DNA from: Cyanobacterium sp. Dongsha4
GTDB taxonomy: Bacteria; Cyanobacteriota; Cyanobacteriia; Cyanobacteriales; Cyanobacteriaceae
Assembly: GCF_036345015.1 (NCBI RefSeq)
Contig: NZ_CP084098.1
Location: 1,873,326 to 1,937,325, forward strand
Direction of reading: 5' to 3'
Length of the DNA: 64,000 bases
In this document: one piece after another, positions 1-64,000 of the stretch
Position numbering within the stretch: position 1 is the first letter of the stretch
Layout of the letters: each line of letters opens with the position of its first letter
Notes under the pieces: generated by a model
Databases searched by the model: none
What the model saw: the letters and a program-made list of their open reading frames with translations, nothing else
What the model was told of the DNA's origin: nothing
Translations under genes and position numbers: made by a program

Positions 1-154
1 CCAATACTTCTTTGATTAGGTCTTCTAAAGATTTTCCTTCATAATGGGTTTTTTCCACCAAAGATGCGATTGCTTCTGCAACTATTTCGGCGGACACTTT
101 TTCGCTACAAGGATAATCTAGCTGATTGGAGTCACAAGTCAAACAAGAAATCAT
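1..154 (-). CDS. Hypothetical protein, 3' part cut by window edge
   Basis: An open frame reads leftward from an ATG at 152-154 to the window edge without a stop, giving about 51 residues beginning MISCLTCDSN. A strong Shine-Dalgarno stretch (GAAGGGGGGT on the minus strand, 161-170) sits 7 nt before the ATG, which makes this start convincing. Two N-terminal cysteines (CLTC) and a third at residue 16 could bind metal or form a disulfide, but this is only a possibility. The rest looks like an acidic helix. I do not recognise the family, and the C-terminus lies outside the window. It is divergent from the small gene at 426; the 271 bp between them are AT-rich with no other gene. Confidence 0.55.
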   Translation of the reverse strand, partial: MISCLTCDSNQLDYPCSEKVSAEIVAEAIASLVEKTHYEGKSLEDLIKEVL

Positions 155-425
155 ATTTTTACCCCCCTTCGACTTTTATTAACAATTGTAAATACTTTTT
201 CAGTTTTTAGGATGTTCAGAAGTTTAACCCATTCAAAAACAAAAAGGGTGATAAATACTGTTTTTCTTAACATTTCACTTTACATAATATGGAAATCTTG
301 ATTTTGCCAATTCACAAAACCCCATAAAAATTCTCAGGTAAATTTTTGTAAAAAGTTGCTTATTTTGTAAAATTTTATACAGAAATATGCTTAAATAGAG
401 TTAAGAAAGTAAAGGAGAGAAGAAA

Positions 426-626
426 ATGAGTGCAGAAAGTCAAGCCCGTAGTTTAATGATGCGTCATCATAAATTCATCAAAAATCGTCAACAGTCAATG
501 TTAGGACGCACTGCATCAGAAATTGGTATGGAGATTAATGGTTCGGAATATTGGAATCCTGTTCAGGGAAAACCTAATTCTAGTTTTCGTGTTAGTTATG
601 ATCGCTCCCATGCTTCTTTAAGTTAA
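426..626 (+). CDS. Small conserved-type cyanobacterial protein, unknown function
   Basis: A 66-residue basic protein begins MSAESQARSLMMRHHKFIKN. A clear ribosome binding site (AAAGGAGAG) lies just before the ATG at the right spacing, so it is very likely translated. The sequence is rich in Arg, His and Ser, with no membrane segment or signal peptide. The N-terminal half is probably helical, and the C-terminal half (EYWNPVQGKP) probably extended. I do not recognise a named domain. It is monocistronic: the next gene (hfq) is on the opposite strand. No function can be assigned from sequence. Confidence 0.65.
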   Translation: MSAESQARSLMMRHHKFIKNRQQSMLGRTASEIGMEINGSEYWNPVQGKPNSSFRVSYDRSHASLS

Positions 627-822
627 ATAGTAGGTTTTAGGTTTAATAAAAACAATTAAAGTAAAAGTTATTGTAATTTGACAGTGTGGCAATAATAGAT
701 AAACTTAAGAGAAGATATAGTGGTCTAACTAATCGGTTTTTTATTTTTGAATAGTATAATTCCGACACCTGACACCCGATACCTTCCTAAAATAATCGAT
801 ATTTCATTGTGCGTAGCATAAA

Positions 823-1032
823 TTACCTATATCTGATATATGCGATCGCCTGAATCCAAACAAGGATTTTTTCTTGGCTGGTAGTTACTAAAGAAAGACA
901 ATTTTGGTCTTGCCATTTTAGCACCCCTTCCAGAGTTTTATTGGTCATTAAGCCAATCTCGACAGGGGTTTTGTTTTTGATGAAAGATTGAATTTGACGA
1001 ACGCTAGGAAATCCTGTATCAAATGCGGTCAT
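823..1032 (-). CDS. hfq: Cyanobacterial Hfq-like RNA chaperone
   Basis: This 69-residue protein has the divergent cyanobacterial Hfq form: a short helix (about residues 8-19, VRQIQSFIKN), then an Sm-like barrel with Sm1 around PVEIGLMTNKTLEGVLKWQD and Sm2 around EKILVWIQAIAYI. The usual enterobacterial YKHA Sm2 motif is absent, as in other cyanobacterial homologues, which bind RNA poorly. In Synechocystis the homologue is linked to type IV pili through PilB, which is family knowledge and not visible here. Placement supports the call: it is divergent from dapF with 40 bp between start codons, an arrangement known from other cyanobacteria. The shared short gap must hold both promoters, or they overlap into the genes. 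Confidence 0.88.
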   Translation of the reverse strand: MTAFDTGFPSVRQIQSFIKNKTPVEIGLMTNKTLEGVLKWQDQNCLSLVTTSQEKILVWIQAIAYIRYR

Positions 1033-1072
1033 AATTAATTATTGTTAACTAAAAATTGGGAATATTTAGACT

Positions 1073-1915
1073 ATGACACTGAAGTTTAGCAAATATCATG
1101 GACTCGGCAATGATTTTATTTTGATAGATAATCGTCACCAGTCTCAACCCCTCGTTTCTCAGGAAGAAGCGGTAAAAATGTGCGATCGCCATTTTGGCAT
1201 TGGAGCGGATGGAGTAATTTTTGTTTTAGCAGGAGAAGGAGATACTGACTATACCATGAGAATTTTTAACTCGGATGGCTCAGAACCAGAAATGTGTGGT
1301 AATGGCATTCGTTGCTTTGCTCAGTTTATCACTGAATTAGAAGGAAAAGAAGAAATCGGCAAAACCTATCGTATTCATACCCTCGCAGGTTTAATCTGCC
1401 CCACCATTATGGGTAATGGACAAGTTAAGGTGGATATGGGTGAACCTCAATTGGAAGCGGAGAAAATTCCTACTACCCTCGGCAAAACAGGGGAAAAAGT
1501 AGTCAATGAATCATTAACAGTAGGCGATCGCACTTATCATGTTAGTTGTGTGAGTATGGGTAATCCTCATTGTTTAGTTTTTGTCGAAAATATTGAGCAA
1601 ATCAATCTCAATGAAATTGGGTCAAAATTTGAAACTCATCCCGTGTTTCCCCAAAAAACCAATACAGAATTTATCCAAGTCATTAGTCATAATTATCTCA
1701 AAATGAAAGTTTGGGAAAGAGGTGCGGGAATTACCCTTGCTTGTGGTACGGGTGCTTGTGCTACTGTGGTGGCGGGTGTTTTAAATGAGAGATGCGATCG
1801 CATTTCTACCGTAGAATTACCCGGAGGATGTCTTGAAATAGAGTGGTCAGAAAAAGATAACCATGTTTACATGACTGGCCCTGCAACCAAAGTATTTTCA
1901 GGACAAATTGCTTGA
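1073..1915 (+). CDS. dapF: Diaminopimelate epimerase
   Basis: This 280-residue enzyme converts LL- to meso-diaminopimelate for lysine and peptidoglycan synthesis in the cytosol. The two half-domains carry the paired catalytic cysteines: MCGNGIRC (about residues 74-81) and ACGTGACA (about 224-231). The N-terminal [13 protein letters not shown] and the [14 protein letters not shown] segments are diagnostic. Length is normal for the family. It is divergent from hfq and followed by a repeat-filled gap, so it is probably monocistronic. Confidence 0.97.
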
Positions 1916-1954
1916 CCTAATCATTAAGTAAGTGTCAAAAAACTATCTCAATTT

Positions 1955-2108
1955 AAGTTGGAGGTTCAGAAAAAAGTTTCAGGTTTGAGGTGTTAAGGTA
2001 TTAGGAAATGAGGGGAGACGAGTTCGGAGTTATTAATTATCAACTATTTACCTTTGCCCTCCTCCCTATTTAGGGGAGATAAAGGGGGGTTTGCCTCCTA
2101 CCCTCAAA
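1955..2108. repeat. Composite intergenic repeat copy plus palindromic repeat
   Basis: The 438 bp gap between dapF and the DUF1830 gene contains a copy of the dispersed composite repeat: TTAAGGTATTAGG-like octamers, GAGTTCGGAGTT heptamers at about 2020-2032, then TTATTAATTATCAACTATT and TTTGCCC. It is followed by a copy of the second repeat in inverted sense around 2066-2098 (TTTAGGGGAGATAAAGGGGGG). No gene is visible in the rest of the gap, which is AT-rich. Confidence 0.7.
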
Positions 2109-2362
2109 GAGAATTGAAGAAAATATAAACAAAACAGCGTGAAATCGAGGAAATAATTACTAAACTCAATTCCATGTCATTATTTTTGATTTAACTAACA
2201 CAATTTTAATAATTTTTTAATAATTTGCCGAAAATATCATGAAAAAAAGACAAATAAGAAAATTAAATGAAATTAGTAATCATCTTTACAACTAATTGGG
2301 ATCAAGGAATGTTAGTTTAGATAGTGTCAAGATAAAAGAAAATAAAAAAATTAATGGTTATT

Positions 2363-2713
2363 ATGGCTCAAATACTAGACGCAATTCCCAACAATGAAAA
2401 TGATAGTATTCTTTGTTGTTACGTCAATGCAACTAGCCAAATTCAAGTAGCAAGAATTACAAATATCGAAAATTGGTATTTTGAGAGAGTAGTATTCCCC
2501 GGACAAAGATTGATGTTTGAAACATTACCAGAAGCTCTTTTAGAAATTCATTCGGGAATGATGGCTAGTGCAATTTTGTCAGATACAATTCCTTGCAAAC
2601 GCCTATGTATTAGTGAAGAAAAAATGGAAGAGAAAAATGAAGATGAAGATAGTAGTTTGTATAATAAACGAAAGGAAGATGAATTGCAAAAATTAGAGGT
2701 TGTTTTAACTTGA
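2363..2713 (+). CDS. DUF1830 family protein
   Basis: This is a 116-residue soluble protein of the cyanobacterial DUF1830 family, recognised by MAQILD at the start and the core ILCCYVNATS, QVARITNIENWYFERVVFPG and ASAILSDTIPC. The function of the family is unknown. I place the start at the second ATG because the family normally begins MAQILD; an in-frame ATG nine bases upstream (2354) is the alternative, and neither has a clear Shine-Dalgarno. The C-terminal 35 residues are highly charged, Glu/Lys-rich and beyond the conserved domain. It stands alone, with repeat-containing DNA upstream and a long gap downstream. Confidence 0.8.
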   Translation: MAQILDAIPNNENDSILCCYVNATSQIQVARITNIENWYFERVVFPGQRLMFETLPEALLEIHSGMMASAILSDTIPCKRLCISEEKMEEKNEDEDSSLYNKRKEDELQKLEVVLT

Positions 2714-3191
2714 AATAATTTAATTAAAACTCATTATTAACAATAACTTAATTATATAAAAAACCCTAAATAAATTAGACAATAACCGAATTTAGGAAAT
2801 AATCTCTAACCGAATAAAAAATAAAAATGATGTTTTATCTATTAAATTTGATTTAACCTTTTATTTTCGGGAAAGTCTATTAATGAAAAACAGAATTTGG
2901 GATCATGTAACAACGAAATAGAGGGGGCATAATGAAAAATTTATTGCCCCTTTCTTAGTTTGATAATCAACTCTATTCAATCAATAATTGTGACGTGACT
3001 TCTCTTCTAAATCTATAGGTTTTACAAGTTGGATAATATTTATCACTTTGTAAAATGCTCTTACTAAACAACTGATAGTAAGCTAAGACGCATTTAACTT
3101 GCACTTTTTCTTAGTTCTTGAAAATAACTAAAACGCTGACTTTTCACCTCTTGCCTACTTCAACCTGCAGACTTAGACACAAAATAGCTTA
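2714..3191. other. 478 bp gap without a recognisable gene
   Basis: AT-rich DNA separates the DUF1830 gene and the convergent nuclease-like gene. The only structure I see is a hairpin at about 2922-2953, listed separately. No open frame with a ribosome binding site, tRNA or composite repeat copy is apparent. Confidence 0.5.
2922..2958 (+). terminator. Candidate Rho-independent terminator or sRNA 3' end
   Basis: AGGGGGCA and TGCCCCTT form an 8 bp stem with one G-T pair around an AT-rich loop of about 14 nt, followed by TTCTTAGTTT on the + strand. It lies about 210 nt beyond the DUF1830 stop codon, so it could end that transcript or a separate short RNA. The T-run is interrupted, hence the modest confidence. 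Confidence 0.4.
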
Positions 3192-3785
3192 TTACCAAGT
3201 TTTTAGCTGAAAATCATCGCCATTGACAATAACTACATTTTCTCCAGACTGGGTTAAAACAAATAAACCTTGACGATAAGCATATTTATCCGCTCCTTCC
3301 TCGATTTCAATTCCTGCCACTGCACCATATACTCTTTTTTGACTATATTCAGGGAAAAACTCTCTAAATTCTTGTAAATCATCCATCAATTCTTTGACAT
3401 TCTCAACCCCTAAGCTACTTTTGACCTCTACTACTAAAACATGATCTTGATTAGTCACTAAAATATCTATTTCTAAAACCCTGCCATGGAGCTTTTTTTT
3501 CACCCGTTGACTAACTTGATGAACAGGAATACCACGACTGACAAACAATGTTTCACAGGCAGGAGCAACCATATTTTCCACAAAACGCCCCCATTTTCCC
3601 CCTAGATTACCGATTTCTTTGCTTAATCTTGTAATTTGGCGATCGGTTTCTCTCATGCGACGATCGGTTTCTAAGGATTTTTCTTTGAGAATACGCTCTA
3701 TTTCTTGTAAACGATGATCACTTTCTTTTTGTGACTCTGCTAATTCGGCTAAAATTTTCCAGACTTCATCCGCAGTAGTTGTCAT
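3192..3785 (-). CDS. Coiled-coil PD-(D/E)XK nuclease-like protein (DUF3782 type)
   Basis: This 197-residue protein has two parts. Residues 1-60 form a charged coiled coil with near-repeats (ETDRRM, ETDRQI). Residues 65-197 have a restriction-endonuclease-like fold, with E70 in the first helix, D107 in LEIDILV and E120/K122 in VVEVKSS. That D-x12-E-x-K spacing matches the PD-(D/E)XK active site. Such proteins are abundant, often multicopy, in cyanobacteria and have no agreed function; DNA cleavage is inferred from the fold. No methyltransferase or ATPase partner is adjacent. The neighbouring response regulator is 44 bp upstream on the same strand and could be cotranscribed. Confidence 0.75.
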   Translation of the reverse strand: MTTTADEVWKILAELAESQKESDHRLQEIERILKEKSLETDRRMRETDRQITRLSKEIGNLGGKWGRFVENMVAPACETLFVSRGIPVHQVSQRVKKKLHGRVLEIDILVTNQDHVLVVEVKSSLGVENVKELMDDLQEFREFFPEYSQKRVYGAVAGIEIEEGADKYAYRQGLFVLTQSGENVVIVNGDDFQLKTW

Positions 3786-3829
3786 AATTACTTATTTTTC
3801 AGTCAATTGCTTACATAGATAATTATATA

Positions 3830-4549
3830 TTAACTTTCTTTTTCCAAACCAAACCAATAGCCCTTACCGTAAATGGTATGAATTAAGGGAGGCTCTTGAT
3901 TAGACTCAATTTTTTTTCGTAAAAGTCTCACCATTGCCGCCACAACATTACTACTGGGGGCTTCTTCTATTGTCCAAAGATAGTTATAGATTTCTTCTTG
4001 AGTAACTAACTGATGAAGGTTTTGGCTGAAAAATTGTAGTAATTTAACCTCTTTTTCCGACAACTTAATCATTCTACCGTTACGATAGGCAATTTGATTT
4101 TCAACTTCTATTTCTAAATCGGCTACTTTTATTCTTGTTTCCTGTTTATTTTGCTCTTCTTGACTATCAGCAATTGTACTAACTCTCCTCAATAAAGCCC
4201 TCACCCTAGCCAATAATTCCCTTAATTCAAAGGGCTTTACTAAATAATCATCTGCTCCTGCATCTAATCCCAAAACACGATCATCTAAAGTATCTTTTGC
4301 TGTCAAAAATAGTACAGGAGTTTTAATCAAAAAAGGTTGATGGCGTATTTGCTGACAAATTTCTAAGCCACTTTTATGAGGTAACATCCAATCAAGAATT
4401 AGTAAATCATAGTTTTGCTTTAGGGCTAAATTTAAACCTTCTTCCCCATCATGGGATATTTTTACATGATAACCTTCCTGTTTTAAAATCCTTTGTAAAG
4501 TTATGGCTAACTCGATTTCATCTTCTACTAACAAAATCTTCATTGACAT
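3830..4549 (-). CDS. OmpR/PhoB-family response regulator
   Basis: This 239-residue two-domain regulator has a receiver domain (about residues 3-120) with the acidic pair in LLVEDE, the phospho-acceptor Asp in LLILDWMLP, the Thr/Lys signature in LFLTAKD and VKPF, and a C-terminal winged-helix DNA-binding domain (about 140-235, ending in IHTIYGKGYWF). A linker of about 20 polar residues joins them. No histidine kinase is adjacent, so it is an orphan regulator here. Start is MSMKILLVEDE; the second Met two codons on is equally likely, since neither has a strong Shine-Dalgarno. Divergent from hisG, with a 51 bp gap. It resembles RppA-type cyanobacterial regulators, but I do not assign a symbol. 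Confidence 0.9.
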   Translation of the reverse strand: MSMKILLVEDEIELAITLQRILKQEGYHVKISHDGEEGLNLALKQNYDLLILDWMLPHKSGLEICQQIRHQPFLIKTPVLFLTAKDTLDDRVLGLDAGADDYLVKPFELRELLARVRALLRRVSTIADSQEEQNKQETRIKVADLEIEVENQIAYRNGRMIKLSEKEVKLLQFFSQNLHQLVTQEEIYNYLWTIEEAPSSNVVAAMVRLLRKKIESNQEPPLIHTIYGKGYWFGLEKES

Positions 4550-4600
4550 GACTGCTTTTAACTGATATTTAATAATTAATTGTCAAACTACTAACCACTT

Positions 4601-5230
4601 ATGTTAACCATTGCATTGCCGAAAGGGGCTCTTTTAAAAGATAGTATTAAACTTTGTCAACAAGCGGGATTAGATTTTAGCTTATTTTTGGAAGAAAGTA
4701 ACCGTCAATTACAAATAGAAGATCCTCAAGGTTTAGCAAAGGCTTTATTGGTAAGGGCTCAAGATGTACCTGTTTATGTGGAATATGGTCAAGCTCACTT
4801 AGGTATTGTTGGTTATGATGTCTTAAAGGAAAAACAAGCTGATGTAGCACAGATTGCTGATTTAGGGTTTGGTTATTGTCGTATGTCTGTGGCTGTTCCT
4901 TCTGCTAGTCCTTATCGCAGTTCCAGTGATTTACCTGCTCATGGAATTGTTGCTTCTAAGTTTGTTAATTGTGCCAAGGAGCATTTTCGGGCTTTAGATT
5001 TACCTGTGGAAATTGTCCCTCTTTATGGTTCAGTAGAATTAGGTCCGATTACAGGTATGTCAGAAGCGATCGTGGATTTGGTTTCTACGGGCAAAACCTT
5101 AAGGGAAAATGGTCTAATTGAAATAGATGTTTTATTTGAAAGTAGTGCTTATTTAGTGGCAAATCCTCTCACTTATCGTCTCAATAGTTATCAACTTAGT
5201 GAATGGGTGGGGAAAATCATTAGAAATTAA
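4601..5230 (+). CDS. hisG: ATP phosphoribosyltransferase, short form
   Basis: This 209-residue enzyme catalyses the first step of histidine synthesis, joining ATP and PRPP. It starts [15 protein letters not shown] and contains the PRPP-binding segment around [17 protein letters not shown] (about residues 156-172). The length fits the short HisG form, which lacks the C-terminal regulatory domain and works with HisZ; hisZ is not in this window. It is followed 57 bp later by an ABC exporter gene on the same strand. Confidence 0.95.
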
Positions 5231-5287
5231 GAATTGGTAAAATAAAGAAATGCTTTTGCCTTTCACTCACTACTCATTGCTGAAAAT

Positions 5288-7081
5288 ATGTTTTCAAAAA
5301 CTAAAGAAAATGACTGGGGATTAATTTTAAAAATTGTCCCCTATGCAAAACGAAATTCATCTATTTTATTATTATCTTTAATATTATTAATTCCCCTTGC
5401 TTTAGCCGGTGCAATTCAACCTTTAATTGTGGGACAAGCTATTTCCCTATTAAGAAAAGAGCCTACATGGTCTTTTTTAGACCCTAATGCGATTTCTAGT
5501 GGTTTAAATTTATTAGCAATTATTTTACTTTCCACAATTATTATTCGCACTCTTTTTCAAGCGTGGCAGGGTTTTTTAGTCCAAAAAGTCGGGCAGGAAA
5601 TTACTGCTTTTATTCGTCAAGATTTGTTTGATCATGTTACTTCTTTATCCTCTAATTTTTTCCATAAAACTCCTGTGGGTAAATTAGTTACTCGTATTAC
5701 TAACGATGTGGAGGCTTTGGGAGATGTATTCGCTACAGGTGCGATCGGAATTTTGAGCGATGTGGTCTATATTTTGGCGATTATCATCACTATCTTTACT
5801 TTACAGTGGCAATTAGCCTCATTATTAGTTTTCCTCTTGATTCCTGTCACTGGCTTAATTATTTACTTTCAAAAACAGTATCGCAAAGCGAATTACACTG
5901 CAAGGGAAGAATTATCTGTTCTTAACTCCATGTTGCAAGAAAATGTCACGGGAATTAATGTTGTTCAATTATTTCAAAGAGAAAAGTATAATAGTGAACT
6001 GTTTCGCACGGTCAACGATCGCTATCGTATAGCTATTGATAAAACAATTTTCCATGATTCAGCAGTATCGGCAACCTTAGAATGGATTTCCTTAGTTGCG
6101 ATCGCAGCCGTGTTATGGATCGGGGGAATTTTTATTCTTCAGGATAGCTTAACTTTTGGGATTTTATCGGCTTTTATTCTCTACGCTCAACGATTATTTG
6201 ATCCTCTGCGTCAATTTGCGGATAAATTTACGATGTTTCAGTCTGGATTCACCGCTATAGAGAGAATTAGCGAATTGATGAATATTCCTGTGGAAATTCA
6301 AGATCGCCATGATAATATTAGCTTTGATGAAAATGCAGATCAAGGAAAAGTGGGGGAAATTAGATTTGAAAACGTGAGTTTTGGTTACAAACCTGATGAA
6401 TATGTCCTGAAAAACCTCAACTTTACCATTAATCCGGGGGAAAAAATTGCTATTGTGGGACCGACTGGGGCGGGTAAAAGCTCTATAATTCGTCTTCTAT
6501 GCCGTTTATATGAGCCAAATCAAGGGGGAATTTTAGTAGATGGTATAGACATTCGTGACATCACCCAAGCGGAATTACGCCGTCATATTGGGGTGATTTT
6601 GCAAGAAAGTTTTATCTTTGCAGGGGATGTGAGAAGAAATATAACCCTCGGTGAAGAATACTCTCTCACAGAAATTGAAGAGGCGGCAAAAGTAACCAAC
6701 GTCGATCGCTTCATTCGTCAACTACCTGATGGCTATGATACCATCTTAAGAGAAAGAGGAGCGAACCTTTCTGGTGGACAAAAACAACTTCTTGCCTTTG
6801 CTAGAGTTGCTATTCGTAACCCCAACATTCTTGTTTTAGATGAAGCCACCTCCAGCCTTGACGTTGCTACAGAAGCAGATACTCAAGAGGCATTGGAAAA
6901 ATTATTAGTGGGTAAAACGGCTATTATTATTGCTCACCGTTTATCAACTATCCGTAACGTGGATAAAATCCTCGTATTGAAACAGGGTGAATTAATTGAA
7001 TCTGGTAGCCATGATCAACTTTTAGCACACAATGGTATTTATGCAGGATTGTATAAATTACAAATGCTCGGCAGTGAATAA
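5288..7081 (+). CDS. ABC exporter, fused permease and ATPase (multidrug/lipid type)
   Basis: This 597-residue half-transporter acts as a dimer in the inner membrane. An N-terminal transmembrane domain with about six helices (residues 20-320) is followed by a nucleotide-binding domain with Walker A GPTGAGKSS (391-399), signature LSGGQ (494-498), Walker B ILVLDE (514-519) and the H-loop in IIAHRLSTIR. The architecture is that of MsbA/LmrA-like exporters; the substrate cannot be read from sequence. It may be cotranscribed with hisG, but the functional link is probably accidental. It is followed by a repeat-filled gap and convergent ugd. Confidence 0.93.
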   Translation: MFSKTKENDWGLILKIVPYAKRNSSILLLSLILLIPLALAGAIQPLIVGQAISLLRKEPTWSFLDPNAISSGLNLLAIILLSTIIIRTLFQAWQGFLVQKVGQEITAFIRQDLFDHVTSLSSNFFHKTPVGKLVTRITNDVEALGDVFATGAIGILSDVVYILAIIITIFTLQWQLASLLVFLLIPVTGLIIYFQKQYRKANYTAREELSVLNSMLQENVTGINVVQLFQREKYNSELFRTVNDRYRIAIDKTIFHDSAVSATLEWISLVAIAAVLWIGGIFILQDSLTFGILSAFILYAQRLFDPLRQFADKFTMFQSGFTAIERISELMNIPVEIQDRHDNISFDENADQGKVGEIRFENVSFGYKPDEYVLKNLNFTINPGEKIAIVGPTGAGKSSIIRLLCRLYEPNQGGILVDGIDIRDITQAELRRHIGVILQESFIFAGDVRRNITLGEEYSLTEIEEAAKVTNVDRFIRQLPDGYDTILRERGANLSGGQKQLLAFARVAIRNPNILVLDEATSSLDVATEADTQEALEKLLVGKTAIIIAHRLSTIRNVDKILVLKQGELIESGSHDQLLAHNGIYAGLYKLQMLGSE

Positions 7082-7084
7082 AGC

Positions 7085-7205
7085 AAAAATGTGAGGTTTA
7101 GGAGTTTGGGGATTGAGGAAAGGAATAAATAAGAGCTTAGGGTTTTAGGGAGAGGTTACTAAACGCTATTGCCAGTTACCCATTCCCTGTTGCCCTCTCT
7201 CAATT
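7085..7205. repeat. Degenerate composite repeat between convergent genes
   Basis: The sequence TTTAGGAGTTTGGGGATTGAGG, with TTAGGGTTTTAGGGAGAGG and TTGCCCTCTCT blocks, matches the octamer/heptamer part of the dispersed repeat in plus orientation. Terminal sequences are not recognisable. It lies between the convergent ABC exporter and ugd. Confidence 0.5.
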
Positions 7206-7224
7206 ACTAATTGGGATTAAACTT

Positions 7225-8607
7225 TTAAGATTTACCAATCCCGACATAACGGAAGCCAGTTTTTTCAATAGCTGTTTTATCGAGAAAGTTACGTCCATCA
7301 ATAATTAAGTGATTTTTCATCAGTTTGCTGATTTTTTCTAAATCTAATTTCAAAAATTCTTGCCAGTCGGTAACTAATACCAAAGCATCACAACCATCAG
7401 CCAACATCTCAGTACTACTTTCGATTACTACCCCAGAAAGTCCATGACTTAAACCTGTTTGAGAGACAATAGGATCATAGGCTTTAACTTTTGCCCCTAA
7501 GCGATTTAATTCTTGAATAATATTCAATGCTGGAGCATCTCGCATATCATCAGTATCGGGCTTGAAAGTTAAACCTAATAAACCAATGACTTTCCCTTTG
7601 AGAATTTTTAATTCTTGTTGGAGTTTTTCGATAACGATACTCTTTTGGCGTTTGTTGACGTTTACTGCGGCATTAAGTAATTCTGTTTCGTATCCGTAGT
7701 CATGGGCAGTGTGAATTAATGCGGATACATCTTTGGGAAAACATGAGCCTCCCCAACCAATACCAGCTTGTAGGAATTTAGGACCAATACGAGAATCTAA
7801 ACCTATACCTTTTGCTACTTGGGTAACATCAGCACCAACACGATCGCATATATTTGCTACTTCATTAATAAAACTAATTTTAGTGGCTAAGAAAGCATTA
7901 GCGGCATATTTAATCATTTCCGCAGAACTCAAATCTGTGACAACGACAGGTACAGGGGGTAAATCTGCATGGTCACTAAAGGTGCGATCGACCAAAGGTT
8001 GATATAATTCTTTCATAAGTGCGATCGCTTTTTCATTACTGCTACCCAAAACGATGCGATCGGGATTAAATGTATCATATACGGCTGTCCCCTCTCGTAA
8101 AAATTCAGGATTACTTACCACATCAAACTCTGGCATACTATTTTCTGTCATAGTAAAACCTTCCCCCACAGTAGCAGTATGTTTTTCTTTAAAACCTTCT
8201 AAAACAATCATGCGAACCCAATCCCCAGAACCAATTGGAACAGTGGATTTGTTAACAATCACTTTATAACCACCATTCAGATGATTACCGATACCTCTAG
8301 CTACGGCTTCAACATAACGGGTATCGCTTTCCCCTGTCGGTAGAGCAGGAGTTCCCACTGCGATAAATAAAATCTCTCCATGATTAACACCTGCTCCTAG
8401 ATCGGTGGTAAAGTGGAGTCTTTCATGCTTCATGCAGGATAGCATCAACTCAGATAAACCCGGTTCATAAATAGGAGATTGCCCTTGTTTCATTAACTTA
8501 ACCTTCTCCTCATTGTTATCAACACAGATAACATCATGACCAATATGAGCTAAACATACTCCTGTAACTAAACCAACATAACCAGTTCCAATTACACAAA
8601 CACGCAT
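7225..8607 (-). CDS. ugd: UDP-glucose 6-dehydrogenase
   Basis: This 460-residue enzyme oxidises UDP-glucose to UDP-glucuronate with two NAD+. The N-terminal Rossmann motif GTGYVGL (residues 7-13), the central NPEFLREGTA, the dimerisation helix, and the catalytic Cys289 in GWGGSCFPKD are all present. The C-terminal UDP-binding domain carries GLTFKPDTDDMRDAPA. Length is normal. The next gene in transcription order upstream (9649-8720) makes UDP-xylose from the product, so the two form a nucleotide-sugar module that probably feeds extracellular polysaccharide or lipopolysaccharide; spacing is 112 bp. Start ATG at 8607 has CAAAATTTTGAGGAG upstream, giving a good Shine-Dalgarno. Confidence 0.96.
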   Translation of the reverse strand: MRVCVIGTGYVGLVTGVCLAHIGHDVICVDNNEEKVKLMKQGQSPIYEPGLSELMLSCMKHERLHFTTDLGAGVNHGEILFIAVGTPALPTGESDTRYVEAVARGIGNHLNGGYKVIVNKSTVPIGSGDWVRMIVLEGFKEKHTATVGEGFTMTENSMPEFDVVSNPEFLREGTAVYDTFNPDRIVLGSSNEKAIALMKELYQPLVDRTFSDHADLPPVPVVVTDLSSAEMIKYAANAFLATKISFINEVANICDRVGADVTQVAKGIGLDSRIGPKFLQAGIGWGGSCFPKDVSALIHTAHDYGYETELLNAAVNVNKRQKSIVIEKLQQELKILKGKVIGLLGLTFKPDTDDMRDAPALNIIQELNRLGAKVKAYDPIVSQTGLSHGLSGVVIESSTEMLADGCDALVLVTDWQEFLKLDLEKISKLMKNHLIIDGRNFLDKTAIEKTGFRYVGIGKS

Positions 8608-8719
8608 TGATTGAACTCCTCAAAATTTTAAGAAAATAAACATTTTTAGCAACAAGTCTTTTTATTACTCATTACAAGAGGCTTAAACCTCGTAACTAAA
8701 CTAATAGCAACACTTTCGA

Positions 8720-9649
8720 TTAATGACAAATTCTTTGACGAAAATCCTCAATAGTCATTTTTAAACCATCTTTAAGAGGAATAGTCGGTTGCCAATTAAG
8801 ATATTGCTTTGCTTTAGTTATATCAGGTTGTCTCTGTTTAGGATCATCTTCGGGCAGTGGTTTGTAAACCAATTCTGCTTCAGGATTCACCATTTCTTGA
8901 ATAGTTTTCGCCAATTCTAAAATAGTGTATTCCCCCGGATTTCCCAAATTAACGGGTCCTACATAATCATTGTTCATTAATCGCATTAAACCTTCTACCA
9001 AGTCGGAAACATAGCAAAAACTGCGAGTTTGTGAACCATCGCCATATACCGTTAAAGGAATACCCCTTAAGGCTTGAGCAATAAAATTACTCACTACTCT
9101 ACCATCATTTTCTAACATTCTTGGACCGTAAGTGTTGAAAATTCGAGCCACCCTAATTTCTAGTTTGTGTTCACGATAGTAGTCAAAGGCAAGAGTTTCA
9201 GCAACCCTTTTTCCTTCGTCATAGCAACTACGAAGCCCTATACAGTTAACGTTGCCACGATATTCTTCAGGTTGAGGATGTACATCGGGATCTCCATATA
9301 CTTCGGAAGTGGAGGCCAACAAAAATCTAGCCTTCACTCTTTTGGCTAATCCAAGCATATTTAAAGTCCCCATTACATTAACTTTTGTTGTTTTTACAGG
9401 ATTGAATTGATAATGGATGGGAGATGCTGGACAAGCTAAGTGATATATCTGATCTACTTCTAGCCGTATTGGTTCGGTAATATCATGACGAATTAACTCA
9501 AAGTAAGGATTATTAAACCATTTTTGAATATTGGCTTTCGTTCCAGTGTAGAAGTTATCGAGACATAATACTTCATTTCTTTGTTCCATGAGGCGATCAA
9601 TCAAATGAGATCCCACAAATCCAGCACCACCAGTGACTAAAATTCTCAT
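8720..9649 (-). CDS. UDP-glucuronate decarboxylase (UDP-xylose synthase)
   Basis: This 309-residue extended short-chain dehydrogenase/reductase has NAD motif GGAGFVG (residues 7-13), catalytic STSEVYGD (113-120), and Tyr143/Lys147 in YDEGK. The segments [11 protein letters not shown] and [10 protein letters not shown] are typical of UDP-glucuronate decarboxylase, which makes UDP-xylose. I start at the internal ATG (9647-9649, [11 protein letters not shown]), where the family begins; an upstream in-frame start would add nine poorly conserved residues. It is on the same strand as and directly upstream of ugd, so both steps from UDP-glucose to UDP-xylose are encoded together. Confidence 0.92.
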
Positions 9650-9949
9650 AATGTAGTTATTGCAGTTTTTGATCAAAAATTACTTATAAATTAACTTGTA
9701 TCAGTCACTTTGAGCAAATATTTTCAATCATTTAAGAAAAATGCTATAGGAAGAGTTAAATACCTAAAAAAATAGATTGTGGATTTTAAAACTCATAAAA
9801 ATTCTCTCAAACCTTCACTGCAAGAATATCTATTCCTTAATCCCTTTTCATAGCCTCAATATCGAATTAATTTTGATTACTTACTTATGGTAATTTCCAA
9901 TAATTGCTAAAAATGATAGATTATCAATTAAATGAATCTTTATTTTTAC

Positions 9950-10648
9950 TCACTTAGTTAACACCAAAACTCCCATCATTTCTCCTAATAGTGGATAATG
10001 AACTGATTGAGAAAAACCTATTTGCCGTGCCAATTCAATTTGGCGATCGCCTCTGAGGAAACGTTGTAAACTGGGATAAATATAGGCATAATCTTCTTTC
10101 TTGCCCAACCAATCCGCCATAGTCACCACAATATTATCTAAATACCATTTTTGTATATTCGCAACAAAATAATTGGAGGGTTGATGAAAGTCAAGAATCG
10201 CCGCTCTTCCATTGGGTTTTAATACCCGATTGATTTCTCTCAAACAAGAAGGAATATCTTTAACATTTCTTAAACCATATCCCATTGTGACGCAGTCAAA
10301 AGTATTATCTTGAAAAGGTAAGCTCAACACATCTGCTTTAACCCATTCTATATTCTCATATCCCTTATTTTCCGACTTAACCTGAGCAATATCGAGTAAC
10401 TCAGAGGAAAAATCAACTCCAATAACTCTTCCTTTACTTATCTGTTGACGCAACAAAAAAGTTAAATCACCACTACCACAACATAAATCTAAAGCAACAC
10501 TTTGAGGTTGAGGATTAGTCCATTTTACCGCCATCAACTTCCAAATTCGGTGTAATCCCAGACTCAGCCAATCATTGAGTGAATCATAAACAGGGGCAAT
10601 GCGGTTAAACATTTCTTGAATTTCTTGAGGTTGCGGAGTCGATTTCAT
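9950..10648 (-). CDS. menG: Demethylphylloquinone methyltransferase (MenG/UbiE family)
   Basis: This 232-residue class I SAM methyltransferase has the UbiE/MenG signature: FNRIAPVYDSLND near the N-terminus, SAM motif ALDLCCGSGDLTF (about residues 52-64), and GYGLRNVKD (about 126-134). In cyanobacteria this enzyme does the last methylation of phylloquinone for photosystem I; the C-terminal GEMMGVLVLTK fits the cyanobacterial form. It is monocistronic, with 273 bp of featureless AT-rich DNA downstream before the UDP-xylose synthase gene. Confidence 0.93.
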   Translation of the reverse strand: MKSTPQPQEIQEMFNRIAPVYDSLNDWLSLGLHRIWKLMAVKWTNPQPQSVALDLCCGSGDLTFLLRQQISKGRVIGVDFSSELLDIAQVKSENKGYENIEWVKADVLSLPFQDNTFDCVTMGYGLRNVKDIPSCLREINRVLKPNGRAAILDFHQPSNYFVANIQKWYLDNIVVTMADWLGKKEDYAYIYPSLQRFLRGDRQIELARQIGFSQSVHYPLLGEMMGVLVLTK

Positions 10649-10689
10649 TTACACCAGTCAAAAAGTCTATTGGTTTTCTGATCAAGTTT

Positions 10690-10797
10690 ACAATAACTTG
10701 AGTAAGGCAATTAGGAATTAGTAATTAGTAATTAATTAAAACCGTCAAACCTGACACCTGACCTTATTCGACATTTTTAAGCCCAACTGAGGTTATC
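10690..10797 (-). repeat. Composite repeat copy with a left-type terminus
   Basis: Reading the minus strand from 10797, the terminus AACCTCAGTTGGGCTTAA is followed by GTCGAATAAGG, TCAGGTGTCAGG-type units and TTAATTAATTACTAATTACT. The 16 bases at 10785-10800 (AACTGAGGTTATCACA) recur exactly at 57318-57333, next to the IS982-like remnant. It lies between menG and the RND pump. Confidence 0.6.
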
Positions 10798-10803
10798 ACA
10801 TTT

Positions 10804-13800
10804 TCAACTCAAGGCTTTTTTAGAAGTGGGAGAGGGAATGACATCCTCTTTATAAATAACCGGATTAGTGGAAAAACTAAAAGGTTGATGGAGTAAAAGA
10901 TAAAGACAGGGAATTAAAAATAAAGTTAGTAAAGTTGCTAAAGATAAGCCTGAAAAAACGACAATACCTAAAGGTTGTAAAAATTCTCCTCCTTCTCCAG
11001 CCCCTAAAGCCAGAGGAAACATTCCTAAAACCGTCGTAATGGTTGTCATCAAAATCGGACGTAGTCTTTGAGATGCCGCTTGAAGCATTGCTGTATATCT
11101 ACTGGGAATTTTAATATCTGGATTTTCCAACTGACTTTGATAAATTTGATTAGCTAATTCCACCATCACAATAGCGTTATTCACCACGATACCAACTAAT
11201 AATACTGCTCCAACTATTACCGTTGCCCCAATGGGAGTTTGAGTCACATATAAGCCAATAATCCCACCAGATAAGGCTAAGGGAAGGGTAAACATAATAA
11301 CTAAAGGGTCAACTAAAGAATTATACTGCACAGCCATAACCACAAAAACCAAGAAAGCGGCTAGTCCTCCTAAAATGGGTAAAGTGGATTGTAGTTGGTC
11401 ATTACTAGCGGCGGCAATACTTGGTAAAATCCTTACTCCTTGGGGTAATTCAATTTCATTAACAATCTTTTTCACCTCTGTTAATGCAGGTCCTAAACTC
11501 GCATTTTCGGCTAAACTTCCTTGAATGATATAAACTTGTCTTTGGTTGATACGTTGAATTTCCGAAGGGGCTTCTCCTTTGCGAATAGTGGCTACATCTC
11601 CTAAACGAATTAAACTATTATCTTCGGTGAATAAAGGCACTTCGAGTAAACTATCAGCATTTTGAACTAATTTGGGATTAAGTCTGACTCGAATATCTAT
11701 TAATCGATTATCTTTTTGTAGTTGAGAAACCACTAAACCGCTAACAGTAGTTTGTAAAGAGTCAGCAATATCGCTTATATTTAAGTTATAGTTAGCTAAA
11801 CGAATTAAATCAGGCTCAATCACAATTTCTGGTTGGGTTGGGTCTGCATCGGGGCGAAAATTACTTAATTTTGCTTGTTGATCAAGAATTTCGATTACTT
11901 TTCTTCCTGCTTCTTCAAGAATTTGTTGGTCATTTCCTTGTAAAACAACATCAATATCTGCTCTTACAGGAGAGTTATTTAAAATTAGTCCTCTGACACT
12001 CCCTGCAGAGACTCGCAGACGAATATCAACTAAATTTAATTCTTGTAGTTTCTGATTGAGATTGCTGATATATTTATCAATATTAGTATTGGGTTTGAGG
12101 GTAATATTGCTAGAACCTCTCAAGACATTTTCACTGGTAGAACTAGAAAATAAAAATCCTCCAGAGGTTGTGAAAACGTATTCGGTTTCTGGCTGTTCAA
12201 GGATGATTTCATCTACTAACCCCATAACTTTTCTGTTGGTGGGTAAAGTCGTACCGGGGGGAAATTGAGCAAATAGGTTTACTTGGCCTGTGTTAATACT
12301 CGGTAAGATTTCTTGGGGGAGTTGTTGTGCTAATGACCATGATGTTAGACCAAAACTCAAAAAGATACTCAAGACGATTAGCCAACGAATTTTGAGCAAA
12401 AAACTTAATGTTGCGGTATAACCATTATTAGCCGCACTAAAAGCCTTATTAAACCAAGAAATTACGAAAAAACGCCTTATTTGACTGGAAAACTGAATTG
12501 CTAACAACCTAGATGTAAGCATAGGCACAACGGTTAAAGCAACAACGATGGAAGCGGCAACGGCAAAACTGATGGTTAAGACTAATTCGTTAAATAAAAG
12601 AGAAATAAAGCCACCAATCATTAAAAAGGGTAAAACTGCCACAAGGTTTGTGCTAGTGGAAGCAACTAGAGCTGATTCTACTTCAGAAGCACTTTTAACA
12701 GATTGATTGAGAATTTGACGGCGATAAATTCCTTTTTCTTCTACTATGGGGTCATGGATTAGTTTTTCTGTTCCTTCGATAATGGTTTCTAACATTACAA
12801 TGGAGTTATCCACCACGATACCAACCCCTAAAGCTAATCCTCCTAAACTAAAAATATTCAGGGTTAAACCAAACACTTTCATCATGATTACTGCCGCCAA
12901 AGTGGCTAGGGGTATGGAGATGACGATAATCAATGTTTGACGCAATGAACCTAAAAATAATAAAACTGCGATCGCAGCTAACGCAGTACCAATTAAACCA
13001 GAGGTAATAACATTATTGATGGAATTGCGGATGAAAATAGACTCGTCAAGGGTGGGTAAAATAACTATATCTTCTGGGATAACATTGCCATTGCGTAATT
13101 CTTCTATTTTGGCTTTGACATCTTCTACCACTTCGATGGTATTTGCTTCGGGTTGCTTTTGAACACTAATTTTAACAGCAGGTGTACCATTTAAAGAGAC
13201 AAAAATGCGTTGCTCTTGCGCTCCATCAATAATATCTGCAAATTCCGTTAAATAAACTCTATTGTTGGAATTAGGTACAGCAAAAGAAATATTTTCAAAA
13301 TCCTCTACACTTTTAAATTTACCGATAACTCTGGTTAAAGGTTCATTTTCTTCCCCAATTAAACGCCCTCCTGTTATATCCTGATTCGCTTCTTCAATTT
13401 CATCTAAAACATCTTGTAAACCAATTCCTAATGCTTGAAGGCGATCGAGATCTAGCCGTACTCCAATTTCTTCATTTACTCCCCCAGACACATCCACACT
13501 AGCCACCCCCGGCACAACGGTTAACTCTCTGGCTAATTCTTCCTCAGCAAATACTCTCAAAGGTAAAATATCTCTAGTATCAGAAGTCAAGGCAAACTCG
13601 TAAATAGGCAATTGGGAAGGCTCATATTTGAAAACCCTAGGAGTGTCAATATTTTCAGGAAGTCGGTTTGTTGCCCTATTTAATGCCGCCGTTGTATCGT
13701 TTAAGGCTTGGTCAACATTTCCCCCAACTCTAAAAAATAGATTAATACTAACTCGATTTTCTCTGGTTTGAGAAGAGACTAATTCCACTCCCTCCACTGC

Positions 13801-14040
13801 CGAAAAAGTTTCTTCTAAGGGTCTTGTAATCTCCTCTACTGCTATTTCTGGGGCTATTCCTTCTGTTTCAACCCTCACACCAATACGAGGATAAGTAATA
13901 GAGGGTAACAAATCCACTTGAATAGTAGTGATAAAAAATATACCAACCACCATTACCGCAAGAGTAAGCATAATTGTAGCAATGTGACGGCGGATAGATA
14001 TAGCACTAATGCTAAAAGAAGATTTATTGGATGAATCCAT
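10804..14040 (-). CDS. RND-family efflux pump (HAE1/AcrB-like)
   Basis: This 1078-residue inner-membrane proton-driven transporter has the AcrB-type layout: TM1 (about residues 17-40), a large periplasmic loop, TM2-6, a second periplasmic loop and TM8-12. Recognisable parts are VDLLPSITYPRIGVRVETEG, the TM4 LGGLALGVGIVVDNSIVMLE with its charge-relay Asp, and the C-terminal PILMTTITTVLGMFPLALG. I use the ATG at 14040 (MDSSNKSS); a longer in-frame extension to 14082 would add 14 residues not expected for the family. No membrane-fusion or outer-membrane partner gene is adjacent, so these must be encoded elsewhere. The substrate is unknown. Confidence 0.93.
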   Translation of the reverse strand: MDSSNKSSFSISAISIRRHIATIMLTLAVMVVGIFFITTIQVDLLPSITYPRIGVRVETEGIAPEIAVEEITRPLEETFSAVEGVELVSSQTRENRVSINLFFRVGGNVDQALNDTTAALNRATNRLPENIDTPRVFKYEPSQLPIYEFALTSDTRDILPLRVFAEEELARELTVVPGVASVDVSGGVNEEIGVRLDLDRLQALGIGLQDVLDEIEEANQDITGGRLIGEENEPLTRVIGKFKSVEDFENISFAVPNSNNRVYLTEFADIIDGAQEQRIFVSLNGTPAVKISVQKQPEANTIEVVEDVKAKIEELRNGNVIPEDIVILPTLDESIFIRNSINNVITSGLIGTALAAIAVLLFLGSLRQTLIIVISIPLATLAAVIMMKVFGLTLNIFSLGGLALGVGIVVDNSIVMLETIIEGTEKLIHDPIVEEKGIYRRQILNQSVKSASEVESALVASTSTNLVAVLPFLMIGGFISLLFNELVLTISFAVAASIVVALTVVPMLTSRLLAIQFSSQIRRFFVISWFNKAFSAANNGYTATLSFLLKIRWLIVLSIFLSFGLTSWSLAQQLPQEILPSINTGQVNLFAQFPPGTTLPTNRKVMGLVDEIILEQPETEYVFTTSGGFLFSSSTSENVLRGSSNITLKPNTNIDKYISNLNQKLQELNLVDIRLRVSAGSVRGLILNNSPVRADIDVVLQGNDQQILEEAGRKVIEILDQQAKLSNFRPDADPTQPEIVIEPDLIRLANYNLNISDIADSLQTTVSGLVVSQLQKDNRLIDIRVRLNPKLVQNADSLLEVPLFTEDNSLIRLGDVATIRKGEAPSEIQRINQRQVYIIQGSLAENASLGPALTEVKKIVNEIELPQGVRILPSIAAASNDQLQSTLPILGGLAAFLVFVVMAVQYNSLVDPLVIMFTLPLALSGGIIGLYVTQTPIGATVIVGAVLLVGIVVNNAIVMVELANQIYQSQLENPDIKIPSRYTAMLQAASQRLRPILMTTITTVLGMFPLALGAGEGGEFLQPLGIVVFSGLSLATLLTLFLIPCLYLLLHQPFSFSTNPVIYKEDVIPSPTSKKALS

Positions 14041-14362
14041 GGGAATAATATATCTGCGAGAGTGTAGATTTTGCAATTTCAAAACTAAGGTAGCACATAC
14101 TCATTAAAGTTTGCGGAAAAAGCATTTTGATAGATTAGGACAGAGGTAAATAAATTTCTGAAAATTGATAGTTAATACTTAGTTTCTCCCTTTTATTTGC
14201 CTAAAGTAAAGTCATTCATAGTAGCCTATAAAATTACACTCTGGAAGGTAATCACTTTATCTCTGGGTAAAGGTAGGCAACAGGTAATAGGTTTTTTGTA
14301 GCATAAACTTATAACCTTTGCTAGTATGATTTTTAATTCCTAATTCCTAATAATTTAGTTTA

Positions 14363-15394
<1,032 letters not shown>

Positions 15395-15467
15395 TTATGG
15401 GTATTGAGAGTTTTGATGTGTTAAACTCCTTACTTCTAATTGTGTTGATTTTAGAGCAAAGCAAATC

Positions 15468-16355
15468 TTAATTTTTTGGGAATTTTTTATAATCGAGTAT
15501 TAGGTTTTTTCCTAGCAACCAACCGAAAATCGCACTTGTTACAAACATTATTAGTGAATATATTGCCGCCGGAATTGCCATATTAGGCATATTTAATAAA
15601 GTTGTAGCAATAGCAATGGCTAATGTCCCATTTTGAATACCAACTTCTACTGTAATAGATTTACGACTGGATTGATCAAGGTTAGAAATACTTGCTAGAG
15701 TATATCCTAAGATCATAGTCAATATATTAAGAGTCAAAGTTACCCCACCTACTTGTAAAAAGAAGTTACCGACATTTTCTTTCTCTTTAAGCAATAAACC
15801 AAAGATAATTATTCCTAAAAAAAATAAGGAAAGCCATTTTACTCCTTTTTCAAAAACTGTTGCTAATTTAGGTGAATAGTAATGTATTAACATACCTAAA
15901 GAAATGGGTATAAGGGTGATTACAGCTATTTGAAGAATAGTTTTTCCGATGGGTAGTTGTAGTGTTACTCCTTCTCCCATAAACTTGGTCATGGAAAGAT
16001 TAATTAGTAAAGGGATAGTAAATATTGTAACTAGGCTAGTTATTGCTGTTAAAGTAATGGATAAAGCAACATTTCCCTTTATTAGGTAAGTAATCATATT
16101 AGAAGTTGAACCTCCGGGGCAAGTAGCCAATATCATCACTCCGATGGCTAATTCTGGGGCAAGTTGAAAAACTAAAGCTAAAAAATATCCAATAATTGGT
16201 AACATAACTAATTGGGCAATTAAACCAATGATGACTGCTTTTGGTTCAACAAAAACTCGTTTAAAGTCATCTAATGTCAAACTAAGACCCATGCCTAGCA
16301 TTATAATAAACAAAGCTAAAGGCAGAAAAATGGCTGTTAAAAAATTTGATTCCAT
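15468..16355 (-). CDS. BASS-family (bile acid:sodium symporter-like) transporter
   Basis: This 295-residue integral membrane protein has about nine or ten hydrophobic segments. Diagnostic are LGMGLSLTLDDFKRV near the N-terminus, the CPGGSTSNMITYLIKGN motif (about residues 79-95) and EVGIQNGTLAIAIATT (about 236-251), all part of the sodium/substrate sites of the family. Substrate is not determinable; bacterial members carry pyruvate, pantoate and other organic anions. It sits 88 bp upstream of gap1 on the same strand, so cotranscription with a glycolytic gene is possible, but I see no direct evidence. Confidence 0.88.
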   Translation of the reverse strand: MESNFLTAIFLPLALFIIMLGMGLSLTLDDFKRVFVEPKAVIIGLIAQLVMLPIIGYFLALVFQLAPELAIGVMILATCPGGSTSNMITYLIKGNVALSITLTAITSLVTIFTIPLLINLSMTKFMGEGVTLQLPIGKTILQIAVITLIPISLGMLIHYYSPKLATVFEKGVKWLSLFFLGIIIFGLLLKEKENVGNFFLQVGGVTLTLNILTMILGYTLASISNLDQSSRKSITVEVGIQNGTLAIAIATTLLNMPNMAIPAAIYSLIMFVTSAIFGWLLGKNLILDYKKFPKN

Positions 16356-16508
16356 TATTTTAAAAATTAAATAATATTGAAAATTTTGCTTATTTTACTT
16401 TATTATTCTACTTTTATTAATGGTTATTTATTGAGATAATATTATTAGATGTATTGTTCTTAAATCACTAATTTCTTGAAAAGGAAAAAACACAAGAGTT
16501 AATAAAGG

Positions 16509-19500
16509 TTAATTAAGATTAATTCCCAATACTTGCGTATAAGCCCCTCTGGCTTGTGTCACTCCGATAGTTCTTTGTGAAGCCTCAATCATTGGTCTTC
16601 TTAAACTCACTACAATAAATTGAGCATCTTTTGCCTGTCGTTGAATCATTTTAGATAGTTTTTCCACATTCGCACCATCTAAAAACATATCCACTTCATC
16701 AAAGGCATAAAAAGGAGAAGGGCGGTATCTTTGCAAAGCGAAAATAAAACTTAATGCCGTTAAAGATTTTTCACCCCCCGACATGGAACTTAATCTCTGC
16801 ACTGCTTTTCCTTTGGGGTGAGCAACGAGAGTTAAACCACCATTAAAAGGATTATTTTCATCCTCTAATTTTAAGTAACCATCTCCATCAGAAAGAGTAG
16901 CAAAAATATTTTTAAAATTCTCATTTACTGCGTCAAAGGCTTCTTTAAATGCCCTCAGTCTTAAAGTAGTAAAGTTTTCGATTCTTAATAGTAATTCTGT
17001 CCTTTCTCCCTCTAAAGTTGTGAGTTTTTCCGATAATTCTTCTAGTCTTTCTTGATTCTTTTCAAACTGTTCTAATGCTAACATATTAACAGGCTCTAAA
17101 GCCTCTAATTTTTTCTCTAGTTTACTTATTTCTAGTTTAATTTGTTCCAATTGTTCCTTCAGATTAGCAAAGGTTATTTTTTGTCCCATACCTTCTTTTA
17201 AACCAGTATTAACTAAAAAGGGAATTTCAGGTAGCGGATTAGGTAAATTAGTTTCTACCTCTTGAATGAGAGAGTTTAATTGACTGATTTTAGTTTGATA
17301 TTCTTGATGTTGTAAAACAAATTTTTCTAACTTCCATTGGAGGTTTTTTTGCTCATTTTCAATTTTCTTTAATTCTTGCTCTTGTTTATCTCTTTTTGCT
17401 TTTGCCTGTTGCAATTTTTCCAATAAGCCTTGAACTTGTTGCTCAAATTTAGCTATATTTTGACTAACTATTTCTAACTCTTGATGAAGATTAACTGCTT
17501 CTTCTTCTTGTCTCTGTTGATTATGTAATAAGTCATTCATTTTGTCTTCACTAGCTTTTAATTCTTTCTCTAATTGACTTTGCTTATTAACTAAATTTCG
17601 TAATTTTTCTTTATTTTCACTTAAAACTAATTGCTTTTCTTCTAACACTGATTCTTGCTCATTAATTAGCTGTTGTAATTGTTGCCATTCTTCGTTATCA
17701 AAGCTAGATTCTAATTCTTTTAATTGTGCTTGTTTTTCTTCTAATTCCCTTTGCCATTGGGGTAGTTTTTCTTGCAGACTATTTAACTCTTGTGTACCTG
17801 TTACTAATTGTTGATAGTTATTAGCGTTACTCTCAATAATATTTTCTTTTTCTCTTTCTAAACGGCTAATTTCTCCTTGATTTTGCTCTAACATTAATTG
17901 CTGTTTTTGTCGATTTTGTCTTGCTTGATTTAATTCTTCCGATAGGCTCTTGATTTTTTCTCTTTTTTGAGATATTGTGATGGTAAGCTGGGGCTTAATG
18001 TTTTCAATTTCAGAGATGCGATCGCGCCATTCCCTAAATTCTTCACTCTCAGAAGCCGAAACCTTACCAAAATGTAGGGATGATTTTTGCGACACACTTC
18101 CCCCCGTCATCGCGCCACTGATTTCCAATAATTCACCATCAAGGGTGACAATGCGATGTTGCCCAATCAAATTTCTAGCGGTGTCTAAATTTTCAAATAC
18201 CATAGTATTGCCAAAAACATAGGCAAAAATAGGCTGATAAATCGGCTCAAAATCCACTAAATTCAGGGCTAAATCCACAAATCCCCTTGTTTTCAGTAAA
18301 TTATTAGGCAAATGAATCCGAGGGGCGTTAATCTTATTTAAAGGCAAAAAAGTTGCCCTTCCAGCCCGTTGTTGCTTTAATAGCTTAATCGCCATAGAAG
18401 CGATACTGTCATCCTCTACCACGATAAAACCGAGACGACTTCCAGCGGCAATTTCCAATGCTAATTGATACTGCGACTCTACCTCCCCCAATTGGGCAAC
18501 CAAACCGCAAACACCGGGTAAATCCGAATTAAGGATAATTTTACTAGCATAAGTGCCTTGTGCCTCCTGTTGCGCCTGACGAGTAGCTTCTAATTTGTCT
18601 AATTGTCTTTGTTTGTCTCTTTGCTCATTTTCGAGACGAGTTAAGGTTTCCTGATTTAAAAAGATTTCCGCTTCAATTTTTGCCAATTTTTCGGCTATAT
18701 TCTGAATACTCGTCTCTGATACTGCTATTTGCTGAGTTAAGCTATTAATTTCTTCATTTTTGGCGATGATAGTATCTTCTAAATGGGCTAGTTGTTGGTT
18801 TTCCTGTTGAATAGTTGCCTGTAATTGACTACATCTTTCTGTTAATAATGCCTGTTTAGTTAGTTGAGGATTTAAGACTCCTTGCAAGGCATTTATTTGT
18901 TGATTTAATTCTGTTTGTTGGTTAACCCATGCTTGGGATTGAGATGCAATGGCTTGGGCTTTTTTCTTCGTTTCATCTAAGATTTGTTTACTTTCATTTT
19001 TACTATTTTCTAACTGAGGAATAAGGTTATTTTCTAAAGATTCAATTTCGTTGCTTAAAGTCGAGATTTCCTGTTGATTCTGTTTAATATTCCGTTGATA
19101 TTCTTCCTGTTTAATGGTTGCTTCTTTTTCAAGGTTAACTAACTCCTGTTTCCGTTTGACTAGATTTTCTTGTTTTAGTTTCTCCGTAGCTAGTTGAGAT
19201 GCGATACTTATTTGCTCATCTTCACCCAATGCCTTAACTTGCTGATTAAGGGTGACTAATTCTCCTTGAGTTAAATCAATTTTTTCTTGAATTTTAACTA
19301 AACTTGCTTGAGTTTTTGTTTGCTGAATATCTATGTCATTTAATTGCTTTTGATAGTCTTCTTTTTCTTGCAATAAGCAACGCCAATTAATCACTATTTC
19401 CCATTGTTTTTTCTCCTGTATTTGGGCTTTAATTTTCTGATACTTTGCCGCTTTTTCGGAATCTTGCTTTAATCTGGCACTATTTTGGATTAATTCTTCT

Positions 19501-20168
19501 TGGATGATATGACATTTTTCCTCCCTCTCCCTCACTGCCTCTAAAGTGGTTTTAGTTTGCTCAATTTTGCGATCGAACTCTGCAACACCTGCTAATTCAT
19601 CAATAATTTCTCGTCTTTCCTTGCCATTCATGGTAATGATACGGGTAACATCCCCTTGTAAAACCACGTTATAACCTTCAGGATAAATGCGAAGACGACT
19701 TAACTGCTCATGTAATTCTGTAGCCGTACAAGGCATATCATTAATATAGAAGGTAGAGGCATAGCTTCCCCCTTTAGTGACTCTTAGGCGACGGGTAATT
19801 TTTAATTCCGTTTGACTATCAAGGTTGAATTTTGTCTCTGATTCTTCTTCACTCTTACTATTGTCATTATCTGCTAATAAAGGATTATTTAAACTGCTTA
19901 AATCTTCTAAATCAAATACGACAGAAACCACAGTTTCAATACTCTTACTATTGGTTTTTTGGCTATTATTAATCAAATCTGGTAATCTTTCTGCCCTCAT
20001 TCCCTTTGAACTAGCCAAACCTAAACAGAATAATAAAGCATCTAAAATATTTGATTTTCCCGAACCGTTAGGACCTGAAATCACCGTAAATCCAGTTAAA
20101 AAAGGAACTATATTACTACCACCAAAAGACTTGAATCTTGACAATTCAACTTGTTTAATATGCACCAT
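16509..20168 (-). CDS. smc: Chromosome segregation protein SMC
   Basis: This 1219-residue ATPase has the full SMC layout: N-terminal head with Walker A GPNGSGKSN (residues 32-40), a long coiled coil, a hinge (about 520-690, with LPGVCGLVAQLGEV and MTGGSVSQKSSL), a returning coiled coil, and a C-terminal head with signature LSSMSGGEKS and Walker B FYAFDEVDMFLD. The YAFDEVD form is standard. It organises the chromosome with ScpA/ScpB, which are not in this window. A polar Asn/Ser/Glu-rich insert (about residues 90-115) lies in the N-terminal head and looks lineage-specific. It is probably monocistronic. Confidence 0.97.
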   Translation of the reverse strand: MVHIKQVELSRFKSFGGSNIVPFLTGFTVISGPNGSGKSNILDALLFCLGLASSKGMRAERLPDLINNSQKTNSKSIETVVSVVFDLEDLSSLNNPLLADNDNSKSEEESETKFNLDSQTELKITRRLRVTKGGSYASTFYINDMPCTATELHEQLSRLRIYPEGYNVVLQGDVTRIITMNGKERREIIDELAGVAEFDRKIEQTKTTLEAVREREEKCHIIQEELIQNSARLKQDSEKAAKYQKIKAQIQEKKQWEIVINWRCLLQEKEDYQKQLNDIDIQQTKTQASLVKIQEKIDLTQGELVTLNQQVKALGEDEQISIASQLATEKLKQENLVKRKQELVNLEKEATIKQEEYQRNIKQNQQEISTLSNEIESLENNLIPQLENSKNESKQILDETKKKAQAIASQSQAWVNQQTELNQQINALQGVLNPQLTKQALLTERCSQLQATIQQENQQLAHLEDTIIAKNEEINSLTQQIAVSETSIQNIAEKLAKIEAEIFLNQETLTRLENEQRDKQRQLDKLEATRQAQQEAQGTYASKIILNSDLPGVCGLVAQLGEVESQYQLALEIAAGSRLGFIVVEDDSIASMAIKLLKQQRAGRATFLPLNKINAPRIHLPNNLLKTRGFVDLALNLVDFEPIYQPIFAYVFGNTMVFENLDTARNLIGQHRIVTLDGELLEISGAMTGGSVSQKSSLHFGKVSASESEEFREWRDRISEIENIKPQLTITISQKREKIKSLSEELNQARQNRQKQQLMLEQNQGEISRLEREKENIIESNANNYQQLVTGTQELNSLQEKLPQWQRELEEKQAQLKELESSFDNEEWQQLQQLINEQESVLEEKQLVLSENKEKLRNLVNKQSQLEKELKASEDKMNDLLHNQQRQEEEAVNLHQELEIVSQNIAKFEQQVQGLLEKLQQAKAKRDKQEQELKKIENEQKNLQWKLEKFVLQHQEYQTKISQLNSLIQEVETNLPNPLPEIPFLVNTGLKEGMGQKITFANLKEQLEQIKLEISKLEKKLEALEPVNMLALEQFEKNQERLEELSEKLTTLEGERTELLLRIENFTTLRLRAFKEAFDAVNENFKNIFATLSDGDGYLKLEDENNPFNGGLTLVAHPKGKAVQRLSSMSGGEKSLTALSFIFALQRYRPSPFYAFDEVDMFLDGANVEKLSKMIQRQAKDAQFIVVSLRRPMIEASQRTIGVTQARGAYTQVLGINLN

Positions 20169-20299
20169 ATAGCAATTCGATTCGGAATATAGAAATTGAG
20201 ACGAGGAAAACTTAACTTCGATTTATGGTTAGTAATTTACTACTAACATCAAAATTTTTAAAGATGTATAAATATATCATAAATAGGGGTTGATGAAAA

Positions 20300-20457
20300 A
20301 GTTTTGTCTGGGTATCAGTGTCAGATTGCAGGTGTTAGGGTGATGAGGTGATGAGGGGAGAGGGAGAAATGAGTTAGGAGTTCGGAGTTAGGAGTTCGGA
20401 GTTCGGAGTTTTTAATTCTTAATTATCAACTATTAACTATTAACTAATTGCCCTTTG
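20300..20457 (+). repeat. Composite repeat copy with the best heptamer run
   Basis: From about 20372 to 20412 a seven-copy run of the heptamer GAGTTCG/GAGTTAG is visible, preceded by GGTGTTAGGGTGATGAGG-like units and followed by TTAATTCTTAATTATCAACT, ACTATTAACTA and TTGCCC. The right edge stops exactly at the rlmL stop codon (20458-20460), so the terminal part is missing or replaced by the gene. Confidence 0.75.
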
Positions 20458-21582
20458 TTAATACAATTCGTACTTTAATAAGGTGCAATCTATGCCACCA
20501 TTATTAATGGCAATACGACGGGAAGTCCTTAAACCAACTTTTTTAGTTAATAGTTTATTACCTGTTAAGATATAAGCTGTCCAACCTTTAAAACGTTGTT
20601 TCAAAATATCTCCTAAAAGTTTATATAAAGGGAATAAGGCTTCAGTATCTTCAAGGCGTTTACCGTAGGGAGGATTACAAATCAAAATTCCCGACTCGGC
20701 AGGAGGAGTGGCATCCACTAAGTGGCGTTGGAAAAATTCGACGTGATTAGCAATTTGGCAGGTTTTAGCATTATGTTGAGCCTGTTTAATAATACTACTA
20801 TCAATGTCTGTGCCGACAATAGGAGGTAAATCTGTTTTTTGACTTTTCCTTGCTTCATCAATCAAATGTTGCCATAAATTATGATCATAGTCTTGCCAAT
20901 TTTCAAAGCAAAACTGATGACGATATAATCCGGGTGCAATATTTAAACCCATTAATGCCCCTTCAATAAGGATAGTACCTGAACCACAAAAAGGATCATA
21001 TAATGGTATGCTTGAATCCCATTCTGCTATGTATAGTAACGCCGCCCCTAGAGTTTCTTTGAGAGGTGCTAATCCTACCGCAGGGCGATAACCTCGTCGA
21101 TGCAGACTTTCTCCTGTGCTATCTAAGCTAAGGATACATTCATCGTGATGAATATGGGCGTTAATGACTATGTCGGGAGAATCAGTATCAATGTTCGATC
21201 GCACTTTATGATATTTTTGTTGTTGTTCAACGATGGCATTTTTGATTTGAATAGCAGTAAAATGGCTATGATTTAGTTGATCATTTTTACCAGTACAACG
21301 AATGGCTAAAGTTTGTTGAGGTTGTAAAAATTCTGACCAATCAATTTTCTGTACATTGCGAAATAACTGTTGTGGAGTTTGACTTTTTATTGTAGCGATA
21401 GGTTTCAAAACACGAAAAATAGTTCGTCCCCAAAGATTTACTCGATATAATAATTCTTTATCTCCCTGAAAATGTACTCCTGTAAAGTCGGTTTTAACTT
21501 CCTTCGCCCCCAATGTGGTTAATTCTTGGGCGGTAATTTCTTCCAACCCTCTGGAAGTAGTGGCAAAATAAGATGTAGTCAC
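20458..21582 (-). CDS. THUMP-domain 23S rRNA guanine-N2 methyltransferase (RlmL N-terminal type)
   Basis: This 374-residue protein begins with the RlmL/Trm14-like N-terminal ferredoxin and THUMP region (residues 1-150; TTSRGLEEITAQELTTLGA), followed by a class I SAM methyltransferase with DPFCGSGTILIEG (about 197-209) and catalytic NPPYGKRL (about 308-315). It corresponds to the N-terminal half of E. coli RlmL, without the RlmK part, as is usual outside gammaproteobacteria. The predicted reaction is N2-methylation of G2445 in 23S rRNA. It is divergent from mreD with a 44 bp gap. Confidence 0.88.
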   Translation of the reverse strand: MTTSYFATTSRGLEEITAQELTTLGAKEVKTDFTGVHFQGDKELLYRVNLWGRTIFRVLKPIATIKSQTPQQLFRNVQKIDWSEFLQPQQTLAIRCTGKNDQLNHSHFTAIQIKNAIVEQQQKYHKVRSNIDTDSPDIVINAHIHHDECILSLDSTGESLHRRGYRPAVGLAPLKETLGAALLYIAEWDSSIPLYDPFCGSGTILIEGALMGLNIAPGLYRHQFCFENWQDYDHNLWQHLIDEARKSQKTDLPPIVGTDIDSSIIKQAQHNAKTCQIANHVEFFQRHLVDATPPAESGILICNPPYGKRLEDTEALFPLYKLLGDILKQRFKGWTAYILTGNKLLTKKVGLRTSRRIAINNGGIDCTLLKYELY

Positions 21583-21626
21583 TATGATAAATACTAATTG
21601 ATATATTCCTATTATTTTATAAAAAA

Positions 21627-22154
21627 ATGAAGGTGTGGCAAAATTTTTGGTGGCAAAGATTAATTATCGTTGTCTCGATCGCAGCTTGTTGTATATTATT
21701 AATGGTGAGAGTTTCAGGGCTGGAATTATTAGGAGTTACCCCCAATTGGCTTTTAATCTGGCTTGTTACATGGAGTGTCAGACGTAATCTTTGGCAAAGT
21801 GCGATCGCATCTATCTGTTTAGGGTTAATATGGGATAGCTTAACAGGAGTATTTCCCTCTCATGTTTTAGGTTTATTGGTAGTAGGAATATTTACCAGCA
21901 ATGTTTATGGTAAAGAGTATATTAAAGAAGACTTAATTTCGATTATGTTGATAGTCTTTGGCATGGCAATTATTAACGAAACCATCATCGCCCTTCAATA
22001 TAGCATACAAACTCAAGTACCTTTAACCGATATATGGTTAAACTATCAGAAAAACTCTCTTACCTCCGCTATTATAAGCAGTTTATGGACTCCCTTAGTT
22101 TATTACCCGTTGAATTATCTTGTTAATAAAACAAGTGAGAAAAAGGGGCGATAA
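21627..22154 (+). CDS. mreD: Rod-shape-determining protein MreD
   Basis: This 175-residue membrane protein has about five transmembrane helices (starting at residue 10) and the conserved GLIWDSLTGVFPSHVLGLLVVG segment (about 64-85), typical of MreD. It is part of the elongasome that links MreB to wall synthesis. Notably, mreB and mreC are not beside it; the neighbours are an rRNA methyltransferase gene on the other strand and a repeat-filled gap. No Shine-Dalgarno is obvious before the ATG. Confidence 0.82.
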   Translation: MKVWQNFWWQRLIIVVSIAACCILLMVRVSGLELLGVTPNWLLIWLVTWSVRRNLWQSAIASICLGLIWDSLTGVFPSHVLGLLVVGIFTSNVYGKEYIKEDLISIMLIVFGMAIINETIIALQYSIQTQVPLTDIWLNYQKNSLTSAIISSLWTPLVYYPLNYLVNKTSEKKGR

Positions 22155-22157
22155 GGA

Positions 22158-22340
22158 AAGAGGTGTCAGGTTTCGGGTGTCAGGCTTAACGGTTGCAGGT
22201 GTTGGAATATTTAGGGATGGGGAGAGGAGGAAAGGTTAATTAAACACTTTTGCCCTACCCCCTCGAGAGGCAAGGGGTTTCATTTAAGGGGAGACACAGA
22301 GAAGTTTCTCTCTTGCTTTGTCTTAATTACTAATTCCCAT
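22158..22340. repeat. Composite repeat copy plus inverted palindromic repeat
   Basis: GGTGTCAGGTTTCGGGTGTCAGG units, GTTAATTAAACACTTTTGCCC and TTAATTACTAATTCCCATTGCC represent the composite repeat, here without clear heptamers. Inside it at about 22274-22312 is a minus-orientation copy of the second, palindromic repeat (minus strand: CTCTGTGTCTCCCCTTAAAT). Confidence 0.6.
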
Positions 22341-22346
22341 TGCCTT

Positions 22347-22375
22347 TTGATCGGTTGTCCCTATTTTGCTATAAT
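22347..22375 (+). promoter_or_regulatory. Sigma70-type promoter of ycf23
   Basis: TTGATC (22347-22352), a 17 bp spacer and a perfect TATAAT (22370-22375) lie on the + strand. This predicts transcription starting near 22382, about 32 nt before the ycf23 ATG. The -35 partly overlaps the edge of the upstream repeat. Confidence 0.7.
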
Positions 22376-22413
22376 TAGCATTCTAAAAGTTAGAGATACC
22401 AATAAATTCTAAG

Positions 22414-23160
22414 ATGATTAATAATTCTAAATTAGCTCAAGCCTTCGCCTCAAAAAAAGCTCTAAAAGTGATTAGCGGTTTAAATAACTTCGATGTTGAA
22501 AATGTAACTGCTATATGTAAGTCTGCTGAGTTAGGTGGTGCAACCTTTGTCGATATTGCGGCGGATATGGATTTAATTAAAACTTTACGTCAGCTAATCA
22601 GTCTTCCTATCTGTGTTTCTGCCGTTTCTGCTGAAATTTTAGCTCAAGCAGTAGAAAATGGAGCGGATTTGGTTGAAATCGGTAACTTTGATAGTTTTTA
22701 TGCTCAAGGTATTACTTTCTCCGCAGAAGATGTTTTAAACTTAACCCGTGAAACCCGTAAATTATTGCCTGAAACAACCCTTTCTGTCACTGTACCTCAT
22801 ATTTTAGCCCTTGATGAACAAGTTGAGTTAGCACAGGCTTTAGTTGCTTCTGGTGCAGATATTATTCAAACCGAAGGTGGCACAAGCTCTAACCCCAATC
22901 ATAGCGGTATTTTAGGATTAATTGAAAAAGCATCTCCTACCCTCGCCGCCGCTTATGCCCTATCCCGTGCGGTTGAAGTACCTGTTATGTGTGCTTCAGG
23001 TTTATCTGATGTTACTGCTCCTATGGCGATCGCATCTGGTGCTTCTGGTATTGGTGTTGGCTCTGCTATCAACAAATTAAATGACCAAGTTGCTATGATT
23101 GCTGTAGTACGCAGTTTAGTTGAGGCTTTAAATACTGCTTCTGCAAAAGTATCTATGTAA
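22414..23160 (+). CDS. ycf23: Ycf23/DUF561 family protein
   Basis: This 248-residue soluble protein has a TIM-barrel-like pattern (FVDIAADMDL, VEIGNFDSFY, ASGADIIQTEGG, MCASGLSD, ASGIGVGSAINKL). It matches Ycf23, conserved in cyanobacteria and in some algal plastids and annotated DUF561. The role is unknown; the barrel and C-terminal phosphate-binding-like GASGIGVGSAI resemble phosphate-sugar or NAD(P)-dependent barrel enzymes, which is inference. It is driven by a well-formed promoter at 22347-22375. The next gene, a sugar ABC permease, starts 69 bp downstream. Confidence 0.92.
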   Translation: MINNSKLAQAFASKKALKVISGLNNFDVENVTAICKSAELGGATFVDIAADMDLIKTLRQLISLPICVSAVSAEILAQAVENGADLVEIGNFDSFYAQGITFSAEDVLNLTRETRKLLPETTLSVTVPHILALDEQVELAQALVASGADIIQTEGGTSSNPNHSGILGLIEKASPTLAAAYALSRAVEVPVMCASGLSDVTAPMAIASGASGIGVGSAINKLNDQVAMIAVVRSLVEALNTASAKVSM

Positions 23161-23229
23161 CACAGATTATGAGTTCGGAGTTGGAAATTGAGAGTTAAAA
23201 TTAACAGATTTTGACAAATAAAAGAAATA

Positions 23230-24063
23230 ATGGGCAATAAAAAAACTTTAATTCAGATTATAACCATTTATATCTTATTAATAATAATTGCCCTAGCAAT
23301 GTTATTTCCCTTGTTTTGGTTATTAAGTACCTCTTTTAAGTCTGCAGGAGAAGATATTTTTGCATTTCCGCCTCAATTTATTCCGCAACAATTTACCCTT
23401 GAAAATTTTGTTTTAGTTTGGCAAAATTACCCCTTTGGTAAGTATTTATTAAATAGTAGTATTAGTGCGGTTTTAACTGTTAGTTTAAACTTATTATTTT
23501 GTGCTTTAGCCGCTTATCCTTTAGCCAGATTGGAATTTAAAGGTAGAGATTTTATTTTCGTCTTAATCGTGGCAACTATCATGATTCCTTTTCAAATTGT
23601 GATGATTCCTCTGTATATTTTTGCGGTTAATTTAGGTCTAAAAAATAACTATTTAGGTTTGATTTTGCCACAAATTACTTCGGCTTTTGGTATATTTTTA
23701 CTACGACAAGCATTTCAGGGAGTGCCAAAAGAGTTAGAAGAAGCAGGAAGAATGGACGGTTGTAGTGAATTAGGTATTTGGTGGCATATTATGTTACCTG
23801 CTATTCGCCCTGCAATTATTACCCTTGCTATCTTTGTTTTTATTGGTTCTTGGAGTGATTTTCTCTGGCCTCTTATCATCCTCGATCGCCCCGACTACTA
23901 TACTTTACCATTAGGAGTTGCATCTTTAGCTAGTTCTTTGGACTTAAATTGGCGTTTTATTGCCGCAGGTTCGATAATTTCTTTAGTTCCAGTTTTAGTT
24001 TTATTTATTACTTTGCAACGTTACATTATCCCTAATGATGCTAATACAGGAGTGAAGGGATAA
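23230..24063 (+). CDS. Carbohydrate ABC transporter permease (MalG type)
   Basis: This 277-residue inner-membrane permease has six predicted helices starting at residue 9. The EAA loop that docks on the ATPase is clear: PKELEEAGRMDGCSELGIWW (about residues 164-183), followed by the conserved LPAIRPAI. It belongs to the MalG/UgpE/LacG group of sugar importers. The binding protein, the second permease and the ATPase are not adjacent, so it is a stray component, which is common in cyanobacteria. Substrate cannot be decided. Confidence 0.9.
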   Translation: MGNKKTLIQIITIYILLIIIALAMLFPLFWLLSTSFKSAGEDIFAFPPQFIPQQFTLENFVLVWQNYPFGKYLLNSSISAVLTVSLNLLFCALAAYPLARLEFKGRDFIFVLIVATIMIPFQIVMIPLYIFAVNLGLKNNYLGLILPQITSAFGIFLLRQAFQGVPKELEEAGRMDGCSELGIWWHIMLPAIRPAIITLAIFVFIGSWSDFLWPLIILDRPDYYTLPLGVASLASSLDLNWRFIAAGSIISLVPVLVLFITLQRYIIPNDANTGVKG

Positions 24064-24064
24064 A

Positions 24065-24236
24065 AAATAATTAGGAGTTAAGAGTTAGAAATTAATTAAA
24101 CACTGTTGCCTCTTACCCTCCCCCCTATTTAAGCGAGACAAGGTTTACCCTTTGCCCTTTTCTCCATCACTGATAGATGAACATTCATCCCGAACTCAGA
24201 TAAAATAGCACTTATCCGATATTTTCTGCTAAACAA
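24065..24236 (+). repeat. Composite repeat with right-type end and adjacent left-type end
   Basis: TTAGGAGTTAAGAGTTAG heptamers are followed by ATTAATTAAACACTGTTGCC, a degenerate palindromic repeat (CCCCTATTTAAGCGAGAC), TTTGCCCTTTTCTCCATCAC and the right-type end TCATCCCGAACTCAG near 24185-24199. Immediately after lies a sequence resembling the left-type end in opposite sense (CTTATCCGATATTTTC then AACTGAGG, about 24211-24242). Confidence 0.65.
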
Positions 24237-24255
24237 CTGAGGCAATAAAGCATTA

Positions 24256-25638
24256 TCAAAGAGATTTCAAGAAGCGAATTAAAGCAATACGATCATCTTG
24301 AGCCATATTACGGAAAATTTCCTTAGAAGTCTGTGCCTCCCCACCATGCCATAAAATAGCTTCTTCTAAAGTTCTAGCACGTCCATCATGAAGATAGCCA
24401 GAGTATGGCAAAACCGTTTGAGTTACACCAATACCCCATAAAGGTGTAGTGCGCCATTCTTTTCCTGAAGCCTGAAAATCAGGACGATTATCTGCTAATC
24501 CTTCTCCCATGTCGTGTAATAATAAATCGCTGTAGGGATGAATTGTTTGATGTGCGATCGCATTTACAAAATAATTTCCAGTTTTTAAAGTTGTTACATG
24601 ACAACCAATACAATTAGCTTCAGCAAATAGCTTTTCTCCTTTTTTTACCTGAGCAGAGTTGACTAAATTTCGTGCTGGTACTGCTAAAGTTTGCACATAA
24701 AATGTCGCATCTGTCAAAATTTGCTCATCTATATCCATAGAGCCATCATTTTCAGGAAACAGAGGGTTTGTTACTCCCATATCATTAACATAAGCAGAAG
24801 CACTTTGTTGTAAAAGATTCGGTTGATTTGCTTTCCAACCAAAACGCCCTAAAGCTAAAGATTGCTTTTCCTCATCCCACACTCGATTTGCTTTACCTGA
24901 GATACCATCTTTATTTGTATCTTTTTCATCTGCTAAGGCTAATATGTCTTCTTCTTCAATGGCTTCTAACAAACCGACACCGAAAACAGGAGATGGTATT
25001 CTTAAAGAAGTTTGCACATCTGAAGATAGTGGTTTTCCATTTTTTAAGGTTATTTGTGCTTGAGGATAACGTAAACTGTAAGGCTTACCATCGCCATAAC
25101 TCTCTTGGATTTCTAGCCAATTAATATTTACCTCCGCTTCTGGAGAATAACCATATACTCCTAAATCTTGAATTTGAGTGCCTAAACCAGGTACAGGAGG
25201 AGTATTATCCATATAGACGGATTTTTCTAAATGATAGTTCAGAGGAGATGTTAGAGAGGTTATTTTATCTTGACTAACTCTTGCTAATATTTGTCCTTTT
25301 TTTGGTAATCCTCTGCCGTTGCGTATATGACAACCAGCACAAGAAGAATTATTAAATAATGGTCCTAAACCAGCATTAACCGTTGCAGGAGGAGTTACAA
25401 AGACTGCCTCAAATGCCATATCTCCATCTCGATGACGTTGTATTTGCTCTGGGTTTAATCCTGCACTATGTTGCTCATAAGCACTAGATGTTCTGTTAAA
25501 TACTGTTGTTTTCCCTCCCAAAAGTTCATTATTATCATATGCTTTTAGGTTTCCAGAAACTAATACTGTCATAATTATCGCAACAAAGAATAAGCTCAAA
25601 AACTTTAGCAATTTCTCTGCTAGAATCTGAAATTTCAT
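24256..25638 (-). CDS. Di-heme oxidoreductase-like cytochrome (DUF1111)
   Basis: This 460-residue exported protein has an N-terminal hydrophobic segment (about residues 10-30) and two c-type heme sites, CAGCH (100-104) and CIGCH (343-347), plus LHDGRARTLEEAILWHGGEA near the C-terminus. This is the DUF1111/di-heme 'thiol oxidoreductase' family. It starts 35 bp after the imelysin gene, so the two are almost certainly one operon. In cyanobacteria and many other bacteria this pair is associated with iron acquisition (IrpA-like imelysin with a heme partner). A periplasmic redox role in iron uptake is therefore likely but not shown. Confidence 0.88.
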   Translation of the reverse strand: MKFQILAEKLLKFLSLFFVAIIMTVLVSGNLKAYDNNELLGGKTTVFNRTSSAYEQHSAGLNPEQIQRHRDGDMAFEAVFVTPPATVNAGLGPLFNNSSCAGCHIRNGRGLPKKGQILARVSQDKITSLTSPLNYHLEKSVYMDNTPPVPGLGTQIQDLGVYGYSPEAEVNINWLEIQESYGDGKPYSLRYPQAQITLKNGKPLSSDVQTSLRIPSPVFGVGLLEAIEEEDILALADEKDTNKDGISGKANRVWDEEKQSLALGRFGWKANQPNLLQQSASAYVNDMGVTNPLFPENDGSMDIDEQILTDATFYVQTLAVPARNLVNSAQVKKGEKLFAEANCIGCHVTTLKTGNYFVNAIAHQTIHPYSDLLLHDMGEGLADNRPDFQASGKEWRTTPLWGIGVTQTVLPYSGYLHDGRARTLEEAILWHGGEAQTSKEIFRNMAQDDRIALIRFLKSL

Positions 25639-25672
25639 GATATTTAATTTGTCTGTCTAATTGATGATGAAT

Positions 25673-26839
25673 TTATGAGTTTTGGATTAGGGGTAAAACG
25701 TCTTTTTCCATTGTTTGAAACAGTTGCAAAACCGATTTTTTTGCTTCTTCCATTTGTTTTAATACCTTCGGATTATTTATATTAGTTTCGATGGGGGCTG
25801 GAATAGCGTCTAAAGATGCGATCGCATTTTCTATTTCAGATTTGACTCTTTTATCGAGGCTAGGATTTTGGGAAGCTACCCATAAACTCAAACTTTGTAC
25901 TGATTCTGAATGAGAGTTATCCGATAATGTACCTAAATAGGCGTTTTTGACACTGATTAAATTATTTTTGAAATCATTAAGAGAAGTATGACTGAAACGA
26001 CTTTCAAGCTCATCTGTAGTTTGTGCCTCTAAGGGAATACCAATTTTATCGTTGCCCACTTCATCTAAACAACCTATTATGCCTTGAGCAATTTCTTCAA
26101 AAGCGGCTTGAATGGTAGGATAAGCAGGATTATCCAAATTTCCTGCAGTGGAAAGAATATCTTTATAAGGAGGATAACCTTGAACTCCTTTTGACCAACT
26201 ATTTAATAATTCCTGAGAAGTATTCTCAAAGGCTTGGGCTAATAATTGTAAATAAGCTAATTCTTGAGGAGTGAAATCTTGTACCTGTTTATTCTTATTC
26301 GTGCCAAAGAGTAATAATTCAATGGTGTGAAAGCCTTTCTGTGTTGTTTGAAGATTATTAATGTCATTAAGAGTTAATTTTTGCTTATTGCTTATCACCC
26401 CTTGCACATCCACTTCATTAACAGGCCAATCATCCAAATCCCCATCATATCCTAACGAATCCGCCGGTCCAAAAGCAAAACTTTCTCCTTGCTCCCATGG
26501 GATACGAGTCTCTATCCATGTGTTTTGAGCATTTTTGAGAGTATCTAAGTTAGGATTAGCAACAAAATTATCAATTGTTTGAGATAGTTGTTCAGCTTTA
26601 ACTGCTAATTGTTCATAAGTAGGTAGGATAACATAGTTAGTAAAATCTTTTATTATCTCTAATTTGAAGGAGTCTTGATTTTGATTAAGGGCTAATAATT
26701 GTCTTTGCTGACTAATACCATTAGAATTTTGTTCTATATCAGAATTGCCTTGAGCTTCAACGGTGGAGTTAGATAAACCGAAAACACCAGTCAATACTAT
26801 TACTGATGTAACAGCACTATGCCAATAATATTTTTTCAT
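25673..26839 (-). CDS. Imelysin-family periplasmic protein (IrpA-like)
   Basis: This 388-residue secreted protein has a signal peptide (about residues 1-30, cleaved near VEAQG) followed by the imelysin/peptidase M75-like domain. The GxHxxE motif is present as GFHTIE (169-174). ESFAFGPADSLGYDGDLDDWPVN (about 119-141) is also typical of the family. Imelysins (IrpA, EfeO-like) take part in iron acquisition; peptidase activity is not established. It is the first gene of a two-gene operon with the di-heme protein. A Fur-box-like sequence lies about 50 bp upstream. Confidence 0.88.
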   Translation of the reverse strand: MKKYYWHSAVTSVIVLTGVFGLSNSTVEAQGNSDIEQNSNGISQQRQLLALNQNQDSFKLEIIKDFTNYVILPTYEQLAVKAEQLSQTIDNFVANPNLDTLKNAQNTWIETRIPWEQGESFAFGPADSLGYDGDLDDWPVNEVDVQGVISNKQKLTLNDINNLQTTQKGFHTIELLLFGTNKNKQVQDFTPQELAYLQLLAQAFENTSQELLNSWSKGVQGYPPYKDILSTAGNLDNPAYPTIQAAFEEIAQGIIGCLDEVGNDKIGIPLEAQTTDELESRFSHTSLNDFKNNLISVKNAYLGTLSDNSHSESVQSLSLWVASQNPSLDKRVKSEIENAIASLDAIPAPIETNINNPKVLKQMEEAKKSVLQLFQTMEKDVLPLIQNS

Positions 26840-26889
26840 AACTTTTTTGCAATTTATCGATCGAATCTTTTAATCTACTGAATATTTAT

Positions 26890-26904
26890 TGATAATATTT
26901 TTTA
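26890..26904 (-). promoter_or_regulatory. Weak Fur-box-like site upstream of imelysin gene
   Basis: TGATAAT at 26890-26896 equals one half of the Fur 7-1-7 consensus, followed by A and TTTTTTA, which matches only four of seven positions of the other half. Its position, about 50 bp before the imelysin start, suits iron control of the operon. In such AT-rich DNA a chance match is quite possible. Confidence 0.3.
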
Positions 26905-27033
26905 TTAAATAGTCAATTAAAAGTCTAACGAAGTTTGAGGCTTCTTGCAAATATTTATTAATAGTTAAGGATTGAATATTGTTCAACCCCCAACTTGCTT
27001 TTATCCAATATTTTTATGCCCAACAAAGGTTAA

Positions 27034-28479
27034 CTAATCTAAATCTCCTTCCATCACCATAGCTGTTGCTTTACGGGTAGTAGCTTGAAATTCCTGAACA
27101 TTAACCCGATTTAAAAGTGCGATCGCACCTATGATACATAAGGCTTCACAAACAAAAACCAAGCTATAAGCTAACCAAGGATTATTAAACAAAAAACGCC
27201 CTAAATCGAGAATCCATCCCCCCACAGCGATGGCGATACCACGAGATAAAGATTGGGCTAACCCCCAAGCCCCCACAAATGTTCCAGCCGTCTCAGCCGC
27301 CGTTAAATCAAGCATTAAACTAATTGCCCCGATAGTCGTAATTCCGGCCGCAATACCAAACAACACCATAGCCCCTTTTAATACAGAAGGAGTTTGAGTT
27401 AAACCTGAAAGAATAATTAAACCAAAAGATAAAGCTACTAAAATACAACCTAAACGAGTAGTATTATTTTTACCCAAACGAGGAACTACTAAAAAACCTG
27501 TTGTGCCATATCCCAATAAAATACCCACTCCCCAAAAAGAGTTTAATAAAGTAGTATCTCCTATGGGCATATTAAAAACCTCTGCCCCATAAGGCTCTAA
27601 AACCGCTTCCTGCATAAACAAACTAAGAGTAATCATCACCAAAAAAGAGAAGAAAATACCAGTTTGACGAGAAGAAGTTAATATTTTGAGAGCTTTTTTA
27701 AAACTAACTCCCTCCTCTCTATCTTGAAAAGATGAGCGTTGCCGAAAACGAGAATATTTTTTTTCCACTCCCCAAGTTGCCACCAAAGTCAAAATCACCA
27801 CAATTATCGGTACAACAAAGAAAATACTGTTAATAGGAGCTTGTAAAGTTGCTAAAGGTATTCCCTCACCTTCTACCCCCGACAAATTATTTAACAAAAT
27901 TTTTCCCGATATACCCCCAATAACAATACCTACCATCAACATTGACCAAATGGTAGCCACAATTTTTGAGCGATTATCTTCATCGGAAATATCTACTAAC
28001 AAAGCAGTGAAAGGAGTTGAACAAGCTCCCGTTGCAATGCCTTGAATAACAAAAACAATTGCCAAAAGAATGCTAACAAAAATCGTCACATTATTCCATT
28101 GCCAACCATTATTAATGACGATATTACTCCCCAACAACCATACCAGTTGAATAGCGAAGAAAATAGCAATACCTGAAATAATGACTCCTAAACGAATATA
28201 TCCTGTGCGATGAAAACCAAATAATTTTTTGCCATCGGATAATTGCCCTAACCAAATACGAGTAGGAGACACTAATTGAGAAATCGCTAATACCCCTGCG
28301 GCAATAGAGGCAGGAATACCCAACTCTGCAATCATGACTCGATTTAAGACTGCTAGGGTTAACACAGAAATTAAGCCAATACCTAAGTTAAATAAACCTA
28401 AGCGAAACATAGTTAGAGTATTAACTTTCGGAATGGTTGTGTCTGATAAAGAGATAGATTGATAATTATTGCTTGTCAT
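27034..28479 (-). CDS. PucC/BCD-family major facilitator (chlorophyll-related transporter)
   Basis: This 481-residue polytopic protein has about twelve helices. TMFRLGLFNLGIGLISV, LNRVMIAELGIPASIAAGVLA and SPTRIWLGQLSDG are characteristic of the PUCC domain, found in light-harvesting-complex assembly proteins (LhaA, PucC, BchJ-type). The role in cyanobacteria is probably delivery of chlorophyll or assembly of chlorophyll proteins. I start at the ATG at 28479 (MTSNNYQS); a further-upstream in-frame start adds 15 poorly supported residues. It lies 194 bp upstream of the imelysin operon on the same strand, separate enough to have its own promoter. Confidence 0.88.
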   Translation of the reverse strand: MTSNNYQSISLSDTTIPKVNTLTMFRLGLFNLGIGLISVLTLAVLNRVMIAELGIPASIAAGVLAISQLVSPTRIWLGQLSDGKKLFGFHRTGYIRLGVIISGIAIFFAIQLVWLLGSNIVINNGWQWNNVTIFVSILLAIVFVIQGIATGACSTPFTALLVDISDEDNRSKIVATIWSMLMVGIVIGGISGKILLNNLSGVEGEGIPLATLQAPINSIFFVVPIIVVILTLVATWGVEKKYSRFRQRSSFQDREEGVSFKKALKILTSSRQTGIFFSFLVMITLSLFMQEAVLEPYGAEVFNMPIGDTTLLNSFWGVGILLGYGTTGFLVVPRLGKNNTTRLGCILVALSFGLIILSGLTQTPSVLKGAMVLFGIAAGITTIGAISLMLDLTAAETAGTFVGAWGLAQSLSRGIAIAVGGWILDLGRFLFNNPWLAYSLVFVCEALCIIGAIALLNRVNVQEFQATTRKATAMVMEGDLD

Positions 28480-28575
28480 TGTTATTTTGTTATTTTTCTC
28501 AATAAATTTTACGTCGATGAGCAATTAAGATGAAAGTAACTCTAAGAATATAGAAAGAATTTTACTCTCTAAGTT

Positions 28576-28715
28576 AACCTCAGTTCGGTTTAAGAATATC
28601 GGATTAAGGATAGTTATCAGGGTTTGAAGTTATAAGTTATTATTAACTATTTACCTTTGCCCCTTGCCCTTTTCACTATCACTCCATAGATGAAAATTTA
28701 TCTCAAACTCAGGTT
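28576..28715 (+). mobile_element. MITE-like element with inverted ends (best full copy)
   Basis: The left end AACCTCAGTTCGGTTTAA (28576-28593) and, in reverse complement, the right end AACCTGAGTTTGAGATAA (28698-28715) agree at 13 of 18 positions. Between them lie AAGAATATCGGATTAAGG, a degenerate GTTTGAAGTTATAAG heptamer part, TTATTATTAACTATTTACC and TTTGCCCCTTGCCC, then ATCACTCCATAGATGAAAAT. This is the most complete copy of the composite repeat, about 140 bp, with no coding capacity. It sits between divergently transcribed genes. No clear target duplication is visible. Confidence 0.6.
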
Positions 28716-28756
28716 ATATAAATTGATTTTAATTTTAGTTTTGTCAGAGGTTGATT

Positions 28757-29758
28757 ATGGTTAAGTGGTTTCGTCGTGATTTTATCTCTATTTTGACTTT
28801 AGCTTCTGCAGGTACTTTTTTTACTCCTATGATAAGTAAAGCAATTAATTCTGATGATTTAGAAGCAAAAATTCTTCCTTTATTTACGAATTTACCCGGT
28901 AAGTCAACTATGAAGATAAAAGCAGTAAGCCAAGGTAATTCTATGGATGTTTCTCTTAACAGTGATATTCCTCTTTTTTGTGGTAGTAGTTTCAAAGTTT
29001 TTGTCTTAACAGTATTTTTGCGACAAATGGAGGAAGGAAAGGTTAATTTTGATGAGGAGTTGGTGATAAATGATGATGTGAGAGTGCTTTCTAGCCCAGT
29101 TTTTGGCGGTTTATCGGGTAAAACCACTGCTTTGATTGCCCTAGAGGCGATGATGATGCACAGTGATAATACAGCAACAGATTTGATTATGACTTATGTC
29201 ACTCCTCAAGCGGTGAGAGAATTTATTACCGAAATCGGTTTAACAAATACTTTAATTCCCGATAGCATTAGTGTGATGTTTTCTTATCTTTTAGGGGCGA
29301 AAAATGGTGAGGATTGGGGATGGGAAAAGATAAATCAAGAGATGAATAATCCTAATTTACCCACTAGAAGTATTATGAATCAAGAACAAAGCTCGATCGC
29401 ATCTTCTACTGATTTTGTTAGTTTTTATAGTCGTGCTTTACAAGGAGAGTTTTTTAAACAAGAAGAAACCTTAACGGAATTTAAACGCATATTGAGACTT
29501 CCTGCCGTTTTAGATAAATTTATTCCTTCTGGGGCGATTGGTTATGTTAAAGGGGGAAGCATCGATTTAAAACCCCAATACGCTTTATGTTTGGCAGGGG
29601 GTGTTAATTTTTGTAGGGATACATGGGCTTATTATTCTTTTATGATTAATTGGGAAGATTCTACGGGCAAAAAAACCGCCGATATTTCTAATGACTTTCT
29701 CAATTCTGTTAAAGCTAGTCTGAAAATTATTGAAAATGCAATCTACAATGGAAGATAA
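28757..29758 (+). CDS. Class A beta-lactamase-like serine hydrolase
   Basis: This 333-residue exported protein has the serine hydrolase motifs in order: S77-S-F-K80 (SxxK, nucleophile Ser77), SDN at 136-138, and KGG (in GYVKGG) in place of the usual KTG. The omega-loop glutamate of true class A enzymes is not obvious, so it may be a peptidase or acylase of the wall rather than a lactamase. The N-terminus MVKWFRRDFISILTLASAG looks like a Tat-type signal (RRDF then hydrophobic). I start at ATG 28757, because AGAGG lies 6 nt before it. An MFS gene begins 33 bp downstream, so they may be cotranscribed. Confidence 0.82.
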   Translation: MVKWFRRDFISILTLASAGTFFTPMISKAINSDDLEAKILPLFTNLPGKSTMKIKAVSQGNSMDVSLNSDIPLFCGSSFKVFVLTVFLRQMEEGKVNFDEELVINDDVRVLSSPVFGGLSGKTTALIALEAMMMHSDNTATDLIMTYVTPQAVREFITEIGLTNTLIPDSISVMFSYLLGAKNGEDWGWEKINQEMNNPNLPTRSIMNQEQSSIASSTDFVSFYSRALQGEFFKQEETLTEFKRILRLPAVLDKFIPSGAIGYVKGGSIDLKPQYALCLAGGVNFCRDTWAYYSFMINWEDSTGKKTADISNDFLNSVKASLKIIENAIYNGR

Positions 29759-29791
29759 AGTTTTGTAACAAAATTAACCTTCTTAACTATT

Positions 29792-31162
29792 GTGAGTTTT
29801 ATCAATACCTTTAAAGCCGTTGAAAGAGATAAGTTAGTTAATTTATTTATTCTCTTTTTCTGTGCTTTGTTTTTTTGGATGAGTTTAACTAGCCTAATTC
29901 CCACTCTGCCTTCTTATCTTCAAAATATAGGGGCAACGGTGAAGCAAGTAGGTTACATAATGGGCTGTTTTGCCATTGGTTTACTTTTATCTCGTGTATG
30001 GTTAGGAAAATTAGCAGACGAAGGTTTACAAAAATTTATTAATTATCTTCCTTTTCCTTCTGGGATTAATAATTTTATTCTCCGTTTTTTTCGTCGCTTC
30101 TTGGGGAAATTAGTTGATTATCCTAGTCGTAAGGTTGTAATTATCATTGGTACAATTGTTGCTTTTATTGCACCTTTAGGATATTTATTTTTTGATTCTT
30201 TATCGGAATTAATGATTACTCGTGCTTTTCATGGGGTGAGTATTGCGGCTTTTACTACGGGTTATAGTGCTTTAGTGGTAGATTTATCGCCCCCGAAACA
30301 AAAAGGGGAGTTAATTGGTTATATGAGTTTGGCAGTGCCAATTGGAATGGCCATAGGCCCTGCTATGGGGGGATTTTTAGAGGCTTACACCAGTTATGAG
30401 TTTTTATTTCTCCTTTCGGCAAGTTGCGGTTTAATGGCGTTAATTTTGGCTTGTCAGATTCGAGAGTTAGATTCTCAAGTTGATAAAAATCAAAATATTT
30501 CTGTGTCGGGGGAGGTATTAAGTAAGGAGTCTTTGATTAATCGTGATTTTAAAGAGTTAATTTTTAGTGCGTCTTTTGCTGTACCTGCTTTAGTTTTACT
30601 CTTAATTGGTTGTCTTTTTGGTACTTTAGTCACATTTTTACCCTTATATATCCGAGATTTGGGACTTAACTTTAATGTTGGTTTCTTTTATACTGCGGCT
30701 GCGATCGCATCTTTTGCAGTACGTTTTCTTTCAGGTAGGGCATCGGATAAATATGGTAGAGGTTTATTCATCAGTGGTAGCCTAATCTGCTATATCTTAT
30801 CAATGATTTTCCTCACCTTTGTTCAAGATAATATGATGTTGATTCTTTCGGCAATATTAGAAGGAGTAGGTGCAGGTGTATTAGTTCCCATTACCCTTGC
30901 GTTAATTTCAGATCGTTGCAGTGCGATCGAACGTGGTAAAGTATTCGCAGTGTGTGTTAGTGGTTTTGATGTGGGGGTTGCCCTCGGTGGCCCCGTTTTA
31001 GGTAGCTTAATTCTTGATTTTGGCTATCGTGTACTCTTTGGTGTGACAGCATTAATGGCGATCGCAGCTTTGTTAATTTTTATCGGTTTTAGTAACAAAA
31101 ATATAGCCAACTCATGGAAATTTGCATGGGGTATAAGTAATGATTTATATGCAGTAAAATAA
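29792..31162 (+). CDS. MFS transporter (drug efflux-like)
   Basis: This 456-residue protein has about twelve helices in two halves. The MFS motifs VWLGKLADE (loop 2-3) and FLSGRASDKYGRG (loop 8-9) are present, and AFTTGYSALVVDLSPPKQKGELIGY is typical of motif D/C in drug exporters. An insert of about 40 residues follows the first loop motif (residues about 75-110), longer than in most family members. It starts with GTG, 33 bp after the serine hydrolase gene, so operon expression is likely. Substrate unknown. Confidence 0.88.
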   Translation: MSFINTFKAVERDKLVNLFILFFCALFFWMSLTSLIPTLPSYLQNIGATVKQVGYIMGCFAIGLLLSRVWLGKLADEGLQKFINYLPFPSGINNFILRFFRRFLGKLVDYPSRKVVIIIGTIVAFIAPLGYLFFDSLSELMITRAFHGVSIAAFTTGYSALVVDLSPPKQKGELIGYMSLAVPIGMAIGPAMGGFLEAYTSYEFLFLLSASCGLMALILACQIRELDSQVDKNQNISVSGEVLSKESLINRDFKELIFSASFAVPALVLLLIGCLFGTLVTFLPLYIRDLGLNFNVGFFYTAAAIASFAVRFLSGRASDKYGRGLFISGSLICYILSMIFLTFVQDNMMLILSAILEGVGAGVLVPITLALISDRCSAIERGKVFAVCVSGFDVGVALGGPVLGSLILDFGYRVLFGVTALMAIAALLIFIGFSNKNIANSWKFAWGISNDLYAVK

Positions 31163-31257
31163 TTAATTTTTTATTGAAGTTTCTTAATAAAAGTAAGAAA
31201 AAAAAGGAATAGGAAAAATAAAATTAAGATCTTGATTTATATGTTGTAAAAGATGTC

Positions 31258-31893
31258 ATGGAAAATCAAATTAACTTAGATAATATTGAGGCGATAATCT
31301 TTGATTTGGGTGGGGTAATTATAGATGTAGAAATGGAAAGCCCTTATCAAAGACTGTTAAAAATTAGTCCCCGAAATGATCAAGAATTACTATCTGAATT
31401 AAAACAAATAGCCTACGAATACGAAATAGGAAAAATAGAAGATGTCACCTTTTTATCTGCTATCAAAAAAATAGCACAAATTGATTTAGATTTAGTAGAA
31501 ATAGAAAATATTTGGAATCAAATGCTCAACCATGTTCCTGCATATATGGGAGAATTACTAGCTAAAATTAAACTAGAAAAAAGAACATTTATCCTAAGTA
31601 ACACTAATCCCATTCATATTCGAGAAGTAAAAAAAAGATTTGCCCAAAGTGTAAAGGAATATACTTTTGAATCCTTGTTTGAGAAAATATATTATTCCCA
31701 TGAAATAAGTTTACATAAACCTGACCAAGCAATTTATGATTATGTTGTCAAAACCTCAAAACTTAATCCCCTTCGTACCCTATTTATCGATGATAATTAT
31801 CGTAATGTGATCGAAGCAAAGAAATACGGTTTACAAACAATACATATGAATCCTGTAATGAATTTAGATAAAATTTTTCCCTTCCATAAATAA
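31258..31893 (+). CDS. HAD-superfamily hydrolase (YihX-like)
   Basis: This 211-residue cytosolic HAD phosphatase has motif I as FDLGGVI (about residues 15-21), motif II in ILSNTN, motif III Lys in HKPDQAIYDYV, and motif IV in LFIDDNYRNV. The FDLG form, with Gly instead of the second Asp, is found in the YihX/epoxide-hydrolase-like subgroup. Likely substrate is a sugar phosphate or other small phosphate ester, not determinable here. ATG at 31258; preceding DNA is AT-rich without a good Shine-Dalgarno. Confidence 0.85.
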   Translation: MENQINLDNIEAIIFDLGGVIIDVEMESPYQRLLKISPRNDQELLSELKQIAYEYEIGKIEDVTFLSAIKKIAQIDLDLVEIENIWNQMLNHVPAYMGELLAKIKLEKRTFILSNTNPIHIREVKKRFAQSVKEYTFESLFEKIYYSHEISLHKPDQAIYDYVVKTSKLNPLRTLFIDDNYRNVIEAKKYGLQTIHMNPVMNLDKIFPFHK

Positions 31894-31941
31894 TTTGCTA
31901 ATATCTACTATTAAAATCTCACATTTTCCAATCATTCAAAG

Positions 31942-32418
31942 ATGAGTATATCGAGCTTGTTCCAATTTTTAATCGGTTTTTTCCTCGGAATAATTCTTTT
32001 CACGGCAGGAATTGCAGGGGGGGCATATTTTTTCCTAACCCAAGTCTCAAGTAATCCCCCTAAACCGAATTTCTCAGAAGAAAAGTCATCCGTAGAAGAA
32101 ACCCCACAATCTGAATCTGCCAATCAAACAGAAACAACAACAGCAACGGAAGAAACAGTTAAACAGACACAAGAAACCACAACCAATGAAACAGAGGATT
32201 TACCAGAAGGAGCATATAGGGGTAAAGTTATATGGTCAACTGGTTTAAGTTTAAGAGCAGAACCCGGAATCGATTCAGAAAGAATAGGAGGAGTGGGTTA
32301 TAACTGGGAAATTATCATTCTTGGAACAAGTGACGATGGCGGTTGGCAAAAAATTCGTATTCCTAGCAGTGGGCAAGAAGGTTGGGTTAAAGCAGGTAAT
32401 ATCGAAAAAATAGATTAG
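31942..32418 (+). CDS. Membrane-anchored SH3-domain protein
   Basis: This 158-residue protein has one N-terminal transmembrane helix (about residues 6-33, LIGFFLGIILFTAGIAGG), a Thr/Glu/Gln-rich linker (about 40-92) and a bacterial SH3 (SH3b) domain at the C-terminus (about 95-158, GLSLRAEPG and GWQKIRI...GWVKAGNI). Such proteins usually bind peptidoglycan on the outside of the inner membrane, so an envelope role is inferred. It lies 48 bp after the HAD gene on the same strand. Confidence 0.82.
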   Translation: MSISSLFQFLIGFFLGIILFTAGIAGGAYFFLTQVSSNPPKPNFSEEKSSVEETPQSESANQTETTTATEETVKQTQETTTNETEDLPEGAYRGKVIWSTGLSLRAEPGIDSERIGGVGYNWEIIILGTSDDGGWQKIRIPSSGQEGWVKAGNIEKID

Positions 32419-32897
32419 ACTTTTTCAAAAAATCAGGAAATAAGTTTAATATTGACGTTTTCTTAAATTGTGGGAACATAAAAGACATCAAATTAATCTA
32501 GGAAAAATAATTGTATTTAATTATTGATGTTATTACAGATTTGTTTAATGATTATCTTACTATTAATATCTTTTAATTAAATAAATGTATTCTAAATTAC
32601 ACTTTTCTAGGTAAAGGAAATTTTTTGATATAAAAATCTAAAATTGGAATAATATAACAATATCTATATTTTTCATGGTAAAGTCTATTTTACTGTAAAA
32701 CTATAGTTATCACCTTGTTTTTTCTCGAAAATGCAATTCTTAGTTAAATTTCATTGAAGATTTTTTTCTTAGGAATATAAATTATTGAGCAAAATTTTCC
32801 AAAACATATTATCATTACCACTATGATAAAATCCTAGTTTTATTACTGATAAAATTTAGAATTGATCATCATACTATAATGAGGAGTCCTACCAGTT
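32419..32897. other. 479 bp AT-rich gap before the STAS gene
   Basis: There is no open frame with a ribosome binding site, tRNA or copy of the composite repeat. TATAAT at about 32874-32879 lies only 18 bp before the STAS start codon, without a good -35, so it is more likely chance than promoter. A long leader or a small RNA is possible in this space, but I see no convincing terminator or hairpin. Confidence 0.4.
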
Positions 32898-33230
32898 ATG
32901 AATAATCAACAAATTTGTACACCACAAGGAATAATTGACCACAACAATGAAAGTCAATTTCAAGAACAGTTATTAAGATTTATCGACAACACAAAGGAAA
33001 AGGATGTTGTTGTTGATTTTAAAGGTGTTGAGTTTGTTGATTCTAGTGGTTTGATTGCTCTGGTGCGTGTTTATCAAGAAGCAAAAAAACAGGAGAAAAA
33101 CTTATATCTTTTCAATGTTTCTCCTTCGGTGAAGATGATATTTGAAATTAGCCGTTTAGATAAGGTTATCGGCATAAGAGACAAGGATTATAGGCAACAA
33201 CTACGCAGTGAAGATTCGATCGCAGCTTAA
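32898..33230 (+). CDS. STAS-domain anti-sigma factor antagonist-like protein
   Basis: This 110-residue single-domain STAS protein contains VVVDFKGVEFVDSSGLIALV (about residues 37-56), where Ser49 or Ser50 is the usual phosphorylation site of SpoIIAA/RsbV-type antagonists. Partners would be an anti-sigma kinase and a PP2C phosphatase, neither of which is nearby. GAGGAGTCC before the ATG is a good Shine-Dalgarno. Cyanobacteria have several such proteins in stress or motility switches; which one this is cannot be told. Confidence 0.88.
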   Translation: MNNQQICTPQGIIDHNNESQFQEQLLRFIDNTKEKDVVVDFKGVEFVDSSGLIALVRVYQEAKKQEKNLYLFNVSPSVKMIFEISRLDKVIGIRDKDYRQQLRSEDSIAA

Positions 33231-33261
33231 AATAAAAGTGTTTTAATAAATGAAGAGGTGA

Positions 33262-33330
33262 CAAGGGGGAAAGCCCCCCTGTTTAGCGTTCAGCTATCAG
33301 CATTCAACCAATTATTATCTATTTTTTGTT
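33262..33330 (-). terminator. Compact GC hairpin between convergent genes
   Basis: GGGGG (33265-33269) and CCCCC (33275-33279) form a tight hairpin between the STAS gene (+) and hemL (-). Downstream T-runs are poor on both strands, so termination is only likely. The following TTCAGCTATCAGCATTCAACC resembles other noncoding spacers in this window. Confidence 0.35.
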
Positions 33331-33374
33331 TTTAATTGTCAACCTCTCTAATGTTCTTATTTACCTTTATTTAG

Positions 33375-34682
33375 TTAGGCAGGAATTCCTTTCAACACTT
33401 CTTCAGCCATTGCTAAAGTTTGGTTTATATCCTCTTCAGTGTGAGCAATAGAAGTAAATCCAGCTTCAAACTGAGAAGGTGCTAAATATACTCCTCTCTC
33501 AAGCATTCCTCTATGAAAACGGGCGAATTTACTGGTGTCAGCTTTTTTCGCATCATCATAATTATGAACTTCTTCACCAGTGAAAAACATCCCAAACATA
33601 CCACTAATATTACCACCAGTAACCTTATGACCTGTGTTTTTAGCAATAGTTAATAAACCACTTATAAGTTTATGGGTAATTTCTTCCAAATATTCATAAG
33701 TGCCGGGTTTTTGTAGTAGCTCAAGGGTTTTAATTCCCGCCGTCATAGCCAAAGGATTACCAGACAAAGTACCAGCTTGATACATGGGGCCAGAAGGAGC
33801 AACCATTGCCATGATTTCCTTTTTACCACCATAAGCACCCACTGGTAAACCACCGCCAATAACTTTACCTAAAGTTGTTAAATCAGGAGTGATACCGAAT
33901 TTAGCTTGAGCGCCACCATAAGAAATACGGAAACCAGTCATTACCTCATCAAATACCAATAAAGCACCATTTTGCTCAGTAATTAATCTTAAACCTTCTA
34001 AGAAACCAGCATCAGGAACAATAAAACCAGAATTGCCCACTACAGGCTCAAGAATAACCCCTGCAATTTCATCAGGATTATCGGCAAATAATTTTTTCAC
34101 CGCTTCTAAATCGTTATAAGGTGCAGTCAAAGTGTCGGATGTAACGCTTTTAGGTACTCCGGGAGAATCTGGCAATCCGAGGGTGGCAACTCCAGAACCG
34201 GCTTGAACTAAAAACATATCACCATGGCCATGATAACAACCCTCAAACTTGATGATTTTGTTTCTACCTGTATAGGCTCTCATCAATCTTAAAACAGAAA
34301 TACAGGCTTCTGTACCAGAGTTGACAAAACGCACCATTTCAATACTTGGTACTGCATCAATCACCATTTCGGCGAGGATATTTTCTAAATAACAAGGTGC
34401 GCCAAAACTTGTACCTTTTTCCAAAGCCTCACTTAAAGATTTGATGACTTCAGGATGAGCATGACCACAAATTGCAGGCCCCCAAGTCCCAACATAGTCA
34501 ATATATTTATTTTCATCCACATCCCAAATATATGCACCTTTTACACGGTCAAAAACAATAGGTTGTCCACCGACAGATTTAAAGGCTCTTACAGGGGAAT
34601 TAACTCCTCCAGGCATTAATTTTTGGGCGGCGGCAAAGATTTCGTCGGATTTAGTAGTTTTAAATGATACTGTATTTACCAA
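33375..34682 (-). CDS. hemL: Glutamate-1-semialdehyde 2,1-aminomutase
   Basis: This 435-residue PLP enzyme makes 5-aminolevulinate from glutamate-1-semialdehyde, feeding heme, chlorophyll and bilin synthesis. Motifs include [18 protein letters not shown] at the N-terminus, the PLP phosphate site [15 protein letters not shown], and the PLP lysine in [16 protein letters not shown] (about residue 273). Length is normal. It ends with ATG at 34682, close to AGGGAGATTATTTTGGTAA on the minus strand, giving an acceptable Shine-Dalgarno. Confidence 0.96.
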
Positions 34683-34764
34683 AATAATCTCCCTTATTTC
34701 TTTTTTTGGTTATTTATTTATAATCTCTATATTTTACTGACATATGAGCTTTACTGCTAAATCT

Positions 34765-34942
34765 ACTTCATTTCGAGGAAGGTATCAGAGTGTTAGGGAT
34801 TGGGAGGAAGTGGGGTTTTTGGGAGAAACGGGTTAGGTATTAGGAGTTAAGAGTTAGAAGTTATTAATTATCAACCATTTACCTTTGCCCTTTGACCTTT
34901 TCTCCATCACTCATAAATGAAAATTTATCCTGAGTTCAGGTG
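34765..34942 (+). repeat. Composite repeat copy with right-type end
   Basis: The 363 bp gap between hemL and the FAD/Rieske gene holds GGTATTAGGAGTTAAGAGTTAG units, TTATTAATTATCAACCATTT, TTTGCCCTTTGACC and the right-type end TTATCCTGAGTTCAGG near 34923-34941. A left end is not evident. The remaining bases are AT-rich and without a gene. Confidence 0.7.
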
Positions 34943-35045
34943 ATTGAAGATAAGACTTGTCGTTCAGGCTCTATAAATTCGTGCTAACTTATGTTAAGTA
35001 TTATTAAAATCATTAAAATTGCCATAATCTTATCCTAATTGTTGC

Positions 35046-36965
35046 ATGAATAATATATCCCGTCGCAGTTTGCTAAAATTATCCGCTATTAGTGGCATTG
35101 TTGGTTTTCTCGGCTATTCCCGTGTTGTTAAGCCTCAGCCGACAATTCATAAATGGGATACTTTAGAATTACCTCGTTTTTTAAGTAAGCCAAAGAAAGT
35201 GGTAGTTATTGGCGGTGGTTTAGCAGGATTGGCTTCTGCCTACGAGTTAAGTAGTCGGGGTTTTGAAGTTACTTTATTGGAAAAATCTCCCCAGTTAGGC
35301 GGTAAAATTGCTAGTTGGGACATTCAAGTAGGAAATGATAGTTTTAGGATGGAACATGGTTTTCATGGCTTTTTTCCTCAATACTATAACCTTAAAAGCA
35401 TTGTAAAAGAAGTTGCGATCGAATCTAATTTTCAATCGTTAGAATATTATTCGGTGGTGTTTAAAGGAGATAAATATAAACCTGAAAATTTTCGCCCGTC
35501 TCATTCCTCTTTTCCTTGGAATATCGTTGATTTAGCTATTTCTTCTCGCAATTCTCTTCATTGGGGCATTAATTTAACAAATCCTGCCCATTGGCGAGTT
35601 TTTCACGCTATTACGGCCTTTAAAATTCCTGATAGCTATTATGACCTAGACAATATTTCTGTGGCAGACTGGGCGGCGAAAGGTATTCCCCAAGGCTTAT
35701 TTGACTTGTACTTTCTCCCCTTTGCAAAATCCTCTCTAAATGCTCCCGATATTCTTAGTACAGGAGAACTAATGCAGTTTTTTCATTTTTACTTTTTCGG
35801 GAATCCTGAAGGGTTGGCTTTTAACGGCACAGTGGATGACATGGGCAGAAGTCTAGTTGAACCCATTGTTGATCGCATCGTTGATAATCAAGGTAAAATC
35901 ATCACTGAAGCTAATATTAGTAAAATCAATTGCAATTCTGGGAAAATTACTTCTATTGAATATTATCAAGGGGATGAGGAAAACAATGTACCTTTTTGGG
36001 TAGATCTCAACCCCCTCTTAAAAGATGAACACTATAGCTATTATGGAGGAGGCGATCGCCTCTTTGCTGTAGTTAAAGATACCGATGAAGCCTTTTCTTT
36101 AAGCTGTACTCATCAAGGTTGTATTGTTAATAAGCAAGAAGACGGAAAATTTGTTTGTCCTTGTCATGGTGCAGTATATGATCAACAAGGTAAAGTGTTA
36201 AATCCTCCTGCAAAACGTAATTTAAAAACTTATAAGGTAATCGAAAGAGGAGAGAATCAAGTCAAATTAGTTGCAAATCAGAAAACCGCTAGTAAACCAA
36301 AAACCATTGAAGCGGATTATTTTGTTTTTGCTACTGATGTGGTAGGAACAAAACACCTATTTAATCTCATAGAAGGTGACACAAAAAGTTATCCCGAAAC
36401 TAAAGCACAAATAGAAAGTTTAGCATTAGCTGACCCCTTTGCCGTTGGGCGTTTTTGGTTAGATAAAGATTTTGAGTGGCAACACAGCAATTTTGCCTCC
36501 TTATCAGGCTATCGTCTCACTGATAGTATTACTCTTTATCATCGCATTCAAAATGAATATAAAGCATGGGCGGAAAAAACGGGAGGTAGTGTGGTAGAGT
36601 TACACGCCTATTGTTATAAAGAAAAAGAATTTCCTACCCAAGAAGCTATTTTAAATACCTTTAGAGAAGAATTGATTGAGATTGTGCCAGAATTAGCCGA
36701 TGCGAACATTTTACATCAGCAATTAGTCAACCAAAAGAACTTTTCTGGTTATCCCCCCAATAGCTTTAAAATGCGTCCTTCTACCGAGTCTCAAATCAGT
36801 AATTTAATGTTTGCAGGAGATTGGGTCAAAATGCCTTTTCCCTGTGGTTTAATGGAGAGAGCAATTAGTAGTGGTTTGTTGTCTGCTAATGCTATTCTTT
36901 ATCGAGAGGGTTTACAACGACGAGATTTATTATCTGTTAATCCGTCTGGTTTATTTAGTATTTAA
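35046..36965 (+). CDS. Tat-exported FAD/Rieske carotenoid desaturase-like oxidoreductase (CruE/CrtU type)
   Basis: This 639-residue protein combines three parts. The N-terminus (SRRSLLKLSAISG, residues 5-17) is a twin-arginine signal. An FAD-binding amine-oxidase/desaturase fold follows, with VVVIGGGLAGLASAYELSSRG (52-72) and GGKIASWD, ending in MFAGDWVKMPFPCGLMERAISSG. A Rieske [2Fe-2S] domain is inserted at about 325-410, with CTHQGC (354-359) and CPCHG (371-375) giving two Cys and two His ligands plus the disulfide pair. This layout resembles the carotene desaturase/methyltransferases CruE and CrtU that make aromatic carotenoid end groups such as synechoxanthin. Assignment is by layout, so the substrate remains inferred. 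No other carotenoid gene is adjacent. Confidence 0.68.
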   Translation: MNNISRRSLLKLSAISGIVGFLGYSRVVKPQPTIHKWDTLELPRFLSKPKKVVVIGGGLAGLASAYELSSRGFEVTLLEKSPQLGGKIASWDIQVGNDSFRMEHGFHGFFPQYYNLKSIVKEVAIESNFQSLEYYSVVFKGDKYKPENFRPSHSSFPWNIVDLAISSRNSLHWGINLTNPAHWRVFHAITAFKIPDSYYDLDNISVADWAAKGIPQGLFDLYFLPFAKSSLNAPDILSTGELMQFFHFYFFGNPEGLAFNGTVDDMGRSLVEPIVDRIVDNQGKIITEANISKINCNSGKITSIEYYQGDEENNVPFWVDLNPLLKDEHYSYYGGGDRLFAVVKDTDEAFSLSCTHQGCIVNKQEDGKFVCPCHGAVYDQQGKVLNPPAKRNLKTYKVIERGENQVKLVANQKTASKPKTIEADYFVFATDVVGTKHLFNLIEGDTKSYPETKAQIESLALADPFAVGRFWLDKDFEWQHSNFASLSGYRLTDSITLYHRIQNEYKAWAEKTGGSVVELHAYCYKEKEFPTQEAILNTFREELIEIVPELADANILHQQLVNQKNFSGYPPNSFKMRPSTESQISNLMFAGDWVKMPFPCGLMERAISSGLLSANAILYREGLQRRDLLSVNPSGLFSI

Positions 36966-37018
36966 CTTGAATTCCCTTGAATTCGATGTAAAATTTTCGG
37001 TTAAGGTCAGAAAAAGGA

Positions 37019-37051
37019 GAAACCCCTCTGTGTCTCCCCTTAAAAGGGGAG
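37019..37051 (+). repeat. Palindromic intergenic repeat, perfect copy
   Basis: AACCCCTCTGTGTCTCCCC leads into CTCCCCTTAAAAGGGGAG (37034-37051), a perfect 18-base palindrome able to form an 8 bp stem. Related copies are at about 2066-2098 and 22274-22312 (both inverted), 24115-24140 (inverted, degenerate), 59305-59335 and 63046-63076. This one lies between the convergent FAD/Rieske gene and the 344-residue protein gene. Confidence 0.7.
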
Positions 37052-37094
37052 AAAGGGAACAGGGAACAATGTTTATTTTGTCACTCCGAACCCA

Positions 37095-38129
37095 TTACTC
37101 ATCTGTCATAATACGCAAACGAATCATTTTTTCTCCCTCATCATCAAGACGTAACTCGATGACTTCACTGGTTAATTTTTCCAGACAACTAAGAAGCGAT
37201 CGCAAACTTGGGGTACTACTTCCTGTTTCCACATAAAGACGATCAGCTATACTACCTAATTTTTTCCAGAGAGTGTAGAGTTTACCCACATTCTGCTCTA
37301 AATTGGTTGCTTGTTTAACTAAATCCGCCGTCAAACTTAAGCAATCTAATCTCAGGGCTTCTTGTAAAGCAGACTCAACATCTACCGCAGAATCTCTCAG
37401 GGTTTCTACTTGGGCGGCAGAATCGAGGTATTTACTCAAACTTTTCGCCGTTGAAGTCATCTGTTTAACTGTGTCCACATCAGGATTGCTTTCAATTTCT
37501 TTTTGAATTTCGCTAATTTGTTCTTCTGGTAGTTTTTCTAATTCTTTGACTAAAGGTGCTAAGTGACGGGGGGGTAATGAACCATCAACGGCTTTCTCTT
37601 TAACACTTTCGGGAATTAAATCTGAGTTCATCGCTGTATATTCATCCGTCAACTGTTTTACTTCTCGACGGGTAATGCGATCGCCTTTTTGTGCCGCTTC
37701 GCTGACTAATTTTTGTATTTCAGGTTCTGCTTTAGCGGTTTCTACAAATGCCCGTTTACTGAAATTATTAATAGCGGTGGGTTCTAAATTTCCTTCTTCT
37801 AAGAGAGTATCTGCACTATTGGCAAGTTGAATTAAAGCATAGGCTTGACTTTTGGTAATTTCCCTATTTTTTAGCCAATTTAAAAAACCTGTACCTCTGC
37901 CTTCTCCGCCGACTTTTTCCCGATCTCGAACAGCCCTTAAGATTCTACCACGCCAAATATCCGTCTGTAAATCGAAGCGATCGCACACTTTCCAAACATC
38001 ATCAACTTTTTGCAGAAAATCCTCCTCCGCAATTTGATCATCTTCTGGATCGGGTAAGTTAAACTCTAAATCAGCAGGGATGGTAAGAGCTTCTGCAATT
38101 TCAACAGGAGAGGGAACAGTTTCCACCAT
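37095..38129 (-). CDS. Conserved-type cyanobacterial protein, unknown function
   Basis: This is a 344-residue acidic soluble protein. Residues 40-115 (WRGRILRAVRDREKVGGEGRGTG, then REITKSQAYALIQLAN) have a helix-turn-helix look, reminiscent of ParB/KorB-type DNA-binding segments but without a ParB N-terminal motif. Residues 120-300 are predicted alpha-helical with coiled-coil tendency (EKLPEEQISEIQKEIE). The C-terminal 40 residues probably form beta strands. No signal or membrane segment. I do not recognise a named family; DNA binding is a suggestion only. It probably has its own promoter; the upstream gap carries a composite repeat. Confidence 0.6.
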   Translation of the reverse strand: MVETVPSPVEIAEALTIPADLEFNLPDPEDDQIAEEDFLQKVDDVWKVCDRFDLQTDIWRGRILRAVRDREKVGGEGRGTGFLNWLKNREITKSQAYALIQLANSADTLLEEGNLEPTAINNFSKRAFVETAKAEPEIQKLVSEAAQKGDRITRREVKQLTDEYTAMNSDLIPESVKEKAVDGSLPPRHLAPLVKELEKLPEEQISEIQKEIESNPDVDTVKQMTSTAKSLSKYLDSAAQVETLRDSAVDVESALQEALRLDCLSLTADLVKQATNLEQNVGKLYTLWKKLGSIADRLYVETGSSTPSLRSLLSCLEKLTSEVIELRLDDEGEKMIRLRIMTDE

Positions 38130-38219
38130 ATATATTTATTTTATTGATGATTGTTAGAAAATGTTTACAGGTTTTCTTATTGTCTATCTTTACATCCAAT
38201 CTTGTCAATAGATAATTTT

Positions 38220-38343
38220 AGGGGCAAAGGTAATTAGTGAATAGTGAATAGTTGATAATTAAGAATTAAAAACTCCGAACACTTATTACTTATTTATTAT
38301 TTATTACTGGTTTCCCCCTATCCCCTAAACACCCTGACACCTC
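38220..38343 (-). repeat. Composite repeat copy, minus orientation
   Basis: On the minus strand the order is GGTGTCAGGGTGTTTAGGGG, then AGTGTTCGGAGTTTTTAATT, CTTAATTATCAACTATTCAC and CTTTGCCC, the same order as the plus-oriented copies. It lies between metF and the 344-residue protein gene, and neither terminal sequence is recognisable. Confidence 0.65.
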
Positions 38344-39225
38344 TTAGTGATGAATCTTTGCTAAATCCAATATTTGCGGTATTAAATCTTCTCTTTTAAC
38401 CGCCATTAAATGGACTCCTTGACAAATTTGTTGGGCATCTTTGATTTGTTCGGCGGCAATAGTCATGCCTTCTAGTAATGGGTTTTCTGCTTTTTCTAGG
38501 CGATTAATAATATGTTCTGGTATTTCTACTCCCGGCACATTTTTATTAATAAATCGAGCATTTTTAGCACTTTTTAACAAGAATATTCCTGCTAAAATAG
38601 GTCGATCGCATCCTTTAGCAATTTCAGTCATAAAGCGATCTAATTTATCAAAATCTGTGATTAATTGACTTTGAAAAAACTTTGCTCCTGCTTTAATTTT
38701 TTGTTCAAAACGTCTTTGTAAACCTGACCAACTCTTTAGTTGAGGATCAACCGCCGCTCCAGCAAATAAGTTTAAATTTCCATCGGTTAGGGTTTTATTA
38801 TTCAGATCAAAACCCTCGTTTAATTGTCCAATTAACTTTAATAAACGGACTGATTCTAACTCAAAAACTGCTTTTGCTTGAGGATGATCCCCTGCTTTTA
38901 AAGGATCTCCTGTTAGAGCTAAAATATTTCTAATTCCTAAACTATAAGCCCCCATTAAATCTGCTTGTAATGCAATGGAGTTGCGATCGCGCCCAGTCAT
39001 TTGACAAATCGGCTCAATTCCTTCTCTTTGCAACAACACACAAGAAGCAATAGAAGACATTCGCAGTACAGCACGACTACCATCTGTAATATTAACTCCG
39101 TGTACCCTATCTTTGAGTAAACGGGCAACTTCTAGCATACGTTCAGGATTGCCACCTTTAGGGGGTGTCACCTCGGCGGTGATGATGAATTCTTTAGATG
39201 CGATCGCATTTTCTAGTTTAGTCAT
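38344..39225 (-). CDS. metF: Methylenetetrahydrofolate reductase family protein
   Basis: This 293-residue TIM-barrel flavoprotein is predicted to reduce 5,10-methylene-THF to 5-methyl-THF for methionine synthesis. Segments typical of the family are EVTPPKGGNPERMLEVA (about residues 18-34), ICQMTGRDRN, and NILALTGDPLKAGDH (about 98-112), where TGDP contacts FAD and folate. Cyanobacterial members are relatively divergent from E. coli MetF, so in some annotation systems it is 'methylenetetrahydrofolate reductase-like'. It lies downstream of trpS on the same strand with a repeat between. Confidence 0.85.
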   Translation of the reverse strand: MTKLENAIASKEFIITAEVTPPKGGNPERMLEVARLLKDRVHGVNITDGSRAVLRMSSIASCVLLQREGIEPICQMTGRDRNSIALQADLMGAYSLGIRNILALTGDPLKAGDHPQAKAVFELESVRLLKLIGQLNEGFDLNNKTLTDGNLNLFAGAAVDPQLKSWSGLQRRFEQKIKAGAKFFQSQLITDFDKLDRFMTEIAKGCDRPILAGIFLLKSAKNARFINKNVPGVEIPEHIINRLEKAENPLLEGMTIAAEQIKDAQQICQGVHLMAVKREDLIPQILDLAKIHH

Positions 39226-39259
39226 TATAAGTGGGTAGGTAAAATTAATTGGATATTTA

Positions 39260-39362
39260 GGTTATGAAAGGGTAAAAGGCAAAGTTAAAAGGGCGGCATT
39301 GGGCAAAGGTAATTAGTTAGTTACCCCTCAACACCCTACGCTCCTACTTCCTTAATACCCCA
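39260..39362 (-). repeat. Degenerate composite repeat, minus orientation
   Basis: Between trpS and metF the minus strand reads GGGGTATTAAGGAAGTAGG, GTAGGGTGTTGAGGGGTAAC, then CTAATTACCTTTGCCCAATG and GCCCTTTTAACTTTGCC. This matches the octamer and TTTGCCC blocks of the dispersed repeat. The octamer end adjoins the trpS stop codon. Confidence 0.55.
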
Positions 39363-40373
39363 TTAATAAATCGGTGGTAAATAACCCAAAGCATCTTTAA
39401 CTCTTTTGAGAGTCGCATTGGCGACATTTTCTGCTTTTTCCCTACCATCTCTTAACACAGAATCGAGATAAGTCTTATCTGCCATAATTTCTGCATATTT
39501 ATTTTGAATAGGTTGTAATGCTTCAATCACCGTATCCGTCAATAAAGGCTTAAATTTGCCCCATCCCATATCCCCACACTCGTTACTTACCTCATCCTTA
39601 CTTTTACCACTAAAAATGCTATATAATCCCAGTAAATTATTACATTCGGGACGATCTTCACTGAAACTTAAACCCATAATGGGATCAGTTTTACATTTTT
39701 TAATCTTTTTCCTAATTTCATCAGGGCTATCTAACAAGTTAATCCTACTCAATTCAGAAGGATCAGATTTTGACATTTTATTTGTGCCGTCAGTCAAACT
39801 CATAACTCTAGCCCCTTCTTTTTTAATCATTGGTTCAGGTACTTTAAAAACGGGTTTATCTTCACTACCAAACTTGTCATTGACACGAATAGCAATATCA
39901 CGAGTTAATTCTAAGTGTTGTTTTTGATCTTCTCCTACAGGTACTTGATCTGCATCGTATAATAAAATATCCGCCGCCATTAGTACGGGATAATCTAGTA
40001 AGCCCACACTCACATTTTCTCCTTGTTTAATCGCTTTTTCTTTAAACTGAATCATTCTTTCTAACCAATTCAATGGAGTAACACAATTTAGCAACCATGT
40101 TAATTCTGTATGGGCTTTTACATGAGACTGTACAAAAATAGTAGAGTAGTTTAAATCAATACCACAAGCTAAATATAAAGCGGCAATCGTATAAGTATTA
40201 TCTGCCAATGAAGTGCGATCGTGGGGAACTGTAATAGCGTGTAAATCAACAACACAGAAAAAATTATCATAATTAGGTTGTATTTCTACCCAGTTACGAA
40301 TTGCCCCTAAATAATTGCCAATATGTAAATTTCCTGTGGGTTGAACTCCTGATAAAACACGCTTTTTAGTCAT
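39363..40373 (-). CDS. trpS: Tryptophanyl-tRNA synthetase
   Basis: This 336-residue class I synthetase has the HIGH-type motif NLHIGNYLG (residues 15-23) and KMSKSDPSE near residue 200. GVQPTGNLHIG and VDLHAITVPHD are diagnostic for TrpRS. Normal length for the bacterial form. It stands apart from asnS, which is 460 bp upstream on the same strand across a gene fragment and a repeat. Confidence 0.97.
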   Translation of the reverse strand: MTKKRVLSGVQPTGNLHIGNYLGAIRNWVEIQPNYDNFFCVVDLHAITVPHDRTSLADNTYTIAALYLACGIDLNYSTIFVQSHVKAHTELTWLLNCVTPLNWLERMIQFKEKAIKQGENVSVGLLDYPVLMAADILLYDADQVPVGEDQKQHLELTRDIAIRVNDKFGSEDKPVFKVPEPMIKKEGARVMSLTDGTNKMSKSDPSELSRINLLDSPDEIRKKIKKCKTDPIMGLSFSEDRPECNNLLGLYSIFSGKSKDEVSNECGDMGWGKFKPLLTDTVIEALQPIQNKYAEIMADKTYLDSVLRDGREKAENVANATLKRVKDALGYLPPIY

Positions 40374-40451
40374 GATTCTGTTAGAAGATATATGAATTGG
40401 ATTTTACTAATGATGAACAATATTTTTCATGTCTAAGGGCAAATTATATCA

Positions 40452-40685
40452 TTACCCTTGTTCAGTTCGATCTAAAAATTGGGGTTTTATATATTGATTC
40501 CAAGTCTTAAGAATATTTTGAGCATCTTTGGTGTCAATATGACCACTTTTTGCTACTGATAAGGATTTTTCCAGCCAATCTAACCGAGATAAGCGTACTG
40601 TAGAAAGTACTTTTAATCCACTTTCTCGCCATTTTTCTAAAAGTGTATCAGTATTAGATCTAGGTGTTGTTGGAGGATTGGGGTA
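40452..40685 (-). pseudogene. Headless 3' gene fragment truncated at a repeat
   Basis: On the minus strand an open frame of about 77 codons ends with TAA at 40452-40454. It encodes a protein-like C-terminus with segments such as LLEKWRESGLKVLSTVRLSR and LDWLEKSLSVAKSGHID. It has no ATG, GTG or TTG codon in frame and hits a stop at 40686-40688, inside the octamer repeat. Amino-acid composition is normal, unlike the neighbouring repeat. The simplest reading is a gene whose 5' part was lost or displaced when the repeat element arrived. I do not recognise the family. Confidence 0.6.
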
Positions 40686-40826
40686 TTAGGGTATTGGAAT
40701 GATAGAGTATTGGGGTTTTAGGGGGAAATTTCTTTTTTATCTTAACTCCTAACTCCTAACTCAAATGATTGCCCCTTACCCTTTTGGCCATCACTCATAG
40801 ATGAAAATTTATCCCGAACTCAGGTT
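40676..40826 (+). repeat. Composite repeat copy with octamers, heptamers and right-type end
   Basis: Six period-8 units (ATTGGGGT, ATTAGGGT, and so on) run from about 40676 to 40727. CTAACTC-type heptamers in opposite sense follow at 40743-40763, then TTGCCCCTTACCC and the right-type end TTATCCCGAACTCAGGTT (40809-40826). It lies between the headless fragment and asnS, whose stop codon is 8 bp beyond. Together with the fragment it fills the 460 bp gap between trpS and asnS. Confidence 0.75.
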
Positions 40827-40833
40827 AATTATC

Positions 40834-42219
40834 TTAAAACTCTGCATTCATTGGGGTACGAGGAAAAGGAATTACATCTCTAATATTTTCCATTCCTGTC
40901 ATAAATTGAACTAATCTTTCAAATCCTAAACCAAAACCAGCATGAGGAACAGTGCCATATCTACGTAAATCTAAATACCACCAAAGTTCATCGCCATTAA
41001 CGTTGCATTCAATAATACGAGATTGTAATACATCCAATCTTTCTTCTCTTTGTGAACCGCCGATAATTTCACCAATGCCGGGGGCTAGAATATCCATGGC
41101 CGCTACGGTTTTTTGGTCATCATTGAGACGCATATAAAAGGCTTTAATATCTTTTGGATAGTCAGTAACTATGACGGGTTTTTTGAATAATTCTTCGGCT
41201 AAGTATCTTTCATGTTCTGATTGTAAATCTATCCCCCATTCAACGGGAAATTCAAATTTTTTCTTGCTTTTTTCTAAGAGATTTATTGCTTCTGTATAAG
41301 TGATTCTTGCAAACTCATTATTAATGATATTTTCTGCATTGGTAAGCACATTTTGATTAATTCTTTGGTTGAAAAAAGCCATATCTTCGGGACAATGATC
41401 TAAAACATATTTAAAGACATATTTTAAAAATTCTTCTGCTAAATTTTGATCTCCTTCTAAGTCACAAAAAGCAATTTCTGGTTCAACCATCCAAAACTCT
41501 GCTAAATGTCGAGAAGTGTTAGAATTTTCTGCTCTAAAAGTAGGACCAAAAGTATAAACATTTTGAAAAGACATGGCCATAATTTCAGCTTCTAATTGAC
41601 CACTAACTGTTAAATAAGCCTGTCTGCCAAAGAAGTCATTTTCATAATTAATTTCATCTTTTTTTTCTTGAATGATTTTTTCTAAAGGGAGATTTGTTAC
41701 GGTAAATAATTCTCCTGCTCCTTCGCAATCACTAGCGGTAATAATCGGAGTATGAACCCATAAAAAACCTTTACTTTGAAAAAATTGGTGAATAGCATTC
41801 GCACAAGCATTTCTTACTCGCATTACTGCCCCAATGGTATTTGTTCTACCTCTTAAATGTCCAATAGTTCTAAGAAATTCAAAAGAGTGACGTTTTTTTT
41901 GTAAAGGATAAGTTTCAGGATCACAATCACCAAAAATGATTACTTCTTGAGCTTGTAATTCTACTTTTTGACCTTTAGCGGGAGAATCAACTAAAATCCC
42001 TTTTATGCTAACAGAAACTCCTGTATTTAATCTTTTAATAATATCTTGATAATTTGGTAAATCTGAGTTTAAAACTGCTTGTAAATTCCCAAGAGAAGAA
42101 CCGTCATTAATTTCTATAAAAGAAAATTCTTTTAACTCTCTTTTAGTTCTAATCCAACCTTTTACTTCTATTTCTTCTTGAGCTTTTCCATTTCTCAAAA
42201 TATTAATTATTCTTGCCAT
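40834..42219 (-). CDS. asnS: Asparaginyl-tRNA synthetase
   Basis: This 461-residue class II synthetase has an N-terminal OB-fold anticodon domain (residues 15-100, KVELQAQEV) and a catalytic core with motif 2 [21 protein letters not shown] (about 220-240) and motif 3 [13 protein letters not shown] near the C-terminus. The [16 protein letters not shown] combination is typical of AsnRS rather than AspRS. Length normal. It has a 331 bp AT-rich gap on its upstream side, shared with divergent clpS. Confidence 0.97.
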
Positions 42220-42550
42220 TTTTACTTATAATTTTGTAGATTATTAATTGTAATTTTAAATTATATCAAATTATATCAAAAAAAACTTTTATTCAGCAAA
42301 TTATTAGATTTTATATATATTTATTGTAACTATTAATTATGATTAAATAATCAGATTTATAGACAGTAATCGTAAACAAATAAAATATTTATAATATTAG
42401 CTGATTTTGTTCTATAACTAGCTATTGAGATAGTTTGGATAGTCGGTGAAGAATATGTATAAACAATACAAAATTATAAACAAAAGCAAAATTGAGTATA
42501 ATTAAATATGTTCCCTAAAAAATAAACAAAAATTTCCTATCTGCAATAAT
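42220..42550 (+). promoter_or_regulatory. 331 bp intergenic region with candidate clpS -10
   Basis: The gap between divergent asnS and clpS is very AT-rich and holds no gene or composite repeat. A perfect TATAAT at 42497-42502 with a poor -35 (TTATAA, 42475-42480, 16 bp spacer) could start clpS transcription near 42509, about 42 nt before its ATG. The asnS promoter must also lie here, but I cannot locate it confidently. Confidence 0.4.
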
Positions 42551-42856
42551 ATGACTTCAACCATTTTAGCTAGTACTATTGTTGCTCCGAATAAATCGAG
42601 TCAAGTTACTCGCAAACCATATCCTAACTATAAAGTTATCGTTCTTAATGATGATTTTAACACCTTTGATCATGTAGCTAATTGTTTAATCAAGTATATT
42701 CCTAATATGACTCCTGATTATGCTTGGCAATTAACCAATCAAGTACATTTTGAAGGACAAGCTTTAGTGTGGAGTGGCCCATTGGAACAAGCAGAGTTGT
42801 ATCATCAACAGTTAAGAAGGGAAGGCTTGACTATGGCGCCTTTGGAGGCTGTATGA
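42551..42856 (+). CDS. clpS: ClpS adaptor of the Clp protease
   Basis: This 101-residue adaptor delivers N-end-rule substrates to ClpC/ClpP. The core is KVIVLNDDFNTFDHVANCL (about residues 28-46), with NDDFNT forming the degron-binding region, followed by the typical amphipathic helices (AWQLTNQVHFEGQALVWSG). The N-terminal 20 residues are a disordered tail, as usual. The stop codon overlaps the next start (ATGA at 42853-42856), so it is translationally coupled to the DUF2103 gene. Confidence 0.95.
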   Translation: MTSTILASTIVAPNKSSQVTRKPYPNYKVIVLNDDFNTFDHVANCLIKYIPNMTPDYAWQLTNQVHFEGQALVWSGPLEQAELYHQQLRREGLTMAPLEAV

Positions 42857-43140
42857 GTAAATCTTCTGAGGGAAGAATTGTCTGGAATCACTCTACCCAT
42901 TTAGACGGGTTAATTCCCATTTTAGAAAAATTGATTACTTATGAAGGCGTTAAAACCGTTACTCCAGCCGTATTAAGTAGATCGCGATCGCACTCTCCCC
43001 ATATGAAGTTAAAAATATCTGTGCCGATTCGGGGAGGGTTTAAACTAATTGCTAGATGTGGAAAAAGTGTACAAGAAGTTTTTGTGATTACAGAATTGGA
43101 TAAATCTCGACTAGAAGAAATTATAAAAGGTATTCTTTAA
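42853..43140 (+). CDS. DUF2103 family protein
   Basis: This 95-residue cyanobacterial protein of the DUF2103 family begins MSKSSEGRIVWNHSTHLDGL, with conserved WNHSTH and LDGLIPILEKL followed by KISVPIRGGFKLIARCGKSVQEVFVIT. Several His and one Cys suggest metal binding, as annotated for the family; the function is not known. The start is the ATG in the ATGA overlap with the clpS stop; longer in-frame extensions reading into clpS are not needed. Coupling with clpS suggests a link to proteolysis, an inference from position only. Confidence 0.82.
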   Translation: MSKSSEGRIVWNHSTHLDGLIPILEKLITYEGVKTVTPAVLSRSRSHSPHMKLKISVPIRGGFKLIARCGKSVQEVFVITELDKSRLEEIIKGIL

Positions 43141-43310
43141 AATGCAAGTCTTTTAATTTTCTGACACTTCACATCAATAACTAATTTTATTTTTGCATAG
43201 TGTTTTTGGTTAAGTGAATATCGATCGCATTTTTCTTTTTCTCAATCTTAACTTGAAAAAATAGTTTAAATTTGACTTTATTTTTTCTTGAGAGGGGATT
43301 TAATAAATGA

Positions 43311-44363
43311 ATGCAAAACTCTCTTAATCGAATTATTATAGGTTCAGTCTTTTTTTGTGTCACCATTGCTGTGGCTATTGTTGGCTACATGATGTTTGGC
43401 TGGACATTATTAGAATCAACCTACATGGTTGTAATTACTATTTTTGGAGTCGGTTATGGAGAGGTAAAACCGTTACAAACCCCCGCAGAAAAAATTTTTA
43501 CCATTAGTGTGATAATTGCAGGGACATCTTCAGCTATTTATGGTTTGGGGGGATTTATTTCAATGATTACAGAAGGAGAAATTAATCGGGCTTTAGAGGC
43601 TCAAAGACAAAGAAAAACTATTTCTAACCTAGAAAATCACGTTATTATCTGTGGTTTTGGGCATATTGGGCAAGTTTTGGCTCAACAACTAGAAGAAGTA
43701 GCTGAGAATTTTGTAGTAATTGATCATAACCATGAAATCATTGAATTAGCTAAAAGTCGTAACTACTTAACTGAAGAAGGAGATGCTACAGATGAGAACA
43801 TTTTAACGAAAGTAGGTATTGATAAAGCCAGAGTCTTAGTAACAGTATTAGCTAGTGATGCTAGTAATGTTTTTATTACCCTCACCGCCCGTGAATTGAA
43901 TCCTAACCTAGTTATTATCGCAAGGGGTGAGTTTCCTAGCACGGAAAAAAAATTGCGATTAGCTGGAGCGAATCATGTGGTTTTACCCGCTTCGGTAAGT
44001 GGCATGAGAATGGCAAATTTGATTACTTCTCCTAACACCAATGATTTTTTTCAACATCCCGAAGAGCAAAGTTATCTTAATGATTTACTTAAACAGTTAG
44101 AGGTGCAGATAGAGGAATTATCTGTTGCTGATACTTCTCCTTTGGTGGGCAAAACTGTTAAAGAGTTGGAAATTCGTGGAAAGGGGTCATTTTTAGTGGT
44201 GGCTATTAGGCGTTACAGTGGAGACTTAATTAGTCATCCTGCCCCAACTCTAATCTTAAATAGGGGAGATATTTTAATTGTTTTAGGGCATCAAGCGGAT
44301 TTACCTCAATTTGCCCGTTACTATCGACTTAATCGCTTTTTATCGACTAATCAACATGGATAA
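43311..44363 (+). CDS. Two-helix potassium channel with RCK (TrkA-N/TrkA-C) domains
   Basis: This 350-residue protein resembles MthK: TM1 (about residues 8-30), pore with selectivity filter FGVGYGE (45-51), TM2 (about 62-85), a Rossmann RCK domain with GFGHIG (115-120), and a C-terminal TrkA-C domain (about 265-345). The filter is GVGYG instead of TVGYG. RCK domains usually respond to Ca2+, NAD(H) or nucleotides. The last 8 bases overlap the start of an ammonium transporter gene, so the two are translationally coupled. A weak Shine-Dalgarno (AGAGGGG) lies 13 nt before the ATG. Confidence 0.9.
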   Translation: MQNSLNRIIIGSVFFCVTIAVAIVGYMMFGWTLLESTYMVVITIFGVGYGEVKPLQTPAEKIFTISVIIAGTSSAIYGLGGFISMITEGEINRALEAQRQRKTISNLENHVIICGFGHIGQVLAQQLEEVAENFVVIDHNHEIIELAKSRNYLTEEGDATDENILTKVGIDKARVLVTVLASDASNVFITLTARELNPNLVIIARGEFPSTEKKLRLAGANHVVLPASVSGMRMANLITSPNTNDFFQHPEEQSYLNDLLKQLEVQIEELSVADTSPLVGKTVKELEIRGKGSFLVVAIRRYSGDLISHPAPTLILNRGDILIVLGHQADLPQFARYYRLNRFLSTNQHG

Positions 44364-46056
44364 ACTTTGGGTATTGTTATGTACGGGGTTAGTTTTTTTG
44401 ATGCAAGCGGGTTTTATGTGCCTTGAGTCAGGATTAACTCGCTCTAAAAATAGTATCAATGTCGCTGTTAAAAATTTTGCAGATTTTGGTATCTCTGTAC
44501 TTTTATTTTGGGCTTTTGGCTATGGCATTATGTTTGGTGCTTCTCAAGGAAGTTGGTTTGGTGGAGATAATTTCTTTTTCTCTGCGGATACCCAAGGAGA
44601 TATGACGGTTTTTTTCCTGTTTCAAGCCATGTTTTGTGGTACGGCTACAACTATTATTTCAGGTGCGATCGCAGAACGAATTAAATTCCTAGCTTATACT
44701 ATAGTTGTGATCTTAGTCTCAGGTTTGATTTACCCTTTTTATGGACATTGGGTATGGAATAGTAATGGTTGGTTAAAACAATTAGGTTTCATCGATTTTG
44801 CTGGAAGCACTGTGGTACATGGTATTGGTGCATGGGTAGGATTAGCTACTCTGATTATCATTGGTTCTCGTCAGGGTAGATTTAGCGATAAAGGAGAGGT
44901 TAATAAAATTCAAGGCTCAAATTTACCTTTTGCTGTGTTGGGTGCTTTATTTTTATGGTTAGGTTGGTTAGGATTTAATGGCGGTAGCACTTTCGCTTTT
45001 AACAATCAAGTACCAAAAATTATTCTTAACACTGTATTGGCAGGAGTGGGGGGAATGATAATGGCAATGATTTTTTGTCAAGTCAAAGAAAAACGGGTTG
45101 AGGTAGAAGAATTAATCAACGGTTCAATTTCTGGTTTAGTGGCAATTACTGCAGGTTGTCATATAATACCTAATCCTTTGGCGGTTATTGTGGGCATAAC
45201 AGGGGCGGCTATGGCTAAATTTGTTTCACAAGCCTTAATTAGAGCCAAAATTGATGATGCGGTGGATGCGGTGGCAGTGCATGGAGGTGCTGGTTTATGG
45301 GGTACTATTTCCGTAGCTCTATTCGGTGATTTAGCTTTGATGAAGATGCCTATCAGTCGAATAGAATTATTGTTAATTCAGTTGTTAGGTATAGTCATCG
45401 CTATGGTTTGGGCGTTTGGTTTAACTTGGTTAATTTTGAAACCTTTAAATCAGATTTTTCCCCTCCGAGTCTCTCTTGAAGCAGAAGAATTAGGTTTAAA
45501 TGTAGCTGAACATGAAGCAAAAACAGATACATATGAATTATTAAACGTTATGGACTTACAAGCAAAAACCCATGATTTAACCTTGCGAGTGCCAGTAGAA
45601 TCTTTTACGGAAGTGGGTCATATTGCTACTCGTTACAATCAAGTTATGGATGCTCTCGAACAAAATCACCGTCAAAATATGGAGTCTTTAGAAGAATTAT
45701 ATGCAGTTACGGCAATAGCCGTTTCAGCCGTAGAAAATAAACAGTTTTCCCCCGATGATTTTGATGCTTTTTGCGATCGCCCCGATGAATTAGGTATTCT
45801 TGCTCAGGCACTTCAACAAATGATTACAATTATAAATAATCAACAGGAACAACTACAAGTTTTAAGTGGTGAAACTCCAGAAAACTATAATCAAGAAACA
45901 AGAATTTTACAAGATACGGTGGTAGAAATCTTAACTACTCGTTTTGGGCAAATAACCCCCCAATTAAATGTCAGTATTCACAAAATAAATAATTTGACTG
46001 AAATAGCCGATTTATTGAAAAAAGCCATTTCTGCAAAATCTATCGATGATTTATAG
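44356..46056 (+). CDS. Ammonium transporter (Amt/Mep) with HAMP-like cytoplasmic tail
   Basis: This 566-residue protein has an Amt channel domain of eleven helices (residues 1 to about 385) with CLESGLTRSKNSINV, AFMCGT-like FQAMFCGTATTIISGAIAERI, and the twin histidines in VVHGIGAWVG and AVHGGAGLWG. The remaining 180 residues are cytoplasmic. They include a HAMP-like stretch (DLTLRVPVESFTEVGHIATRYNQVMDAL, broken here by no gap) and a coiled coil. No kinase or GGDEF domain follows. Start is ATG 44356, overlapping the channel gene by 8 bp; a TTG start at 44311 is less likely. Function could be ammonium uptake or sensing with the attached potassium channel. Confidence 0.85.
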   Translation: MDKLWVLLCTGLVFLMQAGFMCLESGLTRSKNSINVAVKNFADFGISVLLFWAFGYGIMFGASQGSWFGGDNFFFSADTQGDMTVFFLFQAMFCGTATTIISGAIAERIKFLAYTIVVILVSGLIYPFYGHWVWNSNGWLKQLGFIDFAGSTVVHGIGAWVGLATLIIIGSRQGRFSDKGEVNKIQGSNLPFAVLGALFLWLGWLGFNGGSTFAFNNQVPKIILNTVLAGVGGMIMAMIFCQVKEKRVEVEELINGSISGLVAITAGCHIIPNPLAVIVGITGAAMAKFVSQALIRAKIDDAVDAVAVHGGAGLWGTISVALFGDLALMKMPISRIELLLIQLLGIVIAMVWAFGLTWLILKPLNQIFPLRVSLEAEELGLNVAEHEAKTDTYELLNVMDLQAKTHDLTLRVPVESFTEVGHIATRYNQVMDALEQNHRQNMESLEELYAVTAIAVSAVENKQFSPDDFDAFCDRPDELGILAQALQQMITIINNQQEQLQVLSGETPENYNQETRILQDTVVEILTTRFGQITPQLNVSIHKINNLTEIADLLKKAISAKSIDDL

Positions 46057-46084
46057 TAATTCTTATTATGATGAGGCACACTAT

Positions 46085-46234
46085 TTATCTGTATTCAGGA
46101 ATAGGCAAAGTTAAAAGAAAGTTAAAAGGGCAAAGGTAAATAATTATTAATAACTTCTAACTCCTAACTCATTTCTCCCCAATACCCCAACACCCTAGCC
46201 TTATCCGATATTCATAAACTAAACTGAGGTTTAA
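46085..46234 (-). repeat. Composite repeat copy with left-type end, minus orientation
   Basis: On the minus strand the left-type end AACCTCAGTTTAGTTTATGA and ATATCGGATAAGG (46234 downward) are followed by GGGTGTTGGGGTATTGGGG octamers, GAGTTAGGAGTTAGAAG heptamers, TTATTAATAATTATTTACC and TTTGCCCTTTTAAC. A right-type end is not evident. The left end closely matches that of the element at 28576, which confirms the order of parts. It lies between the amt gene and ribBA. Confidence 0.7.
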
Positions 46235-46319
46235 TACATTTTTCCCTATGGATAGGAAATGTTAAAATGATAAGTTAACAAATAATTACTAAAAAGCTAT
46301 AAAAAGTAAATCAGCAGTT

Positions 46320-47987
46320 GTGAAGAGCGAAAATATCCAATTTGACAGTATTGAATCCGCCTTAGCAGATATAAAAGCAGGAAAAGCGATTGTAGTAGTG
46401 GATGATGAAAATAGGGAAAATGAAGGCGATGTAATTTGTGCCGCCCAATTTGCCACTCCCGATATGATTAATTTTATGGCGGTGGAAGCAAGGGGTTTAA
46501 TCTGTTTAGCGATGACAGGAGAAAGACTCGATGAGCTAGATTTGCCTTTGATGGTGACAAAAAATACTGACAGTAATCAAACCGCTTTTACAGTTAGCAT
46601 TGATGGGGCAAAACATCTTGGGGTGACAACGGGTATTTCTGCCGATGATAGAGCAAAAACGATACAAATAGCTATCAATCCTCAAACTCAACCAGAAGAC
46701 TTAGCACGGCCTGGACACATTTTTCCTTTAAGGGCGAAAAAAGGAGGAGTTTTGAAAAGGGCTGGCCACACTGAAGCGGCGGTAGATTTATCTCGACTGG
46801 CTGGTTTATACCCAGCAGGGGTAATTTGTGAAATCCAGAATCCTGATGGTAGTATGGCTCGTTTACCCCAACTATATGAGTACGCCCAAACTCATCAATT
46901 AAAGTTAATTAGTATTGCCGATTTAATTAGTTATCGTTTAAAATACGATCGCTTCGTATATAGAGAGACGATTTGTAAGTTTCCCAGTCAATTTGGGGAT
47001 TTTCAAATTTATGCCTATCATAATGCTTTAAATAATACAGAACATTTAGCCATTGTTAAAGGAGATATAAACGAGTTTTCCCGACAACCAGTAATGGTGA
47101 GAATGCACTCAGAATGTTTGACAGGGGATGCTTTAGGCTCATTACGTTGTGATTGTCGAATGCAGTTACAAGCGGCATTGAAAATGGTTGAAAATGCAGG
47201 ATTAGGGGTAGTTGTTTATTTACGTCAAGAAGGTAGGGGCATTGGTTTAGTTAACAAACTCAAAGCCTACACTCTACAGGATAAGGGTTTTGATACCGTT
47301 GAAGCCAATGAAAAATTAGGTTTTCCTGCGGATTTAAGAGATTACGGTATGGGGGCACAAATCCTTAATGATTTAGGTATTAAACAAATTCGCTTAATTA
47401 CCAATAATCCTCGTAAAATTGCTGGTTTAAAGGGTTATGGTATTGAAATTGTGGAGCGTTTACCCTTATTTATTGAAGCTAATGACTATAATTCCAATTA
47501 TTTAGCCACAAAAGCAGAAAAGTTAGGACATTTACTTTTACAAACTTATCTTTGCACTGTTGCGGTTACATGGAAAAAACCTCTTAATTCTGCTACTAAG
47601 CGCTATGAAAAACTAGAAAATATACGTTATTTAGTGCGTAGTAATAATTTACTTTTACAGGAGGAAATGCGCCCGGTTTCTATTGCTTTATTTAGTCAAC
47701 CATCAATGATTTTTCACTTGGGTTTTGATAGACCTAAAATGGTTGAATCTAACTGGTATAAGAATAAAAATCATCCTTATTTGAATGGAATTTTAGAAAT
47801 AATTGATAAAATCCTTACTTGGGAGAATATTGATTCTGTGCAATTTTTACTAGCTGATGGGGATGATCCTATGTTGGGATTACAGGTAAGATTACAAAGA
47901 GAAAATATTTCTAATTATTCTTCTATTCAAGAGTTAACCACAAAATTAGAAACTCAAACAATTTATATTTATAAACAAGATGCCTAA
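46320..47987 (+). CDS. ribBA: Bifunctional riboflavin synthesis protein RibBA
   Basis: This 555-residue enzyme has an N-terminal 3,4-dihydroxy-2-butanone-4-phosphate synthase (residues 1 to about 205; [10 protein letters not shown] at 28-37 and [13 protein letters not shown]) and a GTP cyclohydrolase II domain (about 210-400), with zinc cysteines in [19 protein letters not shown] and RQEGRGIGL. The remaining 150 residues form a C-terminal extension found in cyanobacterial and plant RibA proteins, of unknown function. It starts with GTG; no FMN riboswitch is visible upstream. The preceding gap holds a composite repeat. Confidence 0.94.
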
Positions 47988-48204
47988 AAAATAAAGGTTC
48001 TGACCCAGTGGTTATGATAAATTAATAGACAATAAGAGCAACAAAAATTATTATCACAAAAGCAATAGACTAAAATGAAAATTGAAATTTTATCTTTTAC
48101 TATTTAAGAATCTCCTGTTGCCTACCTTAACCAATAATTTACACGACGAGAAGTAATAGAGCAAAAATTGGTGACTGTTGCCTGTTACCTACTTTAAGTG
48201 ACAA

Positions 48205-48223
48205 TTTTAGATCGAACTCAGGT
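48205..48223 (+). repeat. Solitary right-type repeat end upstream of CSP41-like gene
   Basis: TTTTAGATCGAACTCAGGT matches the right end of the dispersed element (TTTATCCCGAACTCAGGT) at most positions. Flanking DNA (TTGCCTGTTACCTACTTTAA) resembles the TTTGCCC block. No other parts are obvious, so it is a decayed or solo end. Confidence 0.45.
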
Positions 48224-48267
48224 AAATTAGTAAGAGCAAGATCAAAACTATAATAATTAATTAGTAT

Positions 48268-49200
48268 ATGCGTATTTTAATTATGGGAGGAACTCGTTTT
48301 ATAGGAGTTTCCCTAACTAAAATTTTAGTTGCTCAAGGTCATGAAGTCGTACTTTTTAATCGGGGTAATAAACCTGCATCAGTTGACGGCATTGAACAAA
48401 TACATGGCGATCGCATCAATGCTTCAGAATTAAAAGAGAAGTTAGCAGGACAAAAATTTGATGCAATTTTCGATAATAATGGTAGAGAATTAAAAGATAC
48501 AAAGCCTTTAGTAGAGTTATTCAAAGATCAAATATCCCATTTCGTTTATGTTAGCTCGGCTGGGGTGTATTTACCATCAGAACAAATGCCCCATCGAGAG
48601 GATGATCCCGTTGACCCACAAAGTCGCCACAAGGGTAAATATGAAACGGAAACCTACTTAAAAGCTGAGGGTGTGCCTTTCACTTCTATTCGCCCTACTT
48701 ATATTTATGGTTCTGGCAACTATAATGATTTAGAAGCATGGTTTTTCGATCGCATCCTTCGTAATCAGCCTATTTTGATACCTTATCATGGATTACATTT
48801 TACTCAATTTGGTCATGTGGAAGATTTAGCAATGGCTATGAGTCTGGTTTTGGGAAATTCTCAAGCAGTAGGACAAATATACAATATATCAGGCGATCGC
48901 TATGTTACTTTTAAAGGATTAGCCTTAGCTTGTGCCGAAGCGGTGGGGAAAAACCCAGAAGAAATTGAGATCAAATATTATGACCCTACCCAATTTAACT
49001 TAGGAAAAAGAAAGGCTTTTCCCATTAGAGTTCAACATTTTTTTGCCGATATTTCCAAAGCTCAACAAGAACTAAATTGGCAACCAAAATATGATTTGAT
49101 TTCTGGTTTAAAAGAGTCTTTTGAAAATGACTATTTAGCTAATGGCAGAGATAAAGTCGATGTTGATTTTAGCCTTGATCAAGAAATCTTAAATAATTAG
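48268..49200 (+). CDS. NAD-dependent epimerase-like protein (CSP41-like)
   Basis: This 310-residue extended SDR-fold protein has N-terminal MGGTRFIGVSL (residues 6-16), VYVSSAGVYLP (91-101), KYETETYLKAEGVPF with the Tyr/Lys-type positions, and RPTYIYGSGNYNDLEAWFFDR. It resembles cyanobacterial homologues of the chloroplast stem-loop RNA-binding protein CSP41, which bind rather than cleave RNA or associate with ribosomes and RNA polymerase. Other sugar-nucleotide epimerase activities are not excluded. The start ATG lacks a clear Shine-Dalgarno. nadE follows 103 bp downstream on the same strand. Confidence 0.75.
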   Translation: MRILIMGGTRFIGVSLTKILVAQGHEVVLFNRGNKPASVDGIEQIHGDRINASELKEKLAGQKFDAIFDNNGRELKDTKPLVELFKDQISHFVYVSSAGVYLPSEQMPHREDDPVDPQSRHKGKYETETYLKAEGVPFTSIRPTYIYGSGNYNDLEAWFFDRILRNQPILIPYHGLHFTQFGHVEDLAMAMSLVLGNSQAVGQIYNISGDRYVTFKGLALACAEAVGKNPEEIEIKYYDPTQFNLGKRKAFPIRVQHFFADISKAQQELNWQPKYDLISGLKESFENDYLANGRDKVDVDFSLDQEILNN

Positions 49201-49295
49201 AAAAAGTAAAAAGGGCAAGGGGCAAGAGTAAAAAATTAAGAATTAAAAACTCCGAACCCCGAACTCTGAACCCCCATCTCCCTAATCATTACTTC
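49200..49295 (-). repeat. Composite repeat copy, minus orientation
   Basis: On the minus strand GATTAGGGAGATGGGGGTTC is followed by AGAGTTCGGGGTTCGGAG, TTTTTAATTCTTAATT, CTCTTGCCCC and TTGCCCTTTTTAC. It fills the gap between the CSP41-like gene and nadE, without recognisable ends. Confidence 0.6.
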
Positions 49296-49303
49296 TTATC
49301 ATC

Positions 49304-50968
49304 ATGAAAATTGCGATCGCACAACTTAATCCGACTATCGGAGATATAAAAAATAATCTTAAACAAATAAAAGAAACGGTTAATATTGCTGAAAAAAAAG
49401 GGGCAAAATTAATTCTTACTCCCGAATTATCATTATGTGGTTATCCTCCTAAAGACTTACTTTTAAATAAAAATTTTTTGGAGCAAATGAAAAAAGAATT
49501 AGAAAAATTTGCTCAAGAAATAAATCCCCAAATATCAGTTTTAATCGGAATTGCTGTTATAAATGATAGTGCAGAAAAAGAAGGCAAAAAACCCCTTTAT
49601 AACAGTTCTGCTTTAATTAGAAATGGCAAAATTGAAACTTTTTTTCATAAACGTCTTTTACCTACCTATGATGTATTTGAAGAAGATCGCTATTTTAGTG
49701 CAGGAAATGAGGCTAATTATTTCTATCTTGATGATGTCAAAATAGGCGTTACAATTTGTGAAGATTTGTGGAATCAAGAGGATTTTTGGGGTAAGAAAAA
49801 CTACACTACTAACCCTTTAAAAGACTTAGTTAATATTGACGTTGATTTGATTGTTAATCTTTCTGCTTCTCCTTATGTTGTGGAGAAACAAAAAATTAGA
49901 GAGAGAATGTTAATTTATTTATCTAAACAATATAAAAAATCCCTTATTTATGTGAATCAAGTAGGAGGAAATGATGACTTAATTTTTGATGGTAATAGTT
50001 TTATTGTTGATAAAAAAGGCAATATTATTAATAAAGCTATAAACTTTCAACAGGATTTAATTTACGTAGATTACTGCAAAAAAAATCAAGATTTAATCTC
50101 AGAAAATAAGATAAATTTAGTAAATACAAATAAAGAAGAAGAAATTTATCAAGCCTTAGTTTTAGGGGTCAAAGATTATGCAAAAAAATGTGGTTTTAAA
50201 CAAGCAATTATCGGTTTAAGCGGTGGGATAGATTCTGCTTTGGTGGCAACTATTGCCGTTTCTGCTTTAGGTAAAAATAATGTTTTAGGGGTTTTAATGC
50301 CTTCGCCCTATAGTTCTGCCCATTCAATTACAGACGCAGAACAACTGGTCAATAATCTAGGTATAAAAAGCGAAAAATTACCCATTCAAGAAGTAATGAA
50401 AAGTTATGACTCTACTTTACACCCTCTTTTTAAAAATACAGAATTTGGTATCGCAGAAGAAAATTTACAGTCTCGTATTCGTGGAACATTATTAATGGCG
50501 ATCGCAAATAAATTTGGTTATTTACTACTATCAACAGGCAACAAATCAGAAATGGCAGTGGGCTACTGCACCTTATACGGCGATATGAATGGGGGATTAG
50601 CAGTGATTGCAGATTTACCAAAAACCCAAGTTTTTTCTTTATGTCATTGGCTTAATCAAGAAAAAGAAATCATACCTCATAATATTCTTACTAAACCTCC
50701 TAGTGCCGAACTAAAACCAGATCAAAAAGACCAAGATTCTTTACCCCCTTACGAAATATTAGATGATATTTTAGAAAGATACATAAACCATCATCAATCC
50801 GTTACAGAAATAGAAAATTCAGGACACGATTTAGATACCATCAATAAAGTAATCAAGTTAATTGTAAGAGCAGAATTTAAACGAAAACAAGCTCCTCCCG
50901 GTCTAAAAATTACTGATCGAGCTTTTGGCACTGGTTGGAAAATGCCGATTGCCAGTCGCTGGATTTAA
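49304..50968 (+). CDS. nadE: Glutamine-dependent NAD+ synthetase
   Basis: This 554-residue two-domain enzyme makes NAD from deamido-NAD. The N-terminal nitrilase-like glutaminase (residues 1 to about 255) has Glu41 in TPELSLCGYP, the Lys in FHKRLLPTYDVFEED and the nucleophilic Cys in GVTICEDLW. The C-terminal synthetase carries the P-loop IIGLSGGIDSAL (about 304-315) and LLSTGNKSEMAVGYCTLYGD. Length is normal for the glutamine-dependent form. Convergent with the porin gene; a hairpin terminator lies between them. Confidence 0.96.
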   Translation: MKIAIAQLNPTIGDIKNNLKQIKETVNIAEKKGAKLILTPELSLCGYPPKDLLLNKNFLEQMKKELEKFAQEINPQISVLIGIAVINDSAEKEGKKPLYNSSALIRNGKIETFFHKRLLPTYDVFEEDRYFSAGNEANYFYLDDVKIGVTICEDLWNQEDFWGKKNYTTNPLKDLVNIDVDLIVNLSASPYVVEKQKIRERMLIYLSKQYKKSLIYVNQVGGNDDLIFDGNSFIVDKKGNIINKAINFQQDLIYVDYCKKNQDLISENKINLVNTNKEEEIYQALVLGVKDYAKKCGFKQAIIGLSGGIDSALVATIAVSALGKNNVLGVLMPSPYSSAHSITDAEQLVNNLGIKSEKLPIQEVMKSYDSTLHPLFKNTEFGIAEENLQSRIRGTLLMAIANKFGYLLLSTGNKSEMAVGYCTLYGDMNGGLAVIADLPKTQVFSLCHWLNQEKEIIPHNILTKPPSAELKPDQKDQDSLPPYEILDDILERYINHHQSVTEIENSGHDLDTINKVIKLIVRAEFKRKQAPPGLKITDRAFGTGWKMPIASRWI

Positions 50969-50973
50969 TTGAA

Positions 50974-51001
50974 CAAAAAAAACCTAGCCCACAGGGCTAG
51001 G
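50974..51001 (-). terminator. Rho-independent terminator of the porin gene
   Basis: CCTAGCCC and GGGCTAGG (50983-50990 and 50994-51001) form a perfect 8 bp GC-rich stem with a 3-nt loop. On the minus strand it is followed by eight T residues (50975-50982), the classic terminator layout. It lies about 63 nt beyond the porin stop codon. On the + strand there is no following T-run, so nadE is less well served. Confidence 0.85.
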
Positions 51002-51017
51002 AAAATGATTTAATTAA

Positions 51018-51039
51018 AACTCTCACAAATTTGAGAGTT
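51018..51039 (-). terminator. Second hairpin downstream of the porin gene
   Basis: AACTCTCA and TGAGAGTT (51018-51025, 51032-51039) make a perfect 8 bp stem with a 6-nt loop between the porin stop and the main terminator. TTTTAATT follows on the minus strand. It may be an auxiliary terminator or a 3' stability element. Confidence 0.5.
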
Positions 51040-51063
51040 AGCGGTAATTTTTATTAACTACAC

Positions 51064-52788
51064 TTAGAATTTGAATACGGTACGAAGAACACCAACAACG
51101 ATAGTATCTGTACCATTATTAGTATTGTTAGGATCGAATACAGCGTAAACACCGGGGGTTAAGGAAATATTGTCGGTTAAAGGATATTTATATTGACCTT
51201 CAACAATCCAAGATTGTCCTCTGTCACGTCCGATAGTACCATCAACACTTCCAGCGCGGGGAACTTGACCACCAGCTAATGTTAATACTGCTCCTTCTTT
51301 ACCTAAGTCAATGAAAGAAACATTGGTATTCCAAGTAAATAAGTCTGCATTATCTCCGTTACGATTCGCACCAGTGCTATCAGCAGAGTGACCTTGAGCA
51401 AAAGCCCAACCTACCCATCCTGCGAGGTTCACTTTCTCAGCTACACGCCAAGTTGCTTGTAAACCAACGTTTTCAGAGGAAGTAGCCGCACCACTGAAAG
51501 GATCACGACCACCACGGAAACCACCATTTCTGTTACCAGAACCTAACGCTGCGATGTCGCTAGAAATGCCACTGCTGTAACGGCTTCCAGTGCTACCAGT
51601 TAAGTTTGCATCACCTTCAGCAAAGTAACTGTGCATATAAGCTATACCAAAGCTAAGAGTATCAGTAGGATGAACCCCTAACTGAACACCAGTACTGAAA
51701 GTACCATTGAATAAACCGTTTCCTTGAGAAGGATCAGAAGCATTATCTGCTAAGTAAGTAGCAGTAATATCAAAGTTTTTATTGAAAGCATATTTCAAAC
51801 CAAGACCTGCAGTACCGGGTTGACGGTAAATGAAGGGGTTATAGCGGTTAACACGAGCTAAAGCACCAGTACCACTGCTTTCAGTGTAAGGGCTAAAGGT
51901 TTCGTAAATATCTTCTGCGGGCATTTCAGTACCTACCCAGAAAGTTGTTTTATCACCTAGCTTAGTTTTGTAGTATAAACGATCAAGAACGACGTCATTA
52001 CCAGTATTCTGCTCAAAATTAAGACGAGCCATTTCAGTACCGAAGGCGTTACCTAGGCTAACAATATTACCAGCCGCTAAACGAGTTCTTAAGGTATCTT
52101 TACCAGTAAAACTAGTATCTAAAGTTAAACGAACTCGGTTGCTGAGAGTTACCTGATCTTGAATGTCATCAGGATTATCTCTTAATCTTTCTCCTGCACC
52201 AGTTGTGTAAACGTTTTGTAACTCTTGTCCATTAGCACCACCCTGAGCAACGGCGGCAATAATCACTTCCCCTTTCAACTTGGTAGTGGTGGAAAATTGG
52301 TGATCTTCTAAGAAAGCAACTCTACCTTCTAAGTTATCAACTCTTGCACCTAAAGCCGCTAATTCTGCTTCAAACTCAGACATTAAGCGTTTTAATTTTT
52401 CAATATCTTCTCTAAGTACAGACTCGCTGGAAGCAATTAAGCGCTCCATTTGTTGCATACAAGCGTTTAAACCTGCGGCGAACTCATAACGACTTAAAGC
52501 ACGATTACCACGGTAAGTACGATCAGGGTAACCAACAATACAGCCATAACGCTCGACAAGGCTTCTTAATGCTTCAAATGCCCAGTCAGTAGGAGAAACG
52601 TCTCTTAGCTGAGATACAGATGTTACCTGTCCCATGGGCTGAGTTTCGTTGTACTGAGAAATTTGGTCAATAGTAGCTGTATCTACTTCGTTCGCATTAG
52701 CAGATACGGGAGCTAAACCATTGGATGCGATCGCCATTGCGATCAAAGCGGGAGTTGCGATTGTATAGTTTTTGACTAATTTAAACAT
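51064..52788 (-). CDS. SLH/OprB-type outer-membrane porin (Som-like)
   Basis: This 574-residue protein has a signal peptide (residues 1 to about 32, ending VSANA), an SLH domain binding peptidoglycan or its polymer (about 62-115, DVSPTDWAFEALRSLVERYGC split here by family variation), a short coiled coil (about 115-165) and an OprB-type beta-barrel (166-574) ending in aromatic Phe (VFKF). This is the main class of cyanobacterial porin, linked to inorganic ion permeability. Start is ATG 52788 (MFKLVKNYTI); a GTG start at 52809 would make the leader coding and is rejected. The leader carries a Yfr1 complement and a hairpin. A strong terminator follows. Confidence 0.9.
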   Translation of the reverse strand: MFKLVKNYTIATPALIAMAIASNGLAPVSANANEVDTATIDQISQYNETQPMGQVTSVSQLRDVSPTDWAFEALRSLVERYGCIVGYPDRTYRGNRALSRYEFAAGLNACMQQMERLIASSESVLREDIEKLKRLMSEFEAELAALGARVDNLEGRVAFLEDHQFSTTTKLKGEVIIAAVAQGGANGQELQNVYTTGAGERLRDNPDDIQDQVTLSNRVRLTLDTSFTGKDTLRTRLAAGNIVSLGNAFGTEMARLNFEQNTGNDVVLDRLYYKTKLGDKTTFWVGTEMPAEDIYETFSPYTESSGTGALARVNRYNPFIYRQPGTAGLGLKYAFNKNFDITATYLADNASDPSQGNGLFNGTFSTGVQLGVHPTDTLSFGIAYMHSYFAEGDANLTGSTGSRYSSGISSDIAALGSGNRNGGFRGGRDPFSGAATSSENVGLQATWRVAEKVNLAGWVGWAFAQGHSADSTGANRNGDNADLFTWNTNVSFIDLGKEGAVLTLAGGQVPRAGSVDGTIGRDRGQSWIVEGQYKYPLTDNISLTPGVYAVFDPNNTNNGTDTIVVGVLRTVFKF

Positions 52789-52802
52789 AATTCTTTTAAG
52801 TT

Positions 52803-52811
52803 TCCTCACAC
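52803..52811 (-). promoter_or_regulatory. Predicted Yfr1 sRNA target site in the porin leader
   Basis: The porin leader reads GTGTGAGGA at these positions, ending 14 nt before the ATG. This is an exact 9-nt complement of UCCUCACAC, the core of the conserved unpaired motif ACUCCUCACAC of the cyanobacterial sRNA Yfr1. Yfr1 is known to pair with porin (som) mRNAs in Prochlorococcus. The AGGA at the 3' end is also the best Shine-Dalgarno candidate, though its spacing is long. The sRNA gene itself is not in this window. Confidence 0.6.
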
Positions 52812-52880
52812 CTTGAATATCAGTCTCTTAATAATTAATAGCACAAAGATTTACTTTTTTGCTATTTTTTCTGTAACTAA

Positions 52881-52909
52881 GATAACAACTTTTTTATTTT
52901 TTTGTTATC
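52881..52909 (-). promoter_or_regulatory. Inverted repeat in the porin upstream region
   Basis: GATAACAA (52881-52888) and TTGTTATC (52902-52909) are perfect inverted repeats separated by 13 T/A-rich bases. They lie 93-121 bp upstream of the porin start codon. A TATAAT on the minus strand just upstream (about 52919-52924) suggests the repeat is transcribed, forming a leader hairpin. A DNA operator is an alternative. The 313 bp gap to yidD is otherwise without genes. Confidence 0.45.
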
Positions 52910-53122
52910 AGATAGCTATTATATAGTAAATAGGAAAAAAAACTATTAAGTAGCTGGAAAATAATGGTGTGTTTTTTCACCGTCCATCATAAACCTTTAA
53001 GGTTAAGACTGGTTTAACTTTGTCTTGTTTTATAGAATTATTAGGGCTTTATAATCTTTTGTATCGCAGATTTTTCAGCACTACGGAAACTTATGATTTA
53101 ATGCTATTAAAATAACTGACCA

Positions 53123-53386
53123 ATGGGAAAAGTAATTCTAATCTTTTTAATCAATATTTATCGACAATATATTTCCCCTTTATTTCCTCCTTCTTGTCGT
53201 TTTCAACCTACTTGCTCTCAATATGCGATCGCAGCTATTTCTACTTTTGGAGTTTGGAGAGGCAGTTATTTAGCAATCAAAAGAATTTTGCGGTGTCATC
53301 CTTTTCACCCCGGCGGTTATGATCCCGTTCCTTCCTCATTGGAGGAATTACTATTGAATAATAAAAAAAGGGCAAAAGGCAAATAG
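53123..53386 (+). CDS. yidD: Membrane protein insertion efficiency factor YidD
   Basis: This 87-residue membrane-associated protein has the invariant [15 protein letters not shown] (residues about 26-40) and [14 protein letters not shown] (about 61-74) that define YidD (DUF37). It assists YidC in inserting inner-membrane proteins. The usual rnpA-yidC neighbours are absent here. The C-terminal 15 residues are Lys-rich, running into repeat DNA. Confidence 0.93.
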
Positions 53387-53525
53387 TTGATAACTGATAA
53401 CTTCTAACTTCTAGCCCCGTTCACGACAGAAGGGAGTGCATGAGTACAGCGAACTCTCCGAACTAATCTCTCCCCAATACCCTAAGCCCCTAATACCCTA
53501 ATACCTTAATTCTTCTATCTCAACT
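53372..53525 (-). repeat. Composite repeat copy, minus orientation, overlapping yidD 3' end
   Basis: On the minus strand five period-8 units (TATTAGGG type) run from about 53511 to 53472, followed by GAGAGATTAGTTCGGAGAG, a unique-looking CTCATGCACTCCCTTCTG stretch, AGAAGTTAGAAGTTATCAG and TTTGCCTTTTGCCC. The last block overlaps the yidD 3' end, so the repeat supplies the final codons (KRAKGK) of YidD. Confidence 0.65.
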
Positions 53526-53542
53526 CCTCAAACTTTTACCGA

Positions 53543-54685
53543 TCACCGATCTTCGATCGCAACATAAGGAATGCCTCTATCACCGACATAAACTTGAGTA
53601 GGACGGAAAATACGATTAACAGCTAATTGCTCTTTCCAGTGAGCCAACCAACCTGCAACCCTAGAAATTGCAAACATGGGAGTGAATAAATCTGGCTTAA
53701 TGCCCAACTTACGGTAAACTAAACCCGAATAAAAATCAACGTTAGCGTAAATACCTTTATGACCCAGTTTTTCAGTAACTACTTTTTCCACTTCTAAAGC
53801 AATATCATAATATTCATCATGACCAGTTAACTCAAATAATCTTTCCGCCAATTGCTGTAATATCTTTGCACGGGGGTCTTTTACTTTATAAACCCTATGA
53901 CCGAAGCCCATAATTTTCTTTTTATTTTCAATACAATCTTCAATATAGGGACGTACATTTTCCACCGAACCAATTTCTTCCAACATCACTAACACTTCCT
54001 CATTTGCACCACCATGTAGAGGACCTGCTAGTGTTCCCACCGCAGAAGCAACAACGGCATAAGGATCAGTTAAAGTTGAAGCTGTTACCATAGCAGAAAA
54101 AGTTGAAGCATTCATAGTATGTTCTGCATGAAGCATTAAGCACACATCAAAAATTCTTGCCTCTAAAGGTTCAGGTTCTTTTTCTGTCAGCATATAGAGG
54201 AAATTAGCGGCATAATTTAGGTTGTCGCTTGGTTGTACTGGATCATTTCCCATGCGCATTTGTGCAAAAGCCGCCACCATTGTGGGTATTTTGGCTAATA
54301 GGCGAACTACAGCGTCTCTAATATATTCTTCTTTGGCTAAAGCACGACGAGAATAGAATAAGCCCAAAGCGGCAGCAGAAGTTTGTAAAGCGTCCATAGG
54401 GTGACCACTTTCGGGAAAACACTTCATCATATCTCTAATATGGTATTTAATACGACGATGGCGTGTAATTTCATCTTGGAAGTTAGCAAGTTCATCTTTT
54501 GTGGGTAATTTACCCCAAATTAATAGATAAGCTGTTTCCAGAAAAGTGCTTTTTTGAGCTAGGTCTTCAATATTAATACCTCTATACTCTAAAATGCCGT
54601 TTTTGCCGTCCACGAAACTAATACTAGATTGGGCAACGGGGATTCCTTCTAATCCGGGTTGATATTCGCAAGAAGGCTTTGTCAT
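53543..54685 (-). CDS. gltA: Citrate synthase
   Basis: This 380-residue type II-like short citrate synthase condenses acetyl-CoA and oxaloacetate. Recognisable parts are LEYRGINIEDLA at the N-terminus, LHAEHTMNASTFSAM (about residues 188-202), GPLHGGANEEV, GFGHRVYKVKDPRA with the catalytic His (about 261-274), and DFYSGLVY with the catalytic Asp. Length is that of the shorter bacterial form. Monocistronic; the flanking gaps hold a repeat on one side and AT-rich DNA on the other. Confidence 0.96.
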   Translation of the reverse strand: MTKPSCEYQPGLEGIPVAQSSISFVDGKNGILEYRGINIEDLAQKSTFLETAYLLIWGKLPTKDELANFQDEITRHRRIKYHIRDMMKCFPESGHPMDALQTSAAALGLFYSRRALAKEEYIRDAVVRLLAKIPTMVAAFAQMRMGNDPVQPSDNLNYAANFLYMLTEKEPEPLEARIFDVCLMLHAEHTMNASTFSAMVTASTLTDPYAVVASAVGTLAGPLHGGANEEVLVMLEEIGSVENVRPYIEDCIENKKKIMGFGHRVYKVKDPRAKILQQLAERLFELTGHDEYYDIALEVEKVVTEKLGHKGIYANVDFYSGLVYRKLGIKPDLFTPMFAISRVAGWLAHWKEQLAVNRIFRPTQVYVGDRGIPYVAIEDR

Positions 54686-54961
54686 GTTTATACCTCAAGA
54701 AAAATATAATAAAATCAAAATTGATGGAAAAATTAATAGATTTGCACACCCATAAAAATTATGGGAAATGGGAAATAGCTCTGATCAAAGGTTTAACAAA
54801 ATAATTCACCTCTCAAAAATAATATTCATCTATATTTTGGTTATCCCGTGAGTTTTTGAGTTAAAAATAAATCATGGGGAAAGTTTATGATTACTATTAT
54901 TAGAGGTCAAAGGAGTTAATATACTATAAAATTTATGATGATAAAAGTGTTGACTAATACT

Positions 54962-55456
54962 TTAGCAACTAATCCATTTTGGACTAGCTAACAAGAATAA
55001 TTGAGCAGTGCCAAGGGGATTACTTAAGTCAGCTACTTCCAAACCAATAATACCAGCTTTTTTGAGGATTAATTTATCTTCAGTTTTTCCCCAAATCAGT
55101 AAATGTGCCCATTCGCTTAAATCTGGTTCATGTCCAATCAGGGCAATGTTTCTAGCAGATTTATAAGGGGAAGTTTGTAACCAGTTAAACCATTCCAGAA
55201 TATTTCCTTGGGGTATTAGAGCAGAATGTTCGATAATATTTAAAGTTCTTTTTGCCTGTTGCAAGATAATAGCGGTTTCTTTTGCTCTAGTGTAAGGGCT
55301 TGTGATAATAGCATCAAATTCTATATCCAAATTTGTTAATTTTTGAGCAACTTTTTGGGTTTTAGTTATACCTTTGCGAGTAAGTATTCTTTGAGAATCA
55401 TTTTTCTCCATCGCTCTTGATTCAGCGATACCATGACGAATTAAATATATCTTCAT
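54962..55456 (-). CDS. sixA: Phosphohistidine phosphatase SixA
   Basis: This 164-residue histidine phosphatase has the RHG motif at residues 7-9 (YLIRHGIAES), TSPYTRAKET (about 52-61) and the second His in IGHEPDLSEW. It dephosphorylates histidine phosphotransfer proteins in E. coli; the target here is not known. I start at ATG 55456 (MKIYLIRHG) as the family does; an upstream TTG would add five residues. It is divergent from the FemAB-like gene. Confidence 0.88.
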   Translation of the reverse strand: MKIYLIRHGIAESRAMEKNDSQRILTRKGITKTQKVAQKLTNLDIEFDAIITSPYTRAKETAIILQQAKRTLNIIEHSALIPQGNILEWFNWLQTSPYKSARNIALIGHEPDLSEWAHLLIWGKTEDKLILKKAGIIGLEVADLSNPLGTAQLFLLASPKWISC

Positions 55457-55690
55457 CTTAAAATTTTGCAAGTTATAAATTTATTTTTGTTGAGAATCAG
55501 ATTTTATCAGGAAACTGATAATTTTTCTAAAAAATGGGGTTGATTTAGATTACCGAGATTTTGGGCTTCTGAGAAATTACACTAACTGTTTTCTCTTTTT
55601 TGACTTGTGTAAGAAGTCTCATAAAATTAAGCTAAGATAATGGCAATATTGTACGTCTAAGGTGTTTAAAAAATCAAAAAGATTGAGGTT

Positions 55691-56896
55691 ATGAAAGAGC
55701 AAATTTTAGCACAGAAGCAATATCCTTATTATACGATTCGTTGGTGTGAAAAAATGGCAGATATTCCTCAATCAGCTTGGAATGCAATGGCTTTACCGTT
55801 GAAAACCCCTTTTTTAGAGTGGGAATGGTTGCACAATTTAGAAACCTCTGGGAGTGTTAAGCCTCGCGCTGGTTGGCAGTCTTGTCATTTAACGGTATGG
55901 CGGGATAATAATTTAGTTGCTGGTGCGCCATTGTATATAAAAGGGCATAGTTATGGAGAGTTTGTTTTTGATCATCAATGGGCAGATTTGGCTTATCGTT
56001 TAGGAATACAATACTATCCGAAATTGTTAGGCATGACTCCTTTCACTCCTGCGGTGGGTTATCGTTTTTTAATTGCAGAGGGAGAAAATGAGTTACAAAT
56101 TACTGAGTTGATGGTAAATGCGATCGACCATTTTTGTGTTAATAATAAATTGTCTGGTTGTAATTTTCTCTTTGTTGATCCTCAATGGAAAGAAGTTATT
56201 TCTCAATTAGGATATAGTGCTTGGATGCACCATAGTTATATTTGGTCAGATCAAAACTTCCAAAATTTTGATGATTTCTTGAAAATATTTAAGTCTAATC
56301 AAAGGAAAAATATAAAAAGAGAAAGAAAAGTTGTTGAGAAGGCTGGATTAGTTTTAAAAACCTTAGTAGGGGATGAAATTCCCCATTATTTATACCCTTA
56401 TATTTATCGTTTTTATAGTAGCACCTGTGATAAATTTTATTGGGGCAGTAAGTATCTAACGAAGAAGTTTTTTGAGCAACTTTACCCTCATTATTCTCAT
56501 CGTTTAATGTTAGCAGTTGTTCACAGAGAAAATGACGATCATCATCCCCTTGCTATGTCTTTTTGTGTGCGGAAAGGAGAGAATTTATATGGACGTTATT
56601 GGGGATGTTTAGAAGAATATGATAGTTTGCATTTCGAGACTTGTTACTATAAACCCATTGAATGGGCGATCGCACATGGAGTAAAAATGTATGATCCGGG
56701 GGCGGGGGGAAGTCATAAGAGAAGGCGAGGTTTTCCAGCTACTCTTAACTATAGTTTACACCGTTTTTATCACCCCAGAATGAATACTATTTTAAATCAT
56801 TATATTGATGAAATAAATATGGCAACGGAGGAAGAAATAACGGCAATTAATGACGATTTACCCTTTAATAAAAAGGAAATAAAAATTGAGATTTAA
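55691..56896 (+). CDS. FemAB-like GNAT protein (DUF482, peptidogalycan biosynthesis family)
   Basis: This 401-residue cytosolic protein belongs to the DUF482/COG3146 group. Typical parts are NAMALPLKTPFLEWEWL (about residues 31-47), FKSNQRKNIKRERKVV (about 193-208), YRFYSSTCDKFYWGSKYLT and YDPGAGGSHKRRRGF. The C-terminal half has the GNAT/FemAB acyltransferase fold. The name peptidogalycan biosynthesis is a database label; the actual substrate is unknown. A clear ATG at 55691 follows AAAAGATTGAGGTT. It is followed by transposon debris. Confidence 0.85.
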   Translation: MKEQILAQKQYPYYTIRWCEKMADIPQSAWNAMALPLKTPFLEWEWLHNLETSGSVKPRAGWQSCHLTVWRDNNLVAGAPLYIKGHSYGEFVFDHQWADLAYRLGIQYYPKLLGMTPFTPAVGYRFLIAEGENELQITELMVNAIDHFCVNNKLSGCNFLFVDPQWKEVISQLGYSAWMHHSYIWSDQNFQNFDDFLKIFKSNQRKNIKRERKVVEKAGLVLKTLVGDEIPHYLYPYIYRFYSSTCDKFYWGSKYLTKKFFEQLYPHYSHRLMLAVVHRENDDHHPLAMSFCVRKGENLYGRYWGCLEEYDSLHFETCYYKPIEWAIAHGVKMYDPGAGGSHKRRRGFPATLNYSLHRFYHPRMNTILNHYIDEINMATEEEITAINDDLPFNKKEIKIEI

Positions 56897-56927
56897 TTAT
56901 TCTCAATAGGGAATTAGGAATTTAATA

Positions 56928-57254
56928 TTAAAAAATTGTAAATATTTTGATTATATAAAGAAATTTGCTTTTAAAATTATGCCCATAATATATGTGAATA
57001 TTTCTTAGATAACTGGGAAGTTTGGGAAAAGCAGAAGTCCAATATTGTTGAACGTGATTAAGATAAAAATGTTTGAAATTACGGTAATGATTTTGGTGAA
57101 AAGCAATGAGAATAGTCATAATTTCACTTAAACAGAGACTTTTAGTACGAACACGTTGGACAGCACCATGAGAGATAAGTTTTTGTTGCCATTGAAGCTC
57201 AAATTGTTGGCAGAAATCATCGACATGACAAAATAAATAATCTAAATTAAACAT
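56928..57254 (-). pseudogene. Truncated IS982-family transposase
   Basis: The first 83 or so residues (MFNLDYLFCHVDDFCQQFE, RVRTKSLCLSEIMTILIAFH, NFKHFYLNHVQQYWTSAFPK) match the N-terminus of IS982-type DDE transposases, which are normally about 290 residues. After FPKLPSYL (near 57005) similarity ends, and an unrelated 25-residue tail follows. The catalytic DDE residues are missing, so it cannot be active. Its upstream side (57255-57333) probably contains one IS terminus: minus strand AACCTCAGTTTTGGATAA at 57326-57309, which resembles the ends of the dispersed element. Confidence 0.75.
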
Positions 57255-57317
57255 AGGGCAGTAGTTAGTTGATGGTTTGTTATATTCAGCTTACTATCTG
57301 CCTGTTTTCTTATCCAA

Positions 57318-57484
57318 AACTGAGGTTATCACAAGTTCAAAAAGCAGTTATAGAACTTGATAAAAAAGGAATCTACCCTAGTGAATCTAACGTCTCCAAA
57401 TTTGTTAGGACACCAGGATACTTTCGTTATCAAGAAGTACGTTCTGCTTTGAAGAAAGCCAGAGATGATCTAGGAATTAGATAG
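57318..57484 (+). pseudogene. Headless C-terminal fragment of an unknown gene
   Basis: About 52 codons end at TAG 57482-57484. They encode RLSQVQKAVIELDKKGIYPS and SNVSKFVRTPGYFRYQEVRS, then a helix to GIR. It has the look of a helix-turn-helix C-terminal domain. The frame can be extended leftward to 57269, but the added residues come from the presumed IS terminus (AACTGAGGTTATCACA, 57318-57333), so the real gene lost its 5' part. It lies between the IS982 remnant and tRNA-Leu. The family is not recognised; a transposon- or plasmid-encoded protein is possible. Confidence 0.5.
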
Positions 57485-57593
57485 ATATTGGAAAGATAAT
57501 ATTACCACTTGAATATAGAAAGATAAATATACCTAATTTGCAAGGTTATGATTCAAGTCGCAATAGCTAGAGTTAATTATTATTAAAAAAGGA

Positions 57594-57895
57594 TGGGGGC
57601 GGAGAGACTTGAACTCTCACGACCGTTTAAGGTCAACGGATTTTCATTCTCCTGCAACTTTCGTTACTGCTAAGTCTAGCTTTAAGAATTGGACTCTCTC
57701 TTTACCCTCGGCTTAAACCGTTAGGGTAGTTCCCGTCGAGTCTCTGCACCTTCCGATTTCTCGGCTTGGCTCAGGATTGCCCTATCACATAATGACTTAG
57801 GTTTCCCTGAATTTGAGAACCTACACTTATAAGGTTTCCCCCATAAGGCTCAATTTTCCTTAAGTCCGTAGCGTCTACCATTCCGCCACGCCCCC
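57594..57895 (-). tRNA. trnL-UAA: tRNA-Leu(UAA) with group I intron
   Basis: Minus-strand exons at 57862-57895 (GGGGGCGTGGCGGAATGGTA onward, ending CGGACTT) and 57594-57644 (AAAATCCG through CGCCCCCA) join to an 85-nt class II leucine tRNA. The 7 bp acceptor stem GGGGGCG/CGCCCCC, discriminator A and T-arm GAGAGTTCAAGTCTCTC are visible. The intron splits the anticodon after its first U, the site used in cyanobacterial and plastid trnL-UAA. CCA is not encoded. A good promoter lies just upstream. Confidence 0.95.
57645..57861 (-). ncRNA. Self-splicing group I intron of trnL-UAA
   Basis: This 217-nt intron contains the conserved core in order: AATTGAGCC, TCAGGGAAACCTAAG, GCAATCCTGAGCCAAGCC, GGTGCAGAGACTCGACGGGA, ACCCTAACG and, at its 3' end, GAAAGTTGCAGGAGAATG ending in G. 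These match the well-studied Anabaena tRNA-Leu intron segment by segment. It encodes no protein. It is about 30 nt shorter than the Anabaena intron (about 249 nt), mainly in a peripheral stem near the AGCCGAGAAATCGG segment. Confidence 0.93.
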
Positions 57896-57918
57896 AGGTG
57901 AATTGCTCACATTTATAT

Positions 57919-57947
57919 ATTCTAGCGAAGGCATTTTTAAAATGCAA
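57919..57947 (-). promoter_or_regulatory. Promoter of tRNA-Leu
   Basis: On the minus strand TTGCAT (57942-57947), a 17 bp spacer and TAGAAT (57919-57924) give a sigma70-type promoter. Transcription would start about 17 nt before the mature 5' end of the tRNA. Confidence 0.6.
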
Positions 57948-58110
57948 GGTAAATAGAAAAACTTTTTTATTTTTTGGCAAAAACTCCTCAAATACGCCAT
58001 TGGATTGTGTATTTTCCCGTTATTGTTGAGGAATTGTAACTTCAAGTTAAACCTATCTGTGCATTTTGATACAATAAGCTATGTTAAAAAATCTCAAATA
58101 ACAAATTCAG

Positions 58111-58569
58111 ATGAATAAAACTGTTGGCGAAGTGATGACTCCTAATCCCATCACTGTTAAACCTGAAACTCCATTGAAAGAAGCGATCGCACTTTTAGTA
58201 GAACATAAAATTAGTGGTATGCCCGTGATAAAAGAAGGTGGAGAATTAGTTGGCGTATTATCCGAAAGTGATTTAATGTGGCAAGAAACAGGGGTTGAAC
58301 CACCGCCATATATTATGATTTTAGACAGTATTATCTATCTACAGAATCCTAATCGTTACGATAAAGAAATTCATAAAGCATTAGGGCAAACAGTGGCAGA
58401 TGTCATGAGTGATAAGCCCATTACTATTGATAACACCAAAACTATCAAAGAAGCAGCACAATTACTTCATCAAAAGCAAATTCGTCGTTTACCTGTAGTG
58501 GATTCAGATAAAAAAATAATTGGTATTTTGACTCAGGGCGATATTATCCGTGCTATGGCTGATGAATAA
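58111..58569 (+). CDS. CBS-domain pair protein
   Basis: This 152-residue cytosolic protein consists of two CBS motifs (about residues 8-60 and 92-150): MTPNPITVKPETPLKEAIALL with SGMPVI...GVLSESDL, then MSDKPITIDNTKTIKEAAQLL with RRLPVVDSD and GILTQGDI. Such stand-alone pairs bind adenosine nucleotides and regulate other proteins; in plants and cyanobacteria some modulate thioredoxins. A candidate -10 TACAAT (about 58069-58074) with TTAAAC 17 bp upstream precedes it. The HEAT-repeat gene follows 33 bp downstream and is probably cotranscribed. Confidence 0.88.
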   Translation: MNKTVGEVMTPNPITVKPETPLKEAIALLVEHKISGMPVIKEGGELVGVLSESDLMWQETGVEPPPYIMILDSIIYLQNPNRYDKEIHKALGQTVADVMSDKPITIDNTKTIKEAAQLLHQKQIRRLPVVDSDKKIIGILTQGDIIRAMADE

Positions 58570-58602
58570 AGTATTCTGCATTAATTATAAATTTTTATTG
58601 AT

Positions 58603-59262
58603 ATGACTATAACACCCGAATCTGTAAAACAATTACTTTACTCCGATAATTTTGGCGATCGCATTAAAGGTATAAACGAACTAAAAAAATTAGAAAGTGC
58701 AGTGGCATTTTCCCTGATACAGCCAATTCTCAAAGATGACAATGTGAGAGTGCGCTATGCCGCAGTATCCCAATTAGACAGTATCGGAGATGCTAATCGA
58801 GAAGAATCTTTAGAACTACTATTAGACACATTATATAACGATCCCGAAGCCGATGTGAGAGCGGCCGCCGCCGACGCTATTGCAGGATTAAAACTACAAG
58901 AAGCCTTCCCTGATCTTAAAAAAGTATATCAAGAAACCAATGATTGGTTGATACAATTCAGTATTATCGCCGCTTTAGGAGAATTAGGACATCCCGAAGG
59001 ATTTGATATTCTTAGCGAAGCCCTTGCAGGAGATAACTCTCTTTTGCAAACTACGGCTATTAGTGCATTAGGAGAATTGGGAGATAAACGAGCCATTGAT
59101 TTACTTTTACCCTTCGTAAATAACGAAGATTGGCAAATCAGACATCGTTTAGCCCAAGCATTAGGAAAACTGGGGGGAGATAAAGCTCAAGAAATATTAC
59201 AAAAATTGTCACAAGATGAATTAGATATAGTTGCCCAAGAAGCAAAAACATATCTCGCTTAA
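58603..59262 (+). CDS. HEAT-repeat protein, NblB-like
   Basis: This 219-residue alpha-solenoid is built of about six HEAT/PBS-lyase repeats (VRVRYAAVSQLDSIGD, ADVRAAAADAIAGLKL, LLQTTAISALGELGD, WQIRHRLAQALGKLGGD). Length, the N-terminal MTITPESVKQLLYS and the repeat pattern resemble cyanobacterial proteins annotated as NblB, related to bilin lyases and needed for phycobilisome breakdown under nutrient stress in some species. Generic HEAT scaffolds cannot be excluded. It lies directly after the CBS gene on the same strand. Confidence 0.75.
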   Translation: MTITPESVKQLLYSDNFGDRIKGINELKKLESAVAFSLIQPILKDDNVRVRYAAVSQLDSIGDANREESLELLLDTLYNDPEADVRAAAADAIAGLKLQEAFPDLKKVYQETNDWLIQFSIIAALGELGHPEGFDILSEALAGDNSLLQTTAISALGELGDKRAIDLLLPFVNNEDWQIRHRLAQALGKLGGDKAQEILQKLSQDELDIVAQEAKTYLA

Positions 59263-59267
59263 ATTTT

Positions 59268-59455
59268 TTGCAATAAAAGGGCAAGGGGCAAAGTTGAAAG
59301 GGCAAACTCCTCTATGTCTCCCCCTTTAAGGGGAGAGGGGCAAAGATAAATAGTGTTGGGATGAATAATCCCTAACCCCTAAACTCGAACAAATCTCTCC
59401 TTAATACCCCAATCCCCTAATCCCCTATTACTTTTCCTTTCACTCACTGCCATTA
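59268..59455 (-). repeat. Composite repeat copy with embedded palindromic repeat
   Basis: On the minus strand TAATAGGGGATTAGGGGATT octamers (from about 59432) are followed by GAGTTTAGGGGTTAGGG, TATTTATCTTTGCCCC and TTGCCCCTTGCCC. The palindromic repeat (CTCCCCCTTTAAGGGGAG, 59318-59335) lies inside in plus orientation, showing that one repeat inserted into the other. It fills the gap between the HEAT gene and the convergent DUF262 gene. Confidence 0.7.
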
Positions 59456-59469
59456 ATTTTAATTTTATG

Positions 59470-61464
59470 TTACTCCTCAATAATTACTTGCCAATCTTCA
59501 TTGGATAAATCACAGGTTTCAAGAATTTTTTGACAAAAAGAATAAATGTCTTGGGCGGATAATTGTACTTCTATAAAAATACCATTTTTAAGCTGACGAG
59601 TTACTCTTAAATCTCCTCTATTTTTAGATAGAAAGCGAGGAAAAGTTAATATTATTTCTTCAAATTTATCCGCTTCTAGCTCAGAGATGATATTTAAAGT
59701 TGTTTCTAAAACGTCTCGCCAAGTTTTAACAGAATATTCCTCATCAAACATTTTTAAATTTCTGGGAGTAGTGCCAGTCACACCCTTTCTTCTGTTTTGA
59801 CTTTTATAATTTTTATCACCAAAATAACTCCATATTGTTAAAGCCATATCAGCTAATTTTTCTGCCCGATTTTCAATTTCTTCCCTACGCCATTGGTTAA
59901 CATTTTGAAAATATTTATTAATTTCTAAGTGACTATTTTTTAATTCTTTTTGTTTATTGATAAAACTATCATTGGATAATTCAGAATTATAAGCAGTTAA
60001 AGTTAAATTTCCTAGGGAATGTAATAATAATTCGTGGGTTATTTCGTAATCTTCTCCTAAATGATTTTTCCACCATTCATTTAATCTCTGAGGCATAATA
60101 TGTTCAATTGTTAAATTCTCAAAAGATACTTTCTCTTTATGTCCAAAAGATTCTTCCATCGATTCTAAAATTAATCGAGCTTTTTCTGTGCGATTACTAC
60201 CATATAGTTTTACTTGTTTTATTTTCTCTCTAAATTCTTCGTCTTGAGGATAATCTTGGGTTTGTAAATGTCGTTTTAATTCATCTAAAAAATTGATATT
60301 TTCTAGGTCAATATTTTTACTTACTTGAGTATATAAAAGAGCAAAAATCCGATTTAATCCTCTAGTTTGCACATTACATACAAATCTTCTGATAATGAAA
60401 TTCTCTATAATTTTACATACATCAATAAATTCTGTTTCGCTTAACTTATTGGTTTGCCAATCATCATAACAATTCAATAAAAAAGGATAAACTGTTTTTA
60501 TATCCAAACTTTTAATTCTCGTTAAATATTTTCTAACTTTAATATTCTTTTCTTGGTTAGGATTAAGAAATCTTGAATAGTAATTAGCAAATTTATAAAT
60601 ATCTTTTAAATAATCACTAACATTATTTTTTATGGTTTGTTCTTTTAATTCAAAATAAACTTGATTCTTTTTTACATCTTTGCCTTTTTTTGTGAGATAG
60701 TATCTAAGAAAATCCGTGAGATTATCTTGTAATAAGTTTTCCATAGGCAACCAATATTGTTGATACATTTTATCTTGTTTTTCTCCTTGAATACCCATGA
60801 ATAAATAATTGCGAATTAAATCTGCTTGGGTTAAAGGTTGCCCTTTTGCGTTCAAACTTTCAAAGACTAAATAGGGGTTATCATCTTTACTTAAAACAAT
60901 ACTTATAACGATTAAATAGCCACCGATAATATTAATTAATTTTTTGTATTCAGTTCCGGGAAACCGTTTAATTTTACGAGTAAAAAATTGATAACATTCA
61001 GCTATGAGATTTTTTTGTTGTTTGATATGATTATATTCTTCATTAATAATTTGATAAAAAGATTGTCTATCTATTTGTGTGGGTAAAAGTTTATAAAAAT
61101 TTTCTCCTTCATCATAGGCATTAATCAAATATTTATCATTAATTTCTTTAAACAATTTTGGATTATGAATTATTTTTGCTTGATCTCTAATGGTTGCTAA
61201 AAGTATTAATATAGTTGTTAATCTTTGTTGTCCATCTATTAATAAAAATTTGCTAACTTCTTCGGGAAGAAATTCCATTTGCATTGTGACAATTGAACCG
61301 AAAAAATGAGGGGAATTAGATTCATTTTCTAATAATTCTACAATATCACTCCATAGTTGTTCCCATTGAGATTTACCCCAACTATAAGAGCGTTGAAACA
61401 AGGGTACAATGTATTGTTTTTCACCTTGTATGATTTCTTTTAATGTGGTTTCTCCTGCTTGCAT
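59470..61464 (-). CDS. DUF262/DUF1524 (GmrSD-like) HNH nuclease
   Basis: This 664-residue protein has an N-terminal DUF262 ParB/Srx-like domain with PLFQRSYSWGKSQWEQLW (residues 21-38) and the nucleotide-sensing IDGQQRLTT (76-84), a helical middle, and a DUF1524 His-Me finger nuclease with IEHIMPQ (453-459), GNLTL (485-489) and YNSELSN (492-498). A C-terminal region of about 100 residues (570-664) is separate. Relatives include GmrSD-type modification-dependent restriction enzymes, so phage defence by cutting modified DNA is likely. No methyltransferase or other defence gene is adjacent. Codon use is notably AT-rich, which suggests acquisition. Confidence 0.85.
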   Translation of the reverse strand: MQAGETTLKEIIQGEKQYIVPLFQRSYSWGKSQWEQLWSDIVELLENESNSPHFFGSIVTMQMEFLPEEVSKFLLIDGQQRLTTILILLATIRDQAKIIHNPKLFKEINDKYLINAYDEGENFYKLLPTQIDRQSFYQIINEEYNHIKQQKNLIAECYQFFTRKIKRFPGTEYKKLINIIGGYLIVISIVLSKDDNPYLVFESLNAKGQPLTQADLIRNYLFMGIQGEKQDKMYQQYWLPMENLLQDNLTDFLRYYLTKKGKDVKKNQVYFELKEQTIKNNVSDYLKDIYKFANYYSRFLNPNQEKNIKVRKYLTRIKSLDIKTVYPFLLNCYDDWQTNKLSETEFIDVCKIIENFIIRRFVCNVQTRGLNRIFALLYTQVSKNIDLENINFLDELKRHLQTQDYPQDEEFREKIKQVKLYGSNRTEKARLILESMEESFGHKEKVSFENLTIEHIMPQRLNEWWKNHLGEDYEITHELLLHSLGNLTLTAYNSELSNDSFINKQKELKNSHLEINKYFQNVNQWRREEIENRAEKLADMALTIWSYFGDKNYKSQNRRKGVTGTTPRNLKMFDEEYSVKTWRDVLETTLNIISELEADKFEEIILTFPRFLSKNRGDLRVTRQLKNGIFIEVQLSAQDIYSFCQKILETCDLSNEDWQVIIEE

Positions 61465-61874
61465 TGTGTTTGATTCTTATGGTTTTCTTGCAATAATTGT
61501 ATCATGTTTTATCTATATAGCAATAACGAATCATTAATGTCAAAAAAATGCACTTGAACAGAAAATAAGTAATAAGCTGTAAGTAATAGTAGTAATATCT
61601 GCAAGGCTTTTCCTAATAATTTATTTATTACTAATTATTTATAATTATTATAGTTATATTTTCATAAATATCAAGACAAAGATATTATTTGATGAGGGAT
61701 ATAAAAGATAGGAAATAATTAATTGAAATAATAAAATATCTCTTTTTAAAGACTAATAAAATATCTCAATTAAACTAAAAATATAAAATTATTAAATATG
61801 ATAGTATAATCTTAAATTACCTAGAGTTTATATAAAATTAAATAAATTAGTAGTTAACCTCGTAAATAAAATTA
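61465..61874. other. 410 bp very AT-rich gap between divergent genes
   Basis: No gene or composite repeat is present. AATAAAATATCTC occurs twice (about 61730-61742 and 61755-61767) as a direct repeat. TATAAT at 61805-61810 could be the -10 of anmK, but the matching -35 is poor. The stretch is among the most AT-rich in the window. Confidence 0.45.
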
Positions 61875-63017
61875 ATGATTATAATTGGCTTAATGAGTGG
61901 CACTTCTGTAGATGGAATTGATGCCGCTATTGTTAATATTGAAGGACAAGGACTAGATTTAAAAGTAGATTTATTAGTAGGTCAAACTTTTTCTTATTCT
62001 CCCTCCTTGAGAGAGGAAATTTTGCAGGTTTGTGCGGGTAAATGTCTATCAATGGAAGAACTTAGCAAACTAGATAATGCGATCGCATCTGAATTTTCAC
62101 AAGCAGTTACAAATATAATTCCAGATAATTTAAAAGTTGATCTAATCGGTTCTCATGGTCAAACAGTATATCACCAACCACCACAAAAAAATCAGTTAGG
62201 CTACACCCTACAGTTAGGAAGGGGGGATTTAATCTCTTACTTAACAGGTATTAATACGGTAAGTAACTTTAGAGTGGCTGACATCGCCTTGGGAGGGCAA
62301 GGGGCGCCCTTAGTCTCAAAAATAGATGTATGTTTATATCGTCATCCCCATCATCATCGTTGTTTACAAAATATTGGCGGTATTGGTAACGCTACTTATC
62401 TTCCATCGAGTCATACACCCCAATGGCAAGAGAAAATTATGGGTTGGGATACAGGCCCCGGAAATGTTTTAATCGATTTAGCGGTGCAAGAATTAACCAA
62501 TAATCAACAAAAATTTGATTTTAATGGTGAATGGAGTCGTCAAGGAAAGCCCTGTCAAGCCTTAGTCAAAAAATGGTTAAATCAAGACTTTTTCAAGCAA
62601 AAACCACCAAAATCCACAGGCAGAGAGCTTTTTAGTCCTCATTACCTTCAACAATGTCTAAAAGATGCTCAGACTTATAATCTTTCTTCGGCGGATTGTC
62701 TTGCTACTCTCACAGAATTAACCGTTGCTTCCATTGCCGATAGTTACCATCGTTTTTTGCCATCTCCCCCCCATGAAGTAGTTTTAGCAGGAGGAGGAAG
62801 TCGCAATAGTTACTTAAAGGAGAGATTACAGGCACATTTGCCCCATTCCCGTCTTCTCAATAGTGATGATTTAGGTATTAGTAGTGAATTTAAAGAAGCG
62901 ATCGCATTTGCAATTTTAGCCTATTGGCATATTAACAACTTTCCGGGTAATCTACCACAGGTGACAGGGGCAACAAAAGAGGTTATTTTAGGACAGTATT
63001 ACCTCAGTCAGAGATAA
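61875..63017 (+). CDS. anmK: Anhydro-N-acetylmuramic acid kinase
   Basis: This 380-residue sugar kinase recycles 1,6-anhydro-MurNAc from peptidoglycan turnover to MurNAc-6-phosphate. The N-terminal GLMSGTSVDGIDAA (residues 5-18) and later GSHGQTVYHQPP (about 92-103), GGQGAPLV, WDTGPGNVLIDLAV (about 194-207) and VVLAGGGSRN are diagnostic. Length normal. It is the only wall-recycling gene here. Confidence 0.95.
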   Translation: MIIIGLMSGTSVDGIDAAIVNIEGQGLDLKVDLLVGQTFSYSPSLREEILQVCAGKCLSMEELSKLDNAIASEFSQAVTNIIPDNLKVDLIGSHGQTVYHQPPQKNQLGYTLQLGRGDLISYLTGINTVSNFRVADIALGGQGAPLVSKIDVCLYRHPHHHRCLQNIGGIGNATYLPSSHTPQWQEKIMGWDTGPGNVLIDLAVQELTNNQQKFDFNGEWSRQGKPCQALVKKWLNQDFFKQKPPKSTGRELFSPHYLQQCLKDAQTYNLSSADCLATLTELTVASIADSYHRFLPSPPHEVVLAGGGSRNSYLKERLQAHLPHSRLLNSDDLGISSEFKEAIAFAILAYWHINNFPGNLPQVTGATKEVILGQYYLSQR

Positions 63018-63019
63018 AA

Positions 63020-63095
63020 TTATCAGTTAAGGTGAGAAATAGAGAAACCCCTCTGTATCTCCCCTTTTAAGAGGAGAGGGGAAACAAACAGTCAA
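63020..63095 (+). repeat. Palindromic repeat copy between convergent genes
   Basis: GAAACCCCTCTGTATCTCC is followed by CTCCCCTTTTAAGAGGAG (63059-63076), an imperfect 18-base palindrome. The preceding AGTTAAGGTGAGAAATAGA also resembles the DNA before the copy at 37019 (GGTTAAGGTCAGAAAAAGGA), so the repeat unit extends about 25 bp further left than the palindrome. It could act as a bidirectional terminator for anmK and the reductase gene. Confidence 0.65.
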
Positions 63096-63158
63096 TTGTC
63101 AATGAAAATATTACACATATTTCTTATTACTTTCCTAACATCACTTTTTTATCAACCC

Positions 63159-64000
63159 CTAATTGGTTTGAGATAATCTTTTAACTTCTTGCCCTCCAAG
63201 TAACGATTCTGTTTGTGCCAAAAATTGGGGAATTTTATCTTGGTGAGGACTATTTTTCAAGCAATTAGTTAAATCGAAATCTCTTAATTTATCGGCTTTT
63301 TGCCCCGGAAACCAATGCCCACCATTACCCAGAAGGTTATAACGCATTTTGCCGTATTCGACTAAATCATAAGCGAGGGCTAAATTACGTAGCCATAAAA
63401 TCGTTGGAATATTGATATTACCCGGTGTCTCTTCATAATTCGGCAAACCTTTCTCCCATGTGTTTAGCCATTCTTCCCCTAAAACTCGTTTGGCTTCATT
63501 TTCTAAACGCTCAATAATTGGGGGTAAAAATTCCTCGGCTTTGGATAACAGAGGTAGGGTTTTCAAATGTTCATCAAAATCACTGGGTTTATCTGCACCC
63601 ACACTAAGAGTATGTACTTGTGGATGAGATAAGCAGAAAAGATTATTAAAAATGATAGGACTTAAAGGCTGACATAAATCTACTAATTTTTGCGATGGTT
63701 GATATAGCATTCCCCCTTTATTGGAAGGACTAATTATAAATACACCCATATCATGACGGGTTGCAAATGCGATCGCATCCCAGTTTTTTTGATAAATCCA
63801 GTACCAATGTAAGTTAACGTAGTCAAATTGATTAGTTTCAATCGTCTTGATAATTAAATCCGTAGCCCCATGAGTAGAAAAACCAATATACCTAACTTTT
63901 CCCTCTGCCTGTAGTTTCCTAGCAACATCTAAACATCCTCCGGGGCGAATAGTGTATTCCAACAACTCAGGGGTGTTAATACCGTGAATGCCTAATAAAT
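63159..64000 (-). CDS. Aldo/keto reductase, 5' part cut by window edge
   Basis: The frame stays open to the window edge, reading HGINTPELLEYTIRPGGCLD and continuing, so the N-terminus is outside. Visible parts are KLQAEGKVRYIGFSTHGAT (loop near the active site of the barrel), VNLHWYWIYQKN and VFIISPSNKGGM, typical of the COG1453 aldo/keto reductase-like proteins, in which the C-terminal 100 residues form an extra helical domain. The NADPH-binding and catalytic Tyr regions fall partly outside, so activity cannot be judged. A TTG at 63963-63965 is not the real start. Confidence 0.82.
   Translation of the reverse strand, partial: LLGIHGINTPELLEYTIRPGGCLDVARKLQAEGKVRYIGFSTHGATDLIIKTIETNQFDYVNLHWYWIYQKNWDAIAFATRHDMGVFIISPSNKGGMLYQPSQKLVDLCQPLSPIIFNNLFCLSHPQVHTLSVGADKPSDFDEHLKTLPLLSKAEEFLPPIIERLENEAKRVLGEEWLNTWEKGLPNYEETPGNINIPTILWLRNLALAYDLVEYGKMRYNLLGNGGHWFPGQKADKLRDFDLTNCLKNSPHQDKIPQFLAQTESLLGGQEVKRLSQTN

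Follow-up and report, generated by a model that had tools for sequence, protein, structure and literature searches.

The window analysed here is a 64-kb stretch of the genome of Cyanobacterium sp. Dongsha4 (G000:C1:1873326-1937325 in the 4.32-Mb host genome) with a GC content of 35%, in which GCGATCGC occurs 37 times, far above chance by arithmetic; such an abundance of this octamer suggests a cyanobacterium. At 28577..28714 on the forward strand it holds a complete family-A element of 138 bp (ACCTCAG...CTCAGGT), in which imperfect inverted ends enclose an ordered octamer/heptamer block. The left terminal end, ACCTCAGTTCGGTTTAAGAATATC (28577..28600, +), is an exact match to the left end found genome-wide; the internal tandem-repeat block (28601..28688, +) is made up of degenerate octamer and heptamer runs together with TTATTAACTATTTACC and TTTGCCCCTTGCCC; and the right terminal end, GATGAAAATTTATCTCAAACTCAGGT, occupies 28689..28714 (+). 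A preliminary description of positions 28576-28715 had named these features, and they are found where it placed them; it had also noted that the left end is inverted relative to the right, and by eye AACCTCAGTTCGGTTTAA does agree with the reverse complement of the right end of the same copy at 13 of 18 positions. The flanks of this copy have only TA in common, so that it is without a surviving target duplication. It is a small, protein-less mobile element whose movement is very probably due to the enzyme of a known insertion sequence (IS) family.

Pattern and similarity searches give the genome-wide picture in the host. A similarity search with positions 28560-28730 returned 60 matches; the right-end pattern (28 bases, up to three mismatches) occurs 58 times in the 4.32-Mb genome, seven of them exact, and the left-end pattern (26 bases, up to three mismatches) 90 times, with the reversed pattern giving zero matches in either case. 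Where a left and a right end lie within 600 bp of each other, 20 of 21 pairs are on the same strand in left-to-right order, spaced 112-546 bp apart, one of the 20 (2709986/2710308) being a B left end and a B right end ahead of an A right end; left-only and right-only copies are common as well. Two related families can be distinguished, A, which terminates in ...GATGAAAATTTATCCCGAACTCAGGT, and B, which has the left end ...ATATCCG and terminates in ...TTTCAGCTTATCCAAAACTCAGGT. End-bearing copies share one boundary, ACCT...AGGT, and on this condition, one of two set in the preliminary description, the outcome speaks for a mobile unit.

Fifty-five complete copies, a subset of all copies, were examined for target duplications (30 from the host and 25 from G001, a genome of the same genus with 91-97% identity over aligned blocks of the window; 37 of family A and 18 of family B, including six B entries of ~100 bp that probably begin at an internal B motif). 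The 37 family-A copies are 134-303 bp long, save one of 572 bp. Direct repeats of at least 5 bp, all of them 6-9 bp, flank 20 of the 55 and are missing from 35, as compared with a mean of 2.19 and a maximum of 8 of 55 when the right flanks were shuffled 2000 times. By family, the duplications are found at 10 of 37 A copies and 10 of 18 B copies (shuffled maximum 6 in both cases); for family A of the host taken alone the count, 5 of 21, is reached or exceeded by some shuffles (maximum 6). The duplicated sequences, for example TAAATA, TAACTA, TAATTA, TACATA, TATTATTA, TAATCTTA and TAACAAATA, are typically of the form TA..TA, and the unit is thus ACCT...AGGT in a TA(N)TA target.

In 49 of these copies (the six B entries under 110 bp being dropped), open frames and gene directions were checked, and none of the 49 is crossed from flank to flank by an open frame of 100 amino acids or more. 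On the left, 40 copies have a gene in reach, and in 31 of them the nearest one has its 3' end toward the element; on the right this is so in 32 of 37, and where there are genes on both sides they converge in 21 of 32. Such a bias toward 3' ends would be expected under selection against insertion in promoters and genes. At three host loci (L040, L058 and L078) another element adjoins or lies within MITE copies; by sequence reading its first gene resembles an IS1-type InsA.

The preliminary description had made the idea of a mobile unit depend on the existence of empty orthologous sites, and these occur in both directions between the host and G001. The joined flanks of 12 host copies were compared with G001 and those of 14 G001 copies with the host; one of the 12 and two of the 14 yielded good empty sites, and most tests were uninformative. 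Among the host copies, L016 is empty in G001, L070 and L002 are occupied, and L007 is occupied by a block with a right end; the flanks of L055 lie at distant places, a single flank was matched for L062, L013, L037, L053 and L052, and L012 and L072 gave no trustworthy match. In the other direction, L092 13148 and 180800 are empty in the host, 199101 is a repeat within a repeat, and L093 4640 offers only 20 bp of left flank. As for the rest, L185 is occupied, L182 aligned poorly, the site of the B copy at 211600 has different repeat content in the host, L176 has 556 bp of other DNA between its flanks, L184 has its flanks at distant places, L170 matched by one flank, L179 matched many blocks and was unusable, and the host gave no orthologous match for L175, for L183 or for the L089 B copy.

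The clearest case is the family-A copy at G001:C1:133149-133395, of which the host lacks all 247 bp, both ends as well as the block: the host has one TAATTA, G001 has TCATTA on the left and TAATTA on the right, and 120 bp of flank on each side align save for one substitution and an offset of 4 bp where the two sides join. A B-type copy at G001:C1:180800-181004 is likewise absent in the host, which has one TACTTA, with flanks of 120 bp on the left and 43 less well matching bp on the right. The B copy at G001:C1:199101-199304 lies inside another repeat, of which the host has the uninterrupted form with one TAACAAATA. In the reverse direction, a 269-bp host copy at 2978580 is absent in G001; the site there contains an additional 10 bases, which may be a scar left by excision or a tandem duplication.

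Where both genomes are occupied, the interiors of the blocks differ strongly while the ends and flanks are conserved; the lengths at two orthologous A sites are 140 versus 248 bp and 142 versus 155 bp. Ends, too, differ between the two genomes. The G001 ortholog of the 28576 site has the right end and is without the left end and ~30 bp of flank; at 34765 each genome has a different end, the host the right one and G001 the left one. Differences of this kind account for the one-ended copies, and we infer that they are losses rather than gains. Between the window and G001 the alignment is interrupted inside the block gap 24064-24255, and this, along with the widely separated flanks of L055 and L184, makes rearrangement at the repeats likely.

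Fifteen gaps of the window had been put forward in the preliminary description as copies of a single mobile unit with the same parts in the same order. A scan that allowed up to seven mismatches, a level at which chance produced 0-2 left ends and not one right end in each of three shuffled windows, detects an end in six of them (10649, 24064, 28525, 34683, 40374 and 46057) and in none of the other nine; a further left end at 63001 is probably due to chance. Only the gap at 28525-28750 has both ends. Family-A right ends follow a repeat block at 24176..24201 (+), where no left end was found in the gap and the G001 alignment stops at 24080 within it; at 34916..34941 (+), the site with a left end and no right end in G001; and at 40800..40825 (+), also without a left end and not seen in the G001 ortholog, in a gap (40374) whose heptamers are on the opposite strand. 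The left end in opposite orientation that had been reported for the copy at 46085 is indeed there, at 46207..46230 (-), with the repeat block on its inner side; the G001 ortholog keeps this left end, and a right end was found neither in the window gap nor in that ortholog. A degenerate inverted left end with four mismatches in 24 by eye lies beside a short block at 10770..10793 (-).

Blocks in which ends were not found lie at 1978..2058 (+) and 20327..20446 (+), both with the same module order, and at 22164..22255 (+), 38222..38262 (-), 53370..53510 (-) and 59286..59427 (-). Compared with G001, those at 20327 and 53370 have other unit numbers, that at 22164 has mostly different content, and that at 38222 is almost the same with a 21-bp length change nearby; the gap at 7082 yielded no module with the module patterns used. 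None of the window's own gaps has a cleanly empty ortholog in G001. The order of modules extends well beyond the window: of 126 module pairs in 60 stretches, half of which run upstream from right ends and half downstream from left ends (30 of the 58 right-end copies and 30 of the 90 left-end copies), 122 follow the order that had been described, and each module is present in at most four of 30 control stretches taken ~1 kb away.

The blocks themselves reach farther than the ends. Of 13 other genomes from the host's family, 11 gave matches to an A element used as query, and at the four family places displayed the block is matched and no end is visible; the A right end, at up to three mismatches, is found in 0 of the 13. 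The left end is found in three of the 13, at five places that all belong to one genus (G008:C1:3380545, 3576724 and 3847703; G012:C20:10490; G010:C122:35788), as the variant ACCTCAGTTCGATGTAAGAATATCGG, one of them further changed, and these places are probably a related element present in few copies. In a further genus (G009) the sequence ATCTCGAACTCAGGTTA, a related right end with six mismatches, comes directly after a TTGCCC-type block. Blocks next to IS982-like ends thus occur outside the host genus as well, and the association of block and end may predate that genus. The blocks are also entered by elements. Three B copies of the host (L063, L066 and L075) have inserted inside blocks with exact duplications, the G001 A copy at 133149 likewise lies inside a block, and TTAATTATCAACTATT-type DNA contains TAATTA and TAACTA, which are usable as targets. 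The blocks thus look like a wider repeat class that is carried by the element and is also hit by it as a target.

These results bear on two opposite ways of seeing the repeat gaps. In one, they would be independent short-tandem-repeat arrays of the cyanobacterial intergenic kind, beside which the ends are incidental and no unit moves; the nine end-less gaps among the 15, the sharing of the end-less blocks at 20300 and 38220 by host and G001, and the family-wide distribution of the block with that of the right end set against it all speak for this. As a general explanation, however, it is highly improbable, given the exact common boundaries, the excess of duplications over shuffled flanks and the related ends in two other genera; and the empty sites, which are without ends and block together, refute it for the end-bearing copies; for the end-less blocks it may still hold. 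In the other, every end-less block would be a decayed copy of the same or related mobile units, and only such elements would spread blocks. The missing ends on one side at 28576 and 34765 in host and G001, the frequency of left-only and right-only copies with an unchanged module order, the block with a related end in G009 and the left-end-like sequences in three genomes of a third genus make this easier to entertain, but it has to contend with the blocks in other genera at which no end is visible (the four family places displayed) and with elements that inserted into blocks already present, and we regard it as rather unlikely.

Between the two, the claim that there is one mobile unit here stands for the end-bearing copies, on the strength of their boundaries, duplications, empty sites and IS982-like ends, and is not shown for the nine of 15 gaps in which no end is detected, where the neighbouring blocks may be worn-down copies or independent repeats. 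The accompanying statement that these are not independent microsatellites goes too far, since the blocks are more widely spread than the ends and elements insert into existing blocks.

The candidate for the mover came to light through its transposase family rather than through long pairs of left and right ends (up to 4 kb listed). The host has 11 full-length copies of an IS982-family IS of 964 bp, with ACCT ends and an IS982-type DDE transposase (NF033520, 4e-81; PF13612, 4e-72). Six of the ten copies examined, the reference copy among them, are identical, and eight of the ten have duplications of 6-8 bp that are mostly of the same TA..TA kind as those of the element. Of the 20 bases compared at each of its ends, ACCTCAGTTTTGGATAAG and ACCTGAGTTTTGGTTAAG, the B ends share 16 and 18 and the ends of one A copy 15 and 14, so that they are similar and not identical; position 5 is common to the IS982 and MITE ends, C in left ends and G in right ends. 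In the window itself, 57008..57326 (-) is a truncated copy of the host IS982 (positions 1-319, 99.7% identical) with a terminal end and the N-terminus of the transposase. In a related genus (G003, L117), an IS982 with the duplication TACTTA has the end ACCTGAGTTCGGGATAA, the same as the A right end at 17 of 17 bases. A scan for the 19-mer TAACCTGAGTTCGGGATAA in one genome per species across 84,980 species gave at least 118 loci; among the matches listed, 24 of 118 hold an IS982 homologue, and in all 24 it lies within 1.5 kb of the 19-mer. Other transposases beside TAACCTGAGTTCGGGATAA were sought among 59 open-frame candidates, of which the 25 longest were read by eye at their starts. Inverted pairs of TAACCTGAGTTCGGGATAA 199-312 bp apart were seen at five of the 118 loci listed (L222, L242, L277, L314 and L323), all in other bacteria, with L242 and L277 from a Methyloprofundus MAG; these pairs look like MITE-like units with the same ends.

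Another transposase with similar ends, and not IS982, could be the mover, and the sister genome lends this some appeal: G001 is the richest in copies, with 113 A right ends (41 exact) and 298 left ends as against 58 (seven exact) and 90 in the host, yet it has no intact IS982 gene, a search with the IS982 model returning no match and one with the protein only fragments. Against this, the A right end is matched exactly by a terminus of the IS982 in G003, the 24 listed loci that hold an IS982 homologue all have it no farther than 1.5 kb from the 19-mer, the length and mostly TA..TA form of the duplications agree with IS982, and G001 itself harbours a 350-bp internally deleted IS982 with both ends kept (L338 1350-1699). 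We therefore consider a different mover improbable. The deleted copy suggests that G001 probably had an IS982 earlier, and it is possible that it represents the birth stage of a MITE; the mover in G001 may have been lost, or may differ from the IS seen there. A decayed second IS982-type element beside a family-A right end (L112, ~1055-1797) was considered as the parent of family A and rejected, its ends being ACCCRAGTTGCTAGTTA by eye. Three weak 166-aa matches to PF13612 were also set aside; the one that was read, L110, looks by eye like another transposase type, and no end was found there at fewer than four mismatches.

How does this element compare with known systems? IS982 family members have ends that start with AC, direct repeats of variable length and a mean length of ~1 kb, and a member from Nostoc, ISNsp1, has inverted repeats of 16/17 and a direct repeat of 6 bp (PMC7335449). 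The end logo given there, AC(N)6T(N)5TT, is fitted by the element in its AC(N)6T, whereas the element has TA where the logo has TT and is without a transposase gene; by eye, T9 and T15 are present, and an A stands at position 16 of the ends of A, B and the host IS982 alike.

An IS982-family MITE has been reported from a Cardinium endosymbiont: MITECca01 is ~240 bp long, has no transposase gene and is present in 169 copies (PMC9769881). As described there, it resembles the element here in its IS982-like ends, its many copies and its mostly intergenic siting, with some copies also inside other mobile elements. It differs, in this comparison by description, in that its ends keep short stretches of the parent and that it belongs to another bacterial group, and tandem-repeat cargo is not mentioned in the available parts of the description (PMC9769881).

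A parallel in architecture is BrickBuilt of Porphyromonas gingivalis, in which 11 of 19 copies have both leader and tail, three the leader only, two the tail only and three neither (PMC4596501). There too a tandem block is enclosed by a leader and a tail whose inverted ends are short, in intergenic DNA and with a unit number that varies between strains, but BrickBuilt has a single 23-nt unit and IS5-like ends in contrast to the several ordered 7-8-nt units and IS982-like ends seen here, and its authors state that the unit has no matches beyond the species (PMC4596501). The element here works like BrickBuilt and is not a member of it.

Small, multi-copy intergenic units with inverted ends are also described from Anabaena sp. 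90, where the authors could not tie them to any insertion sequence (PMC3542288), and the cyanobacterial MITEs in a review are likewise small, multi-copy and inverted-ended (PMC10969869); the text of neither paper mentions IS982. Cyanobacterial heptamer arrays, as described in the part of PMC4692102 available, resemble those here in being intergenic, head-to-tail and variable in number; the heptamers here occur with and without ends, and their likeness to such arrays (STRR) is one of description. In such parts of the open-licence literature as were available, including PMC9208149, neither an IS982 MITE from a cyanobacterium nor one that carries heptamer arrays is described. Judging by these partial sources, minisatellite MITEs, IS982 MITEs and cyanobacterial MITEs are already known separately, and an IS982 MITE with heptamer arrays is a new combination.

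We hold it highly probable that, taken as a whole, an IS982-type MITE with tandem-repeat cargo, mobilized in trans and subject to block turnover and end loss, explains what is seen. An IS982-family transposase acting in trans, the mover that the sequences point to, would recognize the left end ACCTCAGTTCGGTTTAAG and the right end, read inward, ACCTGAGTTCGGGATAA, and the unit, itself without a gene, inserts in AT-rich intergenic DNA, mostly where neighbouring genes have their 3' ends, with a duplication of 6-9 bp that takes the form TA(N)TA. Its cargo is the ordered block of octamer and heptamer tandem repeats. Blocks of this kind are also free-standing in the genome and in related genera, and with targets available in their TTAATTA/TAACTA stretches, elements jump into blocks as well. 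After insertion, the length and make-up of the block change fast, presumably driven by slippage and recombination, and deletions that reach the block would remove one end and some flank to leave left-only, right-only and end-less remnants. We infer the direction of change at each site and the share of the end-less blocks that are decayed copies.

In cyanobacteria, the heptamer arrays found in the spaces between genes have for a long time been regarded as microsatellite-like, and the small dispersed repeats (SDR) of Nostoc have units of 21-27 nt. The route by which the same ordered blocks come to lie in many gaps is not known to be settled, and cyanobacterial heptanucleotide arrays are not known to travel as cargo between IS982 ends. 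A carrier that has exact ends, duplicates its target and can be paired with a candidate transposase explains part of this dispersal. It is tempting to go a step further and propose, tentatively and as something we would put at rather less than an even chance, that an IS982 MITE captured ordered heptamer/octamer arrays that existed already and became their vehicle, with cargo and target feeding each other. If so, self-nesting could explain the spread and turnover of ordered heptamer arrays between genes, and some of the breaks in gene order that fall at arrays between sister genomes could be explained as well. With a near-uniform IS982 in the host, and IS982 fragments and more MITE ends in G001, the pair makes gain, decay and end loss directly measurable.

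Three further differences between the host and G001 were noticed along the window. G001 has an insertion relative to the host at window position ~31156. At ~48211 (G001:C1 ~158976) there is a lone right-end-like ATCGAACTCAGGTA, and ~146 bp that precede it in the host are absent in G001. Finally, at ~55547 (G001:C1 ~151408-151590) G001 alone has an insert of ~190 bp with the ends TTAACCTTGGTC...GAACTCAGATAA, which is possibly a third related MITE family.
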